DNA of 64,000 nt from Terriglobales bacterium (lineage in GTDB: Bacteria > Acidobacteriota > Terriglobia > Terriglobales > Acidobacteriaceae). Below the pieces are notes generated by a model, which made no database searches, was not told where the DNA came from, and saw only the letters and a list, made by a program, of their open reading frames with translations. The stretch is from assembly GCA_025462725.1 (NCBI GenBank), contig JAOAPE010000003.1, forward strand, positions 186,001-250,000, given 5' to 3'. Numbering within the stretch: position 1 is the stretch's first letter; each line of letters begins with the position of its first letter. Below, one piece after another: positions 1-64,000 of the stretch. The translations under genes were made by a program, and so were the position numbers.

Positions 1-1299
1 GCGGTCGCCGTCCACCAGCGCCATCGCTTGTGTCACCGCATACTTCTTTGAGATTTCCACTCGCGTGGCCGCCTCGCTTTGCTGCGGATGGTTCTTCAGC
101 AGCGTCAGCGTGTCATCCAGAAGCGCATTCAGGTCCACCTGCGTGATCTTCATCTGCTTCTCGCGCGAATAGATCAGGAAGTCAGAGATGATGTGGTTCA
201 GCCGTTCTGACTCCCTTGTGACTATGTCTACCAGCGTCCGCTGCTCCTCATTGAGGTCAGATATTTTCGACAACACTTGCACTGATCCCGCGATCGACGA
301 CAACGGATTACGGATCTCATGCGCGATTCCGGCCGCCATGCGCCCTACTGCCGACAGCCGGTCCCGCATTCTTACTTCGCGCTCCAGTCGGCGGATGTCA
401 GTCAAATCGTCGAACGTGTATACGTAACCGATCGCTGTCCGGTCAGGTTGCGTCAGCGGGCTCACGGTAATTCCAAATGTTTTCTCGGTCCCATCCGGCG
501 TGCGTGAGCGCGCTTCTCCGGTCAACGAATACGAATCCACATTCGGAAGCCGATCGAGAAATATTTCGTCCACCTGCTTCCCAATCAACTCATGCGAATC
601 TCGCTCCAGCAAAATCTTCCCCGGAGTATTGATCAGCGTAATTCGGCCATCCAGCCCAGTCGTGATCAACCCGCCGCGTAGCGAATGGATAATGTTTTCG
701 TGCCGCACTTGCAGATGTTCCAGCGCGCCGCTCTTGTCTTGTAGCTGGACGTCAACTTGCCGCAATTTCTGGCTGAGGTTGCTTGAAAGATACGCAATCG
801 CTAAATATGCAAACAGATTTATTAGGATGATTGCCTGCAGTGACTTGATATCCGGACGCGTGATCGAGTACGAGCGGATCACTTCAAAGTAAGACAACTC
901 CAGCACCGCGCCGAATCCGATGAACGATAGGGACGCCGCAAAATATGCCCACCATCTTGGCAACAGGATGCTGGCAACAATGATGACCAGCGGATACAGA
1001 AAGTTGAACGAAGTATCGATGCCGCCGGTCACGTAGATCAGCACCGTGCACATCGCCAGGTCCGTCAGCACCTGGATGCGCGCCTGGATCTTCGCGTCCT
1101 GCACCAGCGTGTACAGCACCAGGAAGAAAACGGCCAGCGTGTACCACAGCAGGATCACGCTTACGAACAGCGGTTGTTCAATGTTTGTGCGGGTAAGGCG
1201 GACTATGACCAGTCCAATGCCTAGCAGGAAAGTAATGATGATGATGCGTACTTTTACCAGCCATGCCAGCCATGCACGCTCATCAAATTCTGCTGCCAT
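1..1299 (-). CDS. PilS-like sensor histidine kinase (partial, C-terminus off left edge)
   Basis: Inner-membrane histidine kinase placed directly after pilB-pilT-pilC, so most likely the PilS partner of a PilR-type regulator controlling pilus genes. Read from the ATG at 1297-1299, the visible 433 residues show about six hydrophobic helices in residues 17-175, as in PilS. A linker and a PAS domain follow (about 195-310, with TGLDGRITLIN near its start). The HisKA motif IAHEIRNPLSSIAGS has its phosphoacceptor His at about residue 327. The window ends as the ATPase domain begins (MALVDGDR), so the N, G1 and G2 boxes are not visible. The response regulator would be expected just beyond the left edge. 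Family is confident; the pil-specific role is inferred from context. Confidence 0.88.
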   Translation of the reverse strand, partial: MAAEFDERAWLAWLVKVRIIIITFLLGIGLVIVRLTRTNIEQPLFVSVILLWYTLAVFFLVLYTLVQDAKIQARIQVLTDLAMCTVLIYVTGGIDTSFNFLYPLVIIVASILLPRWWAYFAASLSFIGFGAVLELSYFEVIRSYSITRPDIKSLQAIILINLFAYLAIAYLSSNLSQKLRQVDVQLQDKSGALEHLQVRHENIIHSLRGGLITTGLDGRITLINTPGKILLERDSHELIGKQVDEIFLDRLPNVDSYSLTGEARSRTPDGTEKTFGITVSPLTQPDRTAIGYVYTFDDLTDIRRLEREVRMRDRLSAVGRMAAGIAHEIRNPLSSIAGSVQVLSKISDLNEEQRTLVDIVTRESERLNHIISDFLIYSREKQMKITQVDLNALLDDTLTLLKNHPQQSEAATRVEISKKYAVTQAMALVDGDR

Positions 1300-1361
1300 G
1301 TGCCCTGCGTTTCATCCTTAAACCGGAGTGGGTAGGAAGACTTTCTGTTTGGAGTCAAATC

Positions 1362-1388
1362 GTGCCATGCGGTTTTTCCGCATGGCAC
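1362..1388. terminator. Intercistronic hairpin between pilC and the kinase gene
   Basis: Perfect 11-bp inverted repeat (GTGCCATGCGG, 5-nt loop of T, then the complement) in the 107-bp gap between pilC and the pilS-like gene. On the transcribed minus strand it is not followed by a T-run, so it is more likely an attenuator or mRNA-stability hairpin lowering kinase expression relative to the pilus proteins than a full terminator. Confidence 0.5.
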
Positions 1389-1406
1389 TTCAAAGATGGG
1401 GAAAAT

Positions 1407-2624
1407 TTAGCCTGCGAGTTTTCCGATCATCGCAAATAGCGGCATGTAGAGCGAGATGACAATACCGCCGACTGACACGCCCAGGAACCCGATCAACAGC
1501 GGCTCGAGCAGTGTCAACATGTCCTTAGTCGCCGTGTCCACTTCGTCTTCGTAGAAGTCAGCGATCTTTGAGAGCATGCTGTCCATCGCGCCGGTGGCTT
1601 CACCAACGCCGATCATCTGCGTCACCATGTTCGGGAACACGCCGGACTCCCGCAGCGGATCAACGATCGTGCGCCCTTCTTCAATCGCTTTGCGGACTTT
1701 CATCAGCGCTTCTTCCAGCACTGCATTGCCGGATGTGCGCGCCGTGATGGTCAAACCTTCAATGATCGGCACGCCGGAAGTGATAAGTGTGCCCAGCGTA
1801 CGCGTGAATCTTGCGACCGCGATCTTGCGCAACACCATTCCCAGCACGGGAAGGTTCAACATGAACTTATCAAGAGCGTAACGGCCCTTAGGATTCGCGC
1901 GAACTTGCTTGATGAGCCAGACACCGCCGAATCCGCCAGCGAACACTACCCACCAATATTTACCTACCACCGCGCTCAGTCCCATGACGATACGGGTTGG
2001 CAACGGCAGATCAACGCCCAATCCGGCAAACAGGTTGGCGAAAATCGGGACAACGAACTTCAACAGCGCGCCGACAACCATTGCCGCCATGCCGATAACA
2101 GACACGGGGTAGATCATCGCCGACTTAACGGCCGCTTTCAGCTTCACCGCTTTTTCAACGTATGTCGCCAGGCGCTGAAGGATGACGTCCAAGATACCGC
2201 CGGTCTCACCGGCTTCGATCATGTTCGTGGTGAGGTCATCGAACACTTTGGGAAAGCCGCGCATGGCGTTCGCTAGTGTCGAACCGCCCTCAACCGTGGC
2301 GCGCGTTCCGTTCAGCACCTTCATGAAATAAGGGTTTTCTTGGTTCGCACCGAGAATTTCCAGGCATTGCACCAATGGCAGACCGGCATCGATCATGACC
2401 GAAAATTGGCGAAAGAAGATGGCAATGTCCTTTGTCGGGACAGAGCCGCCGTCCTTCTTGCCAAAAGTGGGCAACGCGAATTCTTTGCCCTTCTCTTTGA
2501 TCGTTCCCGGCGTGATGCGCTCTTTTTGTAACTGCGACTTCAATACGTCTTTGTTAGCCGCATTGCGTTCGCCTTTTACGTCCGCGCCTGATGCATCGGT
2601 GCCTGTAAATGTAAAAACCGGCAT
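1407..2624 (-). CDS. pilC: Type IV pilus inner-membrane platform protein PilC
   Basis: PilC/GspF family platform protein, 405 aa, the usual length. It sits in the inner membrane and couples the PilB and PilT motors to pilin assembly and retraction. Two T2SSF domains are visible. The first spans about residues 70-195 (FFRQFSVMIDAGLPLVQCLE, then ETGGILDVILQRLATYVEK). The second spans about 275-398 (FTRTLGTLITSGVPIIEGL, then GEATGAMDSMLSKIADFYE). Hydrophobic segments lie near 170-190, 215-240 and at the C-terminus. The gene follows pilT by 34 bp in the same orientation, so it is part of the pilB-pilT-pilC operon. Confidence 0.96.
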   Translation of the reverse strand: MPVFTFTGTDASGADVKGERNAANKDVLKSQLQKERITPGTIKEKGKEFALPTFGKKDGGSVPTKDIAIFFRQFSVMIDAGLPLVQCLEILGANQENPYFMKVLNGTRATVEGGSTLANAMRGFPKVFDDLTTNMIEAGETGGILDVILQRLATYVEKAVKLKAAVKSAMIYPVSVIGMAAMVVGALLKFVVPIFANLFAGLGVDLPLPTRIVMGLSAVVGKYWWVVFAGGFGGVWLIKQVRANPKGRYALDKFMLNLPVLGMVLRKIAVARFTRTLGTLITSGVPIIEGLTITARTSGNAVLEEALMKVRKAIEEGRTIVDPLRESGVFPNMVTQMIGVGEATGAMDSMLSKIADFYEDEVDTATKDMLTLLEPLLIGFLGVSVGGIVISLYMPLFAMIGKLAG

Positions 2625-2658
2625 TAATTCCTCCCCTTACTTTGTAGACCTGAGACTT

Positions 2659-3762
2659 CTATTTCTTCGCTGCGGCTGCCGCTGGTTTTACTTGCGGGCC
2701 ACGGTTGATCATTTCTGTTAATTCATCTGGTATCGACGAGCGGATCATCGCCGTCTCCAGCGTGATCTGCTTTGCAAAGTACAAGTTCGCCAATGATTGA
2801 TTGAATGTCTGCATGCCGAACTTGTCCTGACCTGACTGCATCGACGAATATATCTGGTGGATCTTGTCTTCGCGGATCAGGTTTCTGACCGCCGGATTCG
2901 GAATCAAGATTTCCATCGCGCATGCACGCCCTTGTCCGCCAACCTTCTGGATGAGCGCCTGGCATATCACACCCTCGAGCACCAGTGACAACTGGGCTCG
3001 GATCTGTGACTGCTGGTGCGATGGGAATACGTCAATCACGCGGTTGATTGTGGATGCAGCCGAGTTCGTGTGCAAGGTACCAAAGGTCAAGTGACCTGTT
3101 TCCGCGATTCGCAGCGCCGATTCAATCGTCTCCAGATCGCGCATTTCGCCGATAAGCACCACGTCTGGATCTTCGCGGAGTGCTGCGCGGAGTGCGTCAG
3201 TGAATGACTTCGTGTCCGCGTGGACCTCGCGTTGGTTTACCAGGCAGTTCTTGTTCGAGTGGACAAATTCGATTGGGTCTTCAATCGTGATGATGTGGTC
3301 ATGGCGCTCGGTGTTGATCTTGTCGATCATCGCCGCGAGCGTAGTTGACTTGCCGGAACCAGTCGGCCCGGTCACAAGGACGAGACCACGCGGCTTATCA
3401 CAGAGTCTCGAAATAACCGGCGGAAGATTTAATTGTTGAAATGACTTGATCTCGAATGGGATCACACGGAAGACGCCGCCCGTGGCTCCACGTTGATTAA
3501 AGAGGTTGCCGCGGAAACGTGCCAGGCCTTTCAAGCCAAACGAAAAATCGAGTTCCAGATGCTCTTCAAAGCGATGCTTCTGCGCGTCGGTGAGCACGCT
3601 GTAGCCGAGCTGCTTGGTTTCCGCTGGTTGCAACGGCGGCATGTCCAGCGGATGCAAGTGTCCATGCACGCGTATCTGTGGCGGAGAATTCGTCGTGATA
3701 TGGAGATCGCTGCCGCCCATCTCCAGCATCTTTTTCAGCAGGTCGCTTAATGTGACGTTCAT
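2659..3762 (-). CDS. pilT: Type IV pilus retraction ATPase PilT
   Basis: Hexameric cytoplasmic ATPase that depolymerises type IV pili and powers twitching, 367 aa. The N-terminal PAS-like domain begins MNVTLSDLLKKMLEMGGSDLH. The Walker A motif GPTGSGKST is at residues 132-140. The Asp box IITIEDPIE, Walker B (VVLIGEMRD) and His box (HLTFGTLHTNSA) follow in the expected order, as does the AIRNLIRE-like motif (here AVRNLIRED) that is characteristic of PilT rather than PilB. It lies between pilB (46 bp upstream) and pilC (34 bp downstream). The Ala/Lys tail (AAAAAKK) is a minor oddity. Confidence 0.97.
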   Translation of the reverse strand: MNVTLSDLLKKMLEMGGSDLHITTNSPPQIRVHGHLHPLDMPPLQPAETKQLGYSVLTDAQKHRFEEHLELDFSFGLKGLARFRGNLFNQRGATGGVFRVIPFEIKSFQQLNLPPVISRLCDKPRGLVLVTGPTGSGKSTTLAAMIDKINTERHDHIITIEDPIEFVHSNKNCLVNQREVHADTKSFTDALRAALREDPDVVLIGEMRDLETIESALRIAETGHLTFGTLHTNSAASTINRVIDVFPSHQQSQIRAQLSLVLEGVICQALIQKVGGQGRACAMEILIPNPAVRNLIREDKIHQIYSSMQSGQDKFGMQTFNQSLANLYFAKQITLETAMIRSSIPDELTEMINRGPQVKPAAAAAKK

Positions 3763-3808
3763 ACCTTCGGGCCTTCCCTTTTACGCGCTTTCGCGCGCCG
3801 TGTTCCTG

Positions 3809-5530
3809 TTAGCTGTTGATGGTTTCGCGGACGACTTCTTCGACTGATGCTGCTCCGTCCATGATCTTGCGGAGTCCGCTGCGGCGAAGCGTGATCATGC
3901 CATTCTCGATCGCCTTTTTCTTCAATTCCAGTGACGATGCACCTACAAGGATCAGTTCACGCAGTTCATCATCAAGCGCCATGACTTCGTAAAGACCTGC
4001 ACGCCCTTTGCATCCTGAACCGTTGCATTTCTCGCAGCCTTTGCCCTTTTTCGGTTTCACTGTTTTGGCTTCCTGCGGAGTGAATCCCACTTCAAGCAAC
4101 GTCTTTTCCGGAAGGTCGTCATCCTCAATACAGTTCGAACAAATACGCCGAATGAGACGTTGCGCCACGATCAAGTGCACCGCGGTTGCCACGAGGAATG
4201 GCTCAATACCCATGTTCATCAAGCGGCTGATAGTTTCCGGAGCGCCGTTCGTGTGTAGCGTCGAAAGCACCATGTGTCCGGTAAGCGCAGCCTTGATGGC
4301 GATTTCCGCCGTTTCAAAGTCGCGTATCTCTCCTACCAGGATGATGTTCGGGTCTTGCCGCAGGAACGATCTCAGCGCGGCCGCAAAGTTCAGTCCGATA
4401 GCTTCCTTCATCTGCACCTGGTTGACGCCGGCAAGTTGGAACTCGACCGGGTCTTCCGCAGTCATGATGTTTGTATCGGGCTTGTTCAATGTTGAAATGG
4501 CTGAATACAGCGTATTCGTCTTGCCGGATCCCGTTGGCCCCGTGACCAGCACCATCCCGAATGGCTTGATAATAGCGCTGTGGAATCGCTCGAGCGATTC
4601 TGGCTCGAATCCCAGCTTGGTCATGTCCAGACGAAGATTTTCTTTGTCCAGCAAACGCATGACGATCTTTTCGCCCCACAGGACTGGAAGGCAGCTCACG
4701 CGATAATCAAGCTGCTTTTTCTTGCCGTTCAACATCATCTTGAGCATGATGCGACCGTCTTGTGGCAGACGCTTTTCGCTGATGTCCAGCCTCGACATGA
4801 TCTTGATGCGCGAGGTGATTGCGTCTTTCAGCTTCAGCGGCGGCGCCATGATGTTCTGCAACATTCCGTCTATGCGGAAACGCACGCGATATTCTTTTTC
4901 GTAGGGCTCAATGTGGATGTCGCTGGCCCCGCGCTTCACCGCATCGGTGAGGATCAAGTTCACCAGCTTCACGATCGGCGCTTCGTCTGCTCCCTTTTCC
5001 AGTTCCGCCAGCGTTGCTTCAGCTTCTTCAGACTGGACCTCAACATCAGTCTCTTCACCCATCGAGGCCATGATGTTTTCGAGGTTTTCTTCTTCCTTGC
5101 CGCTGCTGTACGCGCGGTCAATACCTTCCATGATCGCGGCTTCTGACGCGACTACCGGCTCAATATTGAATCCGGTCATGAACTTGATATCGTCCATCGC
5201 GAACACGTTGGTGGGGTCCACCATCGCAATGGTCAATGCCGCGCCAACACGGCTCAAAGGCAGTATCTGATACCTCTTGGCAGTCTCTTGCGGAATGAGT
5301 TTTACGACTGCATGATCGATCTCAAAAAATTGCAGATTGATGGCAGGAACGCCGTATTGGCGCGAGAGGAAATTAGTGACGTCATCGTCAGAGAGGAACC
5401 CCAACTTGACCAGCACAGAGCCAAGACGGTCTTTGCCGCCAGACTCTTTCTGCTTGTTAAGTGCCTCTTCTAACTGCTCCGGTGAAAGGACCTTCTCTTT
5501 GACCAGAAGATCGCCTAAACGCTGCGACAT
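3809..5530 (-). CDS. pilB: Type IV pilus assembly ATPase PilB
   Basis: GspE/PilB extension motor, 573 aa. The N-terminal MshEN domain (residues about 5-150, starting RLGDLLVKEKVLSPEQLEEA) is the module that in relatives binds c-di-GMP. The ATPase core has Walker A GPTGSGKTNT at about 335, an Asp box (TAEDPVEFQ), Walker B (ILVGEIRDFETAE) and a His box (LSTLHTNGA). A tetracysteine zinc site is present (ICSNC, then CEKCNGSGC). It is first in the operon, read from ATG 5530. A sigma70-like promoter lies about 115-140 bp upstream. Confidence 0.97.
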   Translation of the reverse strand: MSQRLGDLLVKEKVLSPEQLEEALNKQKESGGKDRLGSVLVKLGFLSDDDVTNFLSRQYGVPAINLQFFEIDHAVVKLIPQETAKRYQILPLSRVGAALTIAMVDPTNVFAMDDIKFMTGFNIEPVVASEAAIMEGIDRAYSSGKEEENLENIMASMGEETDVEVQSEEAEATLAELEKGADEAPIVKLVNLILTDAVKRGASDIHIEPYEKEYRVRFRIDGMLQNIMAPPLKLKDAITSRIKIMSRLDISEKRLPQDGRIMLKMMLNGKKKQLDYRVSCLPVLWGEKIVMRLLDKENLRLDMTKLGFEPESLERFHSAIIKPFGMVLVTGPTGSGKTNTLYSAISTLNKPDTNIMTAEDPVEFQLAGVNQVQMKEAIGLNFAAALRSFLRQDPNIILVGEIRDFETAEIAIKAALTGHMVLSTLHTNGAPETISRLMNMGIEPFLVATAVHLIVAQRLIRRICSNCIEDDDLPEKTLLEVGFTPQEAKTVKPKKGKGCEKCNGSGCKGRAGLYEVMALDDELRELILVGASSLELKKKAIENGMITLRRSGLRKIMDGAASVEEVVRETINS

Positions 5531-5864
5531 ACCCCGGTGTACCCGCTATTCTTCAGATTTGTTTGACCGCGATTGCCCACTGCGCCCAGACGCAATAAAT
5601 GCTTTAGCTTCTGGCAGAAAGAGACAACTTCAGAGTTCCGCGAATCGTATGTTGAGTGACACAAATTGTCAATAATGAATGTTGCTGAATTTGGTGCTGT
5701 TTCGACTTGCCGCGCAGCGGCACCGGTAGAAGAGCCGCGCTTTAGCGCCGCGTCAGCCGACTCGAAAATCGGGCTTTAGCCCTGGGGTTTTCTTTTGGCT
5801 GGAATTCCCTCCCGCCCAACCCTGCACTTACTAAAAACTAGAAACTAAAAACTAGAAACTTCCC
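5531..5864. other. Intergenic region with palindromic repeats
   Basis: No gene seen. The pilB-proximal half carries the pil promoter. The half at 5700-5790 holds two small palindromes, GCGCTTTAGCGC-like near 5740 and GGGCTTTAGCCC near 5772, of the kind dispersed through acidobacterial intergenic DNA. Near 5830-5858 a short 'aaaaactagaaact' unit is tandemly repeated just after the ABC permease stop. Confidence 0.6.
5644..5672 (-). promoter_or_regulatory. Predicted sigma70 promoter of the pil operon
   Basis: On the minus strand there is a perfect -35 box TTGACA (5667-5672), a 17-bp spacer and a -10 box TACGAT (5644-5649), about 115 bp before the pilB start. No sigma54-type GG-N10-GC element was seen in this gap, although PilS/PilR systems often act through sigma54 elsewhere. 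Confidence 0.55.
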
Positions 5865-6674
5865 TTAACTCACCGTCTCCGAACTGTACCGGGCAAGCAG
5901 CCCGGTACGCACAGCGTGCCGATACATCCTCCAGAAGAACCAACACGCCAGCAGCAGGTACACGAGGCATAGCCCGGCACCAATGCCGAGCCTTCCCCAC
6001 GAGACATCCCGCCCCGCCATCACACTCCGAATGTTCTGGAACACATAAGAAGGGGGGACTACCAATCCCACATACTGCATCCAGCGAGGCAGTGTGGTAA
6101 GCGGATAGTACACAGCAGCAAAGGGCCCGATCAACGCAGGAATGGGCCACACGAACCACTCCGACGCAGGACCAAGTCTCAGTACCATCCCTGTCGCCGC
6201 AATTCCAAGCGCGATACCGAAGAGGAAAAGTAAAAGTAGGGCTGGGATAAGCATCACGCCATAGCTTAAGAACGAGAGGCCGAAAGCGCCGGACGCCAGC
6301 ACGAACATGAACATTAACCCGACAAAGCTGGTGATCATGCTCGACATCACAAGCCCGGACAGATATTCAGAAACGCGCAACGGCGAGGCAAAGATATTCA
6401 GAAAGTTTCGCGACCAAACATCCTCGAAGAACGTCATGGTCACACCTTGCATCACTCGGGTGAAGAAATCCCAGAGCAGCACGGAGCCGAGCAAGGTACC
6501 CACAAAATTCGACCTGCCGCCAGCCAGGGCATTGAGATAGCGGCTCATAAATCCCCAAAGCACCATATCAATGCCCACCCACGCAAACAGTGGGAGCACG
6601 CGGGCAATACTTCCTCGCATGAGGTAGAACTGCCGCAGCACGATTGCTGAGGAACGCCTGGAGCTCGCGATCAT
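5865..6674 (-). CDS. ABC-2 type transporter permease
   Basis: Membrane subunit of an ABC exporter, 269 aa, with about six transmembrane segments (for example VLPLFAWVGIDMVLWGFM, FVGLMFMFVLASGAFGLSFL, VMLIPALLLLFLFGIALGI, and a C-terminal LGIGAGLCLVYLLLACWFFW). The ABC-2 signature-like region MQYVGLVVPPSYVFQNIR is near residue 205. Its start overlaps the ATPase gene stop by 4 bp (ATGA at 6671-6674), so the two are translationally coupled. The size resembles NodJ-type or polysaccharide/lipid exporters, but the substrate cannot be read from the sequence. Confidence 0.9.
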   Translation of the reverse strand: MIASSRRSSAIVLRQFYLMRGSIARVLPLFAWVGIDMVLWGFMSRYLNALAGGRSNFVGTLLGSVLLWDFFTRVMQGVTMTFFEDVWSRNFLNIFASPLRVSEYLSGLVMSSMITSFVGLMFMFVLASGAFGLSFLSYGVMLIPALLLLFLFGIALGIAATGMVLRLGPASEWFVWPIPALIGPFAAVYYPLTTLPRWMQYVGLVVPPSYVFQNIRSVMAGRDVSWGRLGIGAGLCLVYLLLACWFFWRMYRHAVRTGLLARYSSETVS

Positions 6675-7432
6675 CTGATTTCCAAGCTCAAGGGCTCACG
6701 CGCTATGGCGATGAACAACTCCTCCAGCGACGATTTGCCGTGTTCTTCTGGAAGGCGATTAGGGTCACCCTCCAACAAGATTTTGCCGCGCGACAAAAAC
6801 AGTACGCGATCGCATACCTCCTGCACTTCGTACATATTGTGCGTTGTCCAGAGGACACCTCCTGACGCGCTCGCTGCGAAGTCGCGTATGCGCGCCCGGA
6901 TTCCGAGCGCCGTCGAAGGATCAAGCGACGCTGTCGGCTCATCCAGTAGCAGCAGCCTGGGCTTGTTCAGCATCGCCTTGGCAAGAGAGACGCGCGTCTG
7001 CTCTCCGGAAGACAACACTCCGCATTTTGTATTTCGAAAACGCTCTAGATCAAAATGGTCGATCAGTTCGTCAATGCGAGCGGCCAAATTCTTCACTCCA
7101 TATATCAGACCGAACACCCGCAGGTTTTGGTAAACGGTGAGATTACCTGGAAGCTGTGCATACACGGCAGCGAAGTTTGTGCACCCGAGAGCGGCCGATC
7201 TGTGACGCGAGAGGTCTGTGCCGGAAATTGAAATCTCACCTGCACTCGGTTCCAGCACTCCGAGAACCATATTGATAGTGGTTGTCTTGCCGGCGCCATT
7301 AGGCCCGAGAAGCCCCACGATCTCGTTCGGTGCCACTTCAAACGACACATCATCCACTGCCACGTTCCCGCCATACACCTTTCGCAGCCCGCGAACGGAC
7401 AGCACTTGCTCGGCTTTTTGATGGGTTAACAT
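6671..7432 (-). CDS. ABC transporter ATP-binding protein
   Basis: Nucleotide-binding subunit of the exporter, 253 aa. Walker A is GPNGAGKTTT, the signature LSSGEQTRVSLAKA has SSGE in place of the usual SGGQ, Walker B is LLLLDEPTASLD, and the switch His is in TTHNMYEVQ. The start is well supported: AGGAGG stands 5 nt before the ATG at 7432. DrrA/CcmA-like subfamily. Nothing in the neighbourhood names the exported molecule. Confidence 0.93.
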   Translation of the reverse strand: MLTHQKAEQVLSVRGLRKVYGGNVAVDDVSFEVAPNEIVGLLGPNGAGKTTTINMVLGVLEPSAGEISISGTDLSRHRSAALGCTNFAAVYAQLPGNLTVYQNLRVFGLIYGVKNLAARIDELIDHFDLERFRNTKCGVLSSGEQTRVSLAKAMLNKPRLLLLDEPTASLDPSTALGIRARIRDFAASASGGVLWTTHNMYEVQEVCDRVLFLSRGKILLEGDPNRLPEEHGKSSLEELFIAIAREPLSLEIR

Positions 7433-8217
7433 GCGTCCCTCCTAGGTCCCAATCTTGGATGCTCTGGCAAAGCCGCCTGCCCCACGCGATTCATCGCCGC
7501 AGTATATCGAGAGCCCAGAGGATCAATCTGCGTGCCCCATGATTGAGCGTACTTTGCGCATTCATTAGCGAACTTTCTGAATTGCTTCTCAAAACCTCGG
7601 CGTCTCCGTTTCTCTGCGGTTCGATCTCTTATTACCAGCGCTGCGCGTTTCCCTGCCGCAAATGAGCGCGGCCCTAGTTCACCTCACGGCGAAATCTTCT
7701 TCGGCCCACTTCCCTCCATATCCATAACAGCCGATTGCTCAACCTTCACAAACAACCGGCTGAAGCCCGACATCCCCCCGTACACCGCACCCAGGAATTC
7801 ATTTGGGGGGCTCCTTTTGTTTCTGTATGGCAGGACACTAGCAAGCTTCCCGATTTGGCACCGCCCTAAATCTCAAAATCCCCTTTTCCGAAAACACTGA
7901 TAACTCTTCGGTTCTCTATAAACTGATTAATAACGTTCTAGTACAAATCGTCAATTTTCCACAACGTTCCACGTGGAACATTTGCCTCATTTTCAGCAGT
8001 TTAAATTCCTGAGACAAAGCAACATTTCAAGCTGTTTATGCATTTTTACTCATGTCGGTCCAATCGGATGGCCACAAGTTGACGGGAGCCAATAACCAGG
8101 GGAACTGTGGCTTTCAGGCGCTAGTGGTTGCAACGATGGGAACAATCTTCCGAGTGGGCCGACCCTTCTCACGCAACGCGAGTAGCGAGTTTCCCGTCTA
8201 AACTAATATCCATCATC
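7433..8217. other. Long AT-rich intergenic region with parS-like site
   Basis: No ORF with coding character seen in this 785-bp gap between divergent genes. The part from about 7870 to 8070 is clearly more AT-rich than its surroundings. It holds a parS-like palindrome (7965-7980) and one DnaA-box-like nonamer TTTTCCACA (7955-7963). A short stretch near 7606 resembles the dispersed 'cgtttctctgcggt' repeat. The upstream regions of the ABC operon and of the secreted protein at 8218 lie at its two ends. Confidence 0.6.
7965..7980. promoter_or_regulatory. parS-like ParB-binding site
   Basis: CGTTCCACGTGGAACA contains a perfect 14-bp palindrome (7966-7979). It matches the bacterial chromosomal parS consensus (TGTTYCACGTGRAACA) at 15 of 16 positions, differing only at the first base. 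It is the only copy I found in the window. It lies in an AT-rich non-coding gap, typical of ParB-nucleation sites near the replication origin. No parA, parB or dnaA gene is visible. Confidence 0.6.
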
Positions 8218-9075
8218 ATGCGAAGCTTGCGATCACAAAGCGCTGCGGTGTCGTTCAGTTTTTTCTACATCATTCTTCTCTGCTCCATTGCGATGGCGGC
8301 GGAAGATCCGCAGAAGTTGGTCAAAGCTGCTGTTGCGAATGAAGTGAAGTCGACAGAGCAGCAGACGGATTTCTGGATGTATCGGCTGGACAAGGAGAAC
8401 AAGTCCGGAACGAAAGTACAGGACATGGTGGAGACGAAGGATGGCATCGTCGCGAGGTTAATTACCGTGAATGGCCGGCCACTGACGGCGGAGGAGCGCG
8501 CGGTGGATGATCAGCGGCTCGCAACATTCGCAACGAATCCTGACGACCAGAAGCGCAAGCGTGAAGACCAGAAAAAAGATCAGGACAAATCCATGGCGCT
8601 GGTCCGCGCCCTTCCCGATGCGTTGCTGTACGAATATGCGGGAATAGATGTAATAGATGGACGGCAGACGGTGCGGTTGAATTTCAAGCCGAATCCGTCA
8701 TTCAAGACAACGACGCGCGAGACGATCGCGTTCCGAGCGACTGAAGGGACGATGTGGATCGATCAGCAGGAGCAGCGTATTCTGCGGCTCGATGCGACGC
8801 TGACGCATGACATAAAAATCGGCTGGGGAATTCTTGGACACATCGACAAAGGCGGGAAACTATTTCTTCAGCAGCAATATCTCGCGCCGGGAAAGTGGCG
8901 CATCAACAAGCTCATCACCAAAGCCACGGGTCAGGCATTCATCTTCAAATCAATCACACTGAAGCAGCGGCAGTCTGCGACAAACTTCCGTCCGGTGCCG
9001 GCGACGCTGAGCATTGGTGACGCAGTGAATCTGCTGAAGAAGCAAGAGACGACGGTAGCGCTACGGAAGCCGTAG
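8218..9075 (+). CDS. Secreted protein, possibly LolA-like fold
   Basis: 285 aa from ATG 8218. An upstream in-frame start at 8128 is less likely because the signal peptide begins at 8218. Residues 1-28 form a signal peptide (SFFYIILLCSIAMAAE). The mature part has a charged helix rich in D/K (about 105-125). It then has beta-strand-rich sequence (TVRLNFKPN, EGTMWIDQQEQRILRLDATL) resembling outer-membrane lipoprotein-sorting (LolA/LolB-like) folds common in Acidobacteriota. No catalytic motif is visible. It stands alone, convergent with the gene at 9103. Fold assignment is tentative. Confidence 0.75.
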   Translation: MRSLRSQSAAVSFSFFYIILLCSIAMAAEDPQKLVKAAVANEVKSTEQQTDFWMYRLDKENKSGTKVQDMVETKDGIVARLITVNGRPLTAEERAVDDQRLATFATNPDDQKRKREDQKKDQDKSMALVRALPDALLYEYAGIDVIDGRQTVRLNFKPNPSFKTTTRETIAFRATEGTMWIDQQEQRILRLDATLTHDIKIGWGILGHIDKGGKLFLQQQYLAPGKWRINKLITKATGQAFIFKSITLKQRQSATNFRPVPATLSIGDAVNLLKKQETTVALRKP

Positions 9076-9102
9076 TTCGTGGTTCGTAGTTCGTAGTCAG
9101 GG

Positions 9103-10227
9103 TTACGCGGTCATTGCTCCGGCGCCGATTGTTTCCTTGCGGACGGTGAGCTTCTCAATCAAATCTTCCCTCACTTTGTGGCCGGTTCCGACTGCGTCGG
9201 AGATGGGGATGGTTCCCTGCTTCGAGACTGTCACTTCGGGTTCGATGATGTCTTCTTTCCAGTAGCGCTTGGAGGCGGAGACGTCGCCGGGGAGAGTGAA
9301 GTTCGGAAGCGTGGAGAGCGCGACGTTCTGAGCGCGGCCGATCCCTGATTCCAACATTCCGCCGCACCAGACAGGGATTTTGCGCTGCTCGCATATCGCA
9401 TGAACTTTCAGCGCTTCAGAAAATCCGCCGACGCGTCCTACTTTTACGTTGATGATGCCGCAGGCCCCGAGATCTATGGCGGCTTCGGCGTCGCGGGCAT
9501 TGCGAATGGCTTCGTCGAGGCAGATGCGCGTGGTGATCTGTTTTTGCAATCGCGCGTGGAAGTAGAAGTCGTCATGCCAGAGCGGCTGTTCGATCATCAG
9601 AAGCTTGAACTGGTCGAACTGTTTTAGGTGATTCAAATCGTTCAGTGTGTATGCGGAGTTGGCGTCGCAACTGAGCGTGATATTGGGCCAGCGTTTGCGG
9701 ATGCGCTCGAATATTTTCAGGTCCCAACCGGGTTTGCACTTCAACTTGATGCGTTGATACCCGGCGTCGAGTTCGGTGGCTACTTTTTCTTCCAACTGCT
9801 CTGGAGAATTCTGGATTCCGATCGATACTCCGCAGGCAATCTCCTTGCGAGTGCCGCCGAGTAGTTTCCATAACGGCATCTGTTTGGCTTCGGCTTCGGC
9901 GACCCAGAGCGCGTTTTCAATCGAGGCTTTGGCCATGCGGTGTCCGCGAATGCCAGCAAAGAGCGGAACGCAATCGGCTGCGCGATCGAGTTGTTTGCCG
10001 ACGAGCGAGGGTGCAAGCTCGCGCGTGATCGCATACCAAGCGGTCTCGACAGATTCGTCGCTGTAATGCGGATGCTCTCCGGCGACACACTCGCCCCAGG
10101 CTTTGAGTCCCTGGCCATTTACGGTGACGAGGATGATGCGGCGGCCAGTGGTGCGGCCAAAGCTCGTCTCAAAAAAATGGACGAGCGGCGTTTGGATCTC
10201 ACGGACAGTGATGGAATCGATTTTCAT
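9103..10227 (-). CDS. Enolase-superfamily enzyme: o-succinylbenzoate synthase / N-succinylamino acid racemase
   Basis: 374 aa from ATG 10227, which overlaps the stop of the GNAT gene (ATGA, 10224-10227). Muconate-lactonizing subgroup features: the Lys acid/base motif RIKLKCKPG (second K), metal ligands in LSCDANSAYT, MIEQPL and CLDEAI, and the second Lys base in GIINVKVGRVGG. This sequence type (MenC type 2) covers menaquinone o-succinylbenzoate synthases and N-succinylamino-acid racemases. No other men genes are near. A coupled GNAT favours the racemase pathway known from Geobacillus kaustophilus, where a GNAT succinylates D-amino acids and the enolase-fold enzyme racemises them. Enzyme class sure; substrate inferred. 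Confidence 0.88.
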   Translation of the reverse strand: MKIDSITVREIQTPLVHFFETSFGRTTGRRIILVTVNGQGLKAWGECVAGEHPHYSDESVETAWYAITRELAPSLVGKQLDRAADCVPLFAGIRGHRMAKASIENALWVAEAEAKQMPLWKLLGGTRKEIACGVSIGIQNSPEQLEEKVATELDAGYQRIKLKCKPGWDLKIFERIRKRWPNITLSCDANSAYTLNDLNHLKQFDQFKLLMIEQPLWHDDFYFHARLQKQITTRICLDEAIRNARDAEAAIDLGACGIINVKVGRVGGFSEALKVHAICEQRKIPVWCGGMLESGIGRAQNVALSTLPNFTLPGDVSASKRYWKEDIIEPEVTVSKQGTIPISDAVGTGHKVREDLIEKLTVRKETIGAGAMTA

Positions 10228-11039
10228 GGTTGGCTCGCGTATGACCAGTCTTCGTCCCAATTGCCGAGGACGAATGTTCCTTTGCCAGATGAGTCGCGTT
10301 CGTACGCAAGCACTGATTGGTCTTGCGCGAATGCGGCTAGAAACCTTTCACGGTTTTTCTTTTGCAGATCTTTGGCGCGATCGCGATCGTTCTCCGAAGC
10401 TTTCCACGCGTAAATCTCGCCGGGTACTTCGATCTTAGTGAGAGGTGTCACTGTCGGACGGGTTCCCTTCTCGAGTAATCCCGTGACGCGTTTCGATTTC
10501 AGCCACCATTCGGCGACGAGGCGATCGGTCGGCAGTCCGCCTTGCAGCGGAGATGAAGTATAGCCGTACTGATTGATGTTGTATCGGCGGGCGATGGCGC
10601 CGAGCTTCTCAATGTTGAGGTATGCGTTCTTAATCTCAAGCGGATCGAATGTCCACTCCATGAGTTCGAAACCGCGGGCGATGGCATCGTCGCGTTGCGC
10701 AAGTTTTAGTTTCTGTCCGATGCCTTTGTTGCGATAGGTGTCGCGCACGGCGAGCATGTGCGAATGAAGATAAGGATGGCCGGAACGTGAGCCCGGAATG
10801 GAGAGCGCGAAGCCGATGAGGTCTTTTCCTTCATAGCAGCCGAGGACTTGCCCGCCAATCTTGTCAGCAACGGCGAACATGCGGATGGGAACTATATCTA
10901 TGTCCGCGAATTGCCAGACTTCCTTTTGCAAGTCGACGCAGGCGGCAAACTCTTCCGGTTGCGTACATCGCCGAATCTCAAATTGCGGGGATGTTGCCGG
11001 CTTGGCTATTTCTCCGGTATCTGCTTTGCTTGCTGCCAC
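10224..11039 (-). CDS. GNAT acyltransferase (COG3375-like), candidate D-amino acid N-succinyltransferase
   Basis: 271 aa from a GTG start at 11039 that lies inside the 3' end of mazG (34-bp overlap); GGAG precedes it. The GNAT core starts at about residue 22 (FEIRRCTQPEEFAACVDLQ). The acetyl-CoA-binding loop is seen as VRDTYRNKGIGQKLKLAQR. It belongs to the large 'predicted GNAT' family that travels with MenC/NSAAR genes. The 4-bp overlap with the downstream enolase-superfamily gene implies joint function. A desuccinylase of the M20 type would complete the pathway; the M20 gene at 44063 is too distant to link. Confidence 0.82.
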   Translation of the reverse strand: MAASKADTGEIAKPATSPQFEIRRCTQPEEFAACVDLQKEVWQFADIDIVPIRMFAVADKIGGQVLGCYEGKDLIGFALSIPGSRSGHPYLHSHMLAVRDTYRNKGIGQKLKLAQRDDAIARGFELMEWTFDPLEIKNAYLNIEKLGAIARRYNINQYGYTSSPLQGGLPTDRLVAEWWLKSKRVTGLLEKGTRPTVTPLTKIEVPGEIYAWKASENDRDRAKDLQKKNRERFLAAFAQDQSVLAYERDSSGKGTFVLGNWDEDWSYASQP

Positions 11040-11878
11040 AGGCTCTCCATTTCTTCGAGGGATGCGTCATGTACGGTACGTCCTGTGTTTGTAAGTTCTT
11101 GCTCCATATATTGAAAGCGTTTCGTGAACTTACGATTGGTCTTGCGCAAGGCGGATTCGGGGTCGAGGGAAAGGTAGCGGGCGATGTTGACGAGGACGAA
11201 AAAGAGATCGCCAACTTCGTCTTCGAGGCGCTCGCGAAGCTCTTCGGGGACCTTTTGTCCGCTGGAGCCGGCGATGCCTCGGCTGTGAGGCGAAGGGCCG
11301 GGTGCGGGATATTGCGCGATCTCGTGCTGGAGTTCTTTGGTCTCTTCGGTAAGTTTGTCGAAAAGCTGTTCGATGTTGGGCCAGTCGAATCCTACATTGG
11401 CGGCGCGTGAACTGATCTTGTATGCCGACATTAACGCGGGCATAGCAGTCGAGATTCCGGAGAGAACAGATTCATTTTTGTCTTCAGATCCCCCGTTCAT
11501 CTTTTTTTCTTCTGCTTTGAGCGCCTCCCAATTGCGGAGGACTTCTTTGGGTGTGTTGGCCTTGCCGTCGCCGAAGACGTGCGGATGGCGGGAAACGAGT
11601 TTGTTGGAGAGACGGTCGAGGACGTCGTCGATGGAGAATTTGGAGTCTTCCTTCGCCATCTCCGAATAGAAGAGGACTTGGAGGAGGAGATCGCCGAGTT
11701 CGCCCGGTAGTTCGTTCCAGTCGCGGTTCTCGATAGCTTCGATGACCTCGTAGGTCTCTTCAAGGGTGTAAGGCTTAATGGTGTCGAAGGTCTGCTCGCG
11801 GTCCCAAGGGCATCCGCCGGGAGCGCGGAGTTTGGCCATGATGGCGACAGCGCGCTCGAATTTTTCTCCGGTGGACAT
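11006..11878 (-). CDS. mazG: Nucleoside triphosphate pyrophosphohydrolase MazG
   Basis: Cytosolic house-cleaning NTP pyrophosphatase, 290 aa. The first MazG domain (about 20-110) carries the metal motif LEETYEVIEAIE with the partner ELGDLLLQVLF. The second domain (about 195-270) has LEDEVGDLFFVLVN. Between them is a low-complexity linker (about 180-200, PAPGPSPHSRGIAGSSG) longer than in E. coli MazG; it looks like inserted sequence kept in frame. First gene of the minus-strand run mazG-GNAT-racemase, with overlapping ends. Confidence 0.94.
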   Translation of the reverse strand: MSTGEKFERAVAIMAKLRAPGGCPWDREQTFDTIKPYTLEETYEVIEAIENRDWNELPGELGDLLLQVLFYSEMAKEDSKFSIDDVLDRLSNKLVSRHPHVFGDGKANTPKEVLRNWEALKAEEKKMNGGSEDKNESVLSGISTAMPALMSAYKISSRAANVGFDWPNIEQLFDKLTEETKELQHEIAQYPAPGPSPHSRGIAGSSGQKVPEELRERLEDEVGDLFFVLVNIARYLSLDPESALRKTNRKFTKRFQYMEQELTNTGRTVHDASLEEMESLWQQAKQIPEK

Positions 11879-12235
11879 GAGGGTTAATTTATATCAGAAG
11901 CGAATTGCCGTGTTTCGAGCAAAAGCTTGTTCACCACAGAGGCACAGAGACACAGAGGAAGGCTTTGGGCAGGTTGTATTGGGGTTCTTGCAAACAATCT
12001 GCAGAGTGATAGCGGTTCTTCGGCTCCGCTGCGCTGCGTTCAGGATGCCAATTTACAGTGGAGTGCTGTTTGCATGCTGATTGCAGATTATTGAATTCAC
12101 ACAGCCGAGGGTGGCTGTGCCACACAAACCAAGCTCCATTTTGGTGTAGTAAAATTTGTTACCGCTTCAGCGGAGCAGCACACAGCTGAAGACCTCCCCA
12201 ACGCGAGAAGCGCGGGAAAGATAGACTAGAACGAT
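11879..12235. repeat. Intergenic region with dispersed repeats
   Basis: No gene. From the left: a 'cacagaggcacagagacacagagg' type unit array (about 11933-11958); a member of the 'gcagagtgatag..ccttcg..cgctgcg..caggatg' palindromic family (about 11999-12050, see findings); an 'acacagccgagggtggctgtgcc' palindrome (about 12099-12122); then about 100 bp leading into the GH57 gene, which should hold its promoter, although no convincing -35/-10 pair stands out. Confidence 0.6.
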
Positions 12236-13960
12236 ATGTCCTTGAAGATGTCTGTTGCCCCCGGCGGATTCGTCACCATCACCCTTCATTCGCATCTGCC
12301 TTACGTCATAAATCACGGTACGTGGCCGCATGGATTGGAGTGGCTGTGTGAGGCTGCAGCTGAGACTTACCTACCTCTGCTCCGAGTGATCGGCAATCTT
12401 GAGCGGGATGGGATCTTCCTTAAGCCGAATATCAACCTGTCGCCGGTGTTGCTGGAACAGCTGGCGCATCCGGTGTTCAAGGCAGAGTTCGTGAAGTATC
12501 TGGGACGCAAGATCGAAGCGGCTTTAGTGGACAAGGCGGAGTTCACCAAAAAAGGCGACAAGCACTTAGCGAATGTGGCGGAGTACTGGAAGGATTTCTT
12601 CGCGCTGGCTTTGCAGGATTTTGAAGCGCTGAACAAGGACATCATCTCCGGATTCAGGAAGTTCAACGACTCTGGCGCAATCGAAGTATTCACCTGTGCG
12701 GCCACGCACGGATACTTCCCTCTTCTCGGCACGGACGAATCCATACGTGCGCAAGTGCGAATCGGAGTAGCGACACACAAAAAGTTTCTGGGCAAGCAGC
12801 CGCGGGGGATATGGATACCGGAGTGCGGTTATCGGCCGGCGGGCGAGTGGTTTTATCCGGTGAATCCAAATGGGGCGTCGCCTACGGCTGCGTATCATCC
12901 GTTCAAGCGCGCGGGAGTGGAACAGATCCTTGCGGAGAATGGAATCGATTATTTCTTCATAGACACGCACCTGGTTGAGAACTCCGCGATGTTCACTCCG
13001 TATGAGCAGCTCGCGGGCGGGGTGCCGGTAGCTCTTGAAGAGGAGGGGGTTCCGCGAGTCTCGTATTACCAGCCTTTCTATGCTGACACTCCCGACCGCA
13101 AGAAGGCGCAAGTGGCGTTCTTCACGCGCGATCCGCGGACCAGTGTGCAGGTGTGGAGCGGAGACCATGGGTATCCCGGGGACGGAAATTATCTCGACTT
13201 CCACAAAAAGCGGTTCCCGGGTGGACATCGCTATTGGCAGGTGACGGGCGCACGTGTGGATCTGGGGGATAAGACTCCTTATTATCCGAATCTTGCTGCG
13301 GAGCGAACGCGGGAGCATGCGAAACATTTCGCGGGGATCGCGATGGAAGCGATCAGCAAGTATCCGGCGAAAGGCGCGCCATCGATATTGACGTCGCCGT
13401 TCGACGCAGAGCTATTCGGACACTGGTGGTATGAAGGTCCGCAGTTCCTGGAGCATGTGGCAAGAGAGTTTGCGAAGCCGGAGTCTCCGTTGAAGTTGAT
13501 CACGTGCAGCGAGTACCTGGACCGCTTTCCGCCGAAGGGATTTGTGGAATTGCCGGAAGGCTCATGGGGCAAGAACGGCACCAATGAAGTGTGGCTCAAC
13601 CCTGACACGGCGTGGACGTGGAAGCATATCTATCCCGCGGAGTTTGCAGTTCGGGAGATGGCGCGAAGTGGCAAGTGGCGCGGCAACGAAGCGGCAACGA
13701 GATTGGCAAAACAACTTTGCCGAGAGTTGTTGCTGCTGGAATCCTCAGACTGGCAGTTCCTGATCACGACGGGTGCGGCGCGTGACTACGCGGAGCTTCG
13801 CTTCGATACACACTTGCAACAGTTCCGCGACCTGATTGATGCGTGGCGAAGGTTCGATTCGACTAATGAGATATCGCCGGAAGCGATGGCTTGTTTGGAG
13901 ATGGTTGAGACTCGCGATTCGATCTTTGCGGAGATCAAGCCGGAATTGTGGGCGGGGTAG
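12236..13960 (+). CDS. GH57 family 1,4-alpha-glucan branching enzyme
   Basis: 574 aa; forms alpha-1,6 branches in glycogen. The GH57 conserved regions appear in order: HSHLPYV (region 1), GIWIPECGYRP with the Glu nucleophile (region 3, about residue 190), QVWSGDHGYPGDGNYLDFHK with the catalytic Asp (region 4, about 305), and FDAELFGHWWYEGP (region 5, about 385). The WIPECGY form and the length fit branching enzymes of the Thermus/Thermococcus type rather than alpha-amylases. ATG at 12236; a second in-frame ATG at 12248 is an alternative start. Stands alone on the plus strand. Confidence 0.92.
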   Translation: MSLKMSVAPGGFVTITLHSHLPYVINHGTWPHGLEWLCEAAAETYLPLLRVIGNLERDGIFLKPNINLSPVLLEQLAHPVFKAEFVKYLGRKIEAALVDKAEFTKKGDKHLANVAEYWKDFFALALQDFEALNKDIISGFRKFNDSGAIEVFTCAATHGYFPLLGTDESIRAQVRIGVATHKKFLGKQPRGIWIPECGYRPAGEWFYPVNPNGASPTAAYHPFKRAGVEQILAENGIDYFFIDTHLVENSAMFTPYEQLAGGVPVALEEEGVPRVSYYQPFYADTPDRKKAQVAFFTRDPRTSVQVWSGDHGYPGDGNYLDFHKKRFPGGHRYWQVTGARVDLGDKTPYYPNLAAERTREHAKHFAGIAMEAISKYPAKGAPSILTSPFDAELFGHWWYEGPQFLEHVAREFAKPESPLKLITCSEYLDRFPPKGFVELPEGSWGKNGTNEVWLNPDTAWTWKHIYPAEFAVREMARSGKWRGNEAATRLAKQLCRELLLLESSDWQFLITTGAARDYAELRFDTHLQQFRDLIDAWRRFDSTNEISPEAMACLEMVETRDSIFAEIKPELWAG

Positions 13961-14515
13961 CAGGGCGGAAGCGCTGGCGAAGAGTGCTGACGAACGCAGC
14001 ATCAGCGCGAGTCGAGAAGATCTCCAGGGGCGAGAAGCCTCGCTTCCACGCAAGATAGAAAGTTGTAATCAGCAAAGCAAACGTGATGGCGAAGTTCGGC
14101 CATGCGTTGAGCATCCATTGGCGCTCCAGCTTAAATCCCACTTATTTGAAAACGGCAGCAGATAAGGAATGGGCCATTGATATCCGTCTGGCCCGCGAGC
14201 GCCGATCAAATCACAAAACAAATGCAGATGGAAACTGAGGAAGACTAAGGCAGCAGTCTTCCATTTACGTCCGCTGATGAAGAAGGCGGCGATGGTAGTG
14301 ACGAGCGCGAAGCCAATGTTGTGTCCGAGCAGGTGGTGGTATTCAGAGAACCACATTAACGGATGTGAGGATTTCGCCGTGAGAACTTCAGGCACGATGC
14401 CGAGTCCATCGAGATCAGGTGCGACTCCGGCGAGAGCAATTAGTGCGCGATCGCGAGGACGTACGGAAACATTGGCGAGCATCCATCCGGCGAGAAAGTG
14501 TGTGATCGGGCTCAT
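13935..14515 (-). pseudogene. DUF457 / YdjM-like membrane metal-dependent hydrolase, frameshifted
   Basis: The first frame (14515 to about 14140) reads MSPITHFLAGWMLANVSV and carries the DUF457 motifs HFLAGW, APDLDGLG and a HHLLGH metal site. The second frame (about 14141 to 13935) continues the family sequence with ERQWMLNAWPNFAITF and ends SPLEIFSTRAD. The two frames meet at a GGG run near 14139-14143: one extra G would give SNKWGFKLERQWMLNAWPN without a break. So one base is missing, either by mutation or by sequencing error. The tail overlaps the GH57 3' end by 26 bp. Without the shift it would be about 193 aa with four or five membrane segments. Confidence 0.75.
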
Positions 14516-14523
14516 GGAGTGTT

Positions 14524-14832
14524 TTAAATCTCTACCAGCACGTCATCCCCTTCAACCTTTATAGGATAGAGCGCAACCCTCGCCGTGGGATTATGAGCGG
14601 CCTCGCCAGTCTTTGCAATGAATTGCCATCCATGCCAGGGACAGACGATCTTGTCACCATCAACGACTCCCTGCCCGAGCGGGCCGCCGCGATGCAGACA
14701 GACGTTGTCCATGGCGGTGATCTCACCAGCGACGTTGGCGACGCAGATCATTTTGTCTCCGCAATTGAATTCTTTTGCTTCGCCTTCGTCTGGCAATTCT
14801 GACTTGGTGGCAATCTTTATGAAACCGGGCAT
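14524..14832 (-). CDS. Rieske [2Fe-2S] ferredoxin (NirD/biphenyl-ferredoxin type)
   Basis: 102 aa from ATG 14832 (AAAGGA 8 nt before it). A longer in-frame reading to 15060 runs across the divergent zinc-ribbon gene and is rejected. Rieske cluster ligands are CLHRGGPLGQG and CPWHGWQF, giving two Cys and two His at CxH-16-17-CxxH spacing. The protein is soluble, without a membrane anchor. It could donate electrons to an oxygenase or serve as a small-subunit-like ferredoxin; no partner is adjacent. Confidence 0.9.
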   Translation of the reverse strand: MPGFIKIATKSELPDEGEAKEFNCGDKMICVANVAGEITAMDNVCLHRGGPLGQGVVDGDKIVCPWHGWQFIAKTGEAAHNPTARVALYPIKVEGDDVLVEI

Positions 14833-14927
14833 GAGTGCAATCCTTTTGTGGAATATGAAGTGAATTGAGTCTAGGGAGCACGAGGGAGCGGTGTCAATCG
14901 GCACAGGTGTGATAGATTCGCAAACGA

Positions 14928-15083
14928 ATGGCTGAGACACCAGAGACCTCTGCGGCGGCGTTTTATTGTCCGCAATGCGCAAAGCCGGTGAATGATCCGT
15001 TAACGTGCGGCGATTGCGGCTCAGTGATCTGCCGCGCATGCGGCACACCGTTGGAATCATCTGACGAATTGGCGATGGGCTGA
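14928..15083 (+). CDS. 51-aa zinc-ribbon miniprotein
   Basis: Small ORF ATG 14928 to TGA 15081-15083, ending 3 nt before the ATG of the APC permease, so probably co-translated. The sequence has three CxxC knuckles: CPQC, then CGDCG, then CRACG, a double zinc-ribbon-like arrangement followed by a short acidic tail (ESSDELAMG). No hydrophobic segment. Function unknown; a rubredoxin-like or zinc-binding adaptor role is possible. Coding status is inferred from the motif density and the tight spacing. Confidence 0.65.
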   Translation: MAETPETSAAAFYCPQCAKPVNDPLTCGDCGSVICRACGTPLESSDELAMG

Positions 15084-15086
15084 CCT

Positions 15087-16508
15087 ATGAGTGCGACGAA
15101 AGTTGTGCCTGCCGGCGAACCTACATTAGTCAAAGGGCTCTCCCTGCTCGACGCGGTGCTGATGCTGGTTGGCGGCGTGATCGGCTCAGGAATATTTTTG
15201 ACCGCCGGGCAGATTGCCACGAGCTTGCGGCGTCCGGACATGTTCATTCTTGTCTGGATCGTTGGTGGAATCATTTCCCTGCTGGCGTGCTTTGCGGTTG
15301 CGGAGCTTGGAGGGATGTTTCCGCAAGCCGGCGGACAATATGTTTTTCTTCGCGAAGCATACGGCGAACTTCCCGCATTCCTCTATGGCTGGATGATCTT
15401 TGCAGTAGTGCAGACGGGCACGATCGCGGCACTGGCGGTGGGCTTCGCGCAATATTTTGGCTTAGTGGTGATGGGGGCTTTGGCTACCCGGGAGTTGTGG
15501 TCTGTAGGAATCTTCGGGTACGAACTCTCGCTGACTCCGTTGAAGTTGATGGCGGTAGCCGCCATCGCGCTGTTGACCTTAGCAAATGTTGTGGGACTGC
15601 GACGCGGATCGTTGCTAGTGAACATTGCAACGTGGTTGAAGTTTGGCGCAATCTTGGGGCTGGTTGTTTTCGGATTGTTATTTGGCAAGGGTGATTGGTC
15701 GCACTTCTCTGCTGCATCCGCTGCAAGCTCGGAGATGGCGGCTGCGCCGACAGGGCTGGCGCTGCTGGCGGGATTCGGTGTCGCGCTGATATCAGTGTTG
15801 TTCGCGTTTGATGGCTGGATCTACGTCACCTGGGTTGCGGGCGAGATGAAGGATGCCGCGCGAAACGTACCGCGAGCGCTAATCATCGGCGTATCAGCGG
15901 TAGTTGTCATCTACGTTTCGATCAACATTGTTTACGTTTACGCGCTGCCGCTATCGGCAATCATCAAGTCAGACGCAGTGGTGCAGGCGGCAGCGTCGTC
16001 AATGTTTTCTGACCGCGCGGCGAACTGGCTGGCGCTCATGGTGGCAGTGTCATGCTTCGGAGCGATGAGTTCGGCGATCTTGTGCACGGCACGAATCTTC
16101 TTTGCGATGGCGCAGGACGGAGTCTTCTTCGAGCGCATGGCAAGGGTGAATCCGCGATGGCGAACTCCCGCATTTAGCCTGGTGGCGCAAGGGGTTTGGG
16201 CGGCGGTGCTGGCGCTGATAGGACTCTACGACCAACTGCTCACGTACGCGATCTTCATGATGATCGTGAGTTACGTTGTCACGGTGGGCGCACTGTTCGT
16301 GTTGCGAAGGAAGATGCCTGAGCATCCGCGGCCGTATCGTTGCACGGGATATCCGATCGTGCCGGCGCTGTACATCCTGATTGCGAGCATTTGGACGGTG
16401 AACACGATCTGGCAGCGACCGAAGGAATCGCTGGGCGGATTGCTGATCGTCCTCGCGGGAATTCCCGGATACATCTACTGGACGCGGCAACGACGCAAGA
16501 CTGCTTAG
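15087..16508 (+). CDS. APC superfamily amino acid permease
   Basis: 473 aa, about 12 transmembrane helices. The APC signature near the N-terminus is LLDAVLMLVGGVIGSGIFLTAG-like, with the unwound helix-1 motif GSGIF, followed by RPDMFILVWIVGGIISLLACFAVAELG. This suggests import or exchange of neutral amino acids across the inner membrane; the exact substrate is not readable. It follows the zinc-ribbon ORF by 3 nt and ends overlapping the convergent M48 gene by 4 bp. Confidence 0.92.
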   Translation: MSATKVVPAGEPTLVKGLSLLDAVLMLVGGVIGSGIFLTAGQIATSLRRPDMFILVWIVGGIISLLACFAVAELGGMFPQAGGQYVFLREAYGELPAFLYGWMIFAVVQTGTIAALAVGFAQYFGLVVMGALATRELWSVGIFGYELSLTPLKLMAVAAIALLTLANVVGLRRGSLLVNIATWLKFGAILGLVVFGLLFGKGDWSHFSAASAASSEMAAAPTGLALLAGFGVALISVLFAFDGWIYVTWVAGEMKDAARNVPRALIIGVSAVVVIYVSINIVYVYALPLSAIIKSDAVVQAAASSMFSDRAANWLALMVAVSCFGAMSSAILCTARIFFAMAQDGVFFERMARVNPRWRTPAFSLVAQGVWAAVLALIGLYDQLLTYAIFMMIVSYVVTVGALFVLRRKMPEHPRPYRCTGYPIVPALYILIASIWTVNTIWQRPKESLGGLLIVLAGIPGYIYWTRQRRKTA

Positions 16509-17911
16509 CGCGTTTGCAGACTGTCCAACATTCGCTTGAATGTCGGGCTGAGCGCGTCAAACTGCTGCTCAGGCGCGATAAATAACAACCACAATATGCT
16601 GCCGTCCTGACGTTGGACGGTGACGAGCATGTCGCGTTCCGCGATGGGCTGTCCGGAGTTGTCTGCGAGCGGGGATGGCGATTGCAAGTTTACGATCTCG
16701 CCTGGGAGTCCGCTGACTTGGATCTGCTGGGGGGCGCTGATGGCGCGCATGGATTGATTGCTGTTGCGCAGAGCTTGATAAATCTGTTGCGTGGATTGCG
16801 ACAATGATATCTGCGTCTGCGGGCGATAGAGATTGACGATGACTCCGTAGGCGATGGAATCGTTGGAGACTCCGCCCTGGGGTGCGATGGTAACCGCGGA
16901 ATTTGCATTGCCGAAGACTTGCCAGTTCGCGGGGTAATCCATTTGAAAGGCACTGTGGTTGAGAGTTTGGAATCCGCCGCTAGGTGAAATTGAGCCCTGG
17001 CTTGCGGGAGTCACTCGCGGTTGTCGCTGCTGCTGCATTTGCGCGACCTGCTCCGCAGTGTAAGGCTTCATCGTTGCGGCGACTTGCTTGGCGCGACGAA
17101 ATTCGGGACTGTCGGTGAGAAAACGTTTTGCCGGAAGTTCACTGATCGCTTGGGTGACGGCTTCGGCGCGGTTGCCGGGATCAGGATGGTCGGACAGAAA
17201 CTGAGGGCCTCCGGCGCGGTCTTCTTGTTTCAGCTTGTCGAAAAATTGCGCCATGGCGCGGGGATCGTATCCGGCTTCGTACATGATCTTCGCGCCGGTG
17301 CGGTCGGCTTCGCTCTCGGCGTCGCGGGAATATTTCAAGAAGACAGAACCGAGACCGGCGGAGAGGCCGAGACGGGCGAGTTGTCCGCCAGCGCCGTTGC
17401 CGAGAATGCCGCCGAGAATCGCTGCGGGAAGCTGGGCAATGGATTCCTTCGAAGCGTTGCGAGTGGCGTGTCGCATGTAAACGTGCGAGATCTCGTGAGC
17501 GATGACGCCGGCAAGTTGAGCTTCGTTGTCGGCGGCTTGAATGGTGCCGAGATTAATGCGGACGGGGCCGCCGGGGAGTGCGAAGGCGTTGATGTCTTTT
17601 TCGTTGACGACTTTGAAATTGAAATCGTAGGGATTCTGCGGAAGCTGGTGCGCGAGTTTCTGGCCGAGGGTGCTGACGTAATCCTGAATGGGGCCGCGAG
17701 TGGGCAGCTCGGGAAGTTGGGCGTCAGCCTCGGCGGCGACCTGGCGGCCGAGTTGGACTTCCTGCTCGGGAGTGTACTGGTTGAATCCGTGGGGCTCAGG
17801 GAATGCGTTCTCGCCGGGGCGCAACGGTGCTTGCTGCTTGCCGGCGCAGGCCGCGAGAAAGAGTCCTATTGCTGCAACACACGATTTTCTTCTCAGCGAT
17901 TGTCGGAACAT
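16505..17911 (-). CDS. M48 family metalloprotease lipoprotein
   Basis: 468 aa, BepA/LoiP-like periplasmic zinc protease. The lipobox LAAC (Cys22) closes a signal peptide. The catalytic motif HEISH (H139, E140, H143) is followed by the third-ligand region SRDAESEADRTGAKIM. The C-terminal half (about residue 310-468) is a separate domain (SAFQMDYPANWQVFG and on) resembling PsbP/DUF-type ligand modules rather than the TPR of BepA. Likely role: quality control of outer-membrane proteins. It stands alone, with a 181-bp upstream gap. Confidence 0.9.
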   Translation of the reverse strand: MFRQSLRRKSCVAAIGLFLAACAGKQQAPLRPGENAFPEPHGFNQYTPEQEVQLGRQVAAEADAQLPELPTRGPIQDYVSTLGQKLAHQLPQNPYDFNFKVVNEKDINAFALPGGPVRINLGTIQAADNEAQLAGVIAHEISHVYMRHATRNASKESIAQLPAAILGGILGNGAGGQLARLGLSAGLGSVFLKYSRDAESEADRTGAKIMYEAGYDPRAMAQFFDKLKQEDRAGGPQFLSDHPDPGNRAEAVTQAISELPAKRFLTDSPEFRRAKQVAATMKPYTAEQVAQMQQQRQPRVTPASQGSISPSGGFQTLNHSAFQMDYPANWQVFGNANSAVTIAPQGGVSNDSIAYGVIVNLYRPQTQISLSQSTQQIYQALRNSNQSMRAISAPQQIQVSGLPGEIVNLQSPSPLADNSGQPIAERDMLVTVQRQDGSILWLLFIAPEQQFDALSPTFKRMLDSLQTR

Positions 17912-18092
17912 TTGTGCTTCTCCCGTAAATTGTGAGATGCAGAGTTAGGTGTTCGTGTGTAGTTCGGGAGAGTACGATTCCGAGTTGGCGGAATCCGTGT
18001 GGGAATTTTGCGCGAAACTTTGATAACGGATTGCGGAGCTTCCGGTCTAACTGGCCATAAGACAGCAGTAGCTTAGGACCGGAGTCATAGGT

Positions 18093-18326
18093 ATGAATCG
18101 CACAAAATTATCCCGCTTCCACTCACACATATTGGGAATCACATTGCTGGCCGCGGGAATGGTCGTGCATGCGGTGCAGCCGATCGTGCAGAACTCCGTG
18201 CAGACGGTAGTGACAAGCCCACAGGTGCTCGCGATACGAGCCAGTTACAACTTCGCTGTGGGGGATGTAGATTCGGCGATGGTGCTCGCGCACAAGGCTT
18301 CCAAACCGACGTCCTGTAGGATGTGA
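18093..18326 (+). CDS. Small secreted hypothetical protein
   Basis: 77 aa beginning MNRTKLSRFHSHILG, with a hydrophobic stretch (ITLLAAGMVVHAV, about residues 16-28) fitting a signal peptide or single anchor. No known domain. It stands divergent from the M48 gene and convergent with the TonB receptor gene, ending 1 bp before it. Coding status is plausible but not proven. Confidence 0.45.
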   Translation: MNRTKLSRFHSHILGITLLAAGMVVHAVQPIVQNSVQTVVTSPQVLAIRASYNFAVGDVDSAMVLAHKASKPTSCRM

Positions 18327-18327
18327 T

Positions 18328-20661
18328 TCAGAAAGCTAATTCTGCTTTGAGCGAGTAGTGACGCGGCATTCCCAGAGCTGTTCCAGATAACAGTCCAGCG
18401 AAGTTAATCACGTTCAACTTGTTGGTGATATTTCCGATGTCGCCTTGCAAGCGCAGGGCGCGGGATTCGTGCGTCCACAGTGTTGAGCCGGCGGAGATGT
18501 CGAGCGAAGATGATGGCCTAACGCGCTGGGCGGCGAAGTTTACACGCTCGAGAATTGCGGCGCTGTAGATAGTGTTGAGTTTGGCGGGATCAAAGTTTTC
18601 GCCGAGTTCCACGGGAAGGCCGCTCCCGTAGGCTCCACTTCCGCCAATCCAAAACCCGAATGGTGAGCGATAGCGAACTACTGCGTGCGCTGTATTGCGC
18701 TGATCTTGCGAGATTGCGAAGCTGGCATGGGAGCGCAACAAGGATTCGGCGTCTACGTCGAAGAGCAAGCCTCCTGTGATGGGGAGTGTGCCGATACCGA
18801 TTTGGTTTGAGTAGCTGAGAAAGCCGGAGAAGCGTCCCCATTGCGGGATGTCGAGCTTGGCTTCGATCCCTTTAATTCGTGCGCGGGAGAATGAAATGGG
18901 AATGCTCACGCCGGTATTGAGTAAGACATCATCGTCAGCGAAGTTGCGGATGTCGCGAACGAAGTAGTTGGCGTCTAGGCGTGCGCGAGAGAACCAGACT
19001 TTGCGGAGTCCGACTTCGTAGAAGTCTCCGCGGGACGTTGGAATGGGCAAGGCTGAGGAGTTCCCTGTCAGAGATTGAGCTGCTTGTGAACTCGAGAGCA
19101 ATAGATTTTCGAAAGCTGGAGTGCTGAAGGCGCGGTCGTAGGAAGCGTAGAAAAACAAGTCGCTTATCGGGGAGCGCCAGCCTAATCCGAGTCGCGGCGA
19201 GAAGGCTTGATCGCTGACGAGGAAGCTGTAGTGGTCCCAGCGCAGTCCAACATTCATGCTGAAGGCACGCCACTGGAGCGCGTCTTGAATGTAGGCGGAC
19301 TGCTCGTGGGCTATGTGGGCCCCGAGGAATTCGAAGTTTGCGGGCAGGTCGGAATCCAAGGAAGCTGGGTCTGTCAGGTGATACCCGAACTGTTCGCGGA
19401 TGGATGTGCGTACGTTATCCACGCCTATCTTCCACTCGTGGTGCTTGATGTGTCCTGACAACGAGGCTGCGCTGTAGTACTCGCGAAAGCCGCGATCCTG
19501 AGTGACAAGCATGGGCGTTGATTGGGGATTGGAATCGAGCCGAGCCGTGAGGTCGCGGGCGGAGAAGCGGACGGCACCGAGCAAGTTCGGAGTGAAGAGG
19601 TGGCGATAGGCGATGTTGCCGCCGCTTTCTTGAGTCGAGCGTGATTGAAGCTGCCCTGCTTGCTGCTGTAACGGATCGTTGGGCACGAGGAAGTCCGTGT
19701 GTCCGCGCCAGCTAGTGAGACGGATGTTGTTGGTAGAGTTCAAATCCACATCCAAAGAAGCTGAAGCAGAACGCCCTTGTGCCTCATTGGTGAAATTCTC
19801 AAGAGATGGAGGATCGAGATAACGGTCAGTGCGGAAGCCGGAGAGATTGAGTCCGAGGGAGTAATGGGAAGCGGCGTAGTGTCCGGTGAAGGAGGTATCG
19901 CCGGTTGCGAAGCTTCCAGCTTGTCCGCTAAGCGTGCCATGAAAACCGGGACTGAAATCTTTCCTGGAGTTTACTTCCACCACTCCGCCGAGCTTGCGGC
20001 CGTACTCGGCAGCGAAGCTCGATGTCATGACGCGGATAGAATCGGGATCGTCGGCATCGGTCGCGGGTGCAAAGGCAGGAGAGCGATTATCGCTGAGTGG
20101 AAAGCCGTCGAGGACAAAGAGCGTTCCGTATTCGGAGCCGCGAGGATGGAGAACTCCATCTGCTTCCAAGAGCCAGCCGGGCTGAGAATTGACTGCTTCG
20201 ATCAACTGTCTTCCCGGCGATGTGCCGGATTGAGTGTTGAGGACGCTGCGGCCGATGTTTTGTCCGTCGGCGATACCGCCAACATCCAAGACCAGGCTGG
20301 TTGCAGATACTTCAACGCTGGTCATCTCGGACGCAATCTTGAGGACGATGCGCAGCGGCTGCGGGGCTTGTGAGTCGAGGTTGATGTTCTGCGATTCAGG
20401 CGAGAAGCCGGGGCGCTGAATGGTCAGGCGATAGACGCCGAGTCGCAAATGCTTGAGCGTCAGCTGGCCTTGGGGATCTGTCTGGAAAAATTGCTGAAGG
20501 TGCTGGGCGTCAGTGGAAACCTGCACCGAAGCTTGCAGACCAGAGCCGGTGACGTCAGTAACGTTGATGCGCAGATCCCCGGCGAGCTCTTGCGCATGGG
20601 TGGACGCAAAGAAAAGAAAAGGGGCCGCGCACATGAAGAGGATTGATCTGATCCGTTGCAT
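18328..20661 (-). CDS. TonB-dependent receptor with carboxypeptidase-like regulatory domain
   Basis: 777 aa from ATG 20661 (GAGGG 8 nt before it); an in-frame GTG at 20694 is the alternative. Signal peptide residues 1-24 (ending ASTHAQE). A CarboxypepD_reg beta-sandwich follows (about 28-110), then a plug domain (about 125-235, VLDGFPLSDNRSPAF). The rest is a long beta-barrel with alternating aromatic strands, ending in Phe (KAELAF) as outer-membrane barrels do. It takes up a large substrate with TonB energy; the substrate is unknown. It follows the Ig-propeller lipoprotein gene by 40 bp in the same direction, suggesting the two work together at the surface. Confidence 0.87.
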   Translation of the reverse strand: MQRIRSILFMCAAPFLFFASTHAQELAGDLRINVTDVTGSGLQASVQVSTDAQHLQQFFQTDPQGQLTLKHLRLGVYRLTIQRPGFSPESQNINLDSQAPQPLRIVLKIASEMTSVEVSATSLVLDVGGIADGQNIGRSVLNTQSGTSPGRQLIEAVNSQPGWLLEADGVLHPRGSEYGTLFVLDGFPLSDNRSPAFAPATDADDPDSIRVMTSSFAAEYGRKLGGVVEVNSRKDFSPGFHGTLSGQAGSFATGDTSFTGHYAASHYSLGLNLSGFRTDRYLDPPSLENFTNEAQGRSASASLDVDLNSTNNIRLTSWRGHTDFLVPNDPLQQQAGQLQSRSTQESGGNIAYRHLFTPNLLGAVRFSARDLTARLDSNPQSTPMLVTQDRGFREYYSAASLSGHIKHHEWKIGVDNVRTSIREQFGYHLTDPASLDSDLPANFEFLGAHIAHEQSAYIQDALQWRAFSMNVGLRWDHYSFLVSDQAFSPRLGLGWRSPISDLFFYASYDRAFSTPAFENLLLSSSQAAQSLTGNSSALPIPTSRGDFYEVGLRKVWFSRARLDANYFVRDIRNFADDDVLLNTGVSIPISFSRARIKGIEAKLDIPQWGRFSGFLSYSNQIGIGTLPITGGLLFDVDAESLLRSHASFAISQDQRNTAHAVVRYRSPFGFWIGGSGAYGSGLPVELGENFDPAKLNTIYSAAILERVNFAAQRVRPSSSLDISAGSTLWTHESRALRLQGDIGNITNKLNVINFAGLLSGTALGMPRHYSLKAELAF

Positions 20662-20701
20662 GACGCAGCCCTCGGATACTGAAACGAGTCTCACTCTCTC
20701 C

Positions 20702-23299
20702 TTACTTCAGGAGTCCGTAAACGTTCAGCTTGTTGTTTGACACTACATAGACCTTGCCGTTGATGACGGTAGGAACGGCGAAGACGCCGCCGAATCCCAT
20801 GTCGTCGCGTCCGGCATTCTGGCGCGAGTTGTAAATCTCATTGGCGATATTTGAAGCGTCGTACGCGTGCAGCGTGATGTTGTGGTCAAGTCCGTATTCG
20901 ACTGTCCAAACGATTCCCTGCACCGAGCCGTTCGCGGAGACGACTGGAATCGGTCCGCGTCCGGATTGTCCGTTGCCTTGGAAGACTGTCTTAGAGACAG
21001 CAGTCTGGGCCATCTTTCCTGTGGTGAGGCTGAACTGACGCAGGTTGCTAAAGACGGAGCCGAGATAGATGTTGCCGTTCCAGTAGGTGCCGGTGCCATA
21101 CATGCGATAGGTACTGTTGTTATCAGTCTGGCCGCAGGGCTTCGGATTGATCAGGATATCCTGAACAATCTGGTTTGAGTTCGCGTCCCAATGGCCTAGG
21201 TTATCGCGGTCAATGAGATATATGCGCCCCTCTTTGCTTCCAGCTACAGCTAAGTGCGGGTGCGCACCCGGCTGATCTGGAAGCAAGATCAAGCCACTGG
21301 AACCGAGGTCAAGATCTCCGTAATCGATGCAGTGCTGATTGGAGGCAGTGAACCAATCCACTACCGAAAGGGTTCCGCCATTCAGTTTCAATTTGAGGTA
21401 ACTGTCACCCCAGTTTGGTCCACCGGTGGTGGTGTCATGGCCGTCACCGGTTGCGACGTATATGTTTCCGGCGGCGTCGGCGACTGGCGGAGAGCCAGCC
21501 ATCCAGATTCCTGCTCCCTCGCTGGTTGGCGAAACATTCAGCGCGGCCAATTGACCAAGGGTTCCGGAGTCGAAGGCAAAGACCCATCCGTGGTATGTGC
21601 CTTCATCAGAGAAGGAGGCGAATGCTATGTAAACAACGCCGTTCACAAGCTGCAATGCCGAGCGCTGGTTAGCCAACTCCGCATTGAAGGTGATGTTGCC
21701 GTTGTTGCTGCCGGTTCCGGTACCCGGAACCGTTGCAGTGATCTGCTTGGGGCCGCCGAATTTCTCGGCTCCCGTTGCCAGATCAAGGGCGTGCAGCTTG
21801 TGGAATGTAGTGCCGTTCTCAACCGTCATCGTGGAAACATAGAGCGTGCGTGAGTTGGGATCGATCACCGGTGTGCCGGTAATGCCGACCAGCGGACCTA
21901 GTCCGGTGCGCCCGCCGCGGTTACCGTCAGCGGCGGTTATGCCGTGGGCAGGATCTGTGAAATTGCGCCTCCAGAGCACTTTTCCGGGATTTTTCGCATC
22001 GAGTGCATAGACGCTGTCATTCTCTGTTGCCAGATAAACGACATCATGAGGGCCGCCAGCGATGTCAAGGTCGGCTACAAACAAGGGCTGGGTGAATACT
22101 GCGGCATCAAGAGTGCCCGATCTCGCAATCCTCCCGAAGGAACCCGCATTGACGTTAACGATGTTGAGCGTGCTCTCATTCAGGTTTGCGCCTGTTGCTC
22201 CGGGATCAAACTTGTAGCGGAACATACCTGCGATAGGGGGCTGCGGTGGGCCGACGGGCACGACGTTGACCGTTGTCGAGGCGGTTTGCGTTCCCGCCGC
22301 ACCATTCGCTGTAGCGTTGTAGGTGGTAGTGGCGACGGGCGAGACTACTACGGAGCCGTTCGGCGGTTGCTGGCCGACACCCTGGTCGATGGTGACTGAA
22401 GTGGCATTCGTGCTCTGCCAAGACAAGGTTGCACTCTGCCCCGCCGAGATATTGTTCGGATTCGCAGAAAACTGAAGCGTGATGCCATTGTTGACTGTGA
22501 TCTGAACGGTCGCGGTCTTTGTGCTCGTGGGGCCAGTAGCGGTAAGTGTGTAGGTAGTGGTGGTGGTGGGCGAAACGGTTGTTGAACTCACTAACGCAAC
22601 ATCACCGATACCTTGATCGATCGTGACCTTATCGGCATTGCTGACGCTCCAGCTCAACTTCGAGGACTGTCCGGGACCCAACGAAGTTGGATTCGCAGAA
22701 AACTGAACGACAACTGGCGGGGAGACGATGACTTTGGCCGAGAGCATCTTCGATCCCGAGGGGCTGCTGGCAACTGCACTGTAGCTGGTGGTTACCTTAG
22801 GTGAAACTGAAACGGAACCCGTGGGACCGAAGGTACCAACGTTGTTATCAATGGTAACGGACGTGGCATCTGTCGATGACCATGCCAACGTCGCGCTCTG
22901 TCCCGGAGAAATGTTGTTGGGATTTGCCGTGAATGTAAAGTCTCCAAAAGCGGCAACGGTCACCGTTGTTGTCTTGCTTGTGGAACCGCCAGCGCCGACG
23001 GCGGTGATCCTGTAGGTGGTGCTTGCCGTGGGACTCACTTTTTGGCTGCCCGTCAACGGAATGGTTCCGACGCCATCCATAGTGGCGGAGGTCGCACCGG
23101 TGATCGTCCAAGTGATCGTGGACGAATCTCCGCTGGCAATGGTGTCAGGACTGGCGGTAATGGTTATCAAGGGCACGCTGGCAGAGGCCGCTTGCTTGAT
23201 GTTTTCTTGCCCGGCGATGCCGCGACAGCTTGTTATGAGTGTTGATAGGGAAACAACAAAAAGAATGCTGGCGATTCTGGAAAACCTGGCCCGAAACAT
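20702..23299 (-). CDS. Ig-repeat / quinoprotein-like beta-propeller lipoprotein
   Basis: 865 aa from ATG 23299 (GGGAG 5 nt before it). The lipobox ends at Cys25 (LITSC). Four tandem Ig-like repeats of about 85 aa follow (residues about 42-385). Each starts like FSANPNNISAGQSATLSW, carries a TSVTIDQGVG-type turn and ends VSPTTTTTYTLTATG. The C-terminal 480 residues form a PQQ-type propeller (VVYLATENDSVYALDAKNPG, KVYVVSNNKLNVYGL). Probably a surface-exposed binding or scaffold lipoprotein. First gene of a two-gene unit with the TonB receptor. Confidence 0.85.
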   Translation of the reverse strand: MFRARFSRIASILFVVSLSTLITSCRGIAGQENIKQAASASVPLITITASPDTIASGDSSTITWTITGATSATMDGVGTIPLTGSQKVSPTASTTYRITAVGAGGSTSKTTTVTVAAFGDFTFTANPNNISPGQSATLAWSSTDATSVTIDNNVGTFGPTGSVSVSPKVTTSYSAVASSPSGSKMLSAKVIVSPPVVVQFSANPTSLGPGQSSKLSWSVSNADKVTIDQGIGDVALVSSTTVSPTTTTTYTLTATGPTSTKTATVQITVNNGITLQFSANPNNISAGQSATLSWQSTNATSVTIDQGVGQQPPNGSVVVSPVATTTYNATANGAAGTQTASTTVNVVPVGPPQPPIAGMFRYKFDPGATGANLNESTLNIVNVNAGSFGRIARSGTLDAAVFTQPLFVADLDIAGGPHDVVYLATENDSVYALDAKNPGKVLWRRNFTDPAHGITAADGNRGGRTGLGPLVGITGTPVIDPNSRTLYVSTMTVENGTTFHKLHALDLATGAEKFGGPKQITATVPGTGTGSNNGNITFNAELANQRSALQLVNGVVYIAFASFSDEGTYHGWVFAFDSGTLGQLAALNVSPTSEGAGIWMAGSPPVADAAGNIYVATGDGHDTTTGGPNWGDSYLKLKLNGGTLSVVDWFTASNQHCIDYGDLDLGSSGLILLPDQPGAHPHLAVAGSKEGRIYLIDRDNLGHWDANSNQIVQDILINPKPCGQTDNNSTYRMYGTGTYWNGNIYLGSVFSNLRQFSLTTGKMAQTAVSKTVFQGNGQSGRGPIPVVSANGSVQGIVWTVEYGLDHNITLHAYDASNIANEIYNSRQNAGRDDMGFGGVFAVPTVINGKVYVVSNNKLNVYGLLK

Positions 23300-23450
23300 T
23301 ACTGCTCCCAAAAACAAGAGTTCTTCCCCAGCTACTCTGAGTCAGGAATGTGGCCGTAAGTTGTCCGTAGTAGCTGAAAGGTAGGCTGGAGAAAGTACGG
23401 AAAGATACGCCAGGGGAGAAGAGATAAGTGGAAGAGTCTACTCAGGATAT

Positions 23451-23780
23451 TCAGTCAACGATGAAAAGTTTCGCACCGGTTTTCGAGGCGGAACGATGCG
23501 CTTCGCCATCGTCTTGTACCTGATAAGTCATGCCGGCACCAAGCAGGATTTCCCTTCCGTCCTGCAAGGTTGTGAGGAGTTCGCCTTCGAGCACGAGGAT
23601 GATGTGTCCCTTGGTACACCAATGATCGGCTTTGTATCCGGCAGTGTACTCGACCATGCGAACGCGAACGTCGCCGGCGTGGACGGTACGCCAGAAAGCT
23701 TTGCCCGTCTCTCCGGCGTGCTCGGTAGGAGTGATGGTGGACCAATCCGTCGTGGTGAACGGGACGCCAGTGATCTTCAT
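23451..23780 (-). CDS. DHCW-motif cupin-fold protein
   Basis: 109 aa single-domain cupin. The [18 protein letters not shown] stretch provides the first cupin motif, containing the DHxC signature of this family. The second motif is weak ([13 protein letters not shown]). The start overlaps the gpmI stop by 4 bp (ATGA, 23777-23780), so it is co-translated with phosphoglycerate mutase. Molecular function is unknown; the placement in a glycolytic operon suggests a sugar-phosphate or metal-binding role, which is inference. Confidence 0.82.
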
Positions 23781-25378
23781 TTCTTGACCAGCAGGTTGTG
23801 GCCCTTCATGTCTGCGGGTTGCGGGATTCCGAGCATGCCGAGAATAGTAGGAGAGATATCTTGTAGTGCGCCGTCGGGACGCAAGGTGAAGCGCGCAGAA
23901 TCTTCAGCAAGAACAATCAACGGAACAGGATTCGTAGTGTGGGCGGTTTGAGGGCCGCCGGTAGCAGGATCGATCATTTGCTCAGCGTTGCCATGATCGG
24001 CGGTAATGATCATGGCTCCGCCGGCGCGCTTGAGGGCAGCTTCAATGCGGCCGAGACAAGCATCAATGGTCTCAACAGCTTTGATAGTGGGCGGAATCTG
24101 GCCGGAGTGTCCGACCATGTCTGCGTTGGCGAAGTTAACGATGATGACGTCGAAAGTCTTTCCTTCGATGCCCTTTACGACGGCATCAGCAATCCCCTCC
24201 GCTGACATCTCTGGCGCGAGATCGTAAGTCGCAACTTTCTTTGAAGGAACCAGGACGCGCTCTTCTCCTTTGAACGGCTGCTCGATGCCTCCATTGAAGA
24301 AGTATGTGACGTGCGCATACTTTTCGGTTTCCGCGATGCGCAGGTTGCGGAGATCAGCCTCTGCCATGACATTGGCAAGCAGATTGTTCATCGAATCCGG
24401 CGGCACGACATAAGGCAGGGTAAACTGCTTGTCGTATCGAGTCATGCAGATGTACTTCAGGTCACTCGGAACATTGCTGAGCGGGATAGTCTGGTTCAAT
24501 GATTCAGCATCGGGCAGAGCGTTGCCGTGATCAGGGGCGAGTCCGCTGTTGCGGGCAATTGCGCGGGTGATCTCGCGAGCACGGTCAGCGCGGAAATTGA
24601 AATTGATGCAGACATCGCCTTCACGAATGGTAGCGACCGGTTCACCGCGCTCTCCGACACAGACGAACGGCATGATGAATTCGTCAGTGACTACCTTTTC
24701 GTACGAGCTCTTCACGCCCTGCACGGGATCGATGTACGTTCCGCCCTCGGCTTTTCCGTTCACCATTGCGTCGTAGGCGAGCTTGATGCGCTCCCAGCGG
24801 CGGTCGCGGTCCATAGCGTAGTATCTGCCGCTGACGCTGGCGATCTTGCCGATTCCGTATTCGCGCATCTTCTGCTGAAGTTGCTGGATGTATCCGGCAC
24901 CGTTGGTGGGAAGCGTGTCGCGACCGTCCATGAACGGATGAACGAAAGTGCGATCGATACCTTGCTGCTTTGCCATCTTCAGCAGCGCATAGAGATGTCG
25001 CTGATGCGAGTGGACTCCCCCGTCAGAGAGGAGGCCGAAGATGTGAAGACGGCGTCCGCCGGACTTGGCGTGCTTCATAGCTTCGAGCAGAACGGGATTC
25101 GAAAAGAATTCTCCATTCTCGATCATGAGATCAATCTTGGTGATCTCCATGTAAACGATGCGACCGGCGCCGATGTTGAGATGTCCGACTTCGCTGTTGC
25201 CCATCTGATTGTTAGGAAGGCCGACAAAGCGTCCGCTGGTGTGGATGAGCGTGTTGGGATAATCGCGGAGGAGATGATCGTACACAGGCTTGCGTGCGAG
25301 AGAGATCGCATTGGCGTTGGAGGGCGGCGCATAGCCCCATCCGTCAAGGATGACGAGGACGAGTGGTTTGGGGGTCAT
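23777..25378 (-). CDS. gpmI: 2,3-bisphosphoglycerate-independent phosphoglycerate mutase
   Basis: 533 aa. Interconverts 3- and 2-phosphoglycerate in lower glycolysis using two Mn2+ ions. The N-terminal metal motif is VILDGWG. The phosphorylated Ser62 lies in MGNSEVGH. The DGRDTLP and [10 protein letters not shown] motifs and the C-terminal [12 protein letters not shown] and [11 protein letters not shown] metal ligands are all intact. Start overlaps the DUF2059 gene stop (ATGA). Lies in an operon with eno, the next enzyme of the pathway. Confidence 0.97.
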
Positions 25379-25992
25379 TTCTTCGGCGGTTGCTTCTTGG
25401 AGACTCTCTTAGGCGCAGGGGACGCGTCAGGTGGCTGCTGTTCGCTAACTGATTCCATCAGATTTTTCATGTGCTCGTCCATTCGAGCTAGGGCAGGTTT
25501 CATCTTGTCCCGCATATAATCTGTGCCAACCTGCATCGATTCCTGCATGATTGCGGGCATTTGATCCAGCAATTTTTGACCGACCGCCGAGGTATAGAAA
25601 GCGGTCATTGCTACCACATCTTGTTTCGTAAGATGTCGTTGATAAACTCCTGCTATTTTGTCCAACATCTCATCGAACGAGACATCTTTATAGATGTCTC
25701 CCCAAAGTTCGTCTGCCATGGCTAATTGCGCAGGGGTAGCGTTCGGGAAACGTTGCGTGAATGTCTGCCGAGAACCTTGCTGTGCGGCCTTTACAAAACC
25801 ATCCATCGCCACGGACATGTTTCGTTTTGCCCGAGTCAACTCGAGTAACTTCATTACTTCGTCCCGAGACGGCGCGTCTGACGTGGCTGTTGCCGCTGTG
25901 CTTGCTGGAGCCGGAGGAACTGCATTAATTTGCGCTTGGGTGCAAGCACAGCTGATAAACACCAACAAGATGAACGTCACAATTGCTTTCAT
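25375..25992 (-). CDS. DUF2059 domain secreted protein
   Basis: 205 aa with a signal peptide ([17 protein letters not shown]-like, residues 1-21; the Cys near 17 might act as a lipobox). The DUF2059 helical region is about residues 90-165 ([24 protein letters not shown], then [18 protein letters not shown]). A basic Lys-rich tail ends [12 protein letters not shown]. Read from ATG 25992 with GAGG upstream. It is sandwiched between eno and gpmI with a 4-bp overlap to the latter. An envelope protein inside a glycolysis operon is unusual; function unknown. Confidence 0.85.
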
Positions 25993-26015
25993 AATGCCTC
26001 TTCCAATACGTTGAC

Positions 26016-27467
<1,452 letters not shown>

Positions 27468-27530
27468 CTAGGTTCCTTGTTTCTTTGGTTATTGTCCGGT
27501 TTTCTTCCCTGTTTTACAGTCAGCTTAGAA

Positions 27531-28031
27531 ATGCCTGCAGCCAGCACTGACACGTTGAAGGTGGGAGACAAAGCGCCGGAGTTCACGCTTATTGCTGCGA
27601 ACCGGGTGGGAACCATTTCCTTGAATGAAGTTCTGAGCGGCGGGCCGGCGATCATCGAATTTCTGCGAGGCACTTGGTGACCGAATTGCGTGAAGCGCAT
27701 GGCCCAGTTCGAGCCGCACAAGGAGGAGATCGAGAGCATCGGTTCGCTTGTGTTTATCGCGGCGCAGAAGCGGGGCGGAGTGATTGCGGATCCGGGGGCA
27801 CACTTTGTAAAACATCCAATCTCATTTCCCTATCTGCTGGATGAAGACCGAGAGGTCACGAAGAAGTACGGCGTGTATGTACGGATGAGTATTGAGTCAA
27901 TCAACATCGCGAGACCTGCGACATTCGTGGTGGATAAGGCGGGAACGATCAGATTTCTGTATTTGGGCAGCAATCAGACAGACCGGGTGGATGTGGCGGA
28001 AGTATTGAAGGCATTTCGGGAAGCGAAGTGA
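27531..28031 (+). CDS. Peroxiredoxin/thioredoxin-fold protein with in-frame UGA, candidate selenoprotein
   Basis: ATG 27531 opens a frame MPAASTDTLKVGDKAPEFTL that meets TGA at 27678-27680 and continues without other stops to 28031. The reading around the UGA is EFLRGTW-U-PNC-VKRMAQ. In AhpC/TSA-family relatives this place is the redox-active Cys of RGxWCPxC, so UGA most likely encodes selenocysteine (residue 50) with Cys53 as resolving partner. The C-terminal half (FVVDKAGTIRFLYLGSNQTDR) completes the fold, 166 aa in all. A 7-bp stem directly after the UGA could be part of a bacterial SECIS. The alternative is a nonsense mutation. Divergent from eno, followed after 38 bp by the glycine-zipper gene. 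Confidence 0.75.
27682..27711 (+). promoter_or_regulatory. Possible bSECIS stem-loop after the UGA codon
   Basis: CGAATTG (27682-27688) pairs with CAGTTCG (27705-27711), including one G-U, closing a 16-nt loop that can fold further (GCG/CGC around TGAAG). Position immediately 3' of UGA is where bacterial SECIS elements sit. Hand-folded only; weak by itself. Confidence 0.35.
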
Positions 28032-28069
28032 GATCAACCAGTTTCACTCAAGAGAAGCGAGGAAAAGAA

Positions 28070-28768
28070 ATGACAAGACGAATCGTGACATTCAGTGCGG
28101 CGATGTTGCTTACAGTCGCTGCGGTGGCGCAACAGGAAACATCCGTCCCAACCAAGCAGCAGGCGACGGGCAAAGCGCACATGACGGTGAACGTTGCGCA
28201 ATCTGCGCCGGCATTACCGATGGGAACGGCGGTAAAGATGAAACTGGAAACGATGCTCTCCACAGTAACGAACAAGGCGGGCGACGCCTTCGCGGGACGA
28301 GTGACGGAAGACGTTTCAATGAACGGGAACGTTGTGATTCCCGTTGGGTCGTCTATCCAAGGCAAGGTAGTTCGCGTGAGCAGCGAGCGGCGATACAAAG
28401 GCGTGCCGTCGCTGGAATTGCGTCCCGAACAGGTGACCACTCCGAATGGAGATAAATACTTGCTCAATGCTGTTGTGGTGGATACGGATAAGGCATCTGA
28501 AACAAAAGTGAATGACGAGGGCAAGATCAAAGGCAAAGGCATTGATGGCCGTGACAAGCTGGAGATGGCAGTCGGAACAGGTGCCGGAGCTGGAGTGGGC
28601 GCGCTGATGACGCATAGCGCCACCGGAGCATTGGTGGGCGGAGTCATTGGTGGAAGCAGCGCGGTTGTGTATTGGCTGACCAAGCACAAGTCAGCAACGC
28701 TGGCTCCGGGGACTGAGATCGTTATGGAACTGAGCCGTCCGATGACGTTGAATTCGGCCAGCGACTAA
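28070..28768 (+). CDS. Secreted glycine-zipper protein
   Basis: 232 aa from ATG 28070 (GAGGAAAAGAA just upstream). Signal peptide residues 1-21 (ending TVAAVAQQ). The mature part has a beta-rich domain (about 55-150, VVIPVGSSIQGKVVRVSSER). It is followed by a glycine-zipper membrane-like segment (about 175-205, GTGAGAGVGALM, then GALVGGVIGGSSAVVYWL). The overall pattern recalls surface or conjugation-channel-like (VirB10/TrbI C-domain) proteins frequent in Acidobacteriota, without enough similarity to name it. It ends at a strong terminator. Confidence 0.75.
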   Translation: MTRRIVTFSAAMLLTVAAVAQQETSVPTKQQATGKAHMTVNVAQSAPALPMGTAVKMKLETMLSTVTNKAGDAFAGRVTEDVSMNGNVVIPVGSSIQGKVVRVSSERRYKGVPSLELRPEQVTTPNGDKYLLNAVVVDTDKASETKVNDEGKIKGKGIDGRDKLEMAVGTGAGAGVGALMTHSATGALVGGVIGGSSAVVYWLTKHKSATLAPGTEIVMELSRPMTLNSASD

Positions 28769-28794
28769 GTTTGTACAGTGCGCTCGCGTGCACG

Positions 28795-28825
28795 GCGGGA
28801 GCTTCGGCTCCCGCTTTTTATTTTG
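28795..28825 (+). terminator. Rho-independent terminator
   Basis: Perfect 8-bp stem GCGGGAGC / GCTCCCGC (28795-28802, 28807-28814) with a UUCG tetraloop, followed by TTTTTATTTT. It terminates the glycine-zipper gene and lies at the convergent junction with the kelch gene, whose stop codon is inside the T-tract. Confidence 0.9.
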
Positions 28826-29882
28826 GTATCGAAAGACGGGAGACACGCGTTGTTACTTTTTGTCCTGCTTCCATTCCGCCAATTAGCATAAGACCGTCTT
28901 TGTCAGGAATCAGGCCGCGGTGGTCCATGGTCGGATTGGGATTGTCGGGCAGCGTCTCCCAGGCATGTGTGTCGAGATTCCACGCAAAAGTTGTCGGTGA
29001 TGGCTGCGCGGGAACGCCGTCATAGCCGATGCCGTCGTAGTTGTAGGGATTGTCTGTGCCGCCAGTGAAAACGATGCGCTTGCCCCAAACGCCTGCGGCC
29101 ATCCGAAACTGAGCGTGTCCGGGATGTTCTGGCAGGCGAACCCAATCGACATGAAGGTTTTTTGTTTTCAGGCTGATCGTCCCTTGCCAACATTCTCTTG
29201 AGACGATGTAACGCGGCTTGCCATTCTCTTTTGTCCAAGCAGAATTCTTGTATGCGCCGCCGCAATAGACAATAGTCTTGCCGGAGATTGCGCCTGCGTG
29301 TCCAAAGACAGGTGTTCCGAGGATCGGAGTGCCGGTTCCCCATCGGTCGCGGTAGGCGTCATAGATCTGGACGTCGGTCACGTTGTCCTGCTGCGACCAT
29401 CCGGAGACAAGGAAGATGAAGCGTCCGTCGTAAACTCCGGCGACGGAGTCGTCAACCGGAATAGGGACTGGAATACCTTTCGCCCAATAACCATCCTCAG
29501 GCTGATCTTTGCCAGGCGTGTAGATGTCGAGATTGGGACTTGTGACCTCTTTTCCCTGGGCATCCACTGTGTAGCCGCCGATGACATAGATTTGGTGTCT
29601 GACCGAAACGGCTGAGGCGGCGATGCGTCCCTGAGTTCCCGGAACGGAGGCCATTCCGAACCATGCGTTGAGACGGGAATCAAACACTGAAGTTTTGCGA
29701 GTGATGGCCTCGTGCGTTTTTGTGGCGCCGATACCCATGAAAGAGAAAGCGACGCTGCGGTCGCGATTGGTCAGACTCGCAACGGCGTTGTTGGAGACAG
29801 GCTCCGGAAGCGCAGGGAGAGATGTCCACTGGATTTCGGCGGGCGCACTGAGCAGGACGAGTGCGAGCAGAAGAGTTCGCAT
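28818..29882 (-). CDS. Kelch-repeat (galactose-oxidase-like propeller) protein
   Basis: 354 aa from ATG 29882; the ORF extension to 30191 runs across the divergent HIT gene and is rejected. Short signal peptide (LLLALVLLSAPAE). Kelch-type blades are seen as IYVIGGYTVD, RFIFLVSGWSQQ, TIVYCGGAYKN, RIVFTGGTDNPYNYDG and LMLIGGMEAG, spaced 45-70 residues, about six in all. Exported, probably periplasmic; function unknown. No copper-site residues of galactose oxidase can be identified. Confidence 0.82.
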   Translation of the reverse strand: MRTLLLALVLLSAPAEIQWTSLPALPEPVSNNAVASLTNRDRSVAFSFMGIGATKTHEAITRKTSVFDSRLNAWFGMASVPGTQGRIAASAVSVRHQIYVIGGYTVDAQGKEVTSPNLDIYTPGKDQPEDGYWAKGIPVPIPVDDSVAGVYDGRFIFLVSGWSQQDNVTDVQIYDAYRDRWGTGTPILGTPVFGHAGAISGKTIVYCGGAYKNSAWTKENGKPRYIVSRECWQGTISLKTKNLHVDWVRLPEHPGHAQFRMAAGVWGKRIVFTGGTDNPYNYDGIGYDGVPAQPSPTTFAWNLDTHAWETLPDNPNPTMDHRGLIPDKDGLMLIGGMEAGQKVTTRVSRLSIPK

Positions 29883-29926
29883 CGCACAATCATAAACGAA
29901 TGTGGCTACTGTATAACTGACGCGAG

Positions 29927-30478
29927 ATGCCGACCAAAGCCGCAGGATGTGTGTTCTGCAAGATCGCTGGTGGAAGCGAGCGCAGTCACGTCGTGTTTGA
30001 AGATGAGGTGTCGCTGGCGTTTCTGGATGCGCGGCCGCTGTTCGCGGGACACACGTTGCTGATTGCGAAGGCACATGTTGAAACGCTCTCTGAGTTGCGC
30101 GATGAAGACGTAGGGCGGTTTTTTGGGAATGTAAGGATGCTTTCGGGCGCAGTGGAGCGCGCGATGGGCGCAGAAGGAACATTTGTAGCAATCAATAACA
30201 AGGTGAGCCAGAGTGTGCCGCATCTGCATGTGCACGTTGTTCCCAGGAAGAAAGGTGATGGATTGAGAGGGTTCTTTTGGCCACGTAGCAAGTATGCGAG
30301 CGAGGAAGAGATGGCGGCGGTGGCGGAGTTGGTGAGAAGAGAGTGGCAGAAAAAGCTTAGCCACGGAGTACACGGAATTCATGGAATTCACGGAAGACGG
30401 CGGCTGGTGCGACTGGATTGCAGAGTGATAGGAGTCCTTCGACTTCGCTGCGCTCAGGATGACAAGTGCTTAGAGTAA
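29927..30478 (+). CDS. HIT family nucleotide hydrolase with repeat-derived C-terminal tail
   Basis: 183 aa. The histidine-triad motif HLHVHVV has His at 99, 101 and 103, with the N-terminal CVFCKIAGG typical of Hint/PKCI-like proteins, so it should hydrolyse adenosine-phosphate conjugates. The fold is complete by about residue 142. The remaining 40 residues (KKLSHGVHGIHGIHGRRR and on) are encoded by two dispersed repeats: a 'cacggaattcatgg' type array (about 30361-30396) and a 'ccttcg.cttcgctgcgctcagga' element (about 30437-30463). The tail is therefore an accidental fusion read to the first stop at 30476. Confidence 0.9.
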   Translation: MPTKAAGCVFCKIAGGSERSHVVFEDEVSLAFLDARPLFAGHTLLIAKAHVETLSELRDEDVGRFFGNVRMLSGAVERAMGAEGTFVAINNKVSQSVPHLHVHVVPRKKGDGLRGFFWPRSKYASEEEMAAVAELVRREWQKKLSHGVHGIHGIHGRRRLVRLDCRVIGVLRLRCAQDDKCLE

Positions 30479-30487
30479 AGGCATTGC

Positions 30488-30507
30488 GGCACGGCTGAAG
30501 CCGTGCC
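30488..30507. repeat. REP-like palindrome
   Basis: GGCACGGCT-GA-AGCCGTGCC, perfect 9-bp arms, in the gap between HIT and the convergent M28 gene. Belongs to the dispersed 'cacggctgaagccgtg' class; it could act as a weak terminator or simply be a repeat. Confidence 0.6.
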
Positions 30508-30593
30508 CCTCCCCAAGCAACTTCTCTCCAAGGCTACAAATCGCTGGGTCCCAAATTGCAGGCTCCCGCCCGCGAACAACAATCGCTATAAGG

Positions 30594-32201
30594 CTACTTT
30601 GCATACCGTTTGAAGAAGCTGTCCGGTTTCCACTGGGGGCGTGACGGTCGGTCGGCGACTGTCTTCACCAACTGCAACATCACTTCTTCAAAGGTGCCCG
30701 CGGCTTCCAGGTCCACTGGTTGCTGAAGATCGTCAGAGGGTGCGTGATAGCGCTCGGCCAGCCATTTGTGGAATGTTTCTTCTTCGGGCGTGCCCTTCAC
30801 GAATCCATCTTTCATTGCGAGTGCAGGAACCCCTGTGCGGATGAAGCTGTACTGATCGCTGCGGATGAAGCTGTTCCGTTGCGGCTCGGGATCAGTCTGA
30901 ACGTCAATATTCATTTCCTTGCCAACCGCGCGAATGTCATCGCCTAAATCTGATTCATCGAGTCCATAGACGGTGAGATGTTTCAGCGGATACAGCGGGA
31001 GGAACATATCCGTGTTGACGTTTGCGACGATCTCGTCTGCTTTGACGGTGGGATGATGCGCGAAATACTTTGAGCCTAACAGTCCCTTTTCTTCACCAGT
31101 GACCGCGACGAACACGATCGAGCGTTTCGGCTTGGCGTTCTGTTCTTTCAGCTTTGCGGCCACGTCCATCATCATGGCTGCCCCGGAGGCGTTGTCCATC
31201 GCGCCGTTGTAGATGCGGTCGGTAGTGCCTGCAATGGGTTCGCCGATTCCGAGGTGGTCAATATGCGCGGAGAGAACCACGTATTCGTTTTTAAGTTTGG
31301 GATCTGTTCCGGGCCACAGTCCGACTACATTCTGGGATTCCAATTCTGAGTGATCTACTTTTACTTTGGCTTTCACTGAGACTGGAAGTGCGAATTTGGG
31401 GAGCGGCTTCCCTGCTGTGTGCAGCGCGACGATCTCATCCAGTGTATGTCCGGTGCCAGCAAAGAGTTTATCGGCGTGCGCGGGATTGAATGTGACGGCA
31501 AATTTCTGTCCTGCGGTCTCATTCAATGCGGGATCGGCCAAGCTCATTGCGGGTTTCAAGCGCGCGAGGGTTGAGCGGCTCCAAGGGATGTCCATGTTCT
31601 TAGGATTGGGAATGCCGATGCTGCCGATCACACCGGCCGCTTGCAAGGTCTTCCAGCGTTGGTCGGCAGACTGGTAGTGCGACGCAAGCGGACCGGGCAA
31701 AGACGAAGGCGCACCGGCGAAGATGACCACAATCTTGCCTTTGAGGTCGAGTCCCGCGAGATCGTCATAGTTCTGTTCGGGTACAGTGAGACCGTATCCA
31801 ACGAAGACGAGATCAGCGGTGACATCCGGAGCCGGGTCGATGCGCATGCTGAAGTTTGCGTCTTCACCAAGTGTGAGCGGTTCGTATTTTCCGTCGCGAA
31901 TGAGTTCGAGACTGGAAGCGCTTTCGTCAACCTTGCGGGAGTTGAACTTAACTGGCTGGTAGTATCCCTTGGTTCCAGCAGGCTTGAGTCCCGCCTTCTT
32001 GAATTGGTCAGCCACGTAAGCGGCAGCTTTGCGATGTCCTTCGCTTCCTGTGTCGCGGCCTTCCATCTTGTCGTCTGCGAGAACCTGGACGTGTGCCCAC
32101 CAGCTTTTGCCGTCAGGCTTGGAAGAGGTCTTGGCGGCAGGGTTGGGCGCAGCTAATGCGGTTGTGGCAAGAGCAAGAAGCAGGAGATCTTTCGAGCGCA
32201 T
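30594..32201 (-). CDS. M28 family zinc aminopeptidase with PA domain
   Basis: 535 aa. Signal peptide residues 1-17. A protease-associated domain is inserted at about 130-250 (DLVFVGYGLTVPEQNYDDL). The M28 catalytic core carries AHIDHLGIG (first zinc His and Asp), NGAMDNASGAAMMMDVA, the Glu pair in TGEEKGLLGS, and NVNTDMF; the last His is in the region FHKWLAERYHAPSDD. Extracytoplasmic peptide degradation, similar to other acidobacterial M28 enzymes. ATG 32201 is preceded by GAGGA. Confidence 0.94.
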   Translation of the reverse strand: MRSKDLLLLALATTALAAPNPAAKTSSKPDGKSWWAHVQVLADDKMEGRDTGSEGHRKAAAYVADQFKKAGLKPAGTKGYYQPVKFNSRKVDESASSLELIRDGKYEPLTLGEDANFSMRIDPAPDVTADLVFVGYGLTVPEQNYDDLAGLDLKGKIVVIFAGAPSSLPGPLASHYQSADQRWKTLQAAGVIGSIGIPNPKNMDIPWSRSTLARLKPAMSLADPALNETAGQKFAVTFNPAHADKLFAGTGHTLDEIVALHTAGKPLPKFALPVSVKAKVKVDHSELESQNVVGLWPGTDPKLKNEYVVLSAHIDHLGIGEPIAGTTDRIYNGAMDNASGAAMMMDVAAKLKEQNAKPKRSIVFVAVTGEEKGLLGSKYFAHHPTVKADEIVANVNTDMFLPLYPLKHLTVYGLDESDLGDDIRAVGKEMNIDVQTDPEPQRNSFIRSDQYSFIRTGVPALAMKDGFVKGTPEEETFHKWLAERYHAPSDDLQQPVDLEAAGTFEEVMLQLVKTVADRPSRPQWKPDSFFKRYAK

Positions 32202-32277
32202 TGAATCCTCGTCGATTGAAGCAGTTTAAGTCCAGAGATAAGGTAAACGAATTTAGTGTTACGCGCCAGCAATGAGG

Positions 32278-34047
32278 TTAGGCGGAGCGTTCGACAGCGA
32301 TGGCGCGGGCAGGAAGGTCAACGAAAAAGCAGGTACCCGATGATGCGGAGCCATTGCGAGAATGGAATTCAATAGTTCCTTTATGTTTTTCGACGATACC
32401 CTTGCTCAACCATAGACCGAGTCCGGTTCCTACATCCCGTTTGGTGGTGAAGAAAGGCTCGAACAATTTCTTACTGACGGCTTCACTGATGCCCGCACCA
32501 GAGTCTTCGACCTCAACGCGGACCCAGGCGTTGGGAAGATCTTTCACCCGCAAGGATATCGTTCCGCCCATTTCTGAGGCGTCAATGGCATTCGAGATGA
32601 GGTTGGAAAAGACCTGACGAAGCTCGCCTTGAATGCCTTCTATCAAAGCTGTTGACCGATAGTCTGTGGTAAGTGTCAGTTCCTTAGCATCAAGCCGGGA
32701 TTGGAAGATCGGACGAAGATCTTCCAGCAGTTGTGTCAATTCGAGCTGCTGGGCAGCATGGGTCTCGCGATAAAAACCCAACGCCTGTTTGGTGATGTGG
32801 CTTACCCGCGAAAGTTCTTGACTGGCCATGTTGAGATAGTCACGGGTCTTTTCGGACAGTGTCTTGTCAGTTTGAGCCAGGTACACAAGATTTGTGATCG
32901 CCGCCAGCGGATTGTTGATCTCATGAGCGATGGTGGCGGCGAGACGTCCGGCAGCGGCAAGTTTCTCAGAACGTCGAAGTGCTTCCTCAGCATTGCGCCT
33001 TTGGGTGATCTCAACGCCGATGCCGACCATGCGTTCAACCTCACCGTTCTCGTCAACGAGAACGCGTCCCTGGCCTGACACCCAGTGAACCTCTTTGTCA
33101 GGCCAGATGGTACGGAACTCGATGTAGTATTCGCCCTTGGTCCGGACCGCCAGTTGCACCGCCTCCTGAACGCGTTGCAAATCGTCAGGATGAACCGTGC
33201 GCAGCCATCCATCGAATGTGCCGTCAAATTCGTCCGGGGAGATGCCATGAATCAACGGGATCTCCTCTGACCAGACCAGTTTGTTTGTTTTAACGTTCCA
33301 CTCCCAGGTGCCCATCTGCGCAGCTTTTTGCGCTGCGGCCAATCGCTCCTGGGTGGAACGCAAAACTTCCTGGTCCTGCCTTCTTTGAGTCACGTCGCGA
33401 AGAATAACGGTCAGTCCATTGATCGAAGGTTGAACGCTGACGTCATACCAGCGATCCAGTGGAGCAAAGAACTCTTCGAATTCAATACCTCGCTGTTCCT
33501 TCAGCGCCCGTTGGTAGTTGTCATAGAACGGAGTGTTGACGGCTTCAGGAAAGACTTCCCAAAGGCTGTGTCCGATGAGCTGCTCCGGAGTGCGTTGGAC
33601 CATGTGGGCGCCCGGCTCGTTGATATAGACGCACACCCAATCGCGATCGAGAACGCAAAATCCTTCATGAATACTTGTGAGGATTTGGCGTGTACGAGCA
33701 TTTGCCCTGCGCAAAGCGCCCACAACGAAAACCGTGCCTCCCGCAACAAGAACAAAAAGAATTGTGCGGAAGGCGTCTTCTGAAGAGAAGCCGATATCCT
33801 GCAAAGGGGCGGTGAGGAAATAATTCACCAAGAAGGCAGAGAGCACTATCGAGAGCGCGGAGTGCCGATAATCCCCGTACCAGGCGGTAATCATGCCTGC
33901 CGCAAAGAAAAACATGAATGGAGTTGCGTAAATCGCAGGAACAGTCGCCAGGCTAAGCCCGAGCGCTACGAGGTTTGCAGCGACAGCAATCAGAAAACCT
34001 TTGTAGGTATTTGCGTAAGGCCTTAAAGGCGAATAGAAAGGAGACAT
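32278..34047 (-). CDS. DUF4118-PAS-PAS sensor histidine kinase
   Basis: 589 aa inner-membrane kinase. Residues about 15-108 are a four-helix KdpD-type DUF4118 membrane domain (FLVNYFLTAPLQDIGFSS). Two PAS domains follow at about 118-225 (ILTSIHEGFCVLDRDWVCVY) and 235-345 (WEWNVKTNKLVWSEEIP). The HisKA motif is IAHEINNPLAAITNLVYL at about 370. The ATPase domain has N box VFSNLISNAIDAS, G1 DSGAGIS and G2 GTGLGLWLSKGIVEKH. No response regulator is adjacent, so it is an orphan kinase. No strong ribosome-binding site before ATG 34047. Confidence 0.92.
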   Translation of the reverse strand: MSPFYSPLRPYANTYKGFLIAVAANLVALGLSLATVPAIYATPFMFFFAAGMITAWYGDYRHSALSIVLSAFLVNYFLTAPLQDIGFSSEDAFRTILFVLVAGGTVFVVGALRRANARTRQILTSIHEGFCVLDRDWVCVYINEPGAHMVQRTPEQLIGHSLWEVFPEAVNTPFYDNYQRALKEQRGIEFEEFFAPLDRWYDVSVQPSINGLTVILRDVTQRRQDQEVLRSTQERLAAAQKAAQMGTWEWNVKTNKLVWSEEIPLIHGISPDEFDGTFDGWLRTVHPDDLQRVQEAVQLAVRTKGEYYIEFRTIWPDKEVHWVSGQGRVLVDENGEVERMVGIGVEITQRRNAEEALRRSEKLAAAGRLAATIAHEINNPLAAITNLVYLAQTDKTLSEKTRDYLNMASQELSRVSHITKQALGFYRETHAAQQLELTQLLEDLRPIFQSRLDAKELTLTTDYRSTALIEGIQGELRQVFSNLISNAIDASEMGGTISLRVKDLPNAWVRVEVEDSGAGISEAVSKKLFEPFFTTKRDVGTGLGLWLSKGIVEKHKGTIEFHSRNGSASSGTCFFVDLPARAIAVERSA

Positions 34048-34084
34048 TTAATGAGAGATCTGAACCAGAACTGTATTTTACAAG

Positions 34085-34115
34085 CCACAGGCGCGAAAGG
34101 TGCTCGCGCCTGTGG
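34085..34115. terminator. Strong hairpin downstream of the M16 gene
   Basis: Perfect 12-bp inverted repeat (CCACAGGCGCGA, 7-nt loop, then complement) in the 92-bp gap between the M16 stop and the histidine kinase start. It lacks a clear T-run on the minus strand, so it may be a Rho-assisted terminator or a stability hairpin. Confidence 0.55.
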
Positions 34116-34139
34116 TTAGATGCAATCTGCTCTGCTCAG

Positions 34140-37034
34140 TTACTGGTTTGTTCCTGTGCCAGAAGCGCCGGAGGCGGGTGCGGTTACTGGTTTAGCTTCG
34201 GCGTCGAAGATCTCGATGTTTCCCAAGTTGAGTTTCTTCAACTCAGGTTCGATCTTGGCACGATCTCCGATGGCAACAATCGCCATTGATTCCGGCTTCA
34301 ACAGCTTCGCCGCCAACGCTTGTGCCGCGGCCGGCGTTACTGCGCGAACCTGGGCGGGATACATCTGGAAATAGTTATTCGGCAGGTTGTAAACGAAGAT
34401 TTGCCCCAAGCTGTTCACTACTCCCTGAGACGTTTCAAACAAAGCAGCCATCGAACCGACGATGTAGTCCTTCGACAACTTAACTTCATCCGCCGTCAAT
34501 GGTCTTTCGCGCATACCATTCAGCTCATTGAATATCTCGTGGACGGAAGGCGCGGTGACATCTGTCCTCACGCTGGTGCTGACTGCGAAAGGCCCCTCAC
34601 TCTTGCGGAACGAGAATCCGGAACGTGCTCCGTAGGTGTAAGCATTCTTCTCGCGCAAATTCATGTTGATGCGACTGGAGAAAATTCCCCCCAAAGCAGT
34701 ATTCATCACAACGGCAGTGGCATAGTCAGGACTCGACCGCTTGAGTCCTACCTGTCCTACGTAGAGCGCGGTCTGAGGAGCACCCGGCTTATCTACGATC
34801 ACAAACTTGCGCTCCGCTTTTTCCGGAGTTGCCGTGAACTTGAAGGCCGGAGCAGTACCTGACCAGCCGCCAAAGTATTTCTCGGCGAGTGATTTCAATT
34901 CGGGCATGGTGATGTCGCCGGCGACGAGAAGGGCCGCATTTCCGGGGACATAACCTTTCTTCCAGAAGTTCACCAGATCATCGCGGGTGAACGCTTTAAG
35001 AGAAGCTGTTGTGCCCAGCTCGGCGGTACCGTAGGGGTGCGATTCTCCGTAGAGAAGGCGGTTGAAGATCAGACTAGAGAGTGCGACAGGATTTTCGCGC
35101 TGCTGGTTTAATTGAATGATGCGCCGATCACGCGAACGTTCCAGTTCCTTGGGATCGAAAGCTGGGTGAAGCGCAACATCAGACATGATGTCGAATGCAG
35201 CGTCTGCGCTTTTCTTCAGTGAACGCATGCCGACGGAAGAATTGTCACTGGTAGAACCGGTTTGGATATTCGCGCCGATCTCATCAGCATCTTCTGCGAT
35301 CTTCAAGGAAGAGCGTTTGGTGGTGCCTTCCTGCAACATAGCCGCAGTGAATGCAGCGAGTCCGGGACGGTCGGCAGGATTTTGCTCGCTGCCGCTATTG
35401 ACCACAAGATTCGCGCTCACGAGAGGAAGATTGTGCCGCTCAACCAACATGAGCGTAAGTCCGTTGGCAAGCTTGGAGACAACGGGCGTAGGAAGCGTCA
35501 ATGCAGGAGTAGGGCCCGGCTTTGGAGTAGCCACCCGCCAGCTATCGGCTTCCGTGACCGGCCCGGGAGCAGCGACAAGCTTGGGTTCGTCAGGATCATT
35601 CGTGAGTGGAACTTCCGAAATGACTTTCTTCCCTTTGACTGCGTAGATGACGACGCGAGAATCGTCTGTAAATGCCGTGGCGACTTTCTTTACGCCCTCG
35701 ATGTTGACGGCTTCGATGCTCTTCAGCTCTTTTGCGAGGTATCCGGGATCGTGCGTGAAGTGGTTATAAGAGTTGAGTCGGTTGGCCACTCCGTTGAATG
35801 ATTCGAGGCTGCCGATCAAACGCGATTCGATAGAAGCGCGGGCGCGATCAATCTCGACCTGGGTGGGGCCTTCCTTCTGGAATTTGTCCAGTTCTTGCTG
35901 CATGGCCTTTTCCAGATCTTCTGGTTTTACACCAGGCTTCGCGGTAGCTTCGATCGTGAAATTCGAAGCAAGCATAAGCGATGCTTGTCGGGCACTGACG
36001 CTTTGCGCGAGCTTCTTGTCATAGACCAAGCTCTTATACAGACGGCTTGCTTTTCCGCCGCCTAGGATCTGGGCGAGGATGTCAGCTTCGGCGTCGCCGG
36101 GTTGGAAGATCTTGGGCGAGAGCCATCCCATAGTTACCCGCGGCAGCTCAACTTGGTCAGTGACGACGACACGTTTTTCTTCCCTGATGGGAGGAGTGAC
36201 GGCTTCAATCGGTGGAACGGCAGGACCACGCGGGATGGATCCGAAATATTTTTCGACTAGCGCCTTGGCCTTCGCGGGGGTGACGTCTCCGACGATGGCG
36301 AGGCTGCAATTGTTCGGCGTGTAGTACTGTTTGAAGAATTGGCGGACATCGTCAAGGCGAGCTGCTTCGATGTCGGCATGTGAACCGATGACGGAACCGA
36401 AGTAAGGATGTCCCTTGGGATAAAGCTGGTGATCCATTTCCTCACCGGCCAAATCGTAAGGACGGTTCTCACCTTCGCGGCGCTCATTGCGGACTACTCC
36501 ACGTTGAGTGATAAGTTTCTGTCCATCAAGTTTGTCGAGGAGATATCCCATGCGGTCGCTTTCGATCCAGAGAGCAAGCTCGATCTGGTTCGAAGGGACA
36601 GTCTCGTAATAATTCGTGCGGTCGAAATCAGTAGAGCCGTTGATGTTCGTCGCTCCGGCGCCGGAGAGAAGCTTGAAGTGCTCATTCACATGCTTCGAGC
36701 CGGAAAACATCATGTGTTCGAAAAGATGAGCGAAACCAGTGCGTCCGGGGCGCTCGTTCGCCGGTCCGACGTGGTACCAGAGATTTACGGCGACCATCGG
36801 CAAGCGATGGTCTTCCTGAACGATGACTTCCAATCCGTTCGCCAGCTTGAACTTCTCAAATTTCAGCGTGGGCAGCGATGACGACGCGCTGGTGGCCTTT
36901 GCAGAAATGGCCTTCGCCTTTGCGGGTGCGGCGGCCTTCGTGGCTGTCGCAGAATTGGAAGGCTTTGCGGTTTGGGCAGTCAGCGGTAACGCTGCGAGCA
37001 GGACGAAAATAGAGATTCGCTTGATTAAAGACAT
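34140..37034 (-). CDS. M16 family metallopeptidase, double-domain
   Basis: 964 aa from ATG 37034 (AGGAG 6 nt upstream; the ORF extension to 37190 is not supported). Signal peptide residues 1-20, then an Ala/Lys-rich spacer. The first M16 unit has the inverted zinc motif HLFEH (H103, E106, H107) with the distal Glu in RNERREGEN. The second unit (about residues 520-940) aligns with the fold but has LAAFTAAML where HxxEH should be, so it is catalytically dead. Such active/inactive pairs form the chamber of pitrilysin-like peptidases. Exported to the periplasm. Confidence 0.94.
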   Translation of the reverse strand: MSLIKRISIFVLLAALPLTAQTAKPSNSATATKAAAPAKAKAISAKATSASSSLPTLKFEKFKLANGLEVIVQEDHRLPMVAVNLWYHVGPANERPGRTGFAHLFEHMMFSGSKHVNEHFKLLSGAGATNINGSTDFDRTNYYETVPSNQIELALWIESDRMGYLLDKLDGQKLITQRGVVRNERREGENRPYDLAGEEMDHQLYPKGHPYFGSVIGSHADIEAARLDDVRQFFKQYYTPNNCSLAIVGDVTPAKAKALVEKYFGSIPRGPAVPPIEAVTPPIREEKRVVVTDQVELPRVTMGWLSPKIFQPGDAEADILAQILGGGKASRLYKSLVYDKKLAQSVSARQASLMLASNFTIEATAKPGVKPEDLEKAMQQELDKFQKEGPTQVEIDRARASIESRLIGSLESFNGVANRLNSYNHFTHDPGYLAKELKSIEAVNIEGVKKVATAFTDDSRVVIYAVKGKKVISEVPLTNDPDEPKLVAAPGPVTEADSWRVATPKPGPTPALTLPTPVVSKLANGLTLMLVERHNLPLVSANLVVNSGSEQNPADRPGLAAFTAAMLQEGTTKRSSLKIAEDADEIGANIQTGSTSDNSSVGMRSLKKSADAAFDIMSDVALHPAFDPKELERSRDRRIIQLNQQRENPVALSSLIFNRLLYGESHPYGTAELGTTASLKAFTRDDLVNFWKKGYVPGNAALLVAGDITMPELKSLAEKYFGGWSGTAPAFKFTATPEKAERKFVIVDKPGAPQTALYVGQVGLKRSSPDYATAVVMNTALGGIFSSRINMNLREKNAYTYGARSGFSFRKSEGPFAVSTSVRTDVTAPSVHEIFNELNGMRERPLTADEVKLSKDYIVGSMAALFETSQGVVNSLGQIFVYNLPNNYFQMYPAQVRAVTPAAAQALAAKLLKPESMAIVAIGDRAKIEPELKKLNLGNIEIFDAEAKPVTAPASGASGTGTNQ

Positions 37035-37128
37035 GATTAAGCTCCTGGCAGGATTGAGGGGTCCGGAAGTAGAAACAATATACGCAGGTGAGTGGAAGGT
37101 CAAACCCACATTCCTTGGCTGCGAGCGA

Positions 37129-40100
37129 TCAAGGGGCTTGAATAGGAACGGTGATTTTCTTAGTCCAGTTCCCCGATATGAAGGAGACATCGACGGAAAA
37201 CGACTTCACGCCCGAGCGCGTCTTCAATCGCGCTGCACGAGATGGAGAGTCGATAAGCACGTCGACAATCCGCGATCCCTGAAGCAGAAAGTCCTGAGCT
37301 GCAAAACTACAGCTCATTCCTGTGGGTAACGGGCCGCATGCAAGATGCACAGGCTGAGCTTCCGCGCCGACTGCACTGACTTCCACTTGAAAACCCGACT
37401 GACTTTGCTGTGCTGATGAGTCGCGCTTTGAGCGGCCCGGCCGAGAAATACTGATATTGAAATCAATAACATTCAGTGACAGGGGGGATGACGAACCCGG
37501 AGTGAAATTTAGATCCCCCGGGTACTTCACTGAGAGACTGTGAAGCCCTGTAGTCAGATTGCTGATTTTAAAAGAGGCGTTTCCGAGACCGTCAACTAGC
37601 GAACTAGCGATCACGGTACTACCGTCAAGCAAGGACGCAGTGCCGGTCAATCCGCCACCAAAAATGGAATTGAAAGAGCCGGTGATTGCGACCGGAACAC
37701 CGACGATAGATTTCAATGTAGACGCGATAATCGAGCTGATTGTAGCGGCCTTATTGACAAGCTGCGTACCCGCGAACGCAGTGCGGGCATAGTAATTATC
37801 GTCGCCGCTATAGATACTTGAGAGAGAATGCGATCCGGTAACCAAGGATGGAGCAATCTGGACGGAACCGGAGAGCGGAACGTCGAAAATGCCAAGAGAT
37901 GCTGTTGCATCCTTAAATTGCATTGTTCCCATTGGAAGCGGCATGCCGGGAACGTTGGGCTTCACGCCCGCTACGAGATTGACGGGTTGCTTGAAACTCG
38001 ACGGACTCGGAGAAACAGCGGCAGCCATCTTGATTCCGCCTGTGTTCGGAAGCACGATAGCTTGGCTATTGATAGCTACGAGATCCGGAACGCCGCCGTT
38101 GTTCATGTCAGCAGCCAATAGGGAAATCGCGCCACTTGCCGAGCCGGCGGCGAGTTGTTGAGGAAGGGAGAAGGTGTTGTTGCCGTTATTTGAGAACACT
38201 TCGATGAAACCACCATGTTCCCCTGCTGCTATATCCGGAAAGGAATCGGCGTTGAAGTCGGTGACTACTATCGACTCAGGAAATGCCTTCAAGGGTAAGA
38301 CAACAGCTGTCTTAAACGTTCCATTACCGTTGCCGAACAGCACGCTCAAGCTAGCTACAGGCTGACCATTTCCGGTATTGGCTACCACCAAGTCCAGAAT
38401 GCCATCCTTGTTCAGGTCGGCAGCGATTATCTTCGACGGAAAGCTGCCAAGCACAGGTCGCAGCGGCGCTATGGTAAATACGCCAGTTGCGCTGCCAAGC
38501 AGGATGGCTACTCTTTCCTCACCTTGAACCACAACAGCTAGATCCACATTACCGTCCCCGTTGAAGTCGCCTATGGCGACACTCGTAGTGCGGAGTCCGA
38601 CGTTGTAGGTATCTGAATTTAGCAATGGTTTGAAGGTGCCATCGCCGTTTCCAAAAACCACGCCCACGGTCAACTGGTTGGCGTCCCCCAGAGCATTTGT
38701 GAATACAAGATCGATTTTCCCATCCTTATTAAAATCACCGAGCGCAATGTAGTGATTACCGGATGGAACACTAAAAGCAGTTCCCGGCAGAACGAAAGTG
38801 CCGTTTCCCTGCCCCAGCAATACTGAGACCTTATCAAAACCAGCTAAGACCAAGTCTCTCTGTCCATTGCTATCAACGTCGGCGGAGACCATATTGGAAC
38901 CAACGGAAACAGGGTTGGCGGGAAGCACAGGGACGAACTTAAAGTTACCGACATTCTTCAATACCGTGACTCGGCCAACAGCATCAGCAACAGCGATATC
39001 AGGGCGCCCGTCTTGGTCGAAGTCGTCAACAACCCCGGAGATTGCAGAGCCGGATGCTCCCGCACTGGAATAGTCGAATGGAAAGGCGCCGCGCATCAAT
39101 CCATCGCCGTTTCCCAAAACAAGTTGGATGTTGGCCTGGCCGAATCCATTAGTCGGAAGTGCATTAATCGCGACCACATCAGGAATACCGTCGCCATTGA
39201 AATCCGCTATTCCGATCGCAATGGGAGAATCCACTACGCTAGTACTCTGAACGGATGTGATGCCTGAAAAACCGTCGTTTGCGAAGACGGTAATGCTGCT
39301 TGAAAACGAATTGCCGACAACAATGTCGAAGTGCCCGTCGTTGTTCATGTCCGCAATCGCGATACTGGCGGGCCTGGATTGCGCATCCAGCGGTACAGGG
39401 GTCTGAAAAACCAAGCTGCCACTTCCTCGAACGTATAGGACTTTATCCGTGGTGATCATCACGTCTTGAATGCCATCTTCGTTCAGATCGACTGCAGCGA
39501 TCGAGGTGGCGTTAAAAACAGGGATAAAGCTTGGAGTGGGAGTATTCAGGGTCCCGTCACCCTTGCCTTTAAGTACAACAAAGCTACTGGAGAGGGTTAT
39601 AGGTGAGTTGTTGCTCTTCAAGAGGACGGCAATATCCACCTTGCCGTCATTATCAATATCAGCCGTTGTCAATGCCACAGGGATGCTATCCGGCCCCAGC
39701 ATGAATACGCCCTTGGGAGTAATGTTGCCTGTTCCGTCATGGTTCACGGTGTAAACGTGCAGCGTACTGTCCCCAGAATCAATGACAGCGAGGTCCTTTA
39801 TCCCATCGGAGTCAAAATCGCCCAGGGCAACGGCGATTGGAGTGTTGCCAGCTGGCAACGATGTTTTAAAGGTGAACGTCCCATCGCCTTTTCCGAGGAG
39901 ATCGCTGTTTCCCAGCAGAATGGTTATGGTATTGGCAACAGAATCCGTGACAGCAATATCAAGAATGCCGTCGCCATTAAAATCCCACGCTACCACCGAA
40001 CTTAGATTCACGCCTGCATTCGAGTCAATAGGAGCGCCGAAGATCGAAGGGCCTCCACTCAGCAGAACGTGAATGGTGTTGTTCAATCCACTGCCCGGGT

Positions 40101-40305
40101 TCTCGATAACGAGTAGATCCGGCTTCCCATCGTTGTTAAAATCCGCGACTACCAAGCCGCTCAGCAGTCTTCCTGCAGAGAAAATCTTTGCCGATTGAAA
40201 TCCCTTGCAGAAAGCCGGCTGACAGAACAAGCCGAGGACAAGTGAAACCATTCCCAGGAACTTTGCGGACTTGTTCGTAGTGGAACGAAAAACTTTCGCG
40301 GTCAT
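37129..40305 (-). CDS. Giant FG-GAP repeat / Ig-like surface protein
   Basis: 1058 aa from ATG 40305; the frame is open further upstream to 40542 but the signal peptide (KFLGMVSLVLGLFCQPAFC) begins near residue 15 from this ATG. About fourteen calcium-binding FG-GAP/VCBS blades with a DxNxDGxxD loop are seen, for example DFNNDGKPDLLV, DFNGDGIPDVVA, DFNGDGNVDLAV and DLNKDGILDLVV. This is enough for two seven-bladed integrin-like propellers. From about residue 800 two Ig-like domains follow (GSHSLSSIYSGDDNYY, GLHSLSVKYPGDLNFTPGSS) and a basic C-terminal region. Likely a secreted or surface adhesion/scaffold protein. Confidence 0.88.
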   Translation of the reverse strand: MTAKVFRSTTNKSAKFLGMVSLVLGLFCQPAFCKGFQSAKIFSAGRLLSGLVVADFNNDGKPDLLVIENPGSGLNNTIHVLLSGGPSIFGAPIDSNAGVNLSSVVAWDFNGDGILDIAVTDSVANTITILLGNSDLLGKGDGTFTFKTSLPAGNTPIAVALGDFDSDGIKDLAVIDSGDSTLHVYTVNHDGTGNITPKGVFMLGPDSIPVALTTADIDNDGKVDIAVLLKSNNSPITLSSSFVVLKGKGDGTLNTPTPSFIPVFNATSIAAVDLNEDGIQDVMITTDKVLYVRGSGSLVFQTPVPLDAQSRPASIAIADMNNDGHFDIVVGNSFSSSITVFANDGFSGITSVQSTSVVDSPIAIGIADFNGDGIPDVVAINALPTNGFGQANIQLVLGNGDGLMRGAFPFDYSSAGASGSAISGVVDDFDQDGRPDIAVADAVGRVTVLKNVGNFKFVPVLPANPVSVGSNMVSADVDSNGQRDLVLAGFDKVSVLLGQGNGTFVLPGTAFSVPSGNHYIALGDFNKDGKIDLVFTNALGDANQLTVGVVFGNGDGTFKPLLNSDTYNVGLRTTSVAIGDFNGDGNVDLAVVVQGEERVAILLGSATGVFTIAPLRPVLGSFPSKIIAADLNKDGILDLVVANTGNGQPVASLSVLFGNGNGTFKTAVVLPLKAFPESIVVTDFNADSFPDIAAGEHGGFIEVFSNNGNNTFSLPQQLAAGSASGAISLLAADMNNGGVPDLVAINSQAIVLPNTGGIKMAAAVSPSPSSFKQPVNLVAGVKPNVPGMPLPMGTMQFKDATASLGIFDVPLSGSVQIAPSLVTGSHSLSSIYSGDDNYYARTAFAGTQLVNKAATISSIIASTLKSIVGVPVAITGSFNSIFGGGLTGTASLLDGSTVIASSLVDGLGNASFKISNLTTGLHSLSVKYPGDLNFTPGSSSPLSLNVIDFNISISRPGRSKRDSSAQQSQSGFQVEVSAVGAEAQPVHLACGPLPTGMSCSFAAQDFLLQGSRIVDVLIDSPSRAARLKTRSGVKSFSVDVSFISGNWTKKITVPIQAP

Positions 40306-40656
40306 GAGCACTTTCAGGAAGCAGAATAGGAATTTTGGACTACTCGCCTGGCATTCTGTCAGACCGCACCTGAACAGCAAATGAAACCGCAATGTTGATT
40401 CAACATTGCGGTAAAAAGGCGAGACGATTTTAGCAAGGCACTCTGCTTTGTCAATGAAAGAGTTGCCCGCAGAGTGGTGCAAAGCTCTTAATAGATGGAG
40501 TACCGCGAGAATTGGCAGGCTTCGGAATTCGGAATGATACACGGAGTAATTGCGACACGAAGGACATAGAGCTTATGGATTAGGGGCTTTACTACATGAA
40601 CGCGATCAAAGTAATAAACAAGAACCGCAGTCTTAGGCTTCGGATGCGAGCAGGAA
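40306..40656. other. Intergenic region with a long palindrome
   Basis: No convincing gene. At 40386-40412 lies ACCGCAATGTTG, 3 nt, then its complement: a perfect 12-bp-arm hairpin about 80 bp upstream of the FG-GAP gene. The remainder up to the kinase stop holds no recognised repeat. Confidence 0.55.
40386..40412. promoter_or_regulatory. Palindrome upstream of the FG-GAP gene
   Basis: Near-perfect 27-bp dyad. Read on the minus strand it is followed by TTTCATTT, so it could terminate transcripts coming from the kinase gene. Its position in the probable leader of the FG-GAP gene also allows an operator or attenuator role. Confidence 0.45.
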
Positions 40657-43335
40657 CTACTTCTTCAACTCCGCAGTCCAGTTGAGAATCACCATCGGCG
40701 GCGGCGCTTTCGGTTCCCCGACCAACGAGCCTACAAGGAAGCGCTGTCCATCGGGCGAGACATCGTATTCATGCGATATGGAATATCGGTTCTGCATGTG
40801 GGTCCGGAATAAAATTCTGGGTGGGCCGAACTGTAGTTCCACGTCATTTTTCTTCACGTCGACTGACATCAGCTTGCCCTCATCAGCGACGAAGAATAGT
40901 TCCTTGCCATCGCGGCGCCACAGCGGTTGCGTGCCTCCGGTAGTGGAGACGCGTCGCTTGTCACCACCGACCTTCCCATCAGCGGTAAAAGGCTGGACGT
41001 AAATCTCATAATTGCCCGATTCATCCGAGCAATACGCCAGCCAGCGGCCGTCCGGCGAGATCTGGGGCTCCCGTTCGTCAAATGTGGAGTTCAATAAGGG
41101 GTATTCTTTTTTCTCTCCAAAGAGTTGTAGCACCCAGATATCCAACCGCGTCTTTACTCCACGTTGCGTGAAGAGAATGTATCGGCCATCCGGTGACCAG
41201 TGATGAGGGAACTTTACTCCTTCCCAAAGCATCTCCGTCTCGCCCACGCCGTTGGCCTTCTTTTGCGAGATGCCGCGTCTTGGCGTGCCTTCAATACTCG
41301 ATTGAAAACCAACGTGACTGCCGTCCGGCGACCAGATCGGGAGTTGGCTGAACACCGATGTAAGCCGGATGCCCGTCTCGCGCGTCAGATCGATCACCCA
41401 GATATTGCTATCCCGTTTAATCGCCAGCCGCTTCCCGTCGGGTGACAGATGCGGTTCCTGTCCACTTGCCACCTTTATTTGCGCCCCTACGGCGCCCACC
41501 TGTTTTCCTTCGCGATCAAACCACAGCAATTGATAATCGCGCACCCAATTGCCTTGCCAAACCAGCACCCCATTATCTGAAAAGGAAAAGCGCCGCGCGC
41601 CGCGTCCATCACTGGTTGCGTCCGTTAGGAAAGGCGTAGCTTCACCCTTTACCTGCAGACTACCTGTATCGAATGACTGTGCCATGAGCACCTGATTTCG
41701 TAGAAATACTATGAAGCCAGAAGCATAAGCCGCATTCGTGTTGTCGGTCAGGACTTGCTTGATCTGTGGTGAATCGAGCGCCCCTACCCAAACTCCCCTT
41801 GGGTTCGTGATATTCATCCTGAATAGAAAGTGCTTTCCGTCCGGCAGAAAATACGGCGCTGAATGGCCGAAGTTTGCTTGCTCTCGATCCATCACGGTTG
41901 CCGGCTTCGGTTCGCCGCCTGTTGCCGGAACTTGGAACAATACGCTGCCATAATCTGAGCCGAAGAGGATGACACCATTGCTGCTCCATGTTCCGCCGGT
42001 CATCCTAGCTGCGTCGCAAAGAACCTGTGGACTTCCGCCTGCGATATCAACTCGCTTGAGTTTTCCCTGCGAGCCGAAGGCGAGCGAGCGGCTGTCAGGC
42101 GACCAGAACGGTTCGAGTGGATCATCCGTTCCTGGCAGTAGTTGCGCCTCTGTCGAATTCATCGGTCGCACCCAGAGCTGCCATTTCCCTTCTGGTGAAA
42201 CGGCGCTGAATGCCAGCTTCAATCCATCTGGTGAGACGATCACGTTATCGGCTTGCGCGTCATTGATCGACAGATTCTGCGGAGGCACAAATGCCAGGCG
42301 CACGCTGCGGTTCTCCGCTGAGGGACGATTGAAATACATGCCAGCCAGTAGCAACGATATCAATACAAAAATTCCTGCGACTATCCATGGAGCGCGTTGT
42401 CGAAATGCATGAGATTTGGCGTTGGAGTCAATGAGCGCTGCGGTTGCAGCGGTCATTCCAGTACCCGAAGAACTGGTCGGGGTGCTTATCGCTTCCAGCG
42501 CAAAACCCAGATCATGAGCGGAATGAAAGCGATGCTCCGGTTTCTTCTCCAAACACCGCCGCATGATCTTGTCGAGGGCGGGGGAGACTTTCGATTCACT
42601 TCCATCCAACTCCGGAACGTCGTCCTTCAAGATCGCGTTCATTAATTCCACAGCGGAATCTCCCGCGAAGGGCTTACGTCCGGTGAGCATCTCGTAAAGG
42701 ACAACCCCAAATGAAAAAATGTCTGAACGGTGATCCGTAGCTTGTCCCCGCACTTGTTCGGGCGACATATATCCAACCGTCCCCAATACCATGCCCGGAT
42801 TCGTGCCTGGCATCAGCGTCGCGCTATCGGAACCAGCACCAGCGGCCAAAGCTGAAGCCTTCAACTTTGCCAAACCGAAATCAAGGATCTTCACTCGACC
42901 ATCTTTGGTGACGAAAAGGTTTGCTGGCTTCAAATCACGATGGACGATTCCTTTTTCGTGCGCCGCGTCCAATCCGGCGGCGATCTGGCGCACATAATCG
43001 ACCGCCTTCAGAACCGGCAGCGCTCCGCCAGACAGCGTTGCGACGAGCTCTTCACCTTCGAGCAGTTCAGCAACTATGTACGGCCCACCGTCATGTGTGC
43101 CGATGTCATAAATCGTGAGAATGTTCGGATGGTTCAGCGCAGAGGTAGCGCTTGCTTCCTGCTCGAACCGGTTCAGGCGGTCGGCATCGGACGCGTACTC
43201 CGCAGGCAGGACTTTGACCGCGACCTCGCGATTAAGACGCGTGTCCCTGGCGCGATACACCTCTCCCATACCGCCCGCACCCAGTGGAGAAACAATCTCA
43301 TAGGGGCCGAACCTCGTGCCAGATTTGAGTGACAT
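40657..43335 (-). CDS. Membrane Ser/Thr protein kinase with TolB-type propeller
   Basis: 892 aa. The N-terminal Hanks-type kinase (residues about 10-275) has GAGGMGEVYRARD (P-loop), VAVKVLP (Lys), HRDLKPANLF (catalytic loop), ILDFGLAKL (DFG) and GYMSPEQVRG (APE region), all intact. One transmembrane helix lies near 320-340 (WIVAGIFVLISLLLAGMYF). The periplasmic 550 residues form a TolB/PD40-type propeller (LSPDGKRLAIKRDSNIWVI, ISPDGRWLAYCSDESGNYEI). This kinase-propeller fusion is very common in Acidobacteriota and is thought to sense envelope ligands. Divergent from tRNA-Leu. Confidence 0.94.
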   Translation of the reverse strand: MSLKSGTRFGPYEIVSPLGAGGMGEVYRARDTRLNREVAVKVLPAEYASDADRLNRFEQEASATSALNHPNILTIYDIGTHDGGPYIVAELLEGEELVATLSGGALPVLKAVDYVRQIAAGLDAAHEKGIVHRDLKPANLFVTKDGRVKILDFGLAKLKASALAAGAGSDSATLMPGTNPGMVLGTVGYMSPEQVRGQATDHRSDIFSFGVVLYEMLTGRKPFAGDSAVELMNAILKDDVPELDGSESKVSPALDKIMRRCLEKKPEHRFHSAHDLGFALEAISTPTSSSGTGMTAATAALIDSNAKSHAFRQRAPWIVAGIFVLISLLLAGMYFNRPSAENRSVRLAFVPPQNLSINDAQADNVIVSPDGLKLAFSAVSPEGKWQLWVRPMNSTEAQLLPGTDDPLEPFWSPDSRSLAFGSQGKLKRVDIAGGSPQVLCDAARMTGGTWSSNGVILFGSDYGSVLFQVPATGGEPKPATVMDREQANFGHSAPYFLPDGKHFLFRMNITNPRGVWVGALDSPQIKQVLTDNTNAAYASGFIVFLRNQVLMAQSFDTGSLQVKGEATPFLTDATSDGRGARRFSFSDNGVLVWQGNWVRDYQLLWFDREGKQVGAVGAQIKVASGQEPHLSPDGKRLAIKRDSNIWVIDLTRETGIRLTSVFSQLPIWSPDGSHVGFQSSIEGTPRRGISQKKANGVGETEMLWEGVKFPHHWSPDGRYILFTQRGVKTRLDIWVLQLFGEKKEYPLLNSTFDEREPQISPDGRWLAYCSDESGNYEIYVQPFTADGKVGGDKRRVSTTGGTQPLWRRDGKELFFVADEGKLMSVDVKKNDVELQFGPPRILFRTHMQNRYSISHEYDVSPDGQRFLVGSLVGEPKAPPPMVILNWTAELKK

Positions 43336-43469
43336 TGGTGGCGAATTATACCAAGTGGATTCGAGCTTCCAGCGAAGCAGGCAGAGATATGAGGCTTTTC
43401 TCGTCTTATTAAATAAGGGGTGCGGAGTTTCCAGCGATAGGCTTGCCTCTCAATTACAATTGAGAAGAT

Positions 43470-43554
43470 GCGAGAGTGGCGGAATTGGCAGACGCACCAG
43501 ACTTAGGATCTGGCGGGTAACTCCGTGGGGGTTCGAGTCCCCCCTTTCGCACCA
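43470..43554 (+). tRNA. tRNA-Leu (anticodon UAG)
   Basis: 85 nt with encoded CCA. Acceptor GCGAGAG pairs with CTTTCGC. The anticodon stem CCAGA/TCTGG encloses loop CTTAGGA (anticodon TAG). A short variable arm is present, and the T-loop reads GTTCGAGTC. An 18-bp inverted repeat (TCTCAATT-AC-AATTGAGA, 43448-43465) ends 4 nt before the mature 5' end. The 3' part of this gene is duplicated 85 bp downstream (see the repeat entry). Confidence 0.96.
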
Positions 43555-43556
43555 AC

Positions 43557-43641
43557 TGTATGATGTGTTGCAGATCCTTCGGCTGCGCTCAGGATTTCGC
43601 CTGCGGGCTTACGCTAACGCTCACGCCCGCAAAGCGGCTCA
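43557..43641. mobile_element. Palindromic mini-element inserted after tRNA-Leu
   Basis: 85-bp segment between the two copies of the tRNA-Leu 3' part. It shares blocks AGATCCTTC, AGGATTTCGCCTGCGG and GCTCACGCCCGCAAA.CGGCTC with the segment beside tRNA-Gly. Two foldable parts: ATCCT...AGGAT, and TGCGGGC...GCCCGCA. No ORF, so a non-autonomous REP/MITE-like element; mobility is inferred from the repeated arrangement. Confidence 0.6.
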
Positions 43642-43697
43642 ACTTAGGATCTGGCGGGTAACTCCGTGGGGGTTCGAGTCCCCCCTTTCGCACCAAC
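43642..43697 (+). repeat. Exact duplicate of the 3' part of tRNA-Leu
   Basis: 56-bp exact copy of 43501-43556: from the last base of the 5' anticodon-stem strand through the anticodon loop, variable arm, T-arm, 3' acceptor strand, CCA and 2 nt of flank. It lacks the 5' half so cannot be a functional tRNA. The breakpoint is at the 5' edge of the anticodon loop. Confidence 0.95.
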
Positions 43698-43758
43698 ATT
43701 TAGACTGAAACTCCAGCCCTGATATCAATTCCGCACGACGCAAAGAGAGAACGCCATC

Positions 43759-44055
43759 ATGTCATTTCCTCCGCAGCCGAAGATCAACCTTAGCAACTCA
43801 ACGGAATATCGCGAGAGCTATGCCAACAGCGTGCAGATACACGTATCTGTCTGGGATTTTCTGTTGACGTTCGGGCGCCTGCAACAGCAGACGCCGGAAT
43901 TGGTGGAAGTCTCGAACTTTCAGAGTATCTATGTGAGTCCACAGCAGGCGAAAGCCCTGCTCATGATCTTGCGGCAGAACGTGGAGAACTACGAGAAGGC
44001 TTTCGGCGAGATCAAGTTGGATCCGCAGATGGTTCCCGGCGGATCCGTTAACTAG
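43759..44055 (+). CDS. DUF3467 domain protein
   Basis: 98 aa, soluble. The pattern YANSVQIHVSVWDFLLTFGRL, then NFQSIYVSPQQAKALLMILRQNVENYEKAFGEI matches the DUF3467 family, small proteins of unknown function found across bacteria. Independently placed between the tRNA-Leu repeat locus and the convergent M20 gene (7 bp away). Confidence 0.85.
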   Translation: MSFPPQPKINLSNSTEYRESYANSVQIHVSVWDFLLTFGRLQQQTPELVEVSNFQSIYVSPQQAKALLMILRQNVENYEKAFGEIKLDPQMVPGGSVN

Positions 44056-44062
44056 GCCGCGG

Positions 44063-45325
44063 TTATTTACCGTCTAGCTGTGCCATTGCGAGGGTGATGG
44101 CCATAGCTTTTTTCACACCGATGTAAAACGATGCGATGTCGCAGTTTTCCCGCACAGAGTGTGAGCCTTCACACGATCCGGCGCCGGTTGCAACGGCGGG
44201 GACTCCGGCGCGCAACGCGTTGTTGACGTGATTGGTGGCGGCGTTTCCGATCGGCGGGTCAGCGAATCCCATGGCGTGGTAGACGGCTTCCGTTGTGCGG
44301 ACGAGGTTGGAATTTCTATGTCCGGGAATCTGCGCCGCAGGGGTCGCCGAAACTATTTCTGTTTGGACTGTCATCCCTACGCGCTCTGCTTCTTCTTTCA
44401 AGATGGCTGCGATCTCGGCGTCCAAGTCTTTGAGTACAGCATCGTCAGTGGAGCGCAGGTCGAGTGACATCCACGCGTCTGCCGCCTTGGCATTCGGGAC
44501 TTCAGAGCCGCCTAACATTCCAATGTTCATAAAGGTGGGCGGATCTTTAGGTATGTTCAGTTCGTAGATTCGTGCGATGGCACGCGAGAGCGGCAAGCTC
44601 GCGGAGTACGGAGGCGTGTCTGATTTTGTGTGTCCGCCGGGGCCGATGATGTGGTGCTTGTACCAGTTAACGCCGGTACCGCCGTAGTTGAATCCTTCGT
44701 ATCCGCCATCGAGGGCGATGAAGTCGCCGAACCTCGATTTATTCTCCGCGAGCAGCGCCTCGACTCCGTTCATAGTTGTTTCTTCCTGAACAGTGAACGT
44801 GAACCAGATATCGCGCTTAGTCTTGATCTTTGCGCTGTCGAGCGCGCGGATGATCGCCAGCAGAGCTTCGACGTTGCGCGTATCGTCGCCGACACCCGGC
44901 GCATAGATGCGTCCGTCTCTGATCTCGGCTTTGATGACTCGACCCGGCTGGAAGACCGTATCGAGGTGCGCGTCAATGACTACGGCAGGGCCGGCGGATG
45001 CTCCCTTGCGGACGGCGATGATGTTGCCGGTCTTGTCCATGTGGACATCATCGAGTTTCATTTTTCGCAGGAGCGCCATGACGTATTCAGAGCGCTGCTG
45101 TTCGTGACTGGATGGTGAATTTATCTCGGTGAGGGCGATCCACTCTTTCAGGATCGCGTCTTTGTTCGCGTCAATCTTGGCGAATGCCGCTTTCACTTGC
45201 GAATTCGCAACGAGCTGTTCGGCAGAGGCGCGTAGTTGTTCGCTCGACGGAGTTCCGCCTTGCGCCCATGAAGGAAGCGAGATTAACAGCAAGACGGCCA
45301 AAAGGCATTTGCGAAATGTGGTCAT
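44063..45325 (-). CDS. M20 family metallopeptidase (secreted)
   Basis: 420 aa from ATG 45325 (AAGGA just upstream). Signal peptide residues 1-22 (ending LPSWAQ). Metal-site motifs: DAHLDTVF (first His/Asp pair), GVGDDTRNVEAL (bridging Asp), the Glu base in TVQEETTMNG, and the C-terminal GAGSCEGSHSVRENCD containing the last His. A dimerisation domain is inserted at about 220-340. Di-zinc exopeptidase/deacylase acting outside the cytoplasm. Last gene of the ubiD-to-M20 minus-strand run, 13 bp after the VOC gene. Confidence 0.93.
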   Translation of the reverse strand: MTTFRKCLLAVLLLISLPSWAQGGTPSSEQLRASAEQLVANSQVKAAFAKIDANKDAILKEWIALTEINSPSSHEQQRSEYVMALLRKMKLDDVHMDKTGNIIAVRKGASAGPAVVIDAHLDTVFQPGRVIKAEIRDGRIYAPGVGDDTRNVEALLAIIRALDSAKIKTKRDIWFTFTVQEETTMNGVEALLAENKSRFGDFIALDGGYEGFNYGGTGVNWYKHHIIGPGGHTKSDTPPYSASLPLSRAIARIYELNIPKDPPTFMNIGMLGGSEVPNAKAADAWMSLDLRSTDDAVLKDLDAEIAAILKEEAERVGMTVQTEIVSATPAAQIPGHRNSNLVRTTEAVYHAMGFADPPIGNAATNHVNNALRAGVPAVATGAGSCEGSHSVRENCDIASFYIGVKKAMAITLAMAQLDGK

Positions 45326-45338
45326 TGATCCTTCAGCG

Positions 45339-45716
45339 TTACTCTTTCGCGGGTTGGAAAAGTTCAATGCGGTTGCCCTCGGGATCCATGATCCATGCGA
45401 AGCGTCCGTACTCAGAATCTTCGCTTTTCGCGATCTCAATACCTTCCTCTTTCAACGCCACTAGCAATGCGTCCATGTCGTCAACGCGGTAGTTCACCAT
45501 AAAGCCCGCGCGACTGGGATCGAGGTACTTCGTTTCCTTCGGGAACAGCGACCATAGTGTGTATCCATCGGCTCCGGTTTCGGCATCTTTCCACTGAAAC
45601 ATGGCTCCGTTCCCCGGCATTCTCGCGATGCCAAGATGCTTCTCATACCAATCGTAGAGCTTGTCTTTGTTTTCCGATTTGAAAAAGATTCCACCAATCC
45701 CTGTGACACGCTTCAT
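45339..45716 (-). CDS. VOC (glyoxalase-like) family protein
   Basis: 125 aa from ATG 45716, chosen because GGAGGA stands 5 nt upstream. Paired beta-alpha-beta-beta-beta modules are visible: GIGGIFFKSENKDKLYDWYE at the N-terminus, and MVNYRVDDMDALLVALKEEG with FAWIMDPEGNRIELFQ at the C-terminus. The C-terminal Glu (RIELF) is a usual metal ligand of the fold. Substrate unknown. Sits between metH (63 bp) and the M20 gene (13 bp). Confidence 0.88.
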   Translation of the reverse strand: MKRVTGIGGIFFKSENKDKLYDWYEKHLGIARMPGNGAMFQWKDAETGADGYTLWSLFPKETKYLDPSRAGFMVNYRVDDMDALLVALKEEGIEIAKSEDSEYGRFAWIMDPEGNRIELFQPAKE

Positions 45717-45779
45717 GAATTCCTCCAAGACTCGGAATTAAAACACAGAGGTGCGCTGCGGCGGAATAAATGTGGGACG

Positions 45780-48700
45780 CTAAACGACGAAGTATTTGGC
45801 GCTGGGATGGTGGACGACGATGCTGGATGTGCTCTGCTCTGGCTCGAGTTGAAACGTCTCCGTCAGGCGCACACCGATATTTTTCACCGGATCGAGCAGC
45901 GCGAAAAGTTGCGTCTGGTCTTCGAGGTTAGGGCATGCGGGGTATCCGAATGAATAGCGGGAGCCACGATACTTTTGGTGGAAGAGGTCGCTGATCCGCG
46001 GAGAATCTTCATTCGAAATTCCCAAGTCTTCGCGCATTTTCTTGTGATTGAGTTCGGCGAGAGCTTCGGCGGTTTCGACACTCAACCCGTGTAGGTAGAG
46101 ATATCGGGTGTAGTCGCCGGAATCAAAGAGCGCTTTCGTCAGCTCCGATGCGCGGTCACCGACGGTGACGAGAGAGAGTCCGATGACGTCATACTTGCCG
46201 TCGGCGCGCGGCTCAAAGAAATCAGAGATGCAAAGTTTGCGTCCTTCGCGCTGGCGGGGAAATGTGAATCGCTGGAGTTCCTTCGCATTTGCGTTGCTGC
46301 GGTTCGGGTCTGCAGCGTCAATTGATGTGGGATCGTAGACAATGACGGAGTTGCCGTACGCGTTGCAGGGGAAATATCCGTAAACGGTCTTCGCGTCAAA
46401 CCAGTTGTCGCGGATGCACTCTTCTTCAAGCTCCGCGAGGATGGGGCGGTACTTCTCTTCCACTAATCGCTTGTAATCTTCCGCCGATGCGGTCTTCAAC
46501 TGCCACTGGTTTTTGAACAGCGCAGTCTCGTTGATGTACTGAAAGACCTCGCGGAGATCCCAATCTTTCTTCGTGCGCACGCCCAAGAATGGTGGCTTGG
46601 GGAAATCCGGAGGGGGGCCGACAACGGGTGAGCGCTCGGTGGAGACGCTGGCTTCACCATAGTTGGCGACAGCTGTTGCTGCCTGCGCGAGTTGCTTGCG
46701 CGTGCGTCCTTCGGTGAGACGGGATTGCTTTTTGCCATCTTCGGTGCTGAGGTCGTCCATGACGTGGAGTCCGTCGAAGGCATCGTTCGCGTAGAAGACA
46801 GCTTCGTGATACTCCGCGCGGAGGTCGTCCTCAACATACTTCCGTGTGAGTGCAGCGCCGCCGCAAATAACCGGGAAGTTTAGTCCCTGCTGCTGAAGGT
46901 CTTGCAGCACGTACTTCATCTCCAGCGTGGACTTCACCAGAAGTCCGCTCAAGCCGATGGCGTCAGCGCCGTGCTGCTGCGCGGCGTTGATGATGGCGTC
47001 GGCAGGCTGCTTGATGCCGAGATTGATCACCTTGTATCCGTTGTTGGTGAGGATAATGTCGACGAGATTCTTGCCAATGTCATGAACATCGCCCTTCACC
47101 GTGGCCAGCACAATAGTTCCCTTTTGCGAACCTTCGACTTTTTCCATCTTCGGCTCGAGATAGGCGACAGCAGCTTTCATCACCGCAGCGGAATCGAGCA
47201 CGGAGGGAAGCTGCATCTTGCGCGCACCGAATAGTTCGCCGACTGTCCTCATGCCGTCGAGCAAGACGGTGTTGATGAGATCGAGCGGCGTGTATTTAGT
47301 CAATGCGCGTTCAAGTATCTCTTCCAGGGTTTGCTTCTTCGCGCCGGAACTTATTGCGCGTTCGCCATTGATGATGCAATGCTTCAGCTGGTCTTCGACG
47401 GAGAGACTGTCGAGGGTGCTGTCGGCAATGTCTGCCTTCTTCTCCATCCCCGAGAAGAACTGCATATAAGTCTGGAGCGGATCGCCGTTGGTACGGTCCT
47501 GAAAAATGAGCTTGCGCGCGAGGTCAACTTCAGCTTCAGGTATCTTGTACAACGGGTAGATTTTGCTGTAATTAATGATGGCGGCATCGAGTCCACGGTC
47601 GACGGCTTCCTTAAGGAAAACGCTGTTCAGCACGCGGCGCGAATATGCAGACAGGCCAAAGCTGATGTTGCTGATTCCGAGAATTGTCTTTACGCCGGGC
47701 AGTTCCCTCTTAATGGCTTCGACGGCTTTCAGCGTCTCAATACCCGCGCTGCGGTACTCCTCTTGCCCGGTGGAGATGGGCAAGGTGAGCGCGTCAAAGA
47801 TCAAATCCACAGGACGAATGCCGTACTTCTCAGTGGCGAGTTTGTAGATGCGCTTGGCCACCGCGAGTTTCTTTTCCGCAGTGAGGGCCATGCCATCTTC
47901 GTCGATGGTCAACGCGATAACAGCCGCGCCGTAGCGTTTGGCCATAGGCAGAACTTTGGAAGTTCGCTTCTCGCCATCTTCCAGATTGATGGAGTTGATG
48001 ATCGCCTTGCCGGGAATCCGTTTGAGAGCCTCTTCGATGACCGGCGCTTCCGTCGAGTCAACGAGAATGGGCGCGGGAACGCGGGTGGCGATCTTCTCGA
48101 GAACATTGTTCATGTAGGCCATCTCGTCCTCGCCAACAATCGCGCAGCAGAGGTCGAGCATGTGTGAACCTTCGTTCACCAACTTCTTGGAGAGCGCGAG
48201 AATGTCGTCGTACTTACCGCCACGCACCAGGCGGCGAAAGTGCTTCATCTGCGTGGTGGTGTTCATCTCCTCGGCAACGACGACTGGCTGGCCATCGAGC
48301 TCGAGCGGGACTGCGGTGTACGCGCTTGATGCCGCGCCGACGGGCTTGTTATCGCGATGAAGAGGCTTTAGAGAGGCGCAGGTTTCAACGACGGCTGCTA
48401 AATGTTTCGGAGTGGTGCCGCAGCATCCGCCGACGATGTTGACTCCGTACTCGGTGATGAATCGTTTGTGGTACTCGGCGAGTTCTTCGGGCTGAAGCGC
48501 ATAATGCGCGCGTCCGCCCACGTTCTGCGGAAGTCCGGCGTTAGGCAGAACGGATAGATACTTTGTCGAGTTGTGTCCGAGATAACGGACAGCGTCGTTC
48601 ATCTCTTTCGGACCGGTGGCGCAGTTCAGTCCGATGATGTCGATGTCATAAGGCTCGAGCGCAGTTAATGCCGCCCCGATTTCAGTGCCGAGAAGCATGG

Positions 48701-49286
48701 TGCCGGTGGCTTCGAGGGTGACCTGCACCTGAACCGGAATGCGCTTGCCGGTTGCGTCCATCGCATCAAATGCCGCGGCGACTGCAATCTTGGTTTGCAG
48801 CAGATCCTGCGAAGTCTCGATAAGAAGGACATCTACGCCAGCATCGATCAGCGCAGTCATTTGCTCGACGTAGCTGGCGAGCATCGCGTCAAAGCCAATG
48901 TGTCCGAGCGAGGGAAGTTTTGTTGTGGGGCCGACGGAGCCGGCGACAAATCGCGGCTTGTCCTTTGTCGAGTACTCGTTCGCGGCTTCACGCGCGAGCT
49001 TCACGGCGGCCATGTTGATCTCACGGACTTTGTCCTGAAGGTCGTATTCGCCGAGAACGATGTTCGTGGCGCCGAAGGTGTTGGTTTCGACGATGTCGCA
49101 ACCGACTTTTAGATAGTTCGCATGGATATCGCGAATCACATCCGGACGGCTGAGCACGAGGATCTCGCTGCATCCTTCTTTGTCCCAATAATCTGCAAGC
49201 GTGAGATTGCGCTCTTGGATGGATGTGCCCATCGCACCGTCATAGATGATGACGCGCTCACGCAGAAGATTTAGGAACTCGCTCAT
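45780..49286 (-). CDS. metH: Cobalamin-dependent methionine synthase
   Basis: 1168 aa, full-length. Transfers methyl from 5-methyltetrahydrofolate via cobalamin to homocysteine. Homocysteine domain about 1-315 with zinc Cys in GLNCATGP and VGGCCGTTP. Pterin domain about 335-610 (VGEDEMAYMNN, MLDLCCAIVG). B12 cap and binding domain about 630-880, with DVHDIGKNLV providing the cobalt-ligating His and a GLSGLLVKS loop. SAM-dependent activation domain about 930-1165 (RYSFGYPACPNLEDQ). No cobalamin riboswitch is visible upstream; the 84-bp gap to nuoI holds only a small GCCTGA/TCAGGC hairpin. Confidence 0.98.
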   Translation of the reverse strand: MSEFLNLLRERVIIYDGAMGTSIQERNLTLADYWDKEGCSEILVLSRPDVIRDIHANYLKVGCDIVETNTFGATNIVLGEYDLQDKVREINMAAVKLAREAANEYSTKDKPRFVAGSVGPTTKLPSLGHIGFDAMLASYVEQMTALIDAGVDVLLIETSQDLLQTKIAVAAAFDAMDATGKRIPVQVQVTLEATGTMLLGTEIGAALTALEPYDIDIIGLNCATGPKEMNDAVRYLGHNSTKYLSVLPNAGLPQNVGGRAHYALQPEELAEYHKRFITEYGVNIVGGCCGTTPKHLAAVVETCASLKPLHRDNKPVGAASSAYTAVPLELDGQPVVVAEEMNTTTQMKHFRRLVRGGKYDDILALSKKLVNEGSHMLDLCCAIVGEDEMAYMNNVLEKIATRVPAPILVDSTEAPVIEEALKRIPGKAIINSINLEDGEKRTSKVLPMAKRYGAAVIALTIDEDGMALTAEKKLAVAKRIYKLATEKYGIRPVDLIFDALTLPISTGQEEYRSAGIETLKAVEAIKRELPGVKTILGISNISFGLSAYSRRVLNSVFLKEAVDRGLDAAIINYSKIYPLYKIPEAEVDLARKLIFQDRTNGDPLQTYMQFFSGMEKKADIADSTLDSLSVEDQLKHCIINGERAISSGAKKQTLEEILERALTKYTPLDLINTVLLDGMRTVGELFGARKMQLPSVLDSAAVMKAAVAYLEPKMEKVEGSQKGTIVLATVKGDVHDIGKNLVDIILTNNGYKVINLGIKQPADAIINAAQQHGADAIGLSGLLVKSTLEMKYVLQDLQQQGLNFPVICGGAALTRKYVEDDLRAEYHEAVFYANDAFDGLHVMDDLSTEDGKKQSRLTEGRTRKQLAQAATAVANYGEASVSTERSPVVGPPPDFPKPPFLGVRTKKDWDLREVFQYINETALFKNQWQLKTASAEDYKRLVEEKYRPILAELEEECIRDNWFDAKTVYGYFPCNAYGNSVIVYDPTSIDAADPNRSNANAKELQRFTFPRQREGRKLCISDFFEPRADGKYDVIGLSLVTVGDRASELTKALFDSGDYTRYLYLHGLSVETAEALAELNHKKMREDLGISNEDSPRISDLFHQKYRGSRYSFGYPACPNLEDQTQLFALLDPVKNIGVRLTETFQLEPEQSTSSIVVHHPSAKYFVV

Positions 49287-49370
49287 AAGGTTCGCCTGAA
49301 CTCTCAGGCTATTACTAGATTAATTGTGACTGGATTCTTTTGACTACCGAAGAGGCTCTCCGGTTGCAAC

Positions 49371-49841
49371 TTACTTGGCCATAGCCATAGGCGAGATCTG
49401 CGTGAGTAGCTGCTCTTTGCGATAGACCAGATTGCTTGCATTGAAAGTGGCCAATTCGAATCCGTGACCGTGAGTGATGGCGTCTGTGGGGCAAGCCTCG
49501 ACGCAGTATCCGCAGAAGATACAGCGGTTGTAGTCAATGTTATAGACAGTTGCGTAGCGTTCCGCGCCGCTGATTCGATGTTCGTCAGTGTTCTCAGCAG
49601 CCTCAATGTAGATACAATTCGAAGGACACGCAGCCGCGCAGAGGAAACATGCGACACATTTCTCAAGTCCGTTTTCGTCGCGCTGAAGGACGTGGAGCCC
49701 GCGGAAACGCTCTTGAAACACTGCGCCTTTGGTCGGCCCGGGCCCGTCAGGATAGTTTTCAACGACGGTCGGGGCGAACATCTCCATAAAGGTGATGGAC
49801 ATTCCCTTGGCAAAGGCAGCTATGTCGCGAACGAAGGACAT
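49371..49841 (-). CDS. nuoI: NADH-quinone oxidoreductase subunit I (stand-alone)
   Basis: 156 aa ferredoxin-like subunit carrying two [4Fe-4S] clusters (N6a/N6b): CVACFLCAAACPSNC (residues 62-76) and CIFCGYCVEACPTDA (107-121). Characteristic FRGLHVLQRDENGLEKC precedes the first cluster. Normally part of complex I. Here it is separated from other nuo genes and placed with a membrane protein and metH, so it may be a second copy or part of a split operon. Read from ATG 49841, 2 bp after the membrane-protein gene. Confidence 0.93.
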   Translation of the reverse strand: MSFVRDIAAFAKGMSITFMEMFAPTVVENYPDGPGPTKGAVFQERFRGLHVLQRDENGLEKCVACFLCAAACPSNCIYIEAAENTDEHRISGAERYATVYNIDYNRCIFCGYCVEACPTDAITHGHGFELATFNASNLVYRKEQLLTQISPMAMAK

Positions 49842-49843
49842 GG

Positions 49844-50782
49844 TTAAGAGTATAAAGCATCGGGTGCTTGGGAGTCAGCAGTCGAGTGCTCGTGTTGGTT
49901 CGCGGGAAACCTGAAGTTGTAAACGAGCGCATATCCAATCATAGCGATGGGCTGAACGAGCGCCGCCCCTGCAATCTCAAGATAAAAGACACTGCTATAA
50001 AGGCCCGGGATTCCAGCTCCGTTGAATCCGCGGAAGATAAACCAACGCAACGCTAAAGAAAGCAAGTAAGACGAGAGTTCGGCTTCTATGAAAAGTCCGA
50101 GCATCACAAGCGACTTGCCTTCCGTTAGCTTGAAACTTCGCTTGAGCGACTCCCGAATGCCAAGACGTTCAAACGTGGCAACGGGTATAGCCAGCACGAA
50201 CGGCAAAACTATAACCGCAACGAGGAGAGCAACAAACAGACCCATAAGGTAGCCCGCTATAGATGCAGTCGGCTGTAGAAATTTCTGGATGAATTGGTAA
50301 ACGCCGATGAACAGCGCAAAGAAAATCAGAAATCCCACGATGATGATTTTTGCGTAAAGATAGCCCGCGACCGCAAGAAAACGTCCAGGCTCTTCGCGAG
50401 CGTGATTGAAACATTCTTCCGGATCGACAGATCGCCCCTTGGAAAGCGCGTTCACAGCGACTGTTACCGCCGAAAAGGCAAAGGCCCAGCATAACCACAT
50501 TCCAAAAAATCCCGCATGCTTTAATGCCGTCGCTTCCCAGACAATGTTGCTGTGCTGAATTGTGCGGATGCCTTCAATTGTCCTTGGAATGTCGCGAGTC
50601 AGATAGTCGATGCGGTTAGCTGCCGCCCACATAAAAAATGTGCCGACTAAGGAGGGTAAGACCACTAACGATGCGAATAGTCGAAAGTGTTTGAGGTAGA
50701 GTTTGAGCGCATACACGAGTACGGCGTGGGTCACTGGCGGATGATCAAGTTCCGGTCCTAGCAGTTCTCTGTCGGTCGTCAT
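49844..50782 (-). CDS. Multi-pass membrane protein of unknown function
   Basis: 312 aa with about six hydrophobic helices (for example FASLVVLPSLVGTFFMWAA, IIVGFLIFFALFIGVYQFI, YLMGLFVALLVAVIVLPFV, GAALVQPIAMIGYALVYNF). The sequence around FERLGIRESLKRSFKLTEGK resembles the amphipathic segment of glycerophosphoryl-diester-phosphodiesterase membrane domain / YciC-like proteins. No catalytic motif. Lies 9 bp after ubiD and 2 bp before nuoI. Confidence 0.8.
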   Translation of the reverse strand: MTTDRELLGPELDHPPVTHAVLVYALKLYLKHFRLFASLVVLPSLVGTFFMWAAANRIDYLTRDIPRTIEGIRTIQHSNIVWEATALKHAGFFGMWLCWAFAFSAVTVAVNALSKGRSVDPEECFNHAREEPGRFLAVAGYLYAKIIIVGFLIFFALFIGVYQFIQKFLQPTASIAGYLMGLFVALLVAVIVLPFVLAIPVATFERLGIRESLKRSFKLTEGKSLVMLGLFIEAELSSYLLSLALRWFIFRGFNGAGIPGLYSSVFYLEIAGAALVQPIAMIGYALVYNFRFPANQHEHSTADSQAPDALYS

Positions 50783-50791
50783 AGAGTCGAG

Positions 50792-52390
50792 CTACTCTAT
50801 CCCTAGATCCTTCCACTTCTTATCCACAGCGGCTTTGGTTTGTTCGTCCATGCGAATCTCGTCAGGCCAAGGGCGGGTGAATCCCTCTGTCGCCCACTTG
50901 CGAGTGGCGTCGATGCCCATCTTTGAGCCGTAGTTGGGCATACGCGAGGCGTGGTCGAGTGAATCGACCGGCCCCATTGTGAATTGGATATCGCGCTCGG
51001 GGTCGATGTGGTTGAGCGCTTTGAGAGTAACGTCGGCGATGTCTTGCACATCAACGTCTTCGTCCACAACAACGATGCACTTGGTGAACATCGCTTGCCC
51101 CAGCGCCCAAATGCCACTCATAACTTTGCGCGCGTGTCCCGGATACGACTTCTTAATCGAGACGATCATCAGGTTGTGGAAGACGCCTTCAATGGGAAGG
51201 TTGACGTCCACGATCTCTGGGAGCGTCAGACGCATAAGCGGAAGGAAGATTCGCTCGACGGCTTTGCCCATGTACGCGTCTTCCATCGGTGGCTTGCCGA
51301 CGATGGTGGTGGCATAAATAGGATTCTTGCGGTTCGTAATGCAGGTGACGTGGAAGACAGGGTATTCGTCGGCGAGCGAGTAGAAACCGGTGTGATCGCC
51401 GAAGGGGCCTTCGGTGCGAAGCTCGTCGAGATTCACATAGCCTTCGAGAACGTATTCTGCGTTCGCGGGAACTTCGAGATCGACGGTCTCGCACTTCACG
51501 AGTTCGATCGGTTTTTGGCGGAGGAATCCGGCGACGATAAATTCTTCGATGTCCGGCGGAGCGGGAACAATTGCGGAAAATGTCAGCGCTGGATCGGTTC
51601 CAATCACTACGGCTACTTCCAGCTTTCCACTTGGACGCTCTCCTTCGGCCAACACCGAGCCACCCAGTGAGCGCGCCATGATGTCCACCGCACCTGCGCG
51701 AGAAGCACTGGTTCCTGGAGTCGAAGCGACCGTGGATTGCGTTGCTGCCATGCGCATCATGTCACGATAGTGTTCAGCGGCGACTTTCTGCCGCTGCCAA
51801 TGCATTCCGGCGCTGCGCTCGTCATACACCTGCATGCGATACATGCCGACATTGCGCTTCCCAGTTCGCGGGTCGCGGGTGATGACGCAGGGGAGCGTAA
51901 TGAATCGTCCCCCGTCTTGCGGCCAGCATTTCAGGACAGGCAAATCGAGCAGCGAGAAGTTGTCCTTCTTGATGACTTCCTTGCAGGGGCCGGTGGCAAC
52001 TGTCTTTGGAAAGAACTTGCCGAATTCGGCGAGCATCGGCAGCATCTTCACTTTTTCCAGAAATCCTTCAGGGGATTTCATATTCATCAACTGATGGATT
52101 CGTCCGGAGACTTCTTCTAGCGCGTCCACTTGCAAGGCAAGCTTCATACGCGATTCCGAGCCGAACTGGTTGATCAGTACCTGTGCGCCAGAATGTCCTT
52201 TGACGTTTTCGAACAGCAGAGCGGGCCCGCCTGCCTTCATCTTCGAAAGGGTTCCCGGCTTACCGGCCTTCGAAACTCGGTCAGTGATCTCAGTGATCTC
52301 AAGTATGGGATCGACTTCAGCGCGGACGCGCTTCAGCTCTCCGGCGCGTTCCAGGGCGGCGATCCATTCGCGCAAATCTGAGTAGGCCAA
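50792..52390 (-). CDS. UbiD family (prenylated-FMN) decarboxylase
   Basis: 532 aa, close to the length of UbiD/menaquinone-pathway decarboxylases. Family features: DLREWIAALERAGELKRVRAEVD at the N-terminus, the ITRDPRTGKRNVGMYRMQVYD region that binds prenyl-FMN phosphate and Mn/K, and the catalytic Glu-Arg-Glu region ending in EGPFGDHTGFYS with RTEGPFG. It removes a carboxyl group from an aromatic or quinone precursor. First gene of the run ubiD-membrane protein-nuoI-metH, so a quinone link with nuoI is plausible. UbiX (flavin prenyltransferase) is not in the window. Confidence 0.92.
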   Translation of the reverse strand: MAYSDLREWIAALERAGELKRVRAEVDPILEITEITDRVSKAGKPGTLSKMKAGGPALLFENVKGHSGAQVLINQFGSESRMKLALQVDALEEVSGRIHQLMNMKSPEGFLEKVKMLPMLAEFGKFFPKTVATGPCKEVIKKDNFSLLDLPVLKCWPQDGGRFITLPCVITRDPRTGKRNVGMYRMQVYDERSAGMHWQRQKVAAEHYRDMMRMAATQSTVASTPGTSASRAGAVDIMARSLGGSVLAEGERPSGKLEVAVVIGTDPALTFSAIVPAPPDIEEFIVAGFLRQKPIELVKCETVDLEVPANAEYVLEGYVNLDELRTEGPFGDHTGFYSLADEYPVFHVTCITNRKNPIYATTIVGKPPMEDAYMGKAVERIFLPLMRLTLPEIVDVNLPIEGVFHNLMIVSIKKSYPGHARKVMSGIWALGQAMFTKCIVVVDEDVDVQDIADVTLKALNHIDPERDIQFTMGPVDSLDHASRMPNYGSKMGIDATRKWATEGFTRPWPDEIRMDEQTKAAVDKKWKDLGIE

Positions 52391-52531
52391 GCTGTGAGTC
52401 TCCGGTAAGGAATTCGATGTCTGGTGAACTGTCGATTATACCCAGTTCAAAGGGGCGGCTCTGCAACTCCCGAGATGCTGACTACATCGTAGTAGGTGAG
52501 CAAGTCATATCCTTGGAGCAACATCCCACCC

Positions 52532-53653
52532 ATGTCAGCTTTGCATAGTTCTGTAGTGCCGTTCAGCACGACCACGGTCGACGCCAGCGAGACCGCGCTT
52601 ATCAACTGCCTGTTGGACCTGACGTTGAATCCGTATCCCACGGCAAAGGCTTTGGGATTTGTGAGCAGTCTGCATTGCAGCCAACGCAAAGAGTTTCTGA
52701 GATTGGCGAATATGCACCATGTGGTCATCCGCGCTCTGGAGCCTGTATGCAAAGCGGCGGCCGCGAACGGAGACGTGGAAGTATTAAAGTGGGCTAATGA
52801 TGCTATCGCCCAAGAGAAGGCGCGGGTAGCGAATGCTCTTGCTTATCTGCATCAGGTTTGCACGGAGTTGGAAGCGGCTGACATTCCGATCACGGTGATG
52901 AAGTCGCTGGATCACTATCCTGACTTGGGCAGCGACCTTGATCTCTACACCACTGCGACATCAACGCGCGTAGTTGCGGTAATGAAAGAGAAGTTCAATG
53001 CAACAGAGATGGACCGAAGCTGGGGAGACCGTATCGCCCAAAAGTGGAATTTCTCCATCCCGGGATTGCCGGAAGCGATAGAGATCCACGTGCAGCGGTT
53101 GGGACAGATGGGCGAGCACCGTGCACTGGCTCGCCGATTCAATTCAAGGCGCGTCACGAAGTCAGTTGAGGGAAAAGAGTTCTTTGTTCCTGCTCCCGAA
53201 GAACGAATCATTGTCGCGACGCTGCAACGGATGTACCGTCACTTCTACTTCCGTGTCTGCGATGTTGTGAACTCTACAGCAATCGTTGATTCTGGCGTGC
53301 TGGACGTTGTGGAACTGAAGCGAGCGACCGAGCACTCGGGGATATGGGCGGGTACGGCGAGCTATCTTAATGTCGTGTCAGACCTCGCGAAGCGACATCG
53401 CGGGCATGGTCTGCGATTGCCCGCGCTGGTGACGCAGTCATCCGTTTGTGGCGGCGACCAGATTTATGTGAAGAACAGCTTCCTGCGTGTTCCGATCCTC
53501 TCCTGCGGAGCGAACCTATACTCGGGGCAGATCACCAAAGCGTCGTTCAATGGGGATGTTGCCGGCACTTTCCGCCTGGGACTGCTTCCCTATTTGGCGG
53601 CTGCAGCGGCGGTTTCATACAAGCTGACTGGTAGCGATAAGGGTATCTGGTAG
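52532..53653 (+). CDS. Nucleotidyltransferase family protein (PF14907-like)
   Basis: 373 aa from ATG 52532; an in-frame GTG at 52496 is the alternative start. The nucleotidyltransferase signature is in DIPITVMKSLDHYP followed by LGSDLDLYT, giving the Asp pair that binds metal, with an R-rich C-terminal region (RRFNSRRVTKSVEGKEFF). Members often sit in surface-polysaccharide or peptide-modification loci, which is not evident here. The C-terminal part contains a hydrophobic stretch (FRLGLLPYLAAAAAVSYK). Confidence 0.75.
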   Translation: MSALHSSVVPFSTTTVDASETALINCLLDLTLNPYPTAKALGFVSSLHCSQRKEFLRLANMHHVVIRALEPVCKAAAANGDVEVLKWANDAIAQEKARVANALAYLHQVCTELEAADIPITVMKSLDHYPDLGSDLDLYTTATSTRVVAVMKEKFNATEMDRSWGDRIAQKWNFSIPGLPEAIEIHVQRLGQMGEHRALARRFNSRRVTKSVEGKEFFVPAPEERIIVATLQRMYRHFYFRVCDVVNSTAIVDSGVLDVVELKRATEHSGIWAGTASYLNVVSDLAKRHRGHGLRLPALVTQSSVCGGDQIYVKNSFLRVPILSCGANLYSGQITKASFNGDVAGTFRLGLLPYLAAAAAVSYKLTGSDKGIW

Positions 53654-53795
53654 TAGCCGAGCCGGAGACCGGTATCAGACCGTTTTAGAAGTAAACCATC
53701 GTCTAACCTGTGACCGCATCCGCGTGGATTCCCGCTGAGCTTGCAATTAGCCTCATTAAAGGGTAAGTTGCAGGAACCCCAGCGGACGGGTACTA

Positions 53796-54413
53796 ATGCG
53801 ACAGCGGTTCATCTTCGCTCTGATTTGTTTGGTGGCAATGACGGTCTCCGTCAAGGCAGATTCGATCTTCTTGAGCGGCACCATACTCAATGCAGATCAG
53901 GTCAACCTGCATAATTTCACCATCTTAAAGAGTGGAGTGTACTCATTCCGGTTTGCGGGCACTGCCGATTTTGATCCGAATTTCTCACTCTTCTCTAACA
54001 ATGGGAATCATCACATTATCTCTGGCGACGATTCTGCAGCCGGATTGTTCCCGTATTTCGAAGTGTCGCTGCCTGCAGATCCTTACACCATAAGCGTTGC
54101 CATCTGCTGCACATTCGCGAACGCCACAAATGTTGAGATGAACACCATCTACGATGCTTATGATGGTTTCGGAAACTGGGGAAATTGGTTTGCCTTCGGC
54201 GGAACTGGAAAACTGGCCGATGGGTTCACCAATTACGGCTGCGTTTTTGACGGCGTGCAGCAAGGCCCTGAGTGTAATATGCCCGGGAATTACATGGTAG
54301 AAATCGCTTACGTTGAGCCACCGACGGCTCCGGTCCCGGAGCCGACAAGCCTGCTCTTGCTGGGGACGGGCCTCCTGGGGTTTGCAGGACGCACCCGCAA
54401 AAACAAGTATTAG
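53796..54413 (+). CDS. PEP-CTERM sorting-domain protein
   Basis: 205 aa exported protein. Signal peptide residues 1-21 (LICLVAMTVSVKAD). Mid-region beta-rich (FAGTADFDPNFSLFSNNGN). The C-terminus is a textbook PEP-CTERM anchor: VPEPTSLLLLGTGLLGFAGR followed by a basic tail (TRKNKY). It should be recognised by an exosortase and linked to exopolysaccharide-associated surface. Exosortase is not in the window. Confidence 0.88.
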   Translation: MRQRFIFALICLVAMTVSVKADSIFLSGTILNADQVNLHNFTILKSGVYSFRFAGTADFDPNFSLFSNNGNHHIISGDDSAAGLFPYFEVSLPADPYTISVAICCTFANATNVEMNTIYDAYDGFGNWGNWFAFGGTGKLADGFTNYGCVFDGVQQGPECNMPGNYMVEIAYVEPPTAPVPEPTSLLLLGTGLLGFAGRTRKNKY

Positions 54414-54446
54414 CCTCTGCAGCAAATCCACGACAACAACTTAATT

Positions 54447-54521
54447 TGGAGCGGGAGACCGGGATCGAACCGGCGACATCCAGCTTGGGAAGCTGGCGTT
54501 CTACCGCTGAACTACTCCCGC
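54447..54521 (-). tRNA. tRNA-Gly (anticodon CCC)
   Basis: 75 nt with encoded CCA, minus strand. Acceptor GCGGGAG/CTCCCGC, D-arm with AGTTCAGCGGTAGAA, anticodon stem CCAGC/GCTGG with loop TTCCCAA (anticodon CCC), T-arm GCCGGTTCGATCCCGGT. The 5' part of the gene plus leader is duplicated 102 bp away on the 5' side. Confidence 0.96.
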
Positions 54522-54528
54522 CCGGTAG

Positions 54529-54630
54529 TGGTTAGATTGTAGATCCTTCTGCCCCGCTACGCGTGGCATCAGGATTTCGCCTGCGGACTCCCGCAAGCCT
54601 TGCGGCTTGCTCACGCCCGCAAAACGGCTC
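54529..54630. mobile_element. Palindromic mini-element beside tRNA-Gly
   Basis: 102-bp segment homologous to the one after tRNA-Leu, same plus-strand orientation and same right end (CGGCTC then the tRNA copy). It contains its own perfect CCGCAAG-C-CTTGCGG hairpin within the outer TGCGG...CCGCA pair. No coding potential. Confidence 0.6.
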
Positions 54631-54669
54631 AAGCTGGCGTTCTACCGCTGAACTACTCCCGCCCGGTAG
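54631..54669 (-). repeat. Exact duplicate of the 5' part of tRNA-Gly
   Basis: 39-bp exact copy of 54490-54528. It covers 7 nt of 5' leader and the tRNA from its first base through U33 of the anticodon loop. It ends between U33 and C34, so the breakpoint is inside the anticodon loop. Because the gene is on the minus strand, this half-copy lies upstream of the intact gene in transcription order. Confidence 0.95.
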
Positions 54670-54855
54670 ATGACAACGCGAACCATTCTAGCAGTTCGAA
54701 AAGTAAGTTGCCTTTCAGGCACTCACGGATTCTAGAATCCAACTTACGTTGACATTCCAATCTGCATCCAAAACAAACGAGAGTCTGTCAAACAGAGTTC
54801 TTTCCTCCTCGGTTCGGATGTCCGCAAAAACCTAATCTGTAAAAGAATCGAAACT

Positions 54856-55893
54856 ATGTCGAATCACGCAATTAACGTTATCGGAGCGTCGCTGGGCGGC
54901 GTTGAAGCGCTACAGGAACTCACTGCGGGGCTACCGAAGGATTTACCTGCGGCTGTCTTCGTAGTGCTTCATGTGAGCGCACAGGCTCCAAGCCTTCTCC
55001 GGCAGATTCTTAATCGCTGCGGCGCATTGAAAGCCGTACATCCGAAGGACGGCGAAGCCATTCAGGCAGGACGAATCTACGTTGCGCCACCTGACAATCA
55101 CCTCATCGTCGAAAACGGTTACATGCGGGTGCTGCGGGGACCTAAAGAAAACCGGCATCGTCCAGCGATCGACGTACTGTTCAGGTCTGCTGCCCGAGCG
55201 TATGGGAATCAAGTTGTGGGCGTTGTCCTGACGGGTTCACTTGATGATGGCACGGTCGGAATGTTGGCAGTAAAGAAACGTGGCGGCATTTGCGTTGTGC
55301 AGGATCCGGAAAGCGCCTTTTGCCCAGACATGCCTAAGAGTGTTTTGCGTTATTTGAAACCCGATTACACGCTGCCATTGCCGGAAATAGCTCCGGCACT
55401 GGAGTTGATCGCTCAAACTAAAGCCACCGCTCCGGAATCCCCCGTTAGCAAAGAAATGGAGCAAGAGAGTCGGGTCGCGGAGATGGATATGAATAGGATG
55501 TCAGATGACGATAAGCCTGGTAAGCCTTCAGCATTTGCTTGTCCGGATTGCCATGGGGTGCTTTGGGAGATTGATGACGACGGCCAGGATTTTGTTCGAT
55601 ACCGCTGCCGGGTAGGTCATGCCTACACGGCGGCCAGTTTCGCCGCGGCACACTCGGAACACCTGGAAAACTCTATGTGGGCTGCGCTTCGGGCTTTAGA
55701 AGAAAGCGCCTCGCTGGCGCGACGAATGGCGGACAAAGCCAAAGAAAAAGACCGTTTGGCAAGCGCTGCCCGGTTCGAAGAACACGCGATGATCAAAGAA
55801 CGCCAAGCATCGCTTATGAGAACCGTGTTGCTGGAAAACGAACAACTCATATCCGACATGTATTCTGCTACCAGCAAATTGAACGTCGCCTAA
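54856..55893 (+). CDS. Orphan CheB-type methylesterase with C-terminal zinc ribbon
   Basis: 345 aa. The CheB catalytic domain lacks the usual N-terminal receiver. Catalytic triad candidates are Ser12 in IGASLGG, His39 in VVLHVS and Asp131 in LTGSLDDG. From about residue 218 there is a zinc ribbon (CPDCHGVLWEIDDDG, then RCRVGHAY), followed by a helical tail. This domain set is typical of stand-alone CheB proteins that are often fused or adjacent to CheR in non-chemotactic systems; no CheR or MCP gene is in the window. Ends at a very strong terminator. Confidence 0.9.
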   Translation: MSNHAINVIGASLGGVEALQELTAGLPKDLPAAVFVVLHVSAQAPSLLRQILNRCGALKAVHPKDGEAIQAGRIYVAPPDNHLIVENGYMRVLRGPKENRHRPAIDVLFRSAARAYGNQVVGVVLTGSLDDGTVGMLAVKKRGGICVVQDPESAFCPDMPKSVLRYLKPDYTLPLPEIAPALELIAQTKATAPESPVSKEMEQESRVAEMDMNRMSDDDKPGKPSAFACPDCHGVLWEIDDDGQDFVRYRCRVGHAYTAASFAAAHSEHLENSMWAALRALEESASLARRMADKAKEKDRLASAARFEEHAMIKERQASLMRTVLLENEQLISDMYSATSKLNVA

Positions 55894-55936
55894 AGATCAA
55901 GGGCTGGCAGGTTGCTGCCAGCCCTTGATCTTTCTT
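55892..55936. terminator. Bidirectional Rho-independent terminator
   Basis: Perfect 16-bp stem (GATCAAGGGCTGGCAG, 4-nt loop GTTG, complement; 55895-55930), extended by AAA/TTT on the two sides and followed by TTTCTT. It lies 1 bp after the cheB stop and 9 bp before the stop of the convergent gene, so serves both. Confidence 0.92.
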
Positions 55937-55944
55937 CACGATTC

Positions 55945-56700
55945 CTACCACATAGTGACTTTGTACTTGTCCACCCAGGTGTAGTAGTCGTCCTGTTTGT
56001 AATTTCCATTGAGTTGGAAGTGAGTGGTCACACCACCCCAATCTGAGGGTGCGATGCGGCGTGCATAGTACTTGTTGATGTACTTCTTCACACCATTGAA
56101 GGTGATCGCGATGTAGTGCACCTTGTTGTCTGAGGTGCGTTCATATTCCAATACCAGGTGGTTCCACTTGTAGGTCGGCGGAGCCGGGCATCCGATCCCA
56201 GTGGACGACCAATGCATATCGGCAAGAGTGCTGTTGGAAGTGTCCGGAACGGATATCTCCCATGTGTGACTGGAACGAATGTCACACTGCACGCCGAAGA
56301 TGAATCCCTTGCCGCCGAAGTACTGACTGGTATTGAATTCCATGCCCTGAGCGGCGGTTGCATTCTTGTAATAGAAGTAGGTGTCGTAGATGAAGTGGTG
56401 CATGTTACTAGCAGTGGTGCTACTGGTAACCAACTTCTTCGCATAAAGCGCGTTTGAGTAGGGAGTGCTACCACCTAGAAAGAACTGGATGGAGTTTCCG
56501 TCTATCGAAGGCGAAGAGATGAATTGTTTTAGCGAGAATGCTGCAGTTGGTCCCGAGCCATTTACCCCGGCGCAAGAACTGCAGGTACTCCATCCGGACG
56601 ACTGATCGATATTCGAAAACGTGGTTTGAGAGAACGCCGCGGTCGCCACACTGATCACAAACGCGGCTATGAGTGCTTTCTGTTGAATAAGCTGCTTCAT
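55945..56700 (-). CDS. Secreted protein, paralogue A of a tandem pair
   Basis: 251 aa from ATG 56700 (AGGAG 6 nt upstream). Signal peptide residues 1-24 (ending ATAAFSQ). Mature protein starts TTFSNIDQSSGWSTCSSCAG with a CxxC pair. It is beta-rich with a conserved HHFIYDTYFYYKN block, a YFGGKGFIFGVQCDIR block and a Trp-rich end (YYTWVDKYKVTMW). It resembles a concanavalin/LamG-like sandwich; no catalytic motif. About 60 percent similar by eye to paralogue B next door. Function unknown. Confidence 0.8.
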   Translation of the reverse strand: MKQLIQQKALIAAFVISVATAAFSQTTFSNIDQSSGWSTCSSCAGVNGSGPTAAFSLKQFISSPSIDGNSIQFFLGGSTPYSNALYAKKLVTSSTTASNMHHFIYDTYFYYKNATAAQGMEFNTSQYFGGKGFIFGVQCDIRSSHTWEISVPDTSNSTLADMHWSSTGIGCPAPPTYKWNHLVLEYERTSDNKVHYIAITFNGVKKYINKYYARRIAPSDWGGVTTHFQLNGNYKQDDYYTWVDKYKVTMW

Positions 56701-56745
56701 TTCGACTCCTGTTATCTTGGGGTTATTGTTTGGAGATTTACCGCA

Positions 56746-56800
56746 CCCCATGTTGCATGGGGCCAGCGTCGGCGGGACCGCTAGAAGTGGAATCCCGCCG
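56746..56800. terminator. Two hairpins between the paralogues
   Basis: CCCCATG-TTG-CATGGGG (56746-56762) and CGGCGGGA...TCCCGCCG (56770-56777 with 56793-56800) lie in the 116-bp gap. Neither has a T-run on the minus strand; they may be stability or processing hairpins separating the two genes. Confidence 0.4.
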
Positions 56801-56816
56801 GCTTAAGACGAAGTTC

Positions 56817-57560
56817 TTACCAGAGAGTTACCTTGTATTTATCCATCCATACTGAGTAGTCATCCTGATTCTGGTTGCCGTTTAACTGAATATGGGTAGT
56901 GATCCCACCCCAGCTGGAGGGAGCAGTCCTATACGGCGTGGATTTGTTGATGTAGTGCTTTACCCCATTCAGAGTCACAGCGAGGTAGTGGATCTGGTTG
57001 CTCGAAGTGCGTTCCGCCTCGATGACAACATGGTTCCATTTGTTGGTCGGAGGAGCCGGGCATGCAATTCCTGTGGACTGCCAATGCATACCTGTCATGC
57101 TGCTCGAAGACGTGTCCGCAACCGATATCTTCCACGTCTTGGTATTTCGGACATCGCAGGTCATTCCGTACGTGAATCCCTTGCCGCCAAAGTACTGGGT
57201 GATGTTGAACTCAAGCCCCTGAACGGCAGTCGAATTCTTGTAGTAGAAATAGGCGTCATAGATGAAATGGTGAAGGGTGCTTGCAGTGCTGGTGCTGACG
57301 GGTAGCTTCTTCCACCACATGGCATCAGAGTAGGCAATGTTGCCGCCTAGAAAGAACTGCGCCGCCTTGCCGTCCATTGAGGGTGACGAGAGACCTTGCT
57401 TCATCCAGAAAGTAGCAGTGGTCCCATTCGCGCCAGCGCCCGCACACGTGGTGCATGAGCCGAAACCTGACATCTGGTCGATGTTCGAATACGTTGTTTG
57501 CGAAACTGCTGCTGTGGCTATCATGAATATGAATGCGCTTACGATTGCTAACTTCTTCAA
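56817..57560 (-). CDS. Secreted protein, paralogue B of a tandem pair
   Basis: 247 aa. Signal peptide residues 1-20 (ending TAAVSQ). Same architecture as paralogue A: TTYSNIDQMSGFGSCTTCAG with a CxxC, LHHFIYDAYFYYKN, YFGGKGFTYGMTCDVR, CPAPPTNKWNHV and the end DDYSVWMDKYKVTLW. The two genes probably arose by local duplication. Located 347 bp from the divergent TPR gene. Confidence 0.8.
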   Translation of the reverse strand: MKKLAIVSAFIFMIATAAVSQTTYSNIDQMSGFGSCTTCAGAGANGTTATFWMKQGLSSPSMDGKAAQFFLGGNIAYSDAMWWKKLPVSTSTASTLHHFIYDAYFYYKNSTAVQGLEFNITQYFGGKGFTYGMTCDVRNTKTWKISVADTSSSSMTGMHWQSTGIACPAPPTNKWNHVVIEAERTSSNQIHYLAVTLNGVKHYINKSTPYRTAPSSWGGITTHIQLNGNQNQDDYSVWMDKYKVTLW

Positions 57561-57907
57561 TTGTTTGCCCCTAAGTAGGATCGTGCTCCGTCAGGAGCGT
57601 TCAACAATGTCCGACACTAAAGCGCGCGACGATGGGAATCAATAGGGCTTCCGGACTAGGTATCGTCTCGCTCGGAATTGCGAACTAGTTGCGGGTTAGG
57701 GTGAGCCCTTAATCCCGTGGTGGTGATTGTTAGGCCAGAGTTCCAGGAAACCTTCTCTCAGCGCGGCTTTCATGCAGTCGTCCTGAACTGCTGCTGCCGT
57801 GAATAGAGGCTGGAAGTAAGAAGAGACCTTAATCCTTCTCCAAGAGATTTCTTCATTGATAAACCGGCAGGAAAACTCAATCCGAGCGCGGATATAATCG
57901 GACTACC
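57561..57907. other. Divergent intergenic region
   Basis: No gene seen. A perfect TATAAT (57893-57898) lies 9 nt before the TTG start of the TPR gene. The -35 region before it is weak (GGAAAA around 57870). The side facing paralogue B contains its leader, with no clear promoter pair. Confidence 0.5.
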
Positions 57908-59500
57908 TTGAAACGAACACTTTTCATTCCTCTGACTTTGGTAGCTCTGACTTTGTTTTGCGGGGTATCAGCAGCTCAATCAGCCAAACGCTCAGGTCAT
58001 ATCGCCGTCGTAATTCCCTTCGAAAACACATCCAAAGCGCCGGGAATCGATTGGATCGGGGAGGCCTTCTCGGAGACATTAGGCCAGCGGCTGACTGCGG
58101 CCCAGTTGTTCGTGATCCGTCGGGAGGATCGAATCTACGCATTCGACCGACTAGGACTGCCAACGAACCTGCGACCTTCGAGGGCCACTCTCTACCGCAT
58201 CGCTGAAGAGATGGACGTGGATTACGTGGTTATGGGCAGCTATGCGTATGACGGCAGAAGCTTTACAGTGCGCTCCCAATTGATGGACATGAAGCGGCTG
58301 CGGCTTTCTCCGGAGGCCGTCGAAACGGGTGCCCTGCCCCAGTTGGGAGAGATACAGAACTCTGTCGCGTGGGACCTTTTGCACGACATGGATCCGATGT
58401 TCAAAGATTCCAAGAACGACTACATTGCCGCAGTTTCAAGGTCCGGACAGATTCGACTGGATGCGTTGGAGAATTACATTCGTGGGCTCCTGGACGTCGC
58501 GAAAGACGATAAGGTCAAACATTTCAAGGAAGCGGTGCGGCTCAATCCTACTTACGTTCAGGCAATGCTTCAGCTCGGCAAGACATACTTCGCAGCCAAG
58601 GAGTACGAGCCTTCGATCCTCTGGTTGAGTAAGGTGCCGAAAGACGAGGCAGCGGCGAGCGAAGCAAATTTCTACATCGGCCTGGCCGGCTATTACACCG
58701 GGAACTTCGAGCGGGCAGAGGAAGCGTTCACATTCGTATCGGGCAGAGTTCCCTTGATCGAGGTTTACAACAACCTGGGGGTGGTTTCTGCCAGGCGCGG
58801 CAAGAAGAATGCCGTGGATTACTTCGAGCGGGTAGTCCAAGCGGACTCGCGCGATGCGGACTACCGTTTTAATCTAGGGCTCGCGCTTTACCGGAATGGC
58901 GATACAAATGGCGCACAGCGGCAGTTGAAGGAAGCGCTTAGCTTGAAGCCACAGGATACTGAGACCAAGGCTCTGCTCGAAATCGTCAACTCGTCAAAGA
59001 CACCCGCCGCGGGAGTGAAGCTTCCGGTTGAGCGAATCAAGAGGAACTATGACGAAACCTCCTATCGGCAGTTGGCGTTAGAGATCCAAAATGCCAACGA
59101 GGAACGCTATGCGAAGCTCTCCCGACCGGAGCATGCAGCCATGCATGTGAAGCACGGAACAGAGTTGATCAGCCAAGGGTTATTGGACCAGGCGGAGAGT
59201 GCGTTTCGTGAGGCGATTCTCCTGGATGTAAGTAATTCGGGCGCCCACGCTGGGCTGGCAACAGTGCTTGAAGAGCGGAATGAACTCTCTGATGCGCGAT
59301 TTGAAGCGACGGCCGCTAACAGGCTGAGGTTTTCCGCGGAAGCCTTTCTTGCTTTGGCCCGTATCGACCTTAAACAAAATAAGCTGGAATCTGCCAGGGA
59401 CAATGTGGAACGGGCGTTGAAGATGGATAGCGCCAGTGTGGCGGCGAGCGAACTGAAGCGTACGATAACGGAGCAACTTCAGCAGAAGGAGAATCGATGA
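57908..59500 (+). CDS. CsgG/FlgO-like plus TPR secreted protein
   Basis: 530 aa. The start is TTG 57908; no ATG or GTG exists between the upstream in-frame stop and this codon, and the signal peptide (LVALTLFCGVSAAQS) begins here. Residues about 30-150 resemble the CsgG/FlgO/TolB-N type domain (IAVVIPFENTSKAPGIDWIG, then YVVMGSYAYDGRSFTVRSQL). From about 195 onward there are tetratricopeptide repeats (YVQAMLQLGKTYFAAKEYEP, ADYRFNLGLALYRNGDTNGA, SGAHAGLATVLEERNELSDA). Overlaps the NfeD gene by 4 bp (ATGA), so translationally coupled. Probably a periplasmic scaffold for envelope assembly. Confidence 0.85.
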   Translation: MKRTLFIPLTLVALTLFCGVSAAQSAKRSGHIAVVIPFENTSKAPGIDWIGEAFSETLGQRLTAAQLFVIRREDRIYAFDRLGLPTNLRPSRATLYRIAEEMDVDYVVMGSYAYDGRSFTVRSQLMDMKRLRLSPEAVETGALPQLGEIQNSVAWDLLHDMDPMFKDSKNDYIAAVSRSGQIRLDALENYIRGLLDVAKDDKVKHFKEAVRLNPTYVQAMLQLGKTYFAAKEYEPSILWLSKVPKDEAAASEANFYIGLAGYYTGNFERAEEAFTFVSGRVPLIEVYNNLGVVSARRGKKNAVDYFERVVQADSRDADYRFNLGLALYRNGDTNGAQRQLKEALSLKPQDTETKALLEIVNSSKTPAAGVKLPVERIKRNYDETSYRQLALEIQNANEERYAKLSRPEHAAMHVKHGTELISQGLLDQAESAFREAILLDVSNSGAHAGLATVLEERNELSDARFEATAANRLRFSAEAFLALARIDLKQNKLESARDNVERALKMDSASVAASELKRTITEQLQQKENR

Positions 59501-60786
59501 GCTCTAGACGGTACGCGGCGATTGCCATTTGTTTGTTGCTGGTCTGCGGCTCTGCTTCCGCTGACGTTCTTAAGATAGTGGTTAATGACACCATCAATCC
59601 GATCACGGCTGAATACATATCCCGAGCGATCGACCAGGCGAAGACTGAAAAAGCCGACGCCGTCCTCATCGAGCTGCGCACTCCGGGCGGGCTGCTCGAT
59701 TCCACGCGCACCATCATCGAGAAGATACTCACTTCAGAAGTACCGGTGATTGTTTACGTCACACCTAGCGGCGGGTATGCAGCGTCGGCGGGATTTTTCA
59801 TACTCGAATCGGCGGACATTGCAGCGATGGCACCCGGAACCAATACCGGTGCGGCGCATCCGGTGCTCTCTGGTGGAATCAAAGTCGACGACGTGATGAA
59901 GCAAAAGATGGAGAACGATGCAGCCGCGCTGATGCGGTCCTACTCAGGAAAGCGCGGACGAAACGTTGAAATAGCTGAGAGCGCTGTGCTGCAATCGAAG
60001 TCGTTCACGGAACAGGAAGCGTTAGACAAAAAGCTGATCGACGTCATTGCTCCGGACGATCGCGACCTGCTGAATAAGCTCGATGGGCGCACCGTGTCGC
60101 GGTTCGATGGTAAGACCCTTACCCTGCACCTTGCGGGCAAGACCATTCGCTTTTACGAGATGACCCTGAAGCAGCAGATACTCGGATTCCTGATGGATCC
60201 CAATATCGCTTACATCCTGTTCTCGATTGGCATGTTGGCGCTCTATGCGGAATTCAATAATCCGGGTGCGGTTGTTCCGGGCGTGGTCGGATTGATCTTC
60301 ATCCTGCTCGCAATCTTTGCATTCAACTTGCTTCCCACACGTTTCGCCGCGCTGGCGCTCATTGTGGCAGCGTTCATCATGTTCGGGCTGGAAGTGAAGT
60401 TCGCCTCCCATGGCGTCTTAGGGCTTGGGGGAACGGTGATGATGGTCATCGGCGCTCTTTTGCTGGTGGATGGCCCTATCCCGCAAATGCGAGTTCGCCT
60501 GCTCACAGCGCTTTCGGTCAGTATCCCTATCGCGCTGATTACGATTTTCCTGATGAGCATCGCGTATAAGGCGCGGCTAAACAAGGTCACCACAGGCGAA
60601 GAAGGAATGATCGGCCAGATCGGAACCGCACAGACGTTGCTTGCTCCAGCCGGCAAGGTGTTTGTGCACGGCGAAACATGGAATGCAGTCTGTCCGGAGC
60701 ATGCGTCCATCGGCGAGCGGGTTCAAGTTAAGGAGGTGCGCGGCTTGCAACTTGAGGTAGCGCGAGTGAAGCAGCAGCAATCCTGA
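59497..60786 (+). CDS. NfeD family membrane serine protease (ClpP class)
   Basis: 429 aa. Signal peptide residues 1-22, then a ClpP/SDH-like protease domain (about 25-210, TPGGLLDSTRTIIEKI; the YVTPSGGYAASAGFFIL segment holds the nucleophile region, Ser-Ala-Gly, with the base Lys in the QSKSFTEQEAL area). Four transmembrane helices follow (about 235-350) and a C-terminal OB-fold (VTTGEEGMIGQIGTAQTLL). Such NfeD proteins cleave the C-terminus of stomatin partners; a slipin gene follows 78 bp downstream, matching the known gene pair. Confidence 0.93.
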   Translation: MSSRRYAAIAICLLLVCGSASADVLKIVVNDTINPITAEYISRAIDQAKTEKADAVLIELRTPGGLLDSTRTIIEKILTSEVPVIVYVTPSGGYAASAGFFILESADIAAMAPGTNTGAAHPVLSGGIKVDDVMKQKMENDAAALMRSYSGKRGRNVEIAESAVLQSKSFTEQEALDKKLIDVIAPDDRDLLNKLDGRTVSRFDGKTLTLHLAGKTIRFYEMTLKQQILGFLMDPNIAYILFSIGMLALYAEFNNPGAVVPGVVGLIFILLAIFAFNLLPTRFAALALIVAAFIMFGLEVKFASHGVLGLGGTVMMVIGALLLVDGPIPQMRVRLLTALSVSIPIALITIFLMSIAYKARLNKVTTGEEGMIGQIGTAQTLLAPAGKVFVHGETWNAVCPEHASIGERVQVKEVRGLQLEVARVKQQQS

Positions 60787-60864
60787 GAGAACGCCTTAGC
60801 TCCGCGGTGTTACAATCCGCCGCAGTGGTTCGCCGCAAAATCTGAGTGCAGCGGGTGAAATGAA

Positions 60865-61623
60865 ATGCCCTACTTCTCGACTATCGTCGTCATCGTCGTA
60901 GCAATCTATTTGCTGAATTCCATTAACATCCTGGCCGAATACGAGCGCGGCGTTATCTTTCGCTTGGGAAGACTTCTTCCCGAAGCTAAAGGACCGGGGC
61001 TGATCCTGGTCTTCGCTCCCATCGATCGCATTGTGCGGATCTCGCTGCGCCAAGAGGCCCTTGAAGTTCCGCCGCAGGACATCATCACCCGTGATAACGT
61101 CACTCTGAAAGTGAACGCCGTCATCTTCTTGCGAGTGGTGGAACCGCGAAATGCCGTCGTACAAGTATCGAACTATGTTTACCAGACATCGCAATTCGCG
61201 CAGACGACACTGCGATCGGTCCTCGGTGAGGTGGAACTCGACGAACTGCTCTCGCAACGCGAGAAGCTGAACCTTCGCATTCAGGACATCCTCGACAAGC
61301 ACACCGAACCGTGGGGCGTGAAGGTTGTCAACGTCGAAGTCAAACAGGTGGACATGCCCGAGTCCATGTTGCGCGCCATGGCAAAACAGGCGGAAGCGGA
61401 ACGCGAAAAGCGCTCGAAGATCATCCACGCGGAAGGTGAGTTTGCGGCAGCGCAGCGTCTGACTGACGCAGCCCGCGTGTTGGCTGAACAGCCTGCTGCC
61501 ATCCAACTCCGCTACCTGCAAACCCTGACAGAGATTGGCGTGGAGAAGAATACGACGATTGTCTTCCCTGTCCCGGTGGATTTGTTAGCGGGATTGCAGA
61601 ATCTTCTGGATAAAAAGTCCTGA
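60865..61623 (+). CDS. Slipin (stomatin/SPFH band-7 protein)
   Basis: 252 aa. One N-terminal hairpin membrane anchor (STIVVIVVAIYLLNSIN), then the SPFH domain (YERGVIFRLGRLLPEAKGPG, VNAVIFLRVVEPRNAV) and a coiled coil (AKQAEAEREKRSKIIHAEGE). C-terminal IVFPVPVDLLAGLQNLL resembles the hydrophobic tail cleaved by NfeD-type proteases. It forms membrane-microdomain scaffolds. Downstream partner of the NfeD gene. Confidence 0.94.
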   Translation: MPYFSTIVVIVVAIYLLNSINILAEYERGVIFRLGRLLPEAKGPGLILVFAPIDRIVRISLRQEALEVPPQDIITRDNVTLKVNAVIFLRVVEPRNAVVQVSNYVYQTSQFAQTTLRSVLGEVELDELLSQREKLNLRIQDILDKHTEPWGVKVVNVEVKQVDMPESMLRAMAKQAEAEREKRSKIIHAEGEFAAAQRLTDAARVLAEQPAAIQLRYLQTLTEIGVEKNTTIVFPVPVDLLAGLQNLLDKKS

Positions 61624-61679
61624 TTCGTGCGATAAGAATGTACAAACAACTCTGATCAGAAAGCGGATTGGGAGAACGA

Positions 61680-62342
61680 ATGTCGGCGAGTCAGGACACG
61701 GAATTAACCTTGAGCACAGGTAAGTTGCTGGGCTTCTTTTTTGGAATGGTAGTAGTCTGCGGGATCTTTTTCAGCCTGGGATACCTCGTGGGCAAAGGTT
61801 CAAGCCAGGCAGGCGCGCCAGTGATGACGGACAGCGCCGCGAATTCTAACTTAGTCACCAGCGGTGGAGCGAAACCCTCAGCAGGCAAGAGTGCTCCTGT
61901 GGAACCCAAGCCTTGCGTCGCAGGCGATGCGAACTGCATACCAGCCACGACTGATACTGCACAAACTGCAAGCGCGAGCGATCCTTCGTACCAGAAAGCA
62001 TTGCAACAGAAGGATGCGAATCCGCAGTTGGTTGCTCCTGAAGTTGCGCCAGCTCCCAAAGCAGACGACAAGAAAACTGTTGCAGCGACGAAGACTGCAA
62101 CTCCAGAATTGACCAATGCCGCGACTGGATTCATGGTTCAAGTGGCCGCCGTGAGCAAACAAGAGGACGCCGACGCCCTGGTGAAGGCCCTACGCAAGAA
62201 GGAGTATCCCGTATTTGTTGTGAGCCAGCCGAACAGCAACTTGTTCCACGTGCAAGTGGGGCCATTCGCCCAACAGAAAGACGCGGAAGCGATGCGCGCG
62301 AAACTTTCCGGCGACGGCTACAACGCAATCCTAAAAAAGTAA
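61680..62342 (+). CDS. SPOR domain membrane protein
   Basis: 220 aa from ATG 61680 (GGGAGAACGA upstream; a TTG at 61668 is rejected). One transmembrane helix near residues 13-33 (LLGFFFGMVVVCGIFFSLGYL). An Ala/Pro/Lys-rich periplasmic linker follows (about 35-145) with two Cys (PKPCVAGDANC). The C-terminal SPOR domain is about 148-220 (TGFMVQVAAVSKQEDADALV, then VQVGPFAQQKDAEAMRAKLS), which binds denuded septal peptidoglycan. Cell-division or envelope protein, 56 bp after slipin. Confidence 0.93.
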   Translation: MSASQDTELTLSTGKLLGFFFGMVVVCGIFFSLGYLVGKGSSQAGAPVMTDSAANSNLVTSGGAKPSAGKSAPVEPKPCVAGDANCIPATTDTAQTASASDPSYQKALQQKDANPQLVAPEVAPAPKADDKKTVAATKTATPELTNAATGFMVQVAAVSKQEDADALVKALRKKEYPVFVVSQPNSNLFHVQVGPFAQQKDAEAMRAKLSGDGYNAILKK

Positions 62343-62966
62343 CTAGTCTGTATCGAACCGCTGCTCTTTGAACGGATCACCATACATGTGGTATCCGTTC
62401 TGCTCCCAGAATCCGGGCATATCGCGGTCGAGGAACTCCAGCCCGCGCACCCACTTCACTGACTTCCATGCGTACAGATGCGGAACAATCAACCGCATTG
62501 GGTATCCATGGTCGGGTTCGAGCGGCTTGCCGTCATGATGTGTTGCGAATAGTACGCTGTCTCGGTCGAGATCAACGAGCGGGACGTTTGCGGTGTATCC
62601 CTGCTCGGCGTGAACGAGCACGAACTTGGCAGCGGGCTTTGGACGCGCCAGCTTCATCACTTCCCTGAAACTCACGCCACTCCAAGTGTTGTCGAAACGA
62701 CTCCAACGGGTAACGCAATGGAAGTCGCTAGTCACTTCGATGCGGGGCAGCCTTTGGAATTCTTCCCATGTGAGCCGGAGCGGCTGCTCAATTGCGCCAC
62801 GGATAAAGAAATCCCATGTGGCGGGATCAAAGGTTGGCACTGACCCGTAGTGCAGAACCGGCCATTTCAACGTGAGCGACTGGTGCGGAGGCAGACGCCC
62901 TGCTTCGGCCATCTCGCGTTCTTTCCGCTTGCGCTCATCGCCCGTAAATAGGCCCGAAAACTCCAT
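62343..62966 (-). CDS. Sulfite-oxidase-like molybdopterin oxidoreductase (YuiH/MsrP-like)
   Basis: 207 aa. The molybdopterin fold of the SUOX/MsrP family: WDFFIRGAIEQPLRLTWEEF at the start, Mo-coordinating Cys84 in DFHCVTRWS, then GVSFREVM and the distal MRLIVPHLYAWKSVKWVRGL motif that binds the cofactor. No signal peptide or Tat motif, so cytoplasmic, unlike MsrP. YuiH-type members are of unknown substrate. Convergent with the SPOR gene (stop 1 bp apart) and divergent from arsR. Confidence 0.9.
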   Translation of the reverse strand: MEFSGLFTGDERKRKEREMAEAGRLPPHQSLTLKWPVLHYGSVPTFDPATWDFFIRGAIEQPLRLTWEEFQRLPRIEVTSDFHCVTRWSRFDNTWSGVSFREVMKLARPKPAAKFVLVHAEQGYTANVPLVDLDRDSVLFATHHDGKPLEPDHGYPMRLIVPHLYAWKSVKWVRGLEFLDRDMPGFWEQNGYHMYGDPFKEQRFDTD

Positions 62967-62987
62967 ACAGAAATTCTATCGCAATAT

Positions 62988-63035
62988 CATATTGACAGTT
63001 ATCAATATGCACTGATATAGATACATATCAATATG
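62988..63035 (+). promoter_or_regulatory. arsR promoter with overlapping ArsR operator
   Basis: -35 TTGACA at 62992-62997, 18-bp spacer, -10 TATAGA at 63016-63021. A palindrome with perfect 8-bp arms CATATTGA-N6-TCAATATG (62988-63009) covers the -35 box. A second TCAATATG half-site (63028-63035) covers the ATG of arsR. The layout is that of ArsR/SmtB autorepression. The predicted transcript starts within a few nucleotides of the ATG. Confidence 0.75.
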
Positions 63036-63344
63036 GCTACTAAGACCATCTCCGGAATTGACGCTGCTTCGGTCCGGTTCAAAGCGCTTGCCGATCCGAA
63101 CCGACTGCGAATCCTGGCCATGCTCAAGAACCCGGCCTGCTGCGCACTGGACCTCGACAAAGGCATGTGCGCCTGTGACATCGAGTCCCAATTGAAGTTG
63201 TCCCAACCCACCATTTCCCATCACATGCGGATCCTGCGCGAGAGTGGATTAGTGGAAGCGGAGAAGATTGGCCCATGGATGTGGTATCGGCGGAATGAGA
63301 AAGCGCTACGGGAGCTTGCGGATTTGATCAACCAACGCGTTTAA
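63033..63344 (+). CDS. arsR: ArsR/SmtB family metalloregulator
   Basis: 103 aa winged-helix repressor. The recognition helix is in LKLSQPTISHHMRILRESGL. Metal-binding Cys candidates are Cys36-Cys37 and Cys46/Cys48 (MCACDI, the counterpart of the CVCDL motif of arsenic-sensing ArsR), a trivalent-arsenic type site. The gene has no ribosome-binding site before ATG 63033 and appears leaderless. It controls itself and the arsI-like gene 54 bp downstream. Confidence 0.93.
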   Translation: MATKTISGIDAASVRFKALADPNRLRILAMLKNPACCALDLDKGMCACDIESQLKLSQPTISHHMRILRESGLVEAEKIGPWMWYRRNEKALRELADLINQRV

Positions 63345-63398
63345 AAAATACACACTGACATTGATGACTATCGATGCCCTTCAAGAGGAGAACAAGCC

Positions 63399-63818
63399 AT
63401 GACCACCAGCAAAGTGCACGTATCATTGGATGTGGAGAACCTTGCGCAATCCATTCGCTTCTATTCAGTACTCTTCAACACCGAGCCCACCAAGATTAAG
63501 CCCAAGTATGCGAAGTTTGATTTGGACGAGCCGTCACTCAATCTCACGATGAATGAGACGAAACCGTGCTGCATCCAGGGACTGAATCACATGGGCGTTC
63601 GCGTGGAAACGATTGAAGAGGTGCTGGCGGCGAAGCAACGGCTCGAAGCGGCTGGATTCGCCACCTCAGACGAATTTGGCATCACCTGCTGCTACGCCGT
63701 GCAAGACAAGATATGGGCGAAAGATCCGAATGGGATTCGCTGGGAGGTTTACATCTTCAGAGGCGATACGGAGCACGCCGAGATTGCTCCAGCGGAAGTG
63801 GCCTGCTGCGCGAAGTAG
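63399..63818 (+). CDS. arsI: ArsI/CadI-type VOC metalloenzyme (C-As lyase like)
   Basis: 139 aa. Type I extradiol/VOC fold. Ligand pattern His7, His64 and Glu116 fits the Fe(II) site of ArsI, and vicinal Cys97-Cys98 in GITCCYAVQDK is the signature that binds the trivalent organoarsenical substrate. A Cys-rich end (ACCAK) is also typical. ArsI cleaves methyl or aryl groups from organoarsenicals; CadI (cadmium-inducible) homologues share the same sequence. GAGGAG precedes the ATG by 9 nt. Co-regulated with arsR. Confidence 0.9.
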   Translation: MTTSKVHVSLDVENLAQSIRFYSVLFNTEPTKIKPKYAKFDLDEPSLNLTMNETKPCCIQGLNHMGVRVETIEEVLAAKQRLEAAGFATSDEFGITCCYAVQDKIWAKDPNGIRWEVYIFRGDTEHAEIAPAEVACCAK

Positions 63819-63828
63819 AAACGAAAAA

Positions 63829-63854
63829 GGACCTGGGAGGTGATTCCCAGGTCC
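63829..63854 (-). terminator. Terminator at the convergent junction
   Basis: Perfect 10-bp stem GGACCTGGGA / TCCCAGGTCC with a 6-nt loop. On the minus strand it is followed by TTTTT, so it terminates the gene entering from the right; it may also stop arsI transcripts. Confidence 0.8.
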
Positions 63855-63870
63855 TCATAGAATGCGCAAA

Positions 63871-64000
63871 TTATCGCGATACTGCGGTGAACAGCTCCGA
63901 ATTCAGTAGGGCTTGGAACTTGTTGTCATCTGCCTTGAAGTGCAGCATCAAGTCCTTACTGTCTGACTTCACGCTCACGCTGTCGAGCGCCATCTTTTCA
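63871..64000 (-). CDS. C-terminal fragment of a hypothetical protein
   Basis: An open frame on the minus strand enters from the right edge and ends at TAA (63871-63873). The visible 42 residues include MALDSVSVKSDSKDLMLHF and LLNSELFTAVSR. It is followed directly by the terminator hairpin with a T-run, which supports a real gene end. No family recognised. Confidence 0.5.
   Translation of the reverse strand, partial: EKMALDSVSVKSDSKDLMLHFKADDNKFQALLNSELFTAVSR

Follow-up and report, generated by a model that had tools for sequence, protein, structure and literature searches.

Two tRNA genes with displaced copies of their own halves

The stretch of DNA analysed here, referred to as the window, comprises 64,000 nucleotides and contains intact genes for tRNA-Gly(CCC) and tRNA-Leu(UAG), each accompanied by a displaced copy of one of its own halves (Table 1). 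A short folded element, termed E, stands between the copies; X denotes the gene part that completes the intact tRNA, d the filler between E and X, and X' the displaced part on the far side of E. By our reading of the sequence, the tRNA-Gly locus is flanked by the end of a PEP-CTERM-type protein (54000-54413) and by a CheB-like protein (54857 onward).

Table 1. Features of the tRNA-Gly and tRNA-Leu loci in the window
Feature	Positions	Strand	Description
Intact tRNA-Gly(CCC)	54447-54521	-	ARAGORN, Rfam; nucleotides 1-30 within X, remainder is the native side B
X at tRNA-Gly	54492-54528	-	tRNA 5' part plus 7-nt leader completing the intact gene; 37/37 identical to X'
d at tRNA-Gly	54529-54541	-	13-nt filler separating X from E, with TACAAT inside; genome G003 has a similar one
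E at tRNA-Gly	54542-54632	-	two adjacent hairpins; fixed end TTGAG at 54632-54628; nhmmer hit
X' at tRNA-Gly	54633-54669	-	displaced 5' half plus leader, joined to the native upstream flank
Intact tRNA-Leu(UAG)	43470-43554	+	ARAGORN
X at tRNA-Leu	43502-43556	+	3' part plus 2 nt
d at tRNA-Leu	43557-43572	+	16 nt
E at tRNA-Leu	43573-43642	-	fixed end TTGAG reads from 43642, minus strand
X' at tRNA-Leu	43643-43697	+	displaced 3' part of tRNA-Leu

An earlier, sequence-only reading had described an exact 39-nt copy at tRNA-Gly, which is real (54490-54528 equals 54631-54669), and tRNA-Leu is laid out likewise. The break that it placed between U33 and C34 has to be moved, because two letters of the copy belong to the element, whose end reads ...CTCAA (TTGAG on the other strand) and whose last AA inflates the apparent repeat. 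The true junction in tRNA-Gly is CCAGC^TT, after nucleotide 30, and that in tRNA-Leu lies between nucleotides 32 and 33. The 102 nt separating the Gly repeats resemble the tRNA-Leu insert at 43557-43641, in agreement with the earlier proposal of a single element family with a constant right end at both tRNAs. The repeat spacing is 141 nt at both genes, which looks like a coincidence, as the family ranges from 85 to 255 nt over 115 cases. No direct repeats of 30 nt or more were listed in the window besides the tRNA-Gly and tRNA-Leu pairs.

The suggested survey of tRNA genes for exact half copies was carried out over the window's genome (G000), covering flanks to about 1.5 kb on either side and exact repeats of at least 15 nt, and among 48 tRNA-family matches only tRNA-Gly and tRNA-Leu showed them. 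The other exact repeats were a 20-nt match linking two tRNA-Thr genes and two 16-nt repeats outside tRNAs. One tRNA-family match of 116 nt (L065, G000:C56:350836-350951) received no ARAGORN tRNA call. Around tRNA-Gly, where the earlier reading had suggested that a half-tRNA transcript may be made, two -10-like hexamers were recognized by eye, TAGAAT on the minus strand at 54690-54685, upstream of X', and TACAAT at 54541-54536, within d and ahead of the intact gene; a consensus scan returned no promoter.

Structure of the element

E consists of two adjacent hairpins, with one end fixed at TTGAG and the other variable. Read from the fixed end, it comprises TTGAGSCG, the stem GCGGGC..GCCCGC, WGSCGAA and then ATCCTGAGC..GAAGGATC, and the hairpin foot is TTGAGSCG in the 26 aligned copies. 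Folding of the tRNA-Gly copy as single-stranded DNA (54537-54630) gave a z-score of -4.27. Covariation was assessed on an alignment of 25 of the 37 listed sequences together with copy L103, in which 95.7% of cells pair, against at most 47.5% for slid structures; two-sided changes affect 4 pairs, a number reached by 6 of 500 shuffles, and 25 cells, reached by none of 500. In an Rfam search the gathering score was reached by the tRNAs only, with no model for E. The window's genome also contains lone scattered hairpins resembling the second hairpin of E and followed by GACA (L014, L015, L018).

Distribution among genomes

E was detected at an E-value of 1e-4 or better in 38 of 120 genomes, the window's own among them, and family f1 accounts for 34 E-bearing genomes among the 72 searched. 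In total, 238 distinct copies were gathered from related genomes, 228 of which were usable after 10 with short flanks or N were left out; hits without the first model positions were dropped as well. These copies are not a random sample, because they were gathered by similarity to the tRNA-Leu element or by one pattern. An exact pattern scan of named genomes returned at least 118 stretches, and the 80 listed comprise 79 acidobacterial bins (metagenome, by title) and one Amycolatopsis; two viral-contig stretches went through the general survey. A single 80-base query found no match in phage and plasmid records, and no published description of the family was found in the one open-access library searched. 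Elsewhere in the window's genome, E-like sites lie at the 5S rRNA end, at the 3' end of an iscS-like gene, at groEL and at one more place, these and all other protein-gene names being our reading of the sequence.

Insertion is documented by empty sites. The tRNA-Gly site is empty in G004 and filled in G002, whose adjoining sequence is almost identical; it is likewise empty in G001 and filled, with similar filler, in G003 and in the window's genome. The tRNA-Leu site is empty in G001-G004, and that in the iscS-like gene is empty in G001 and G003. The inserts thus have a partial gene copy at one end and a complete one at the other, with empty sites elsewhere, as gene-restoring integrative elements do. 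At the same nucleotide of tRNA-Gly, G002 has one filler and G000 and G003 have another, and G007 has E elsewhere in the gene, so tRNA-Gly has probably been hit more than once. In G002 and G004, about 600 bp around tRNA-Gly (L336/L340) are mostly 94-100% identical, and much of either side is at ~70-85%; judged from these identities, the block probably represents a recent exchange between species.

The repeat across the family

In 115 of the 228 copies, the stretch that immediately precedes TTGAG (X') is repeated on the far side of E as X, using a score of at least 12 and an end within 2 nt of the joint, and mismatched pairs gave 1.45% as a control. Because some are array members or shared insertions, the 115 repeats, from 95 loci, are not independent events; the other 113 copies have no such nearby repeat. 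Many X/X' pairs are identical, and tandem E-d-X arrays exist, for example L176 and L183. The helical phasing of unit length was R 0.137 at 10.5 bp and 0.181 at 10.0, with 0.094 expected. In four further copies X lies farther off, and an insert of 0.4-0.9 kb separates the restored gene end from E; these inserts hold a TonB_C protein (L119), a protein matching DUF6984 below threshold (L266), an open frame for an unassigned 219-residue protein (L199) and broken frames (L147). None of the four showed an integrase.

Target choice

The tetranucleotide NAA(C/G), or NAAS, directly precedes TTGAG in 161 of 228 copies, compared with a background of 3.0%. GAAC accounts for 60 copies and CAAG for 31, so that an exact tetranucleotide of the GAAC/CAAG type abuts the fixed end in 91 of 228, and about half of the junctions read CTTGAG. 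After exclusion of called tRNA and T-loop-like sites, NAAS is still found in 90 of 150 copies, with GAAC down to 5 and CAAG at 23 (28/150 for the exact words), so the GAAC and CAAG words may largely be a T-loop effect.

ARAGORN-called tRNA genes hold 51 of the 115 repeats, and by our sorting the breaks fall at the T-loop GTTC in 29, in the anticodon arm in 12, in the D arm in 8 and elsewhere in 2. The 3' part is duplicated in 34 of the 51 and the 5' part in 17, dictated by the strand of the motif; the earlier statement that element orientation and not tRNA direction sets the duplicated half is thereby borne out. Among the 64 repeats outside called tRNA genes, 21 end like a T-loop, bringing the T-loop share to 50 of 115 altogether. 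The remaining 43 repeats lie neither in a called tRNA nor at a T-loop-like site, and at least five of them (in L150, L190, L198 and L305) look by eye like tRNA copies. Besides tRNAs, E hits 5S rRNA together with its terminator, and the starts or ends of protein genes, which look like infA, mnmG, hspR, dnaJ, lysC, atpA, typA and an ABC permease.

Origin of the gene-end copy

X usually stops close to the end of the gene that it completes. It ends between -3 and +7 nt from the tRNA end in 36 of the 51 called tRNA cases; among the other 15, five overrun by 9-14 nt and ten by 16-52 nt, and in eight of these ten longest overruns d is 0, the mark of an array in which the match runs into the neighbouring unit. 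In the protein genes read, the start of X lies no farther than about 30 nt from the start codon, or X finishes at the stop codon or close to it. The filler d showed no excess likeness to the displaced flank in 73 cases (mean rank 0.527; ungapped identity 0.252 versus 0.254 for other flanks). Between copies, 427 pairs share d at a score of at least 17; those among the 70 listed are mostly insertions in the same tRNA or arrays, and some others look like one insertion in two genomes.

Codon differences between X and X' in 12 protein genes comprise 74 synonymous and 7 other changes. In the six cases at the 3' ends of genes, with X' located past the restored gene, the counts are 42 and 1; p is ~6e-6 for one non-synonymous in 35 changes, with the 35% expected being our assumption. 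The genes were picked by eye, keeping 11 of 27 rows with long open frames (66:7) and adding L161 after re-alignment, and four array members were dropped as well. In the 16 excluded rows, 9 differences are synonymous and 64 are not; these rows are mostly wrong frames, repeats and tRNA ends, and the gapless version of L161 is among them. Automatic choice of the reading frame gave 53 synonymous and 71 other differences with many frames wrong, and was abandoned in favour of a B-side rule. In L161, one of the six 3'-end cases, the displaced copy carries a 1-nt insertion and hence a frameshift, as would be expected once a copy has become useless; the gapped re-alignment gave 8:0 plus one frameshift.

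The synonymous excess suggests that each copy was still coding when X and X' diverged, which would place their divergence in different genomes or alleles. On the other side, the leader letters that X and X' share within a genome (CTACCGGC or CTACCGGGC) favour a local origin of X, and so does the iscS-like gene, in which both X and X' read CAC TAG, stop codon included, at the place where relatives read CAT TGA. E is also found at the end of a permease gene in three genomes (L407 in G155, L260 and L214). In G155, two tandem units differ from each other by one letter and from the outermost copy by 8 synonymous codons and 1 other, counted by eye; in L260, neither X nor X' is clearly nearer to the relatives, again by eye. 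Together, the stop of X near the gene boundary, the lack of likeness between d and the displaced flank and the synonymous excess point to X probably coming with the element, as in gene-restoring islands, on a unit of ~85-255 nt.

Proposed mechanism and candidate enzymes

The reading that we place first, and believe and doubt in about equal measure, is that E-d-X is a mobile unit joined after NAAS by an HUH-type enzyme, with X rebuilding the interrupted gene. E would be a two-hairpin terminus whose outer TTGAG joins the host just past a short target, in most cases NAAC or NAAG; d would be filler brought by the unit; and X would be the unit's own copy of the gene end, its last letters again forming a target, so that the unit would span from TTGAG to ...NAAS and be exchanged at NAAS sites. 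A 141-nt unit in the order E-d-X would thus have inserted in tRNA-Gly after ...CCAGC, with X restoring the gene so broken and the end native to the host, X', remaining outside as a remnant. Here and in the family at large, X would travel in the unit and arrive with the element rather than being copied from the target. An HUH-type single-strand transposase would read E together with the short motif, somewhat like the one-ended transposition of IS91/IS801, and copies may be lost through recombination between X' and X.

One-ended transposition of IS801 was described at the targets GAAC, GGAC, CAAG and CGAC (PMC3189936), and by that account IS91/IS801 resembles E in having one fixed end and a variable end at a target-like tetranucleotide and in being able to mobilize neighbouring DNA. 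Differences lie in the target, which is looser for E outside T-loops, and in the distribution of the enzyme: the IS91 transposase domain Y2_Tnp (PF04986) has no match in the window's genome, matches in 26 of 120 genomes and in 11 of the 34 E-bearing f1 genomes, and none of 30 scanned IS91-type loci contains E. We know of no IS91 event that rebuilds a gene.

Y1 transposases of the REP/REPIN systems (RAYT, TnpAREP) are the other candidates, as REPs are likewise short hairpins and a Y1 match is present in all 34 E-bearing f1 genomes versus 28 of 38 without E (p = 0.001, ignoring relatedness and completeness). Class 3 and TIRYT types occur in Acidobacteria, for which PMC6006769 and PMC3733652 report unusual hairpin families, and most REPs carry GTAG or CGTC tags according to the latter, whereas the foot of E is TTGAGSCG in 26 copies. 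E differs further in lying within just 2 of the 30 Y1 loci scanned (20 + 10). To our knowledge, REPs do not carry gene-end copies.

Alternative explanations

An unlikely alternative is that a transposase of E leaves long, variable target-site duplications and that selection keeps those reaching the gene end. Such duplications are made by IS1634 and IS1549, and the clean insertion relative to empty sites, the many identical X/X' pairs, the single fixed end with its specific motif and the leader letters common to X and X' within a genome would all suit this explanation. However, a duplication should extend into the flank, whereas most repeats halt close to where the gene ends; d bears no relation to the flank in the 73 cases; and the 42:1 ratio at gene 3' ends is unexpected for a copy made in place. 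Plain target-site duplication was rejected on the comparison of d with its own flank, which showed nothing.

We also regard it as improbable that the E-d-X units are relics or satellites of gene-restoring elements with a tyrosine recombinase, the integrase acting in trans and X corresponding to the attP replacement block. In the examples given in PMC10111431 and PMC9897764, the attP of integrative elements in tRNA genes or icd carries a replacement sequence restoring the gene, and the layout of E-d-X is that of these icd and tRNA islands and prophages, with a displaced gene end on one side and the element's copy completing the intact gene on the other. That tRNA genes are the commonest target speaks for the same origin. 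Against it stand the size of the units, the lack of an integrase in the four larger inserts and the 17 of 51 called tRNA cases in which the 5' part is duplicated: the island examples in PMC9897764 measure ~9-23 kb, whereas E units are mostly 85-255 nt, carry no integrase and occur at the 5' and 3' ends of genes alike.

Replication slippage or template switching at the hairpins, duplicating locally and followed by homologous exchange between species, appears still more doubtful. It would account for the tandem arrays, for the nearly identical block shared by G002 and G004 around tRNA-Gly and for the shared leader letters, but leaves both the constant joint NAAS^TTGAG and the unrelatedness of d to the flank unexplained.

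A mechanism aimed at anticodon loops had been proposed because both window tRNAs break at the edge of that loop; it is very improbable, being contradicted by the family survey, in which 12 of 51 called tRNA breaks lie in the anticodon arm versus 29 at the T-loop and the breaks track NAA(C/G)^. Its broader part, a targeting mechanism, holds insofar as the targets are specific, tRNA genes being hit most often (51 called and 21 T-loop-like of 115). An assembly artefact, suggested by two exact spacings of 141 nt, a k-mer size of a common assembler, and by the many metagenome bins (79 of 80 titles listed), is practically ruled out by the several styles of contig names (NODE, k141, k107, k147, scaffold), the spacings of 85-255, the compensatory changes in E and the diverged X/X' pairs.

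Relation to other mobile elements and significance

With the mobile unit as the preferred reading, two further known systems can be compared. Integron cassettes have a folded palindromic site, attC, can carry a gene and form tandem arrays, all of which recall E; their insertion is not known to leave a gene-end copy, and their core is GTT, whereas about half of the E junctions read CTTGAG. A classical MITE has terminal inverted repeats and a short target duplication of fixed length, whereas E has one fixed and one variable end, with no flank duplication.

The E-d-X units form a new variety of gene-restoring mobile element, set apart by their small size, by occurring at either end of a gene and by the shortness of their target. 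More tentatively than for the mobile unit itself, we suggest that these may be minimal integrative cassettes, consisting of ~70-nt folded ends and a gene-end copy and moved by an enzyme acting in trans, that in many species would home to one set of conserved genes (chiefly tRNAs, at the T-loop, but also 5S rRNA and infA-, mnmG- and dnaJ-like genes) and sometimes deliver a passenger gene without damage to the host gene.

Gene-restoring insertion has so far been a matter of many-kilobase islands with an integrase; here it is seen with units of mostly 85-255 letters in dozens of genomes. Such units would trace the tRNA and rRNA fragments of E-bearing genomes to one cause, would show in nature how conserved genes can take up an insertion without a scar, and would allow a direct test of the enzyme that joins NAAS to TTGAG.
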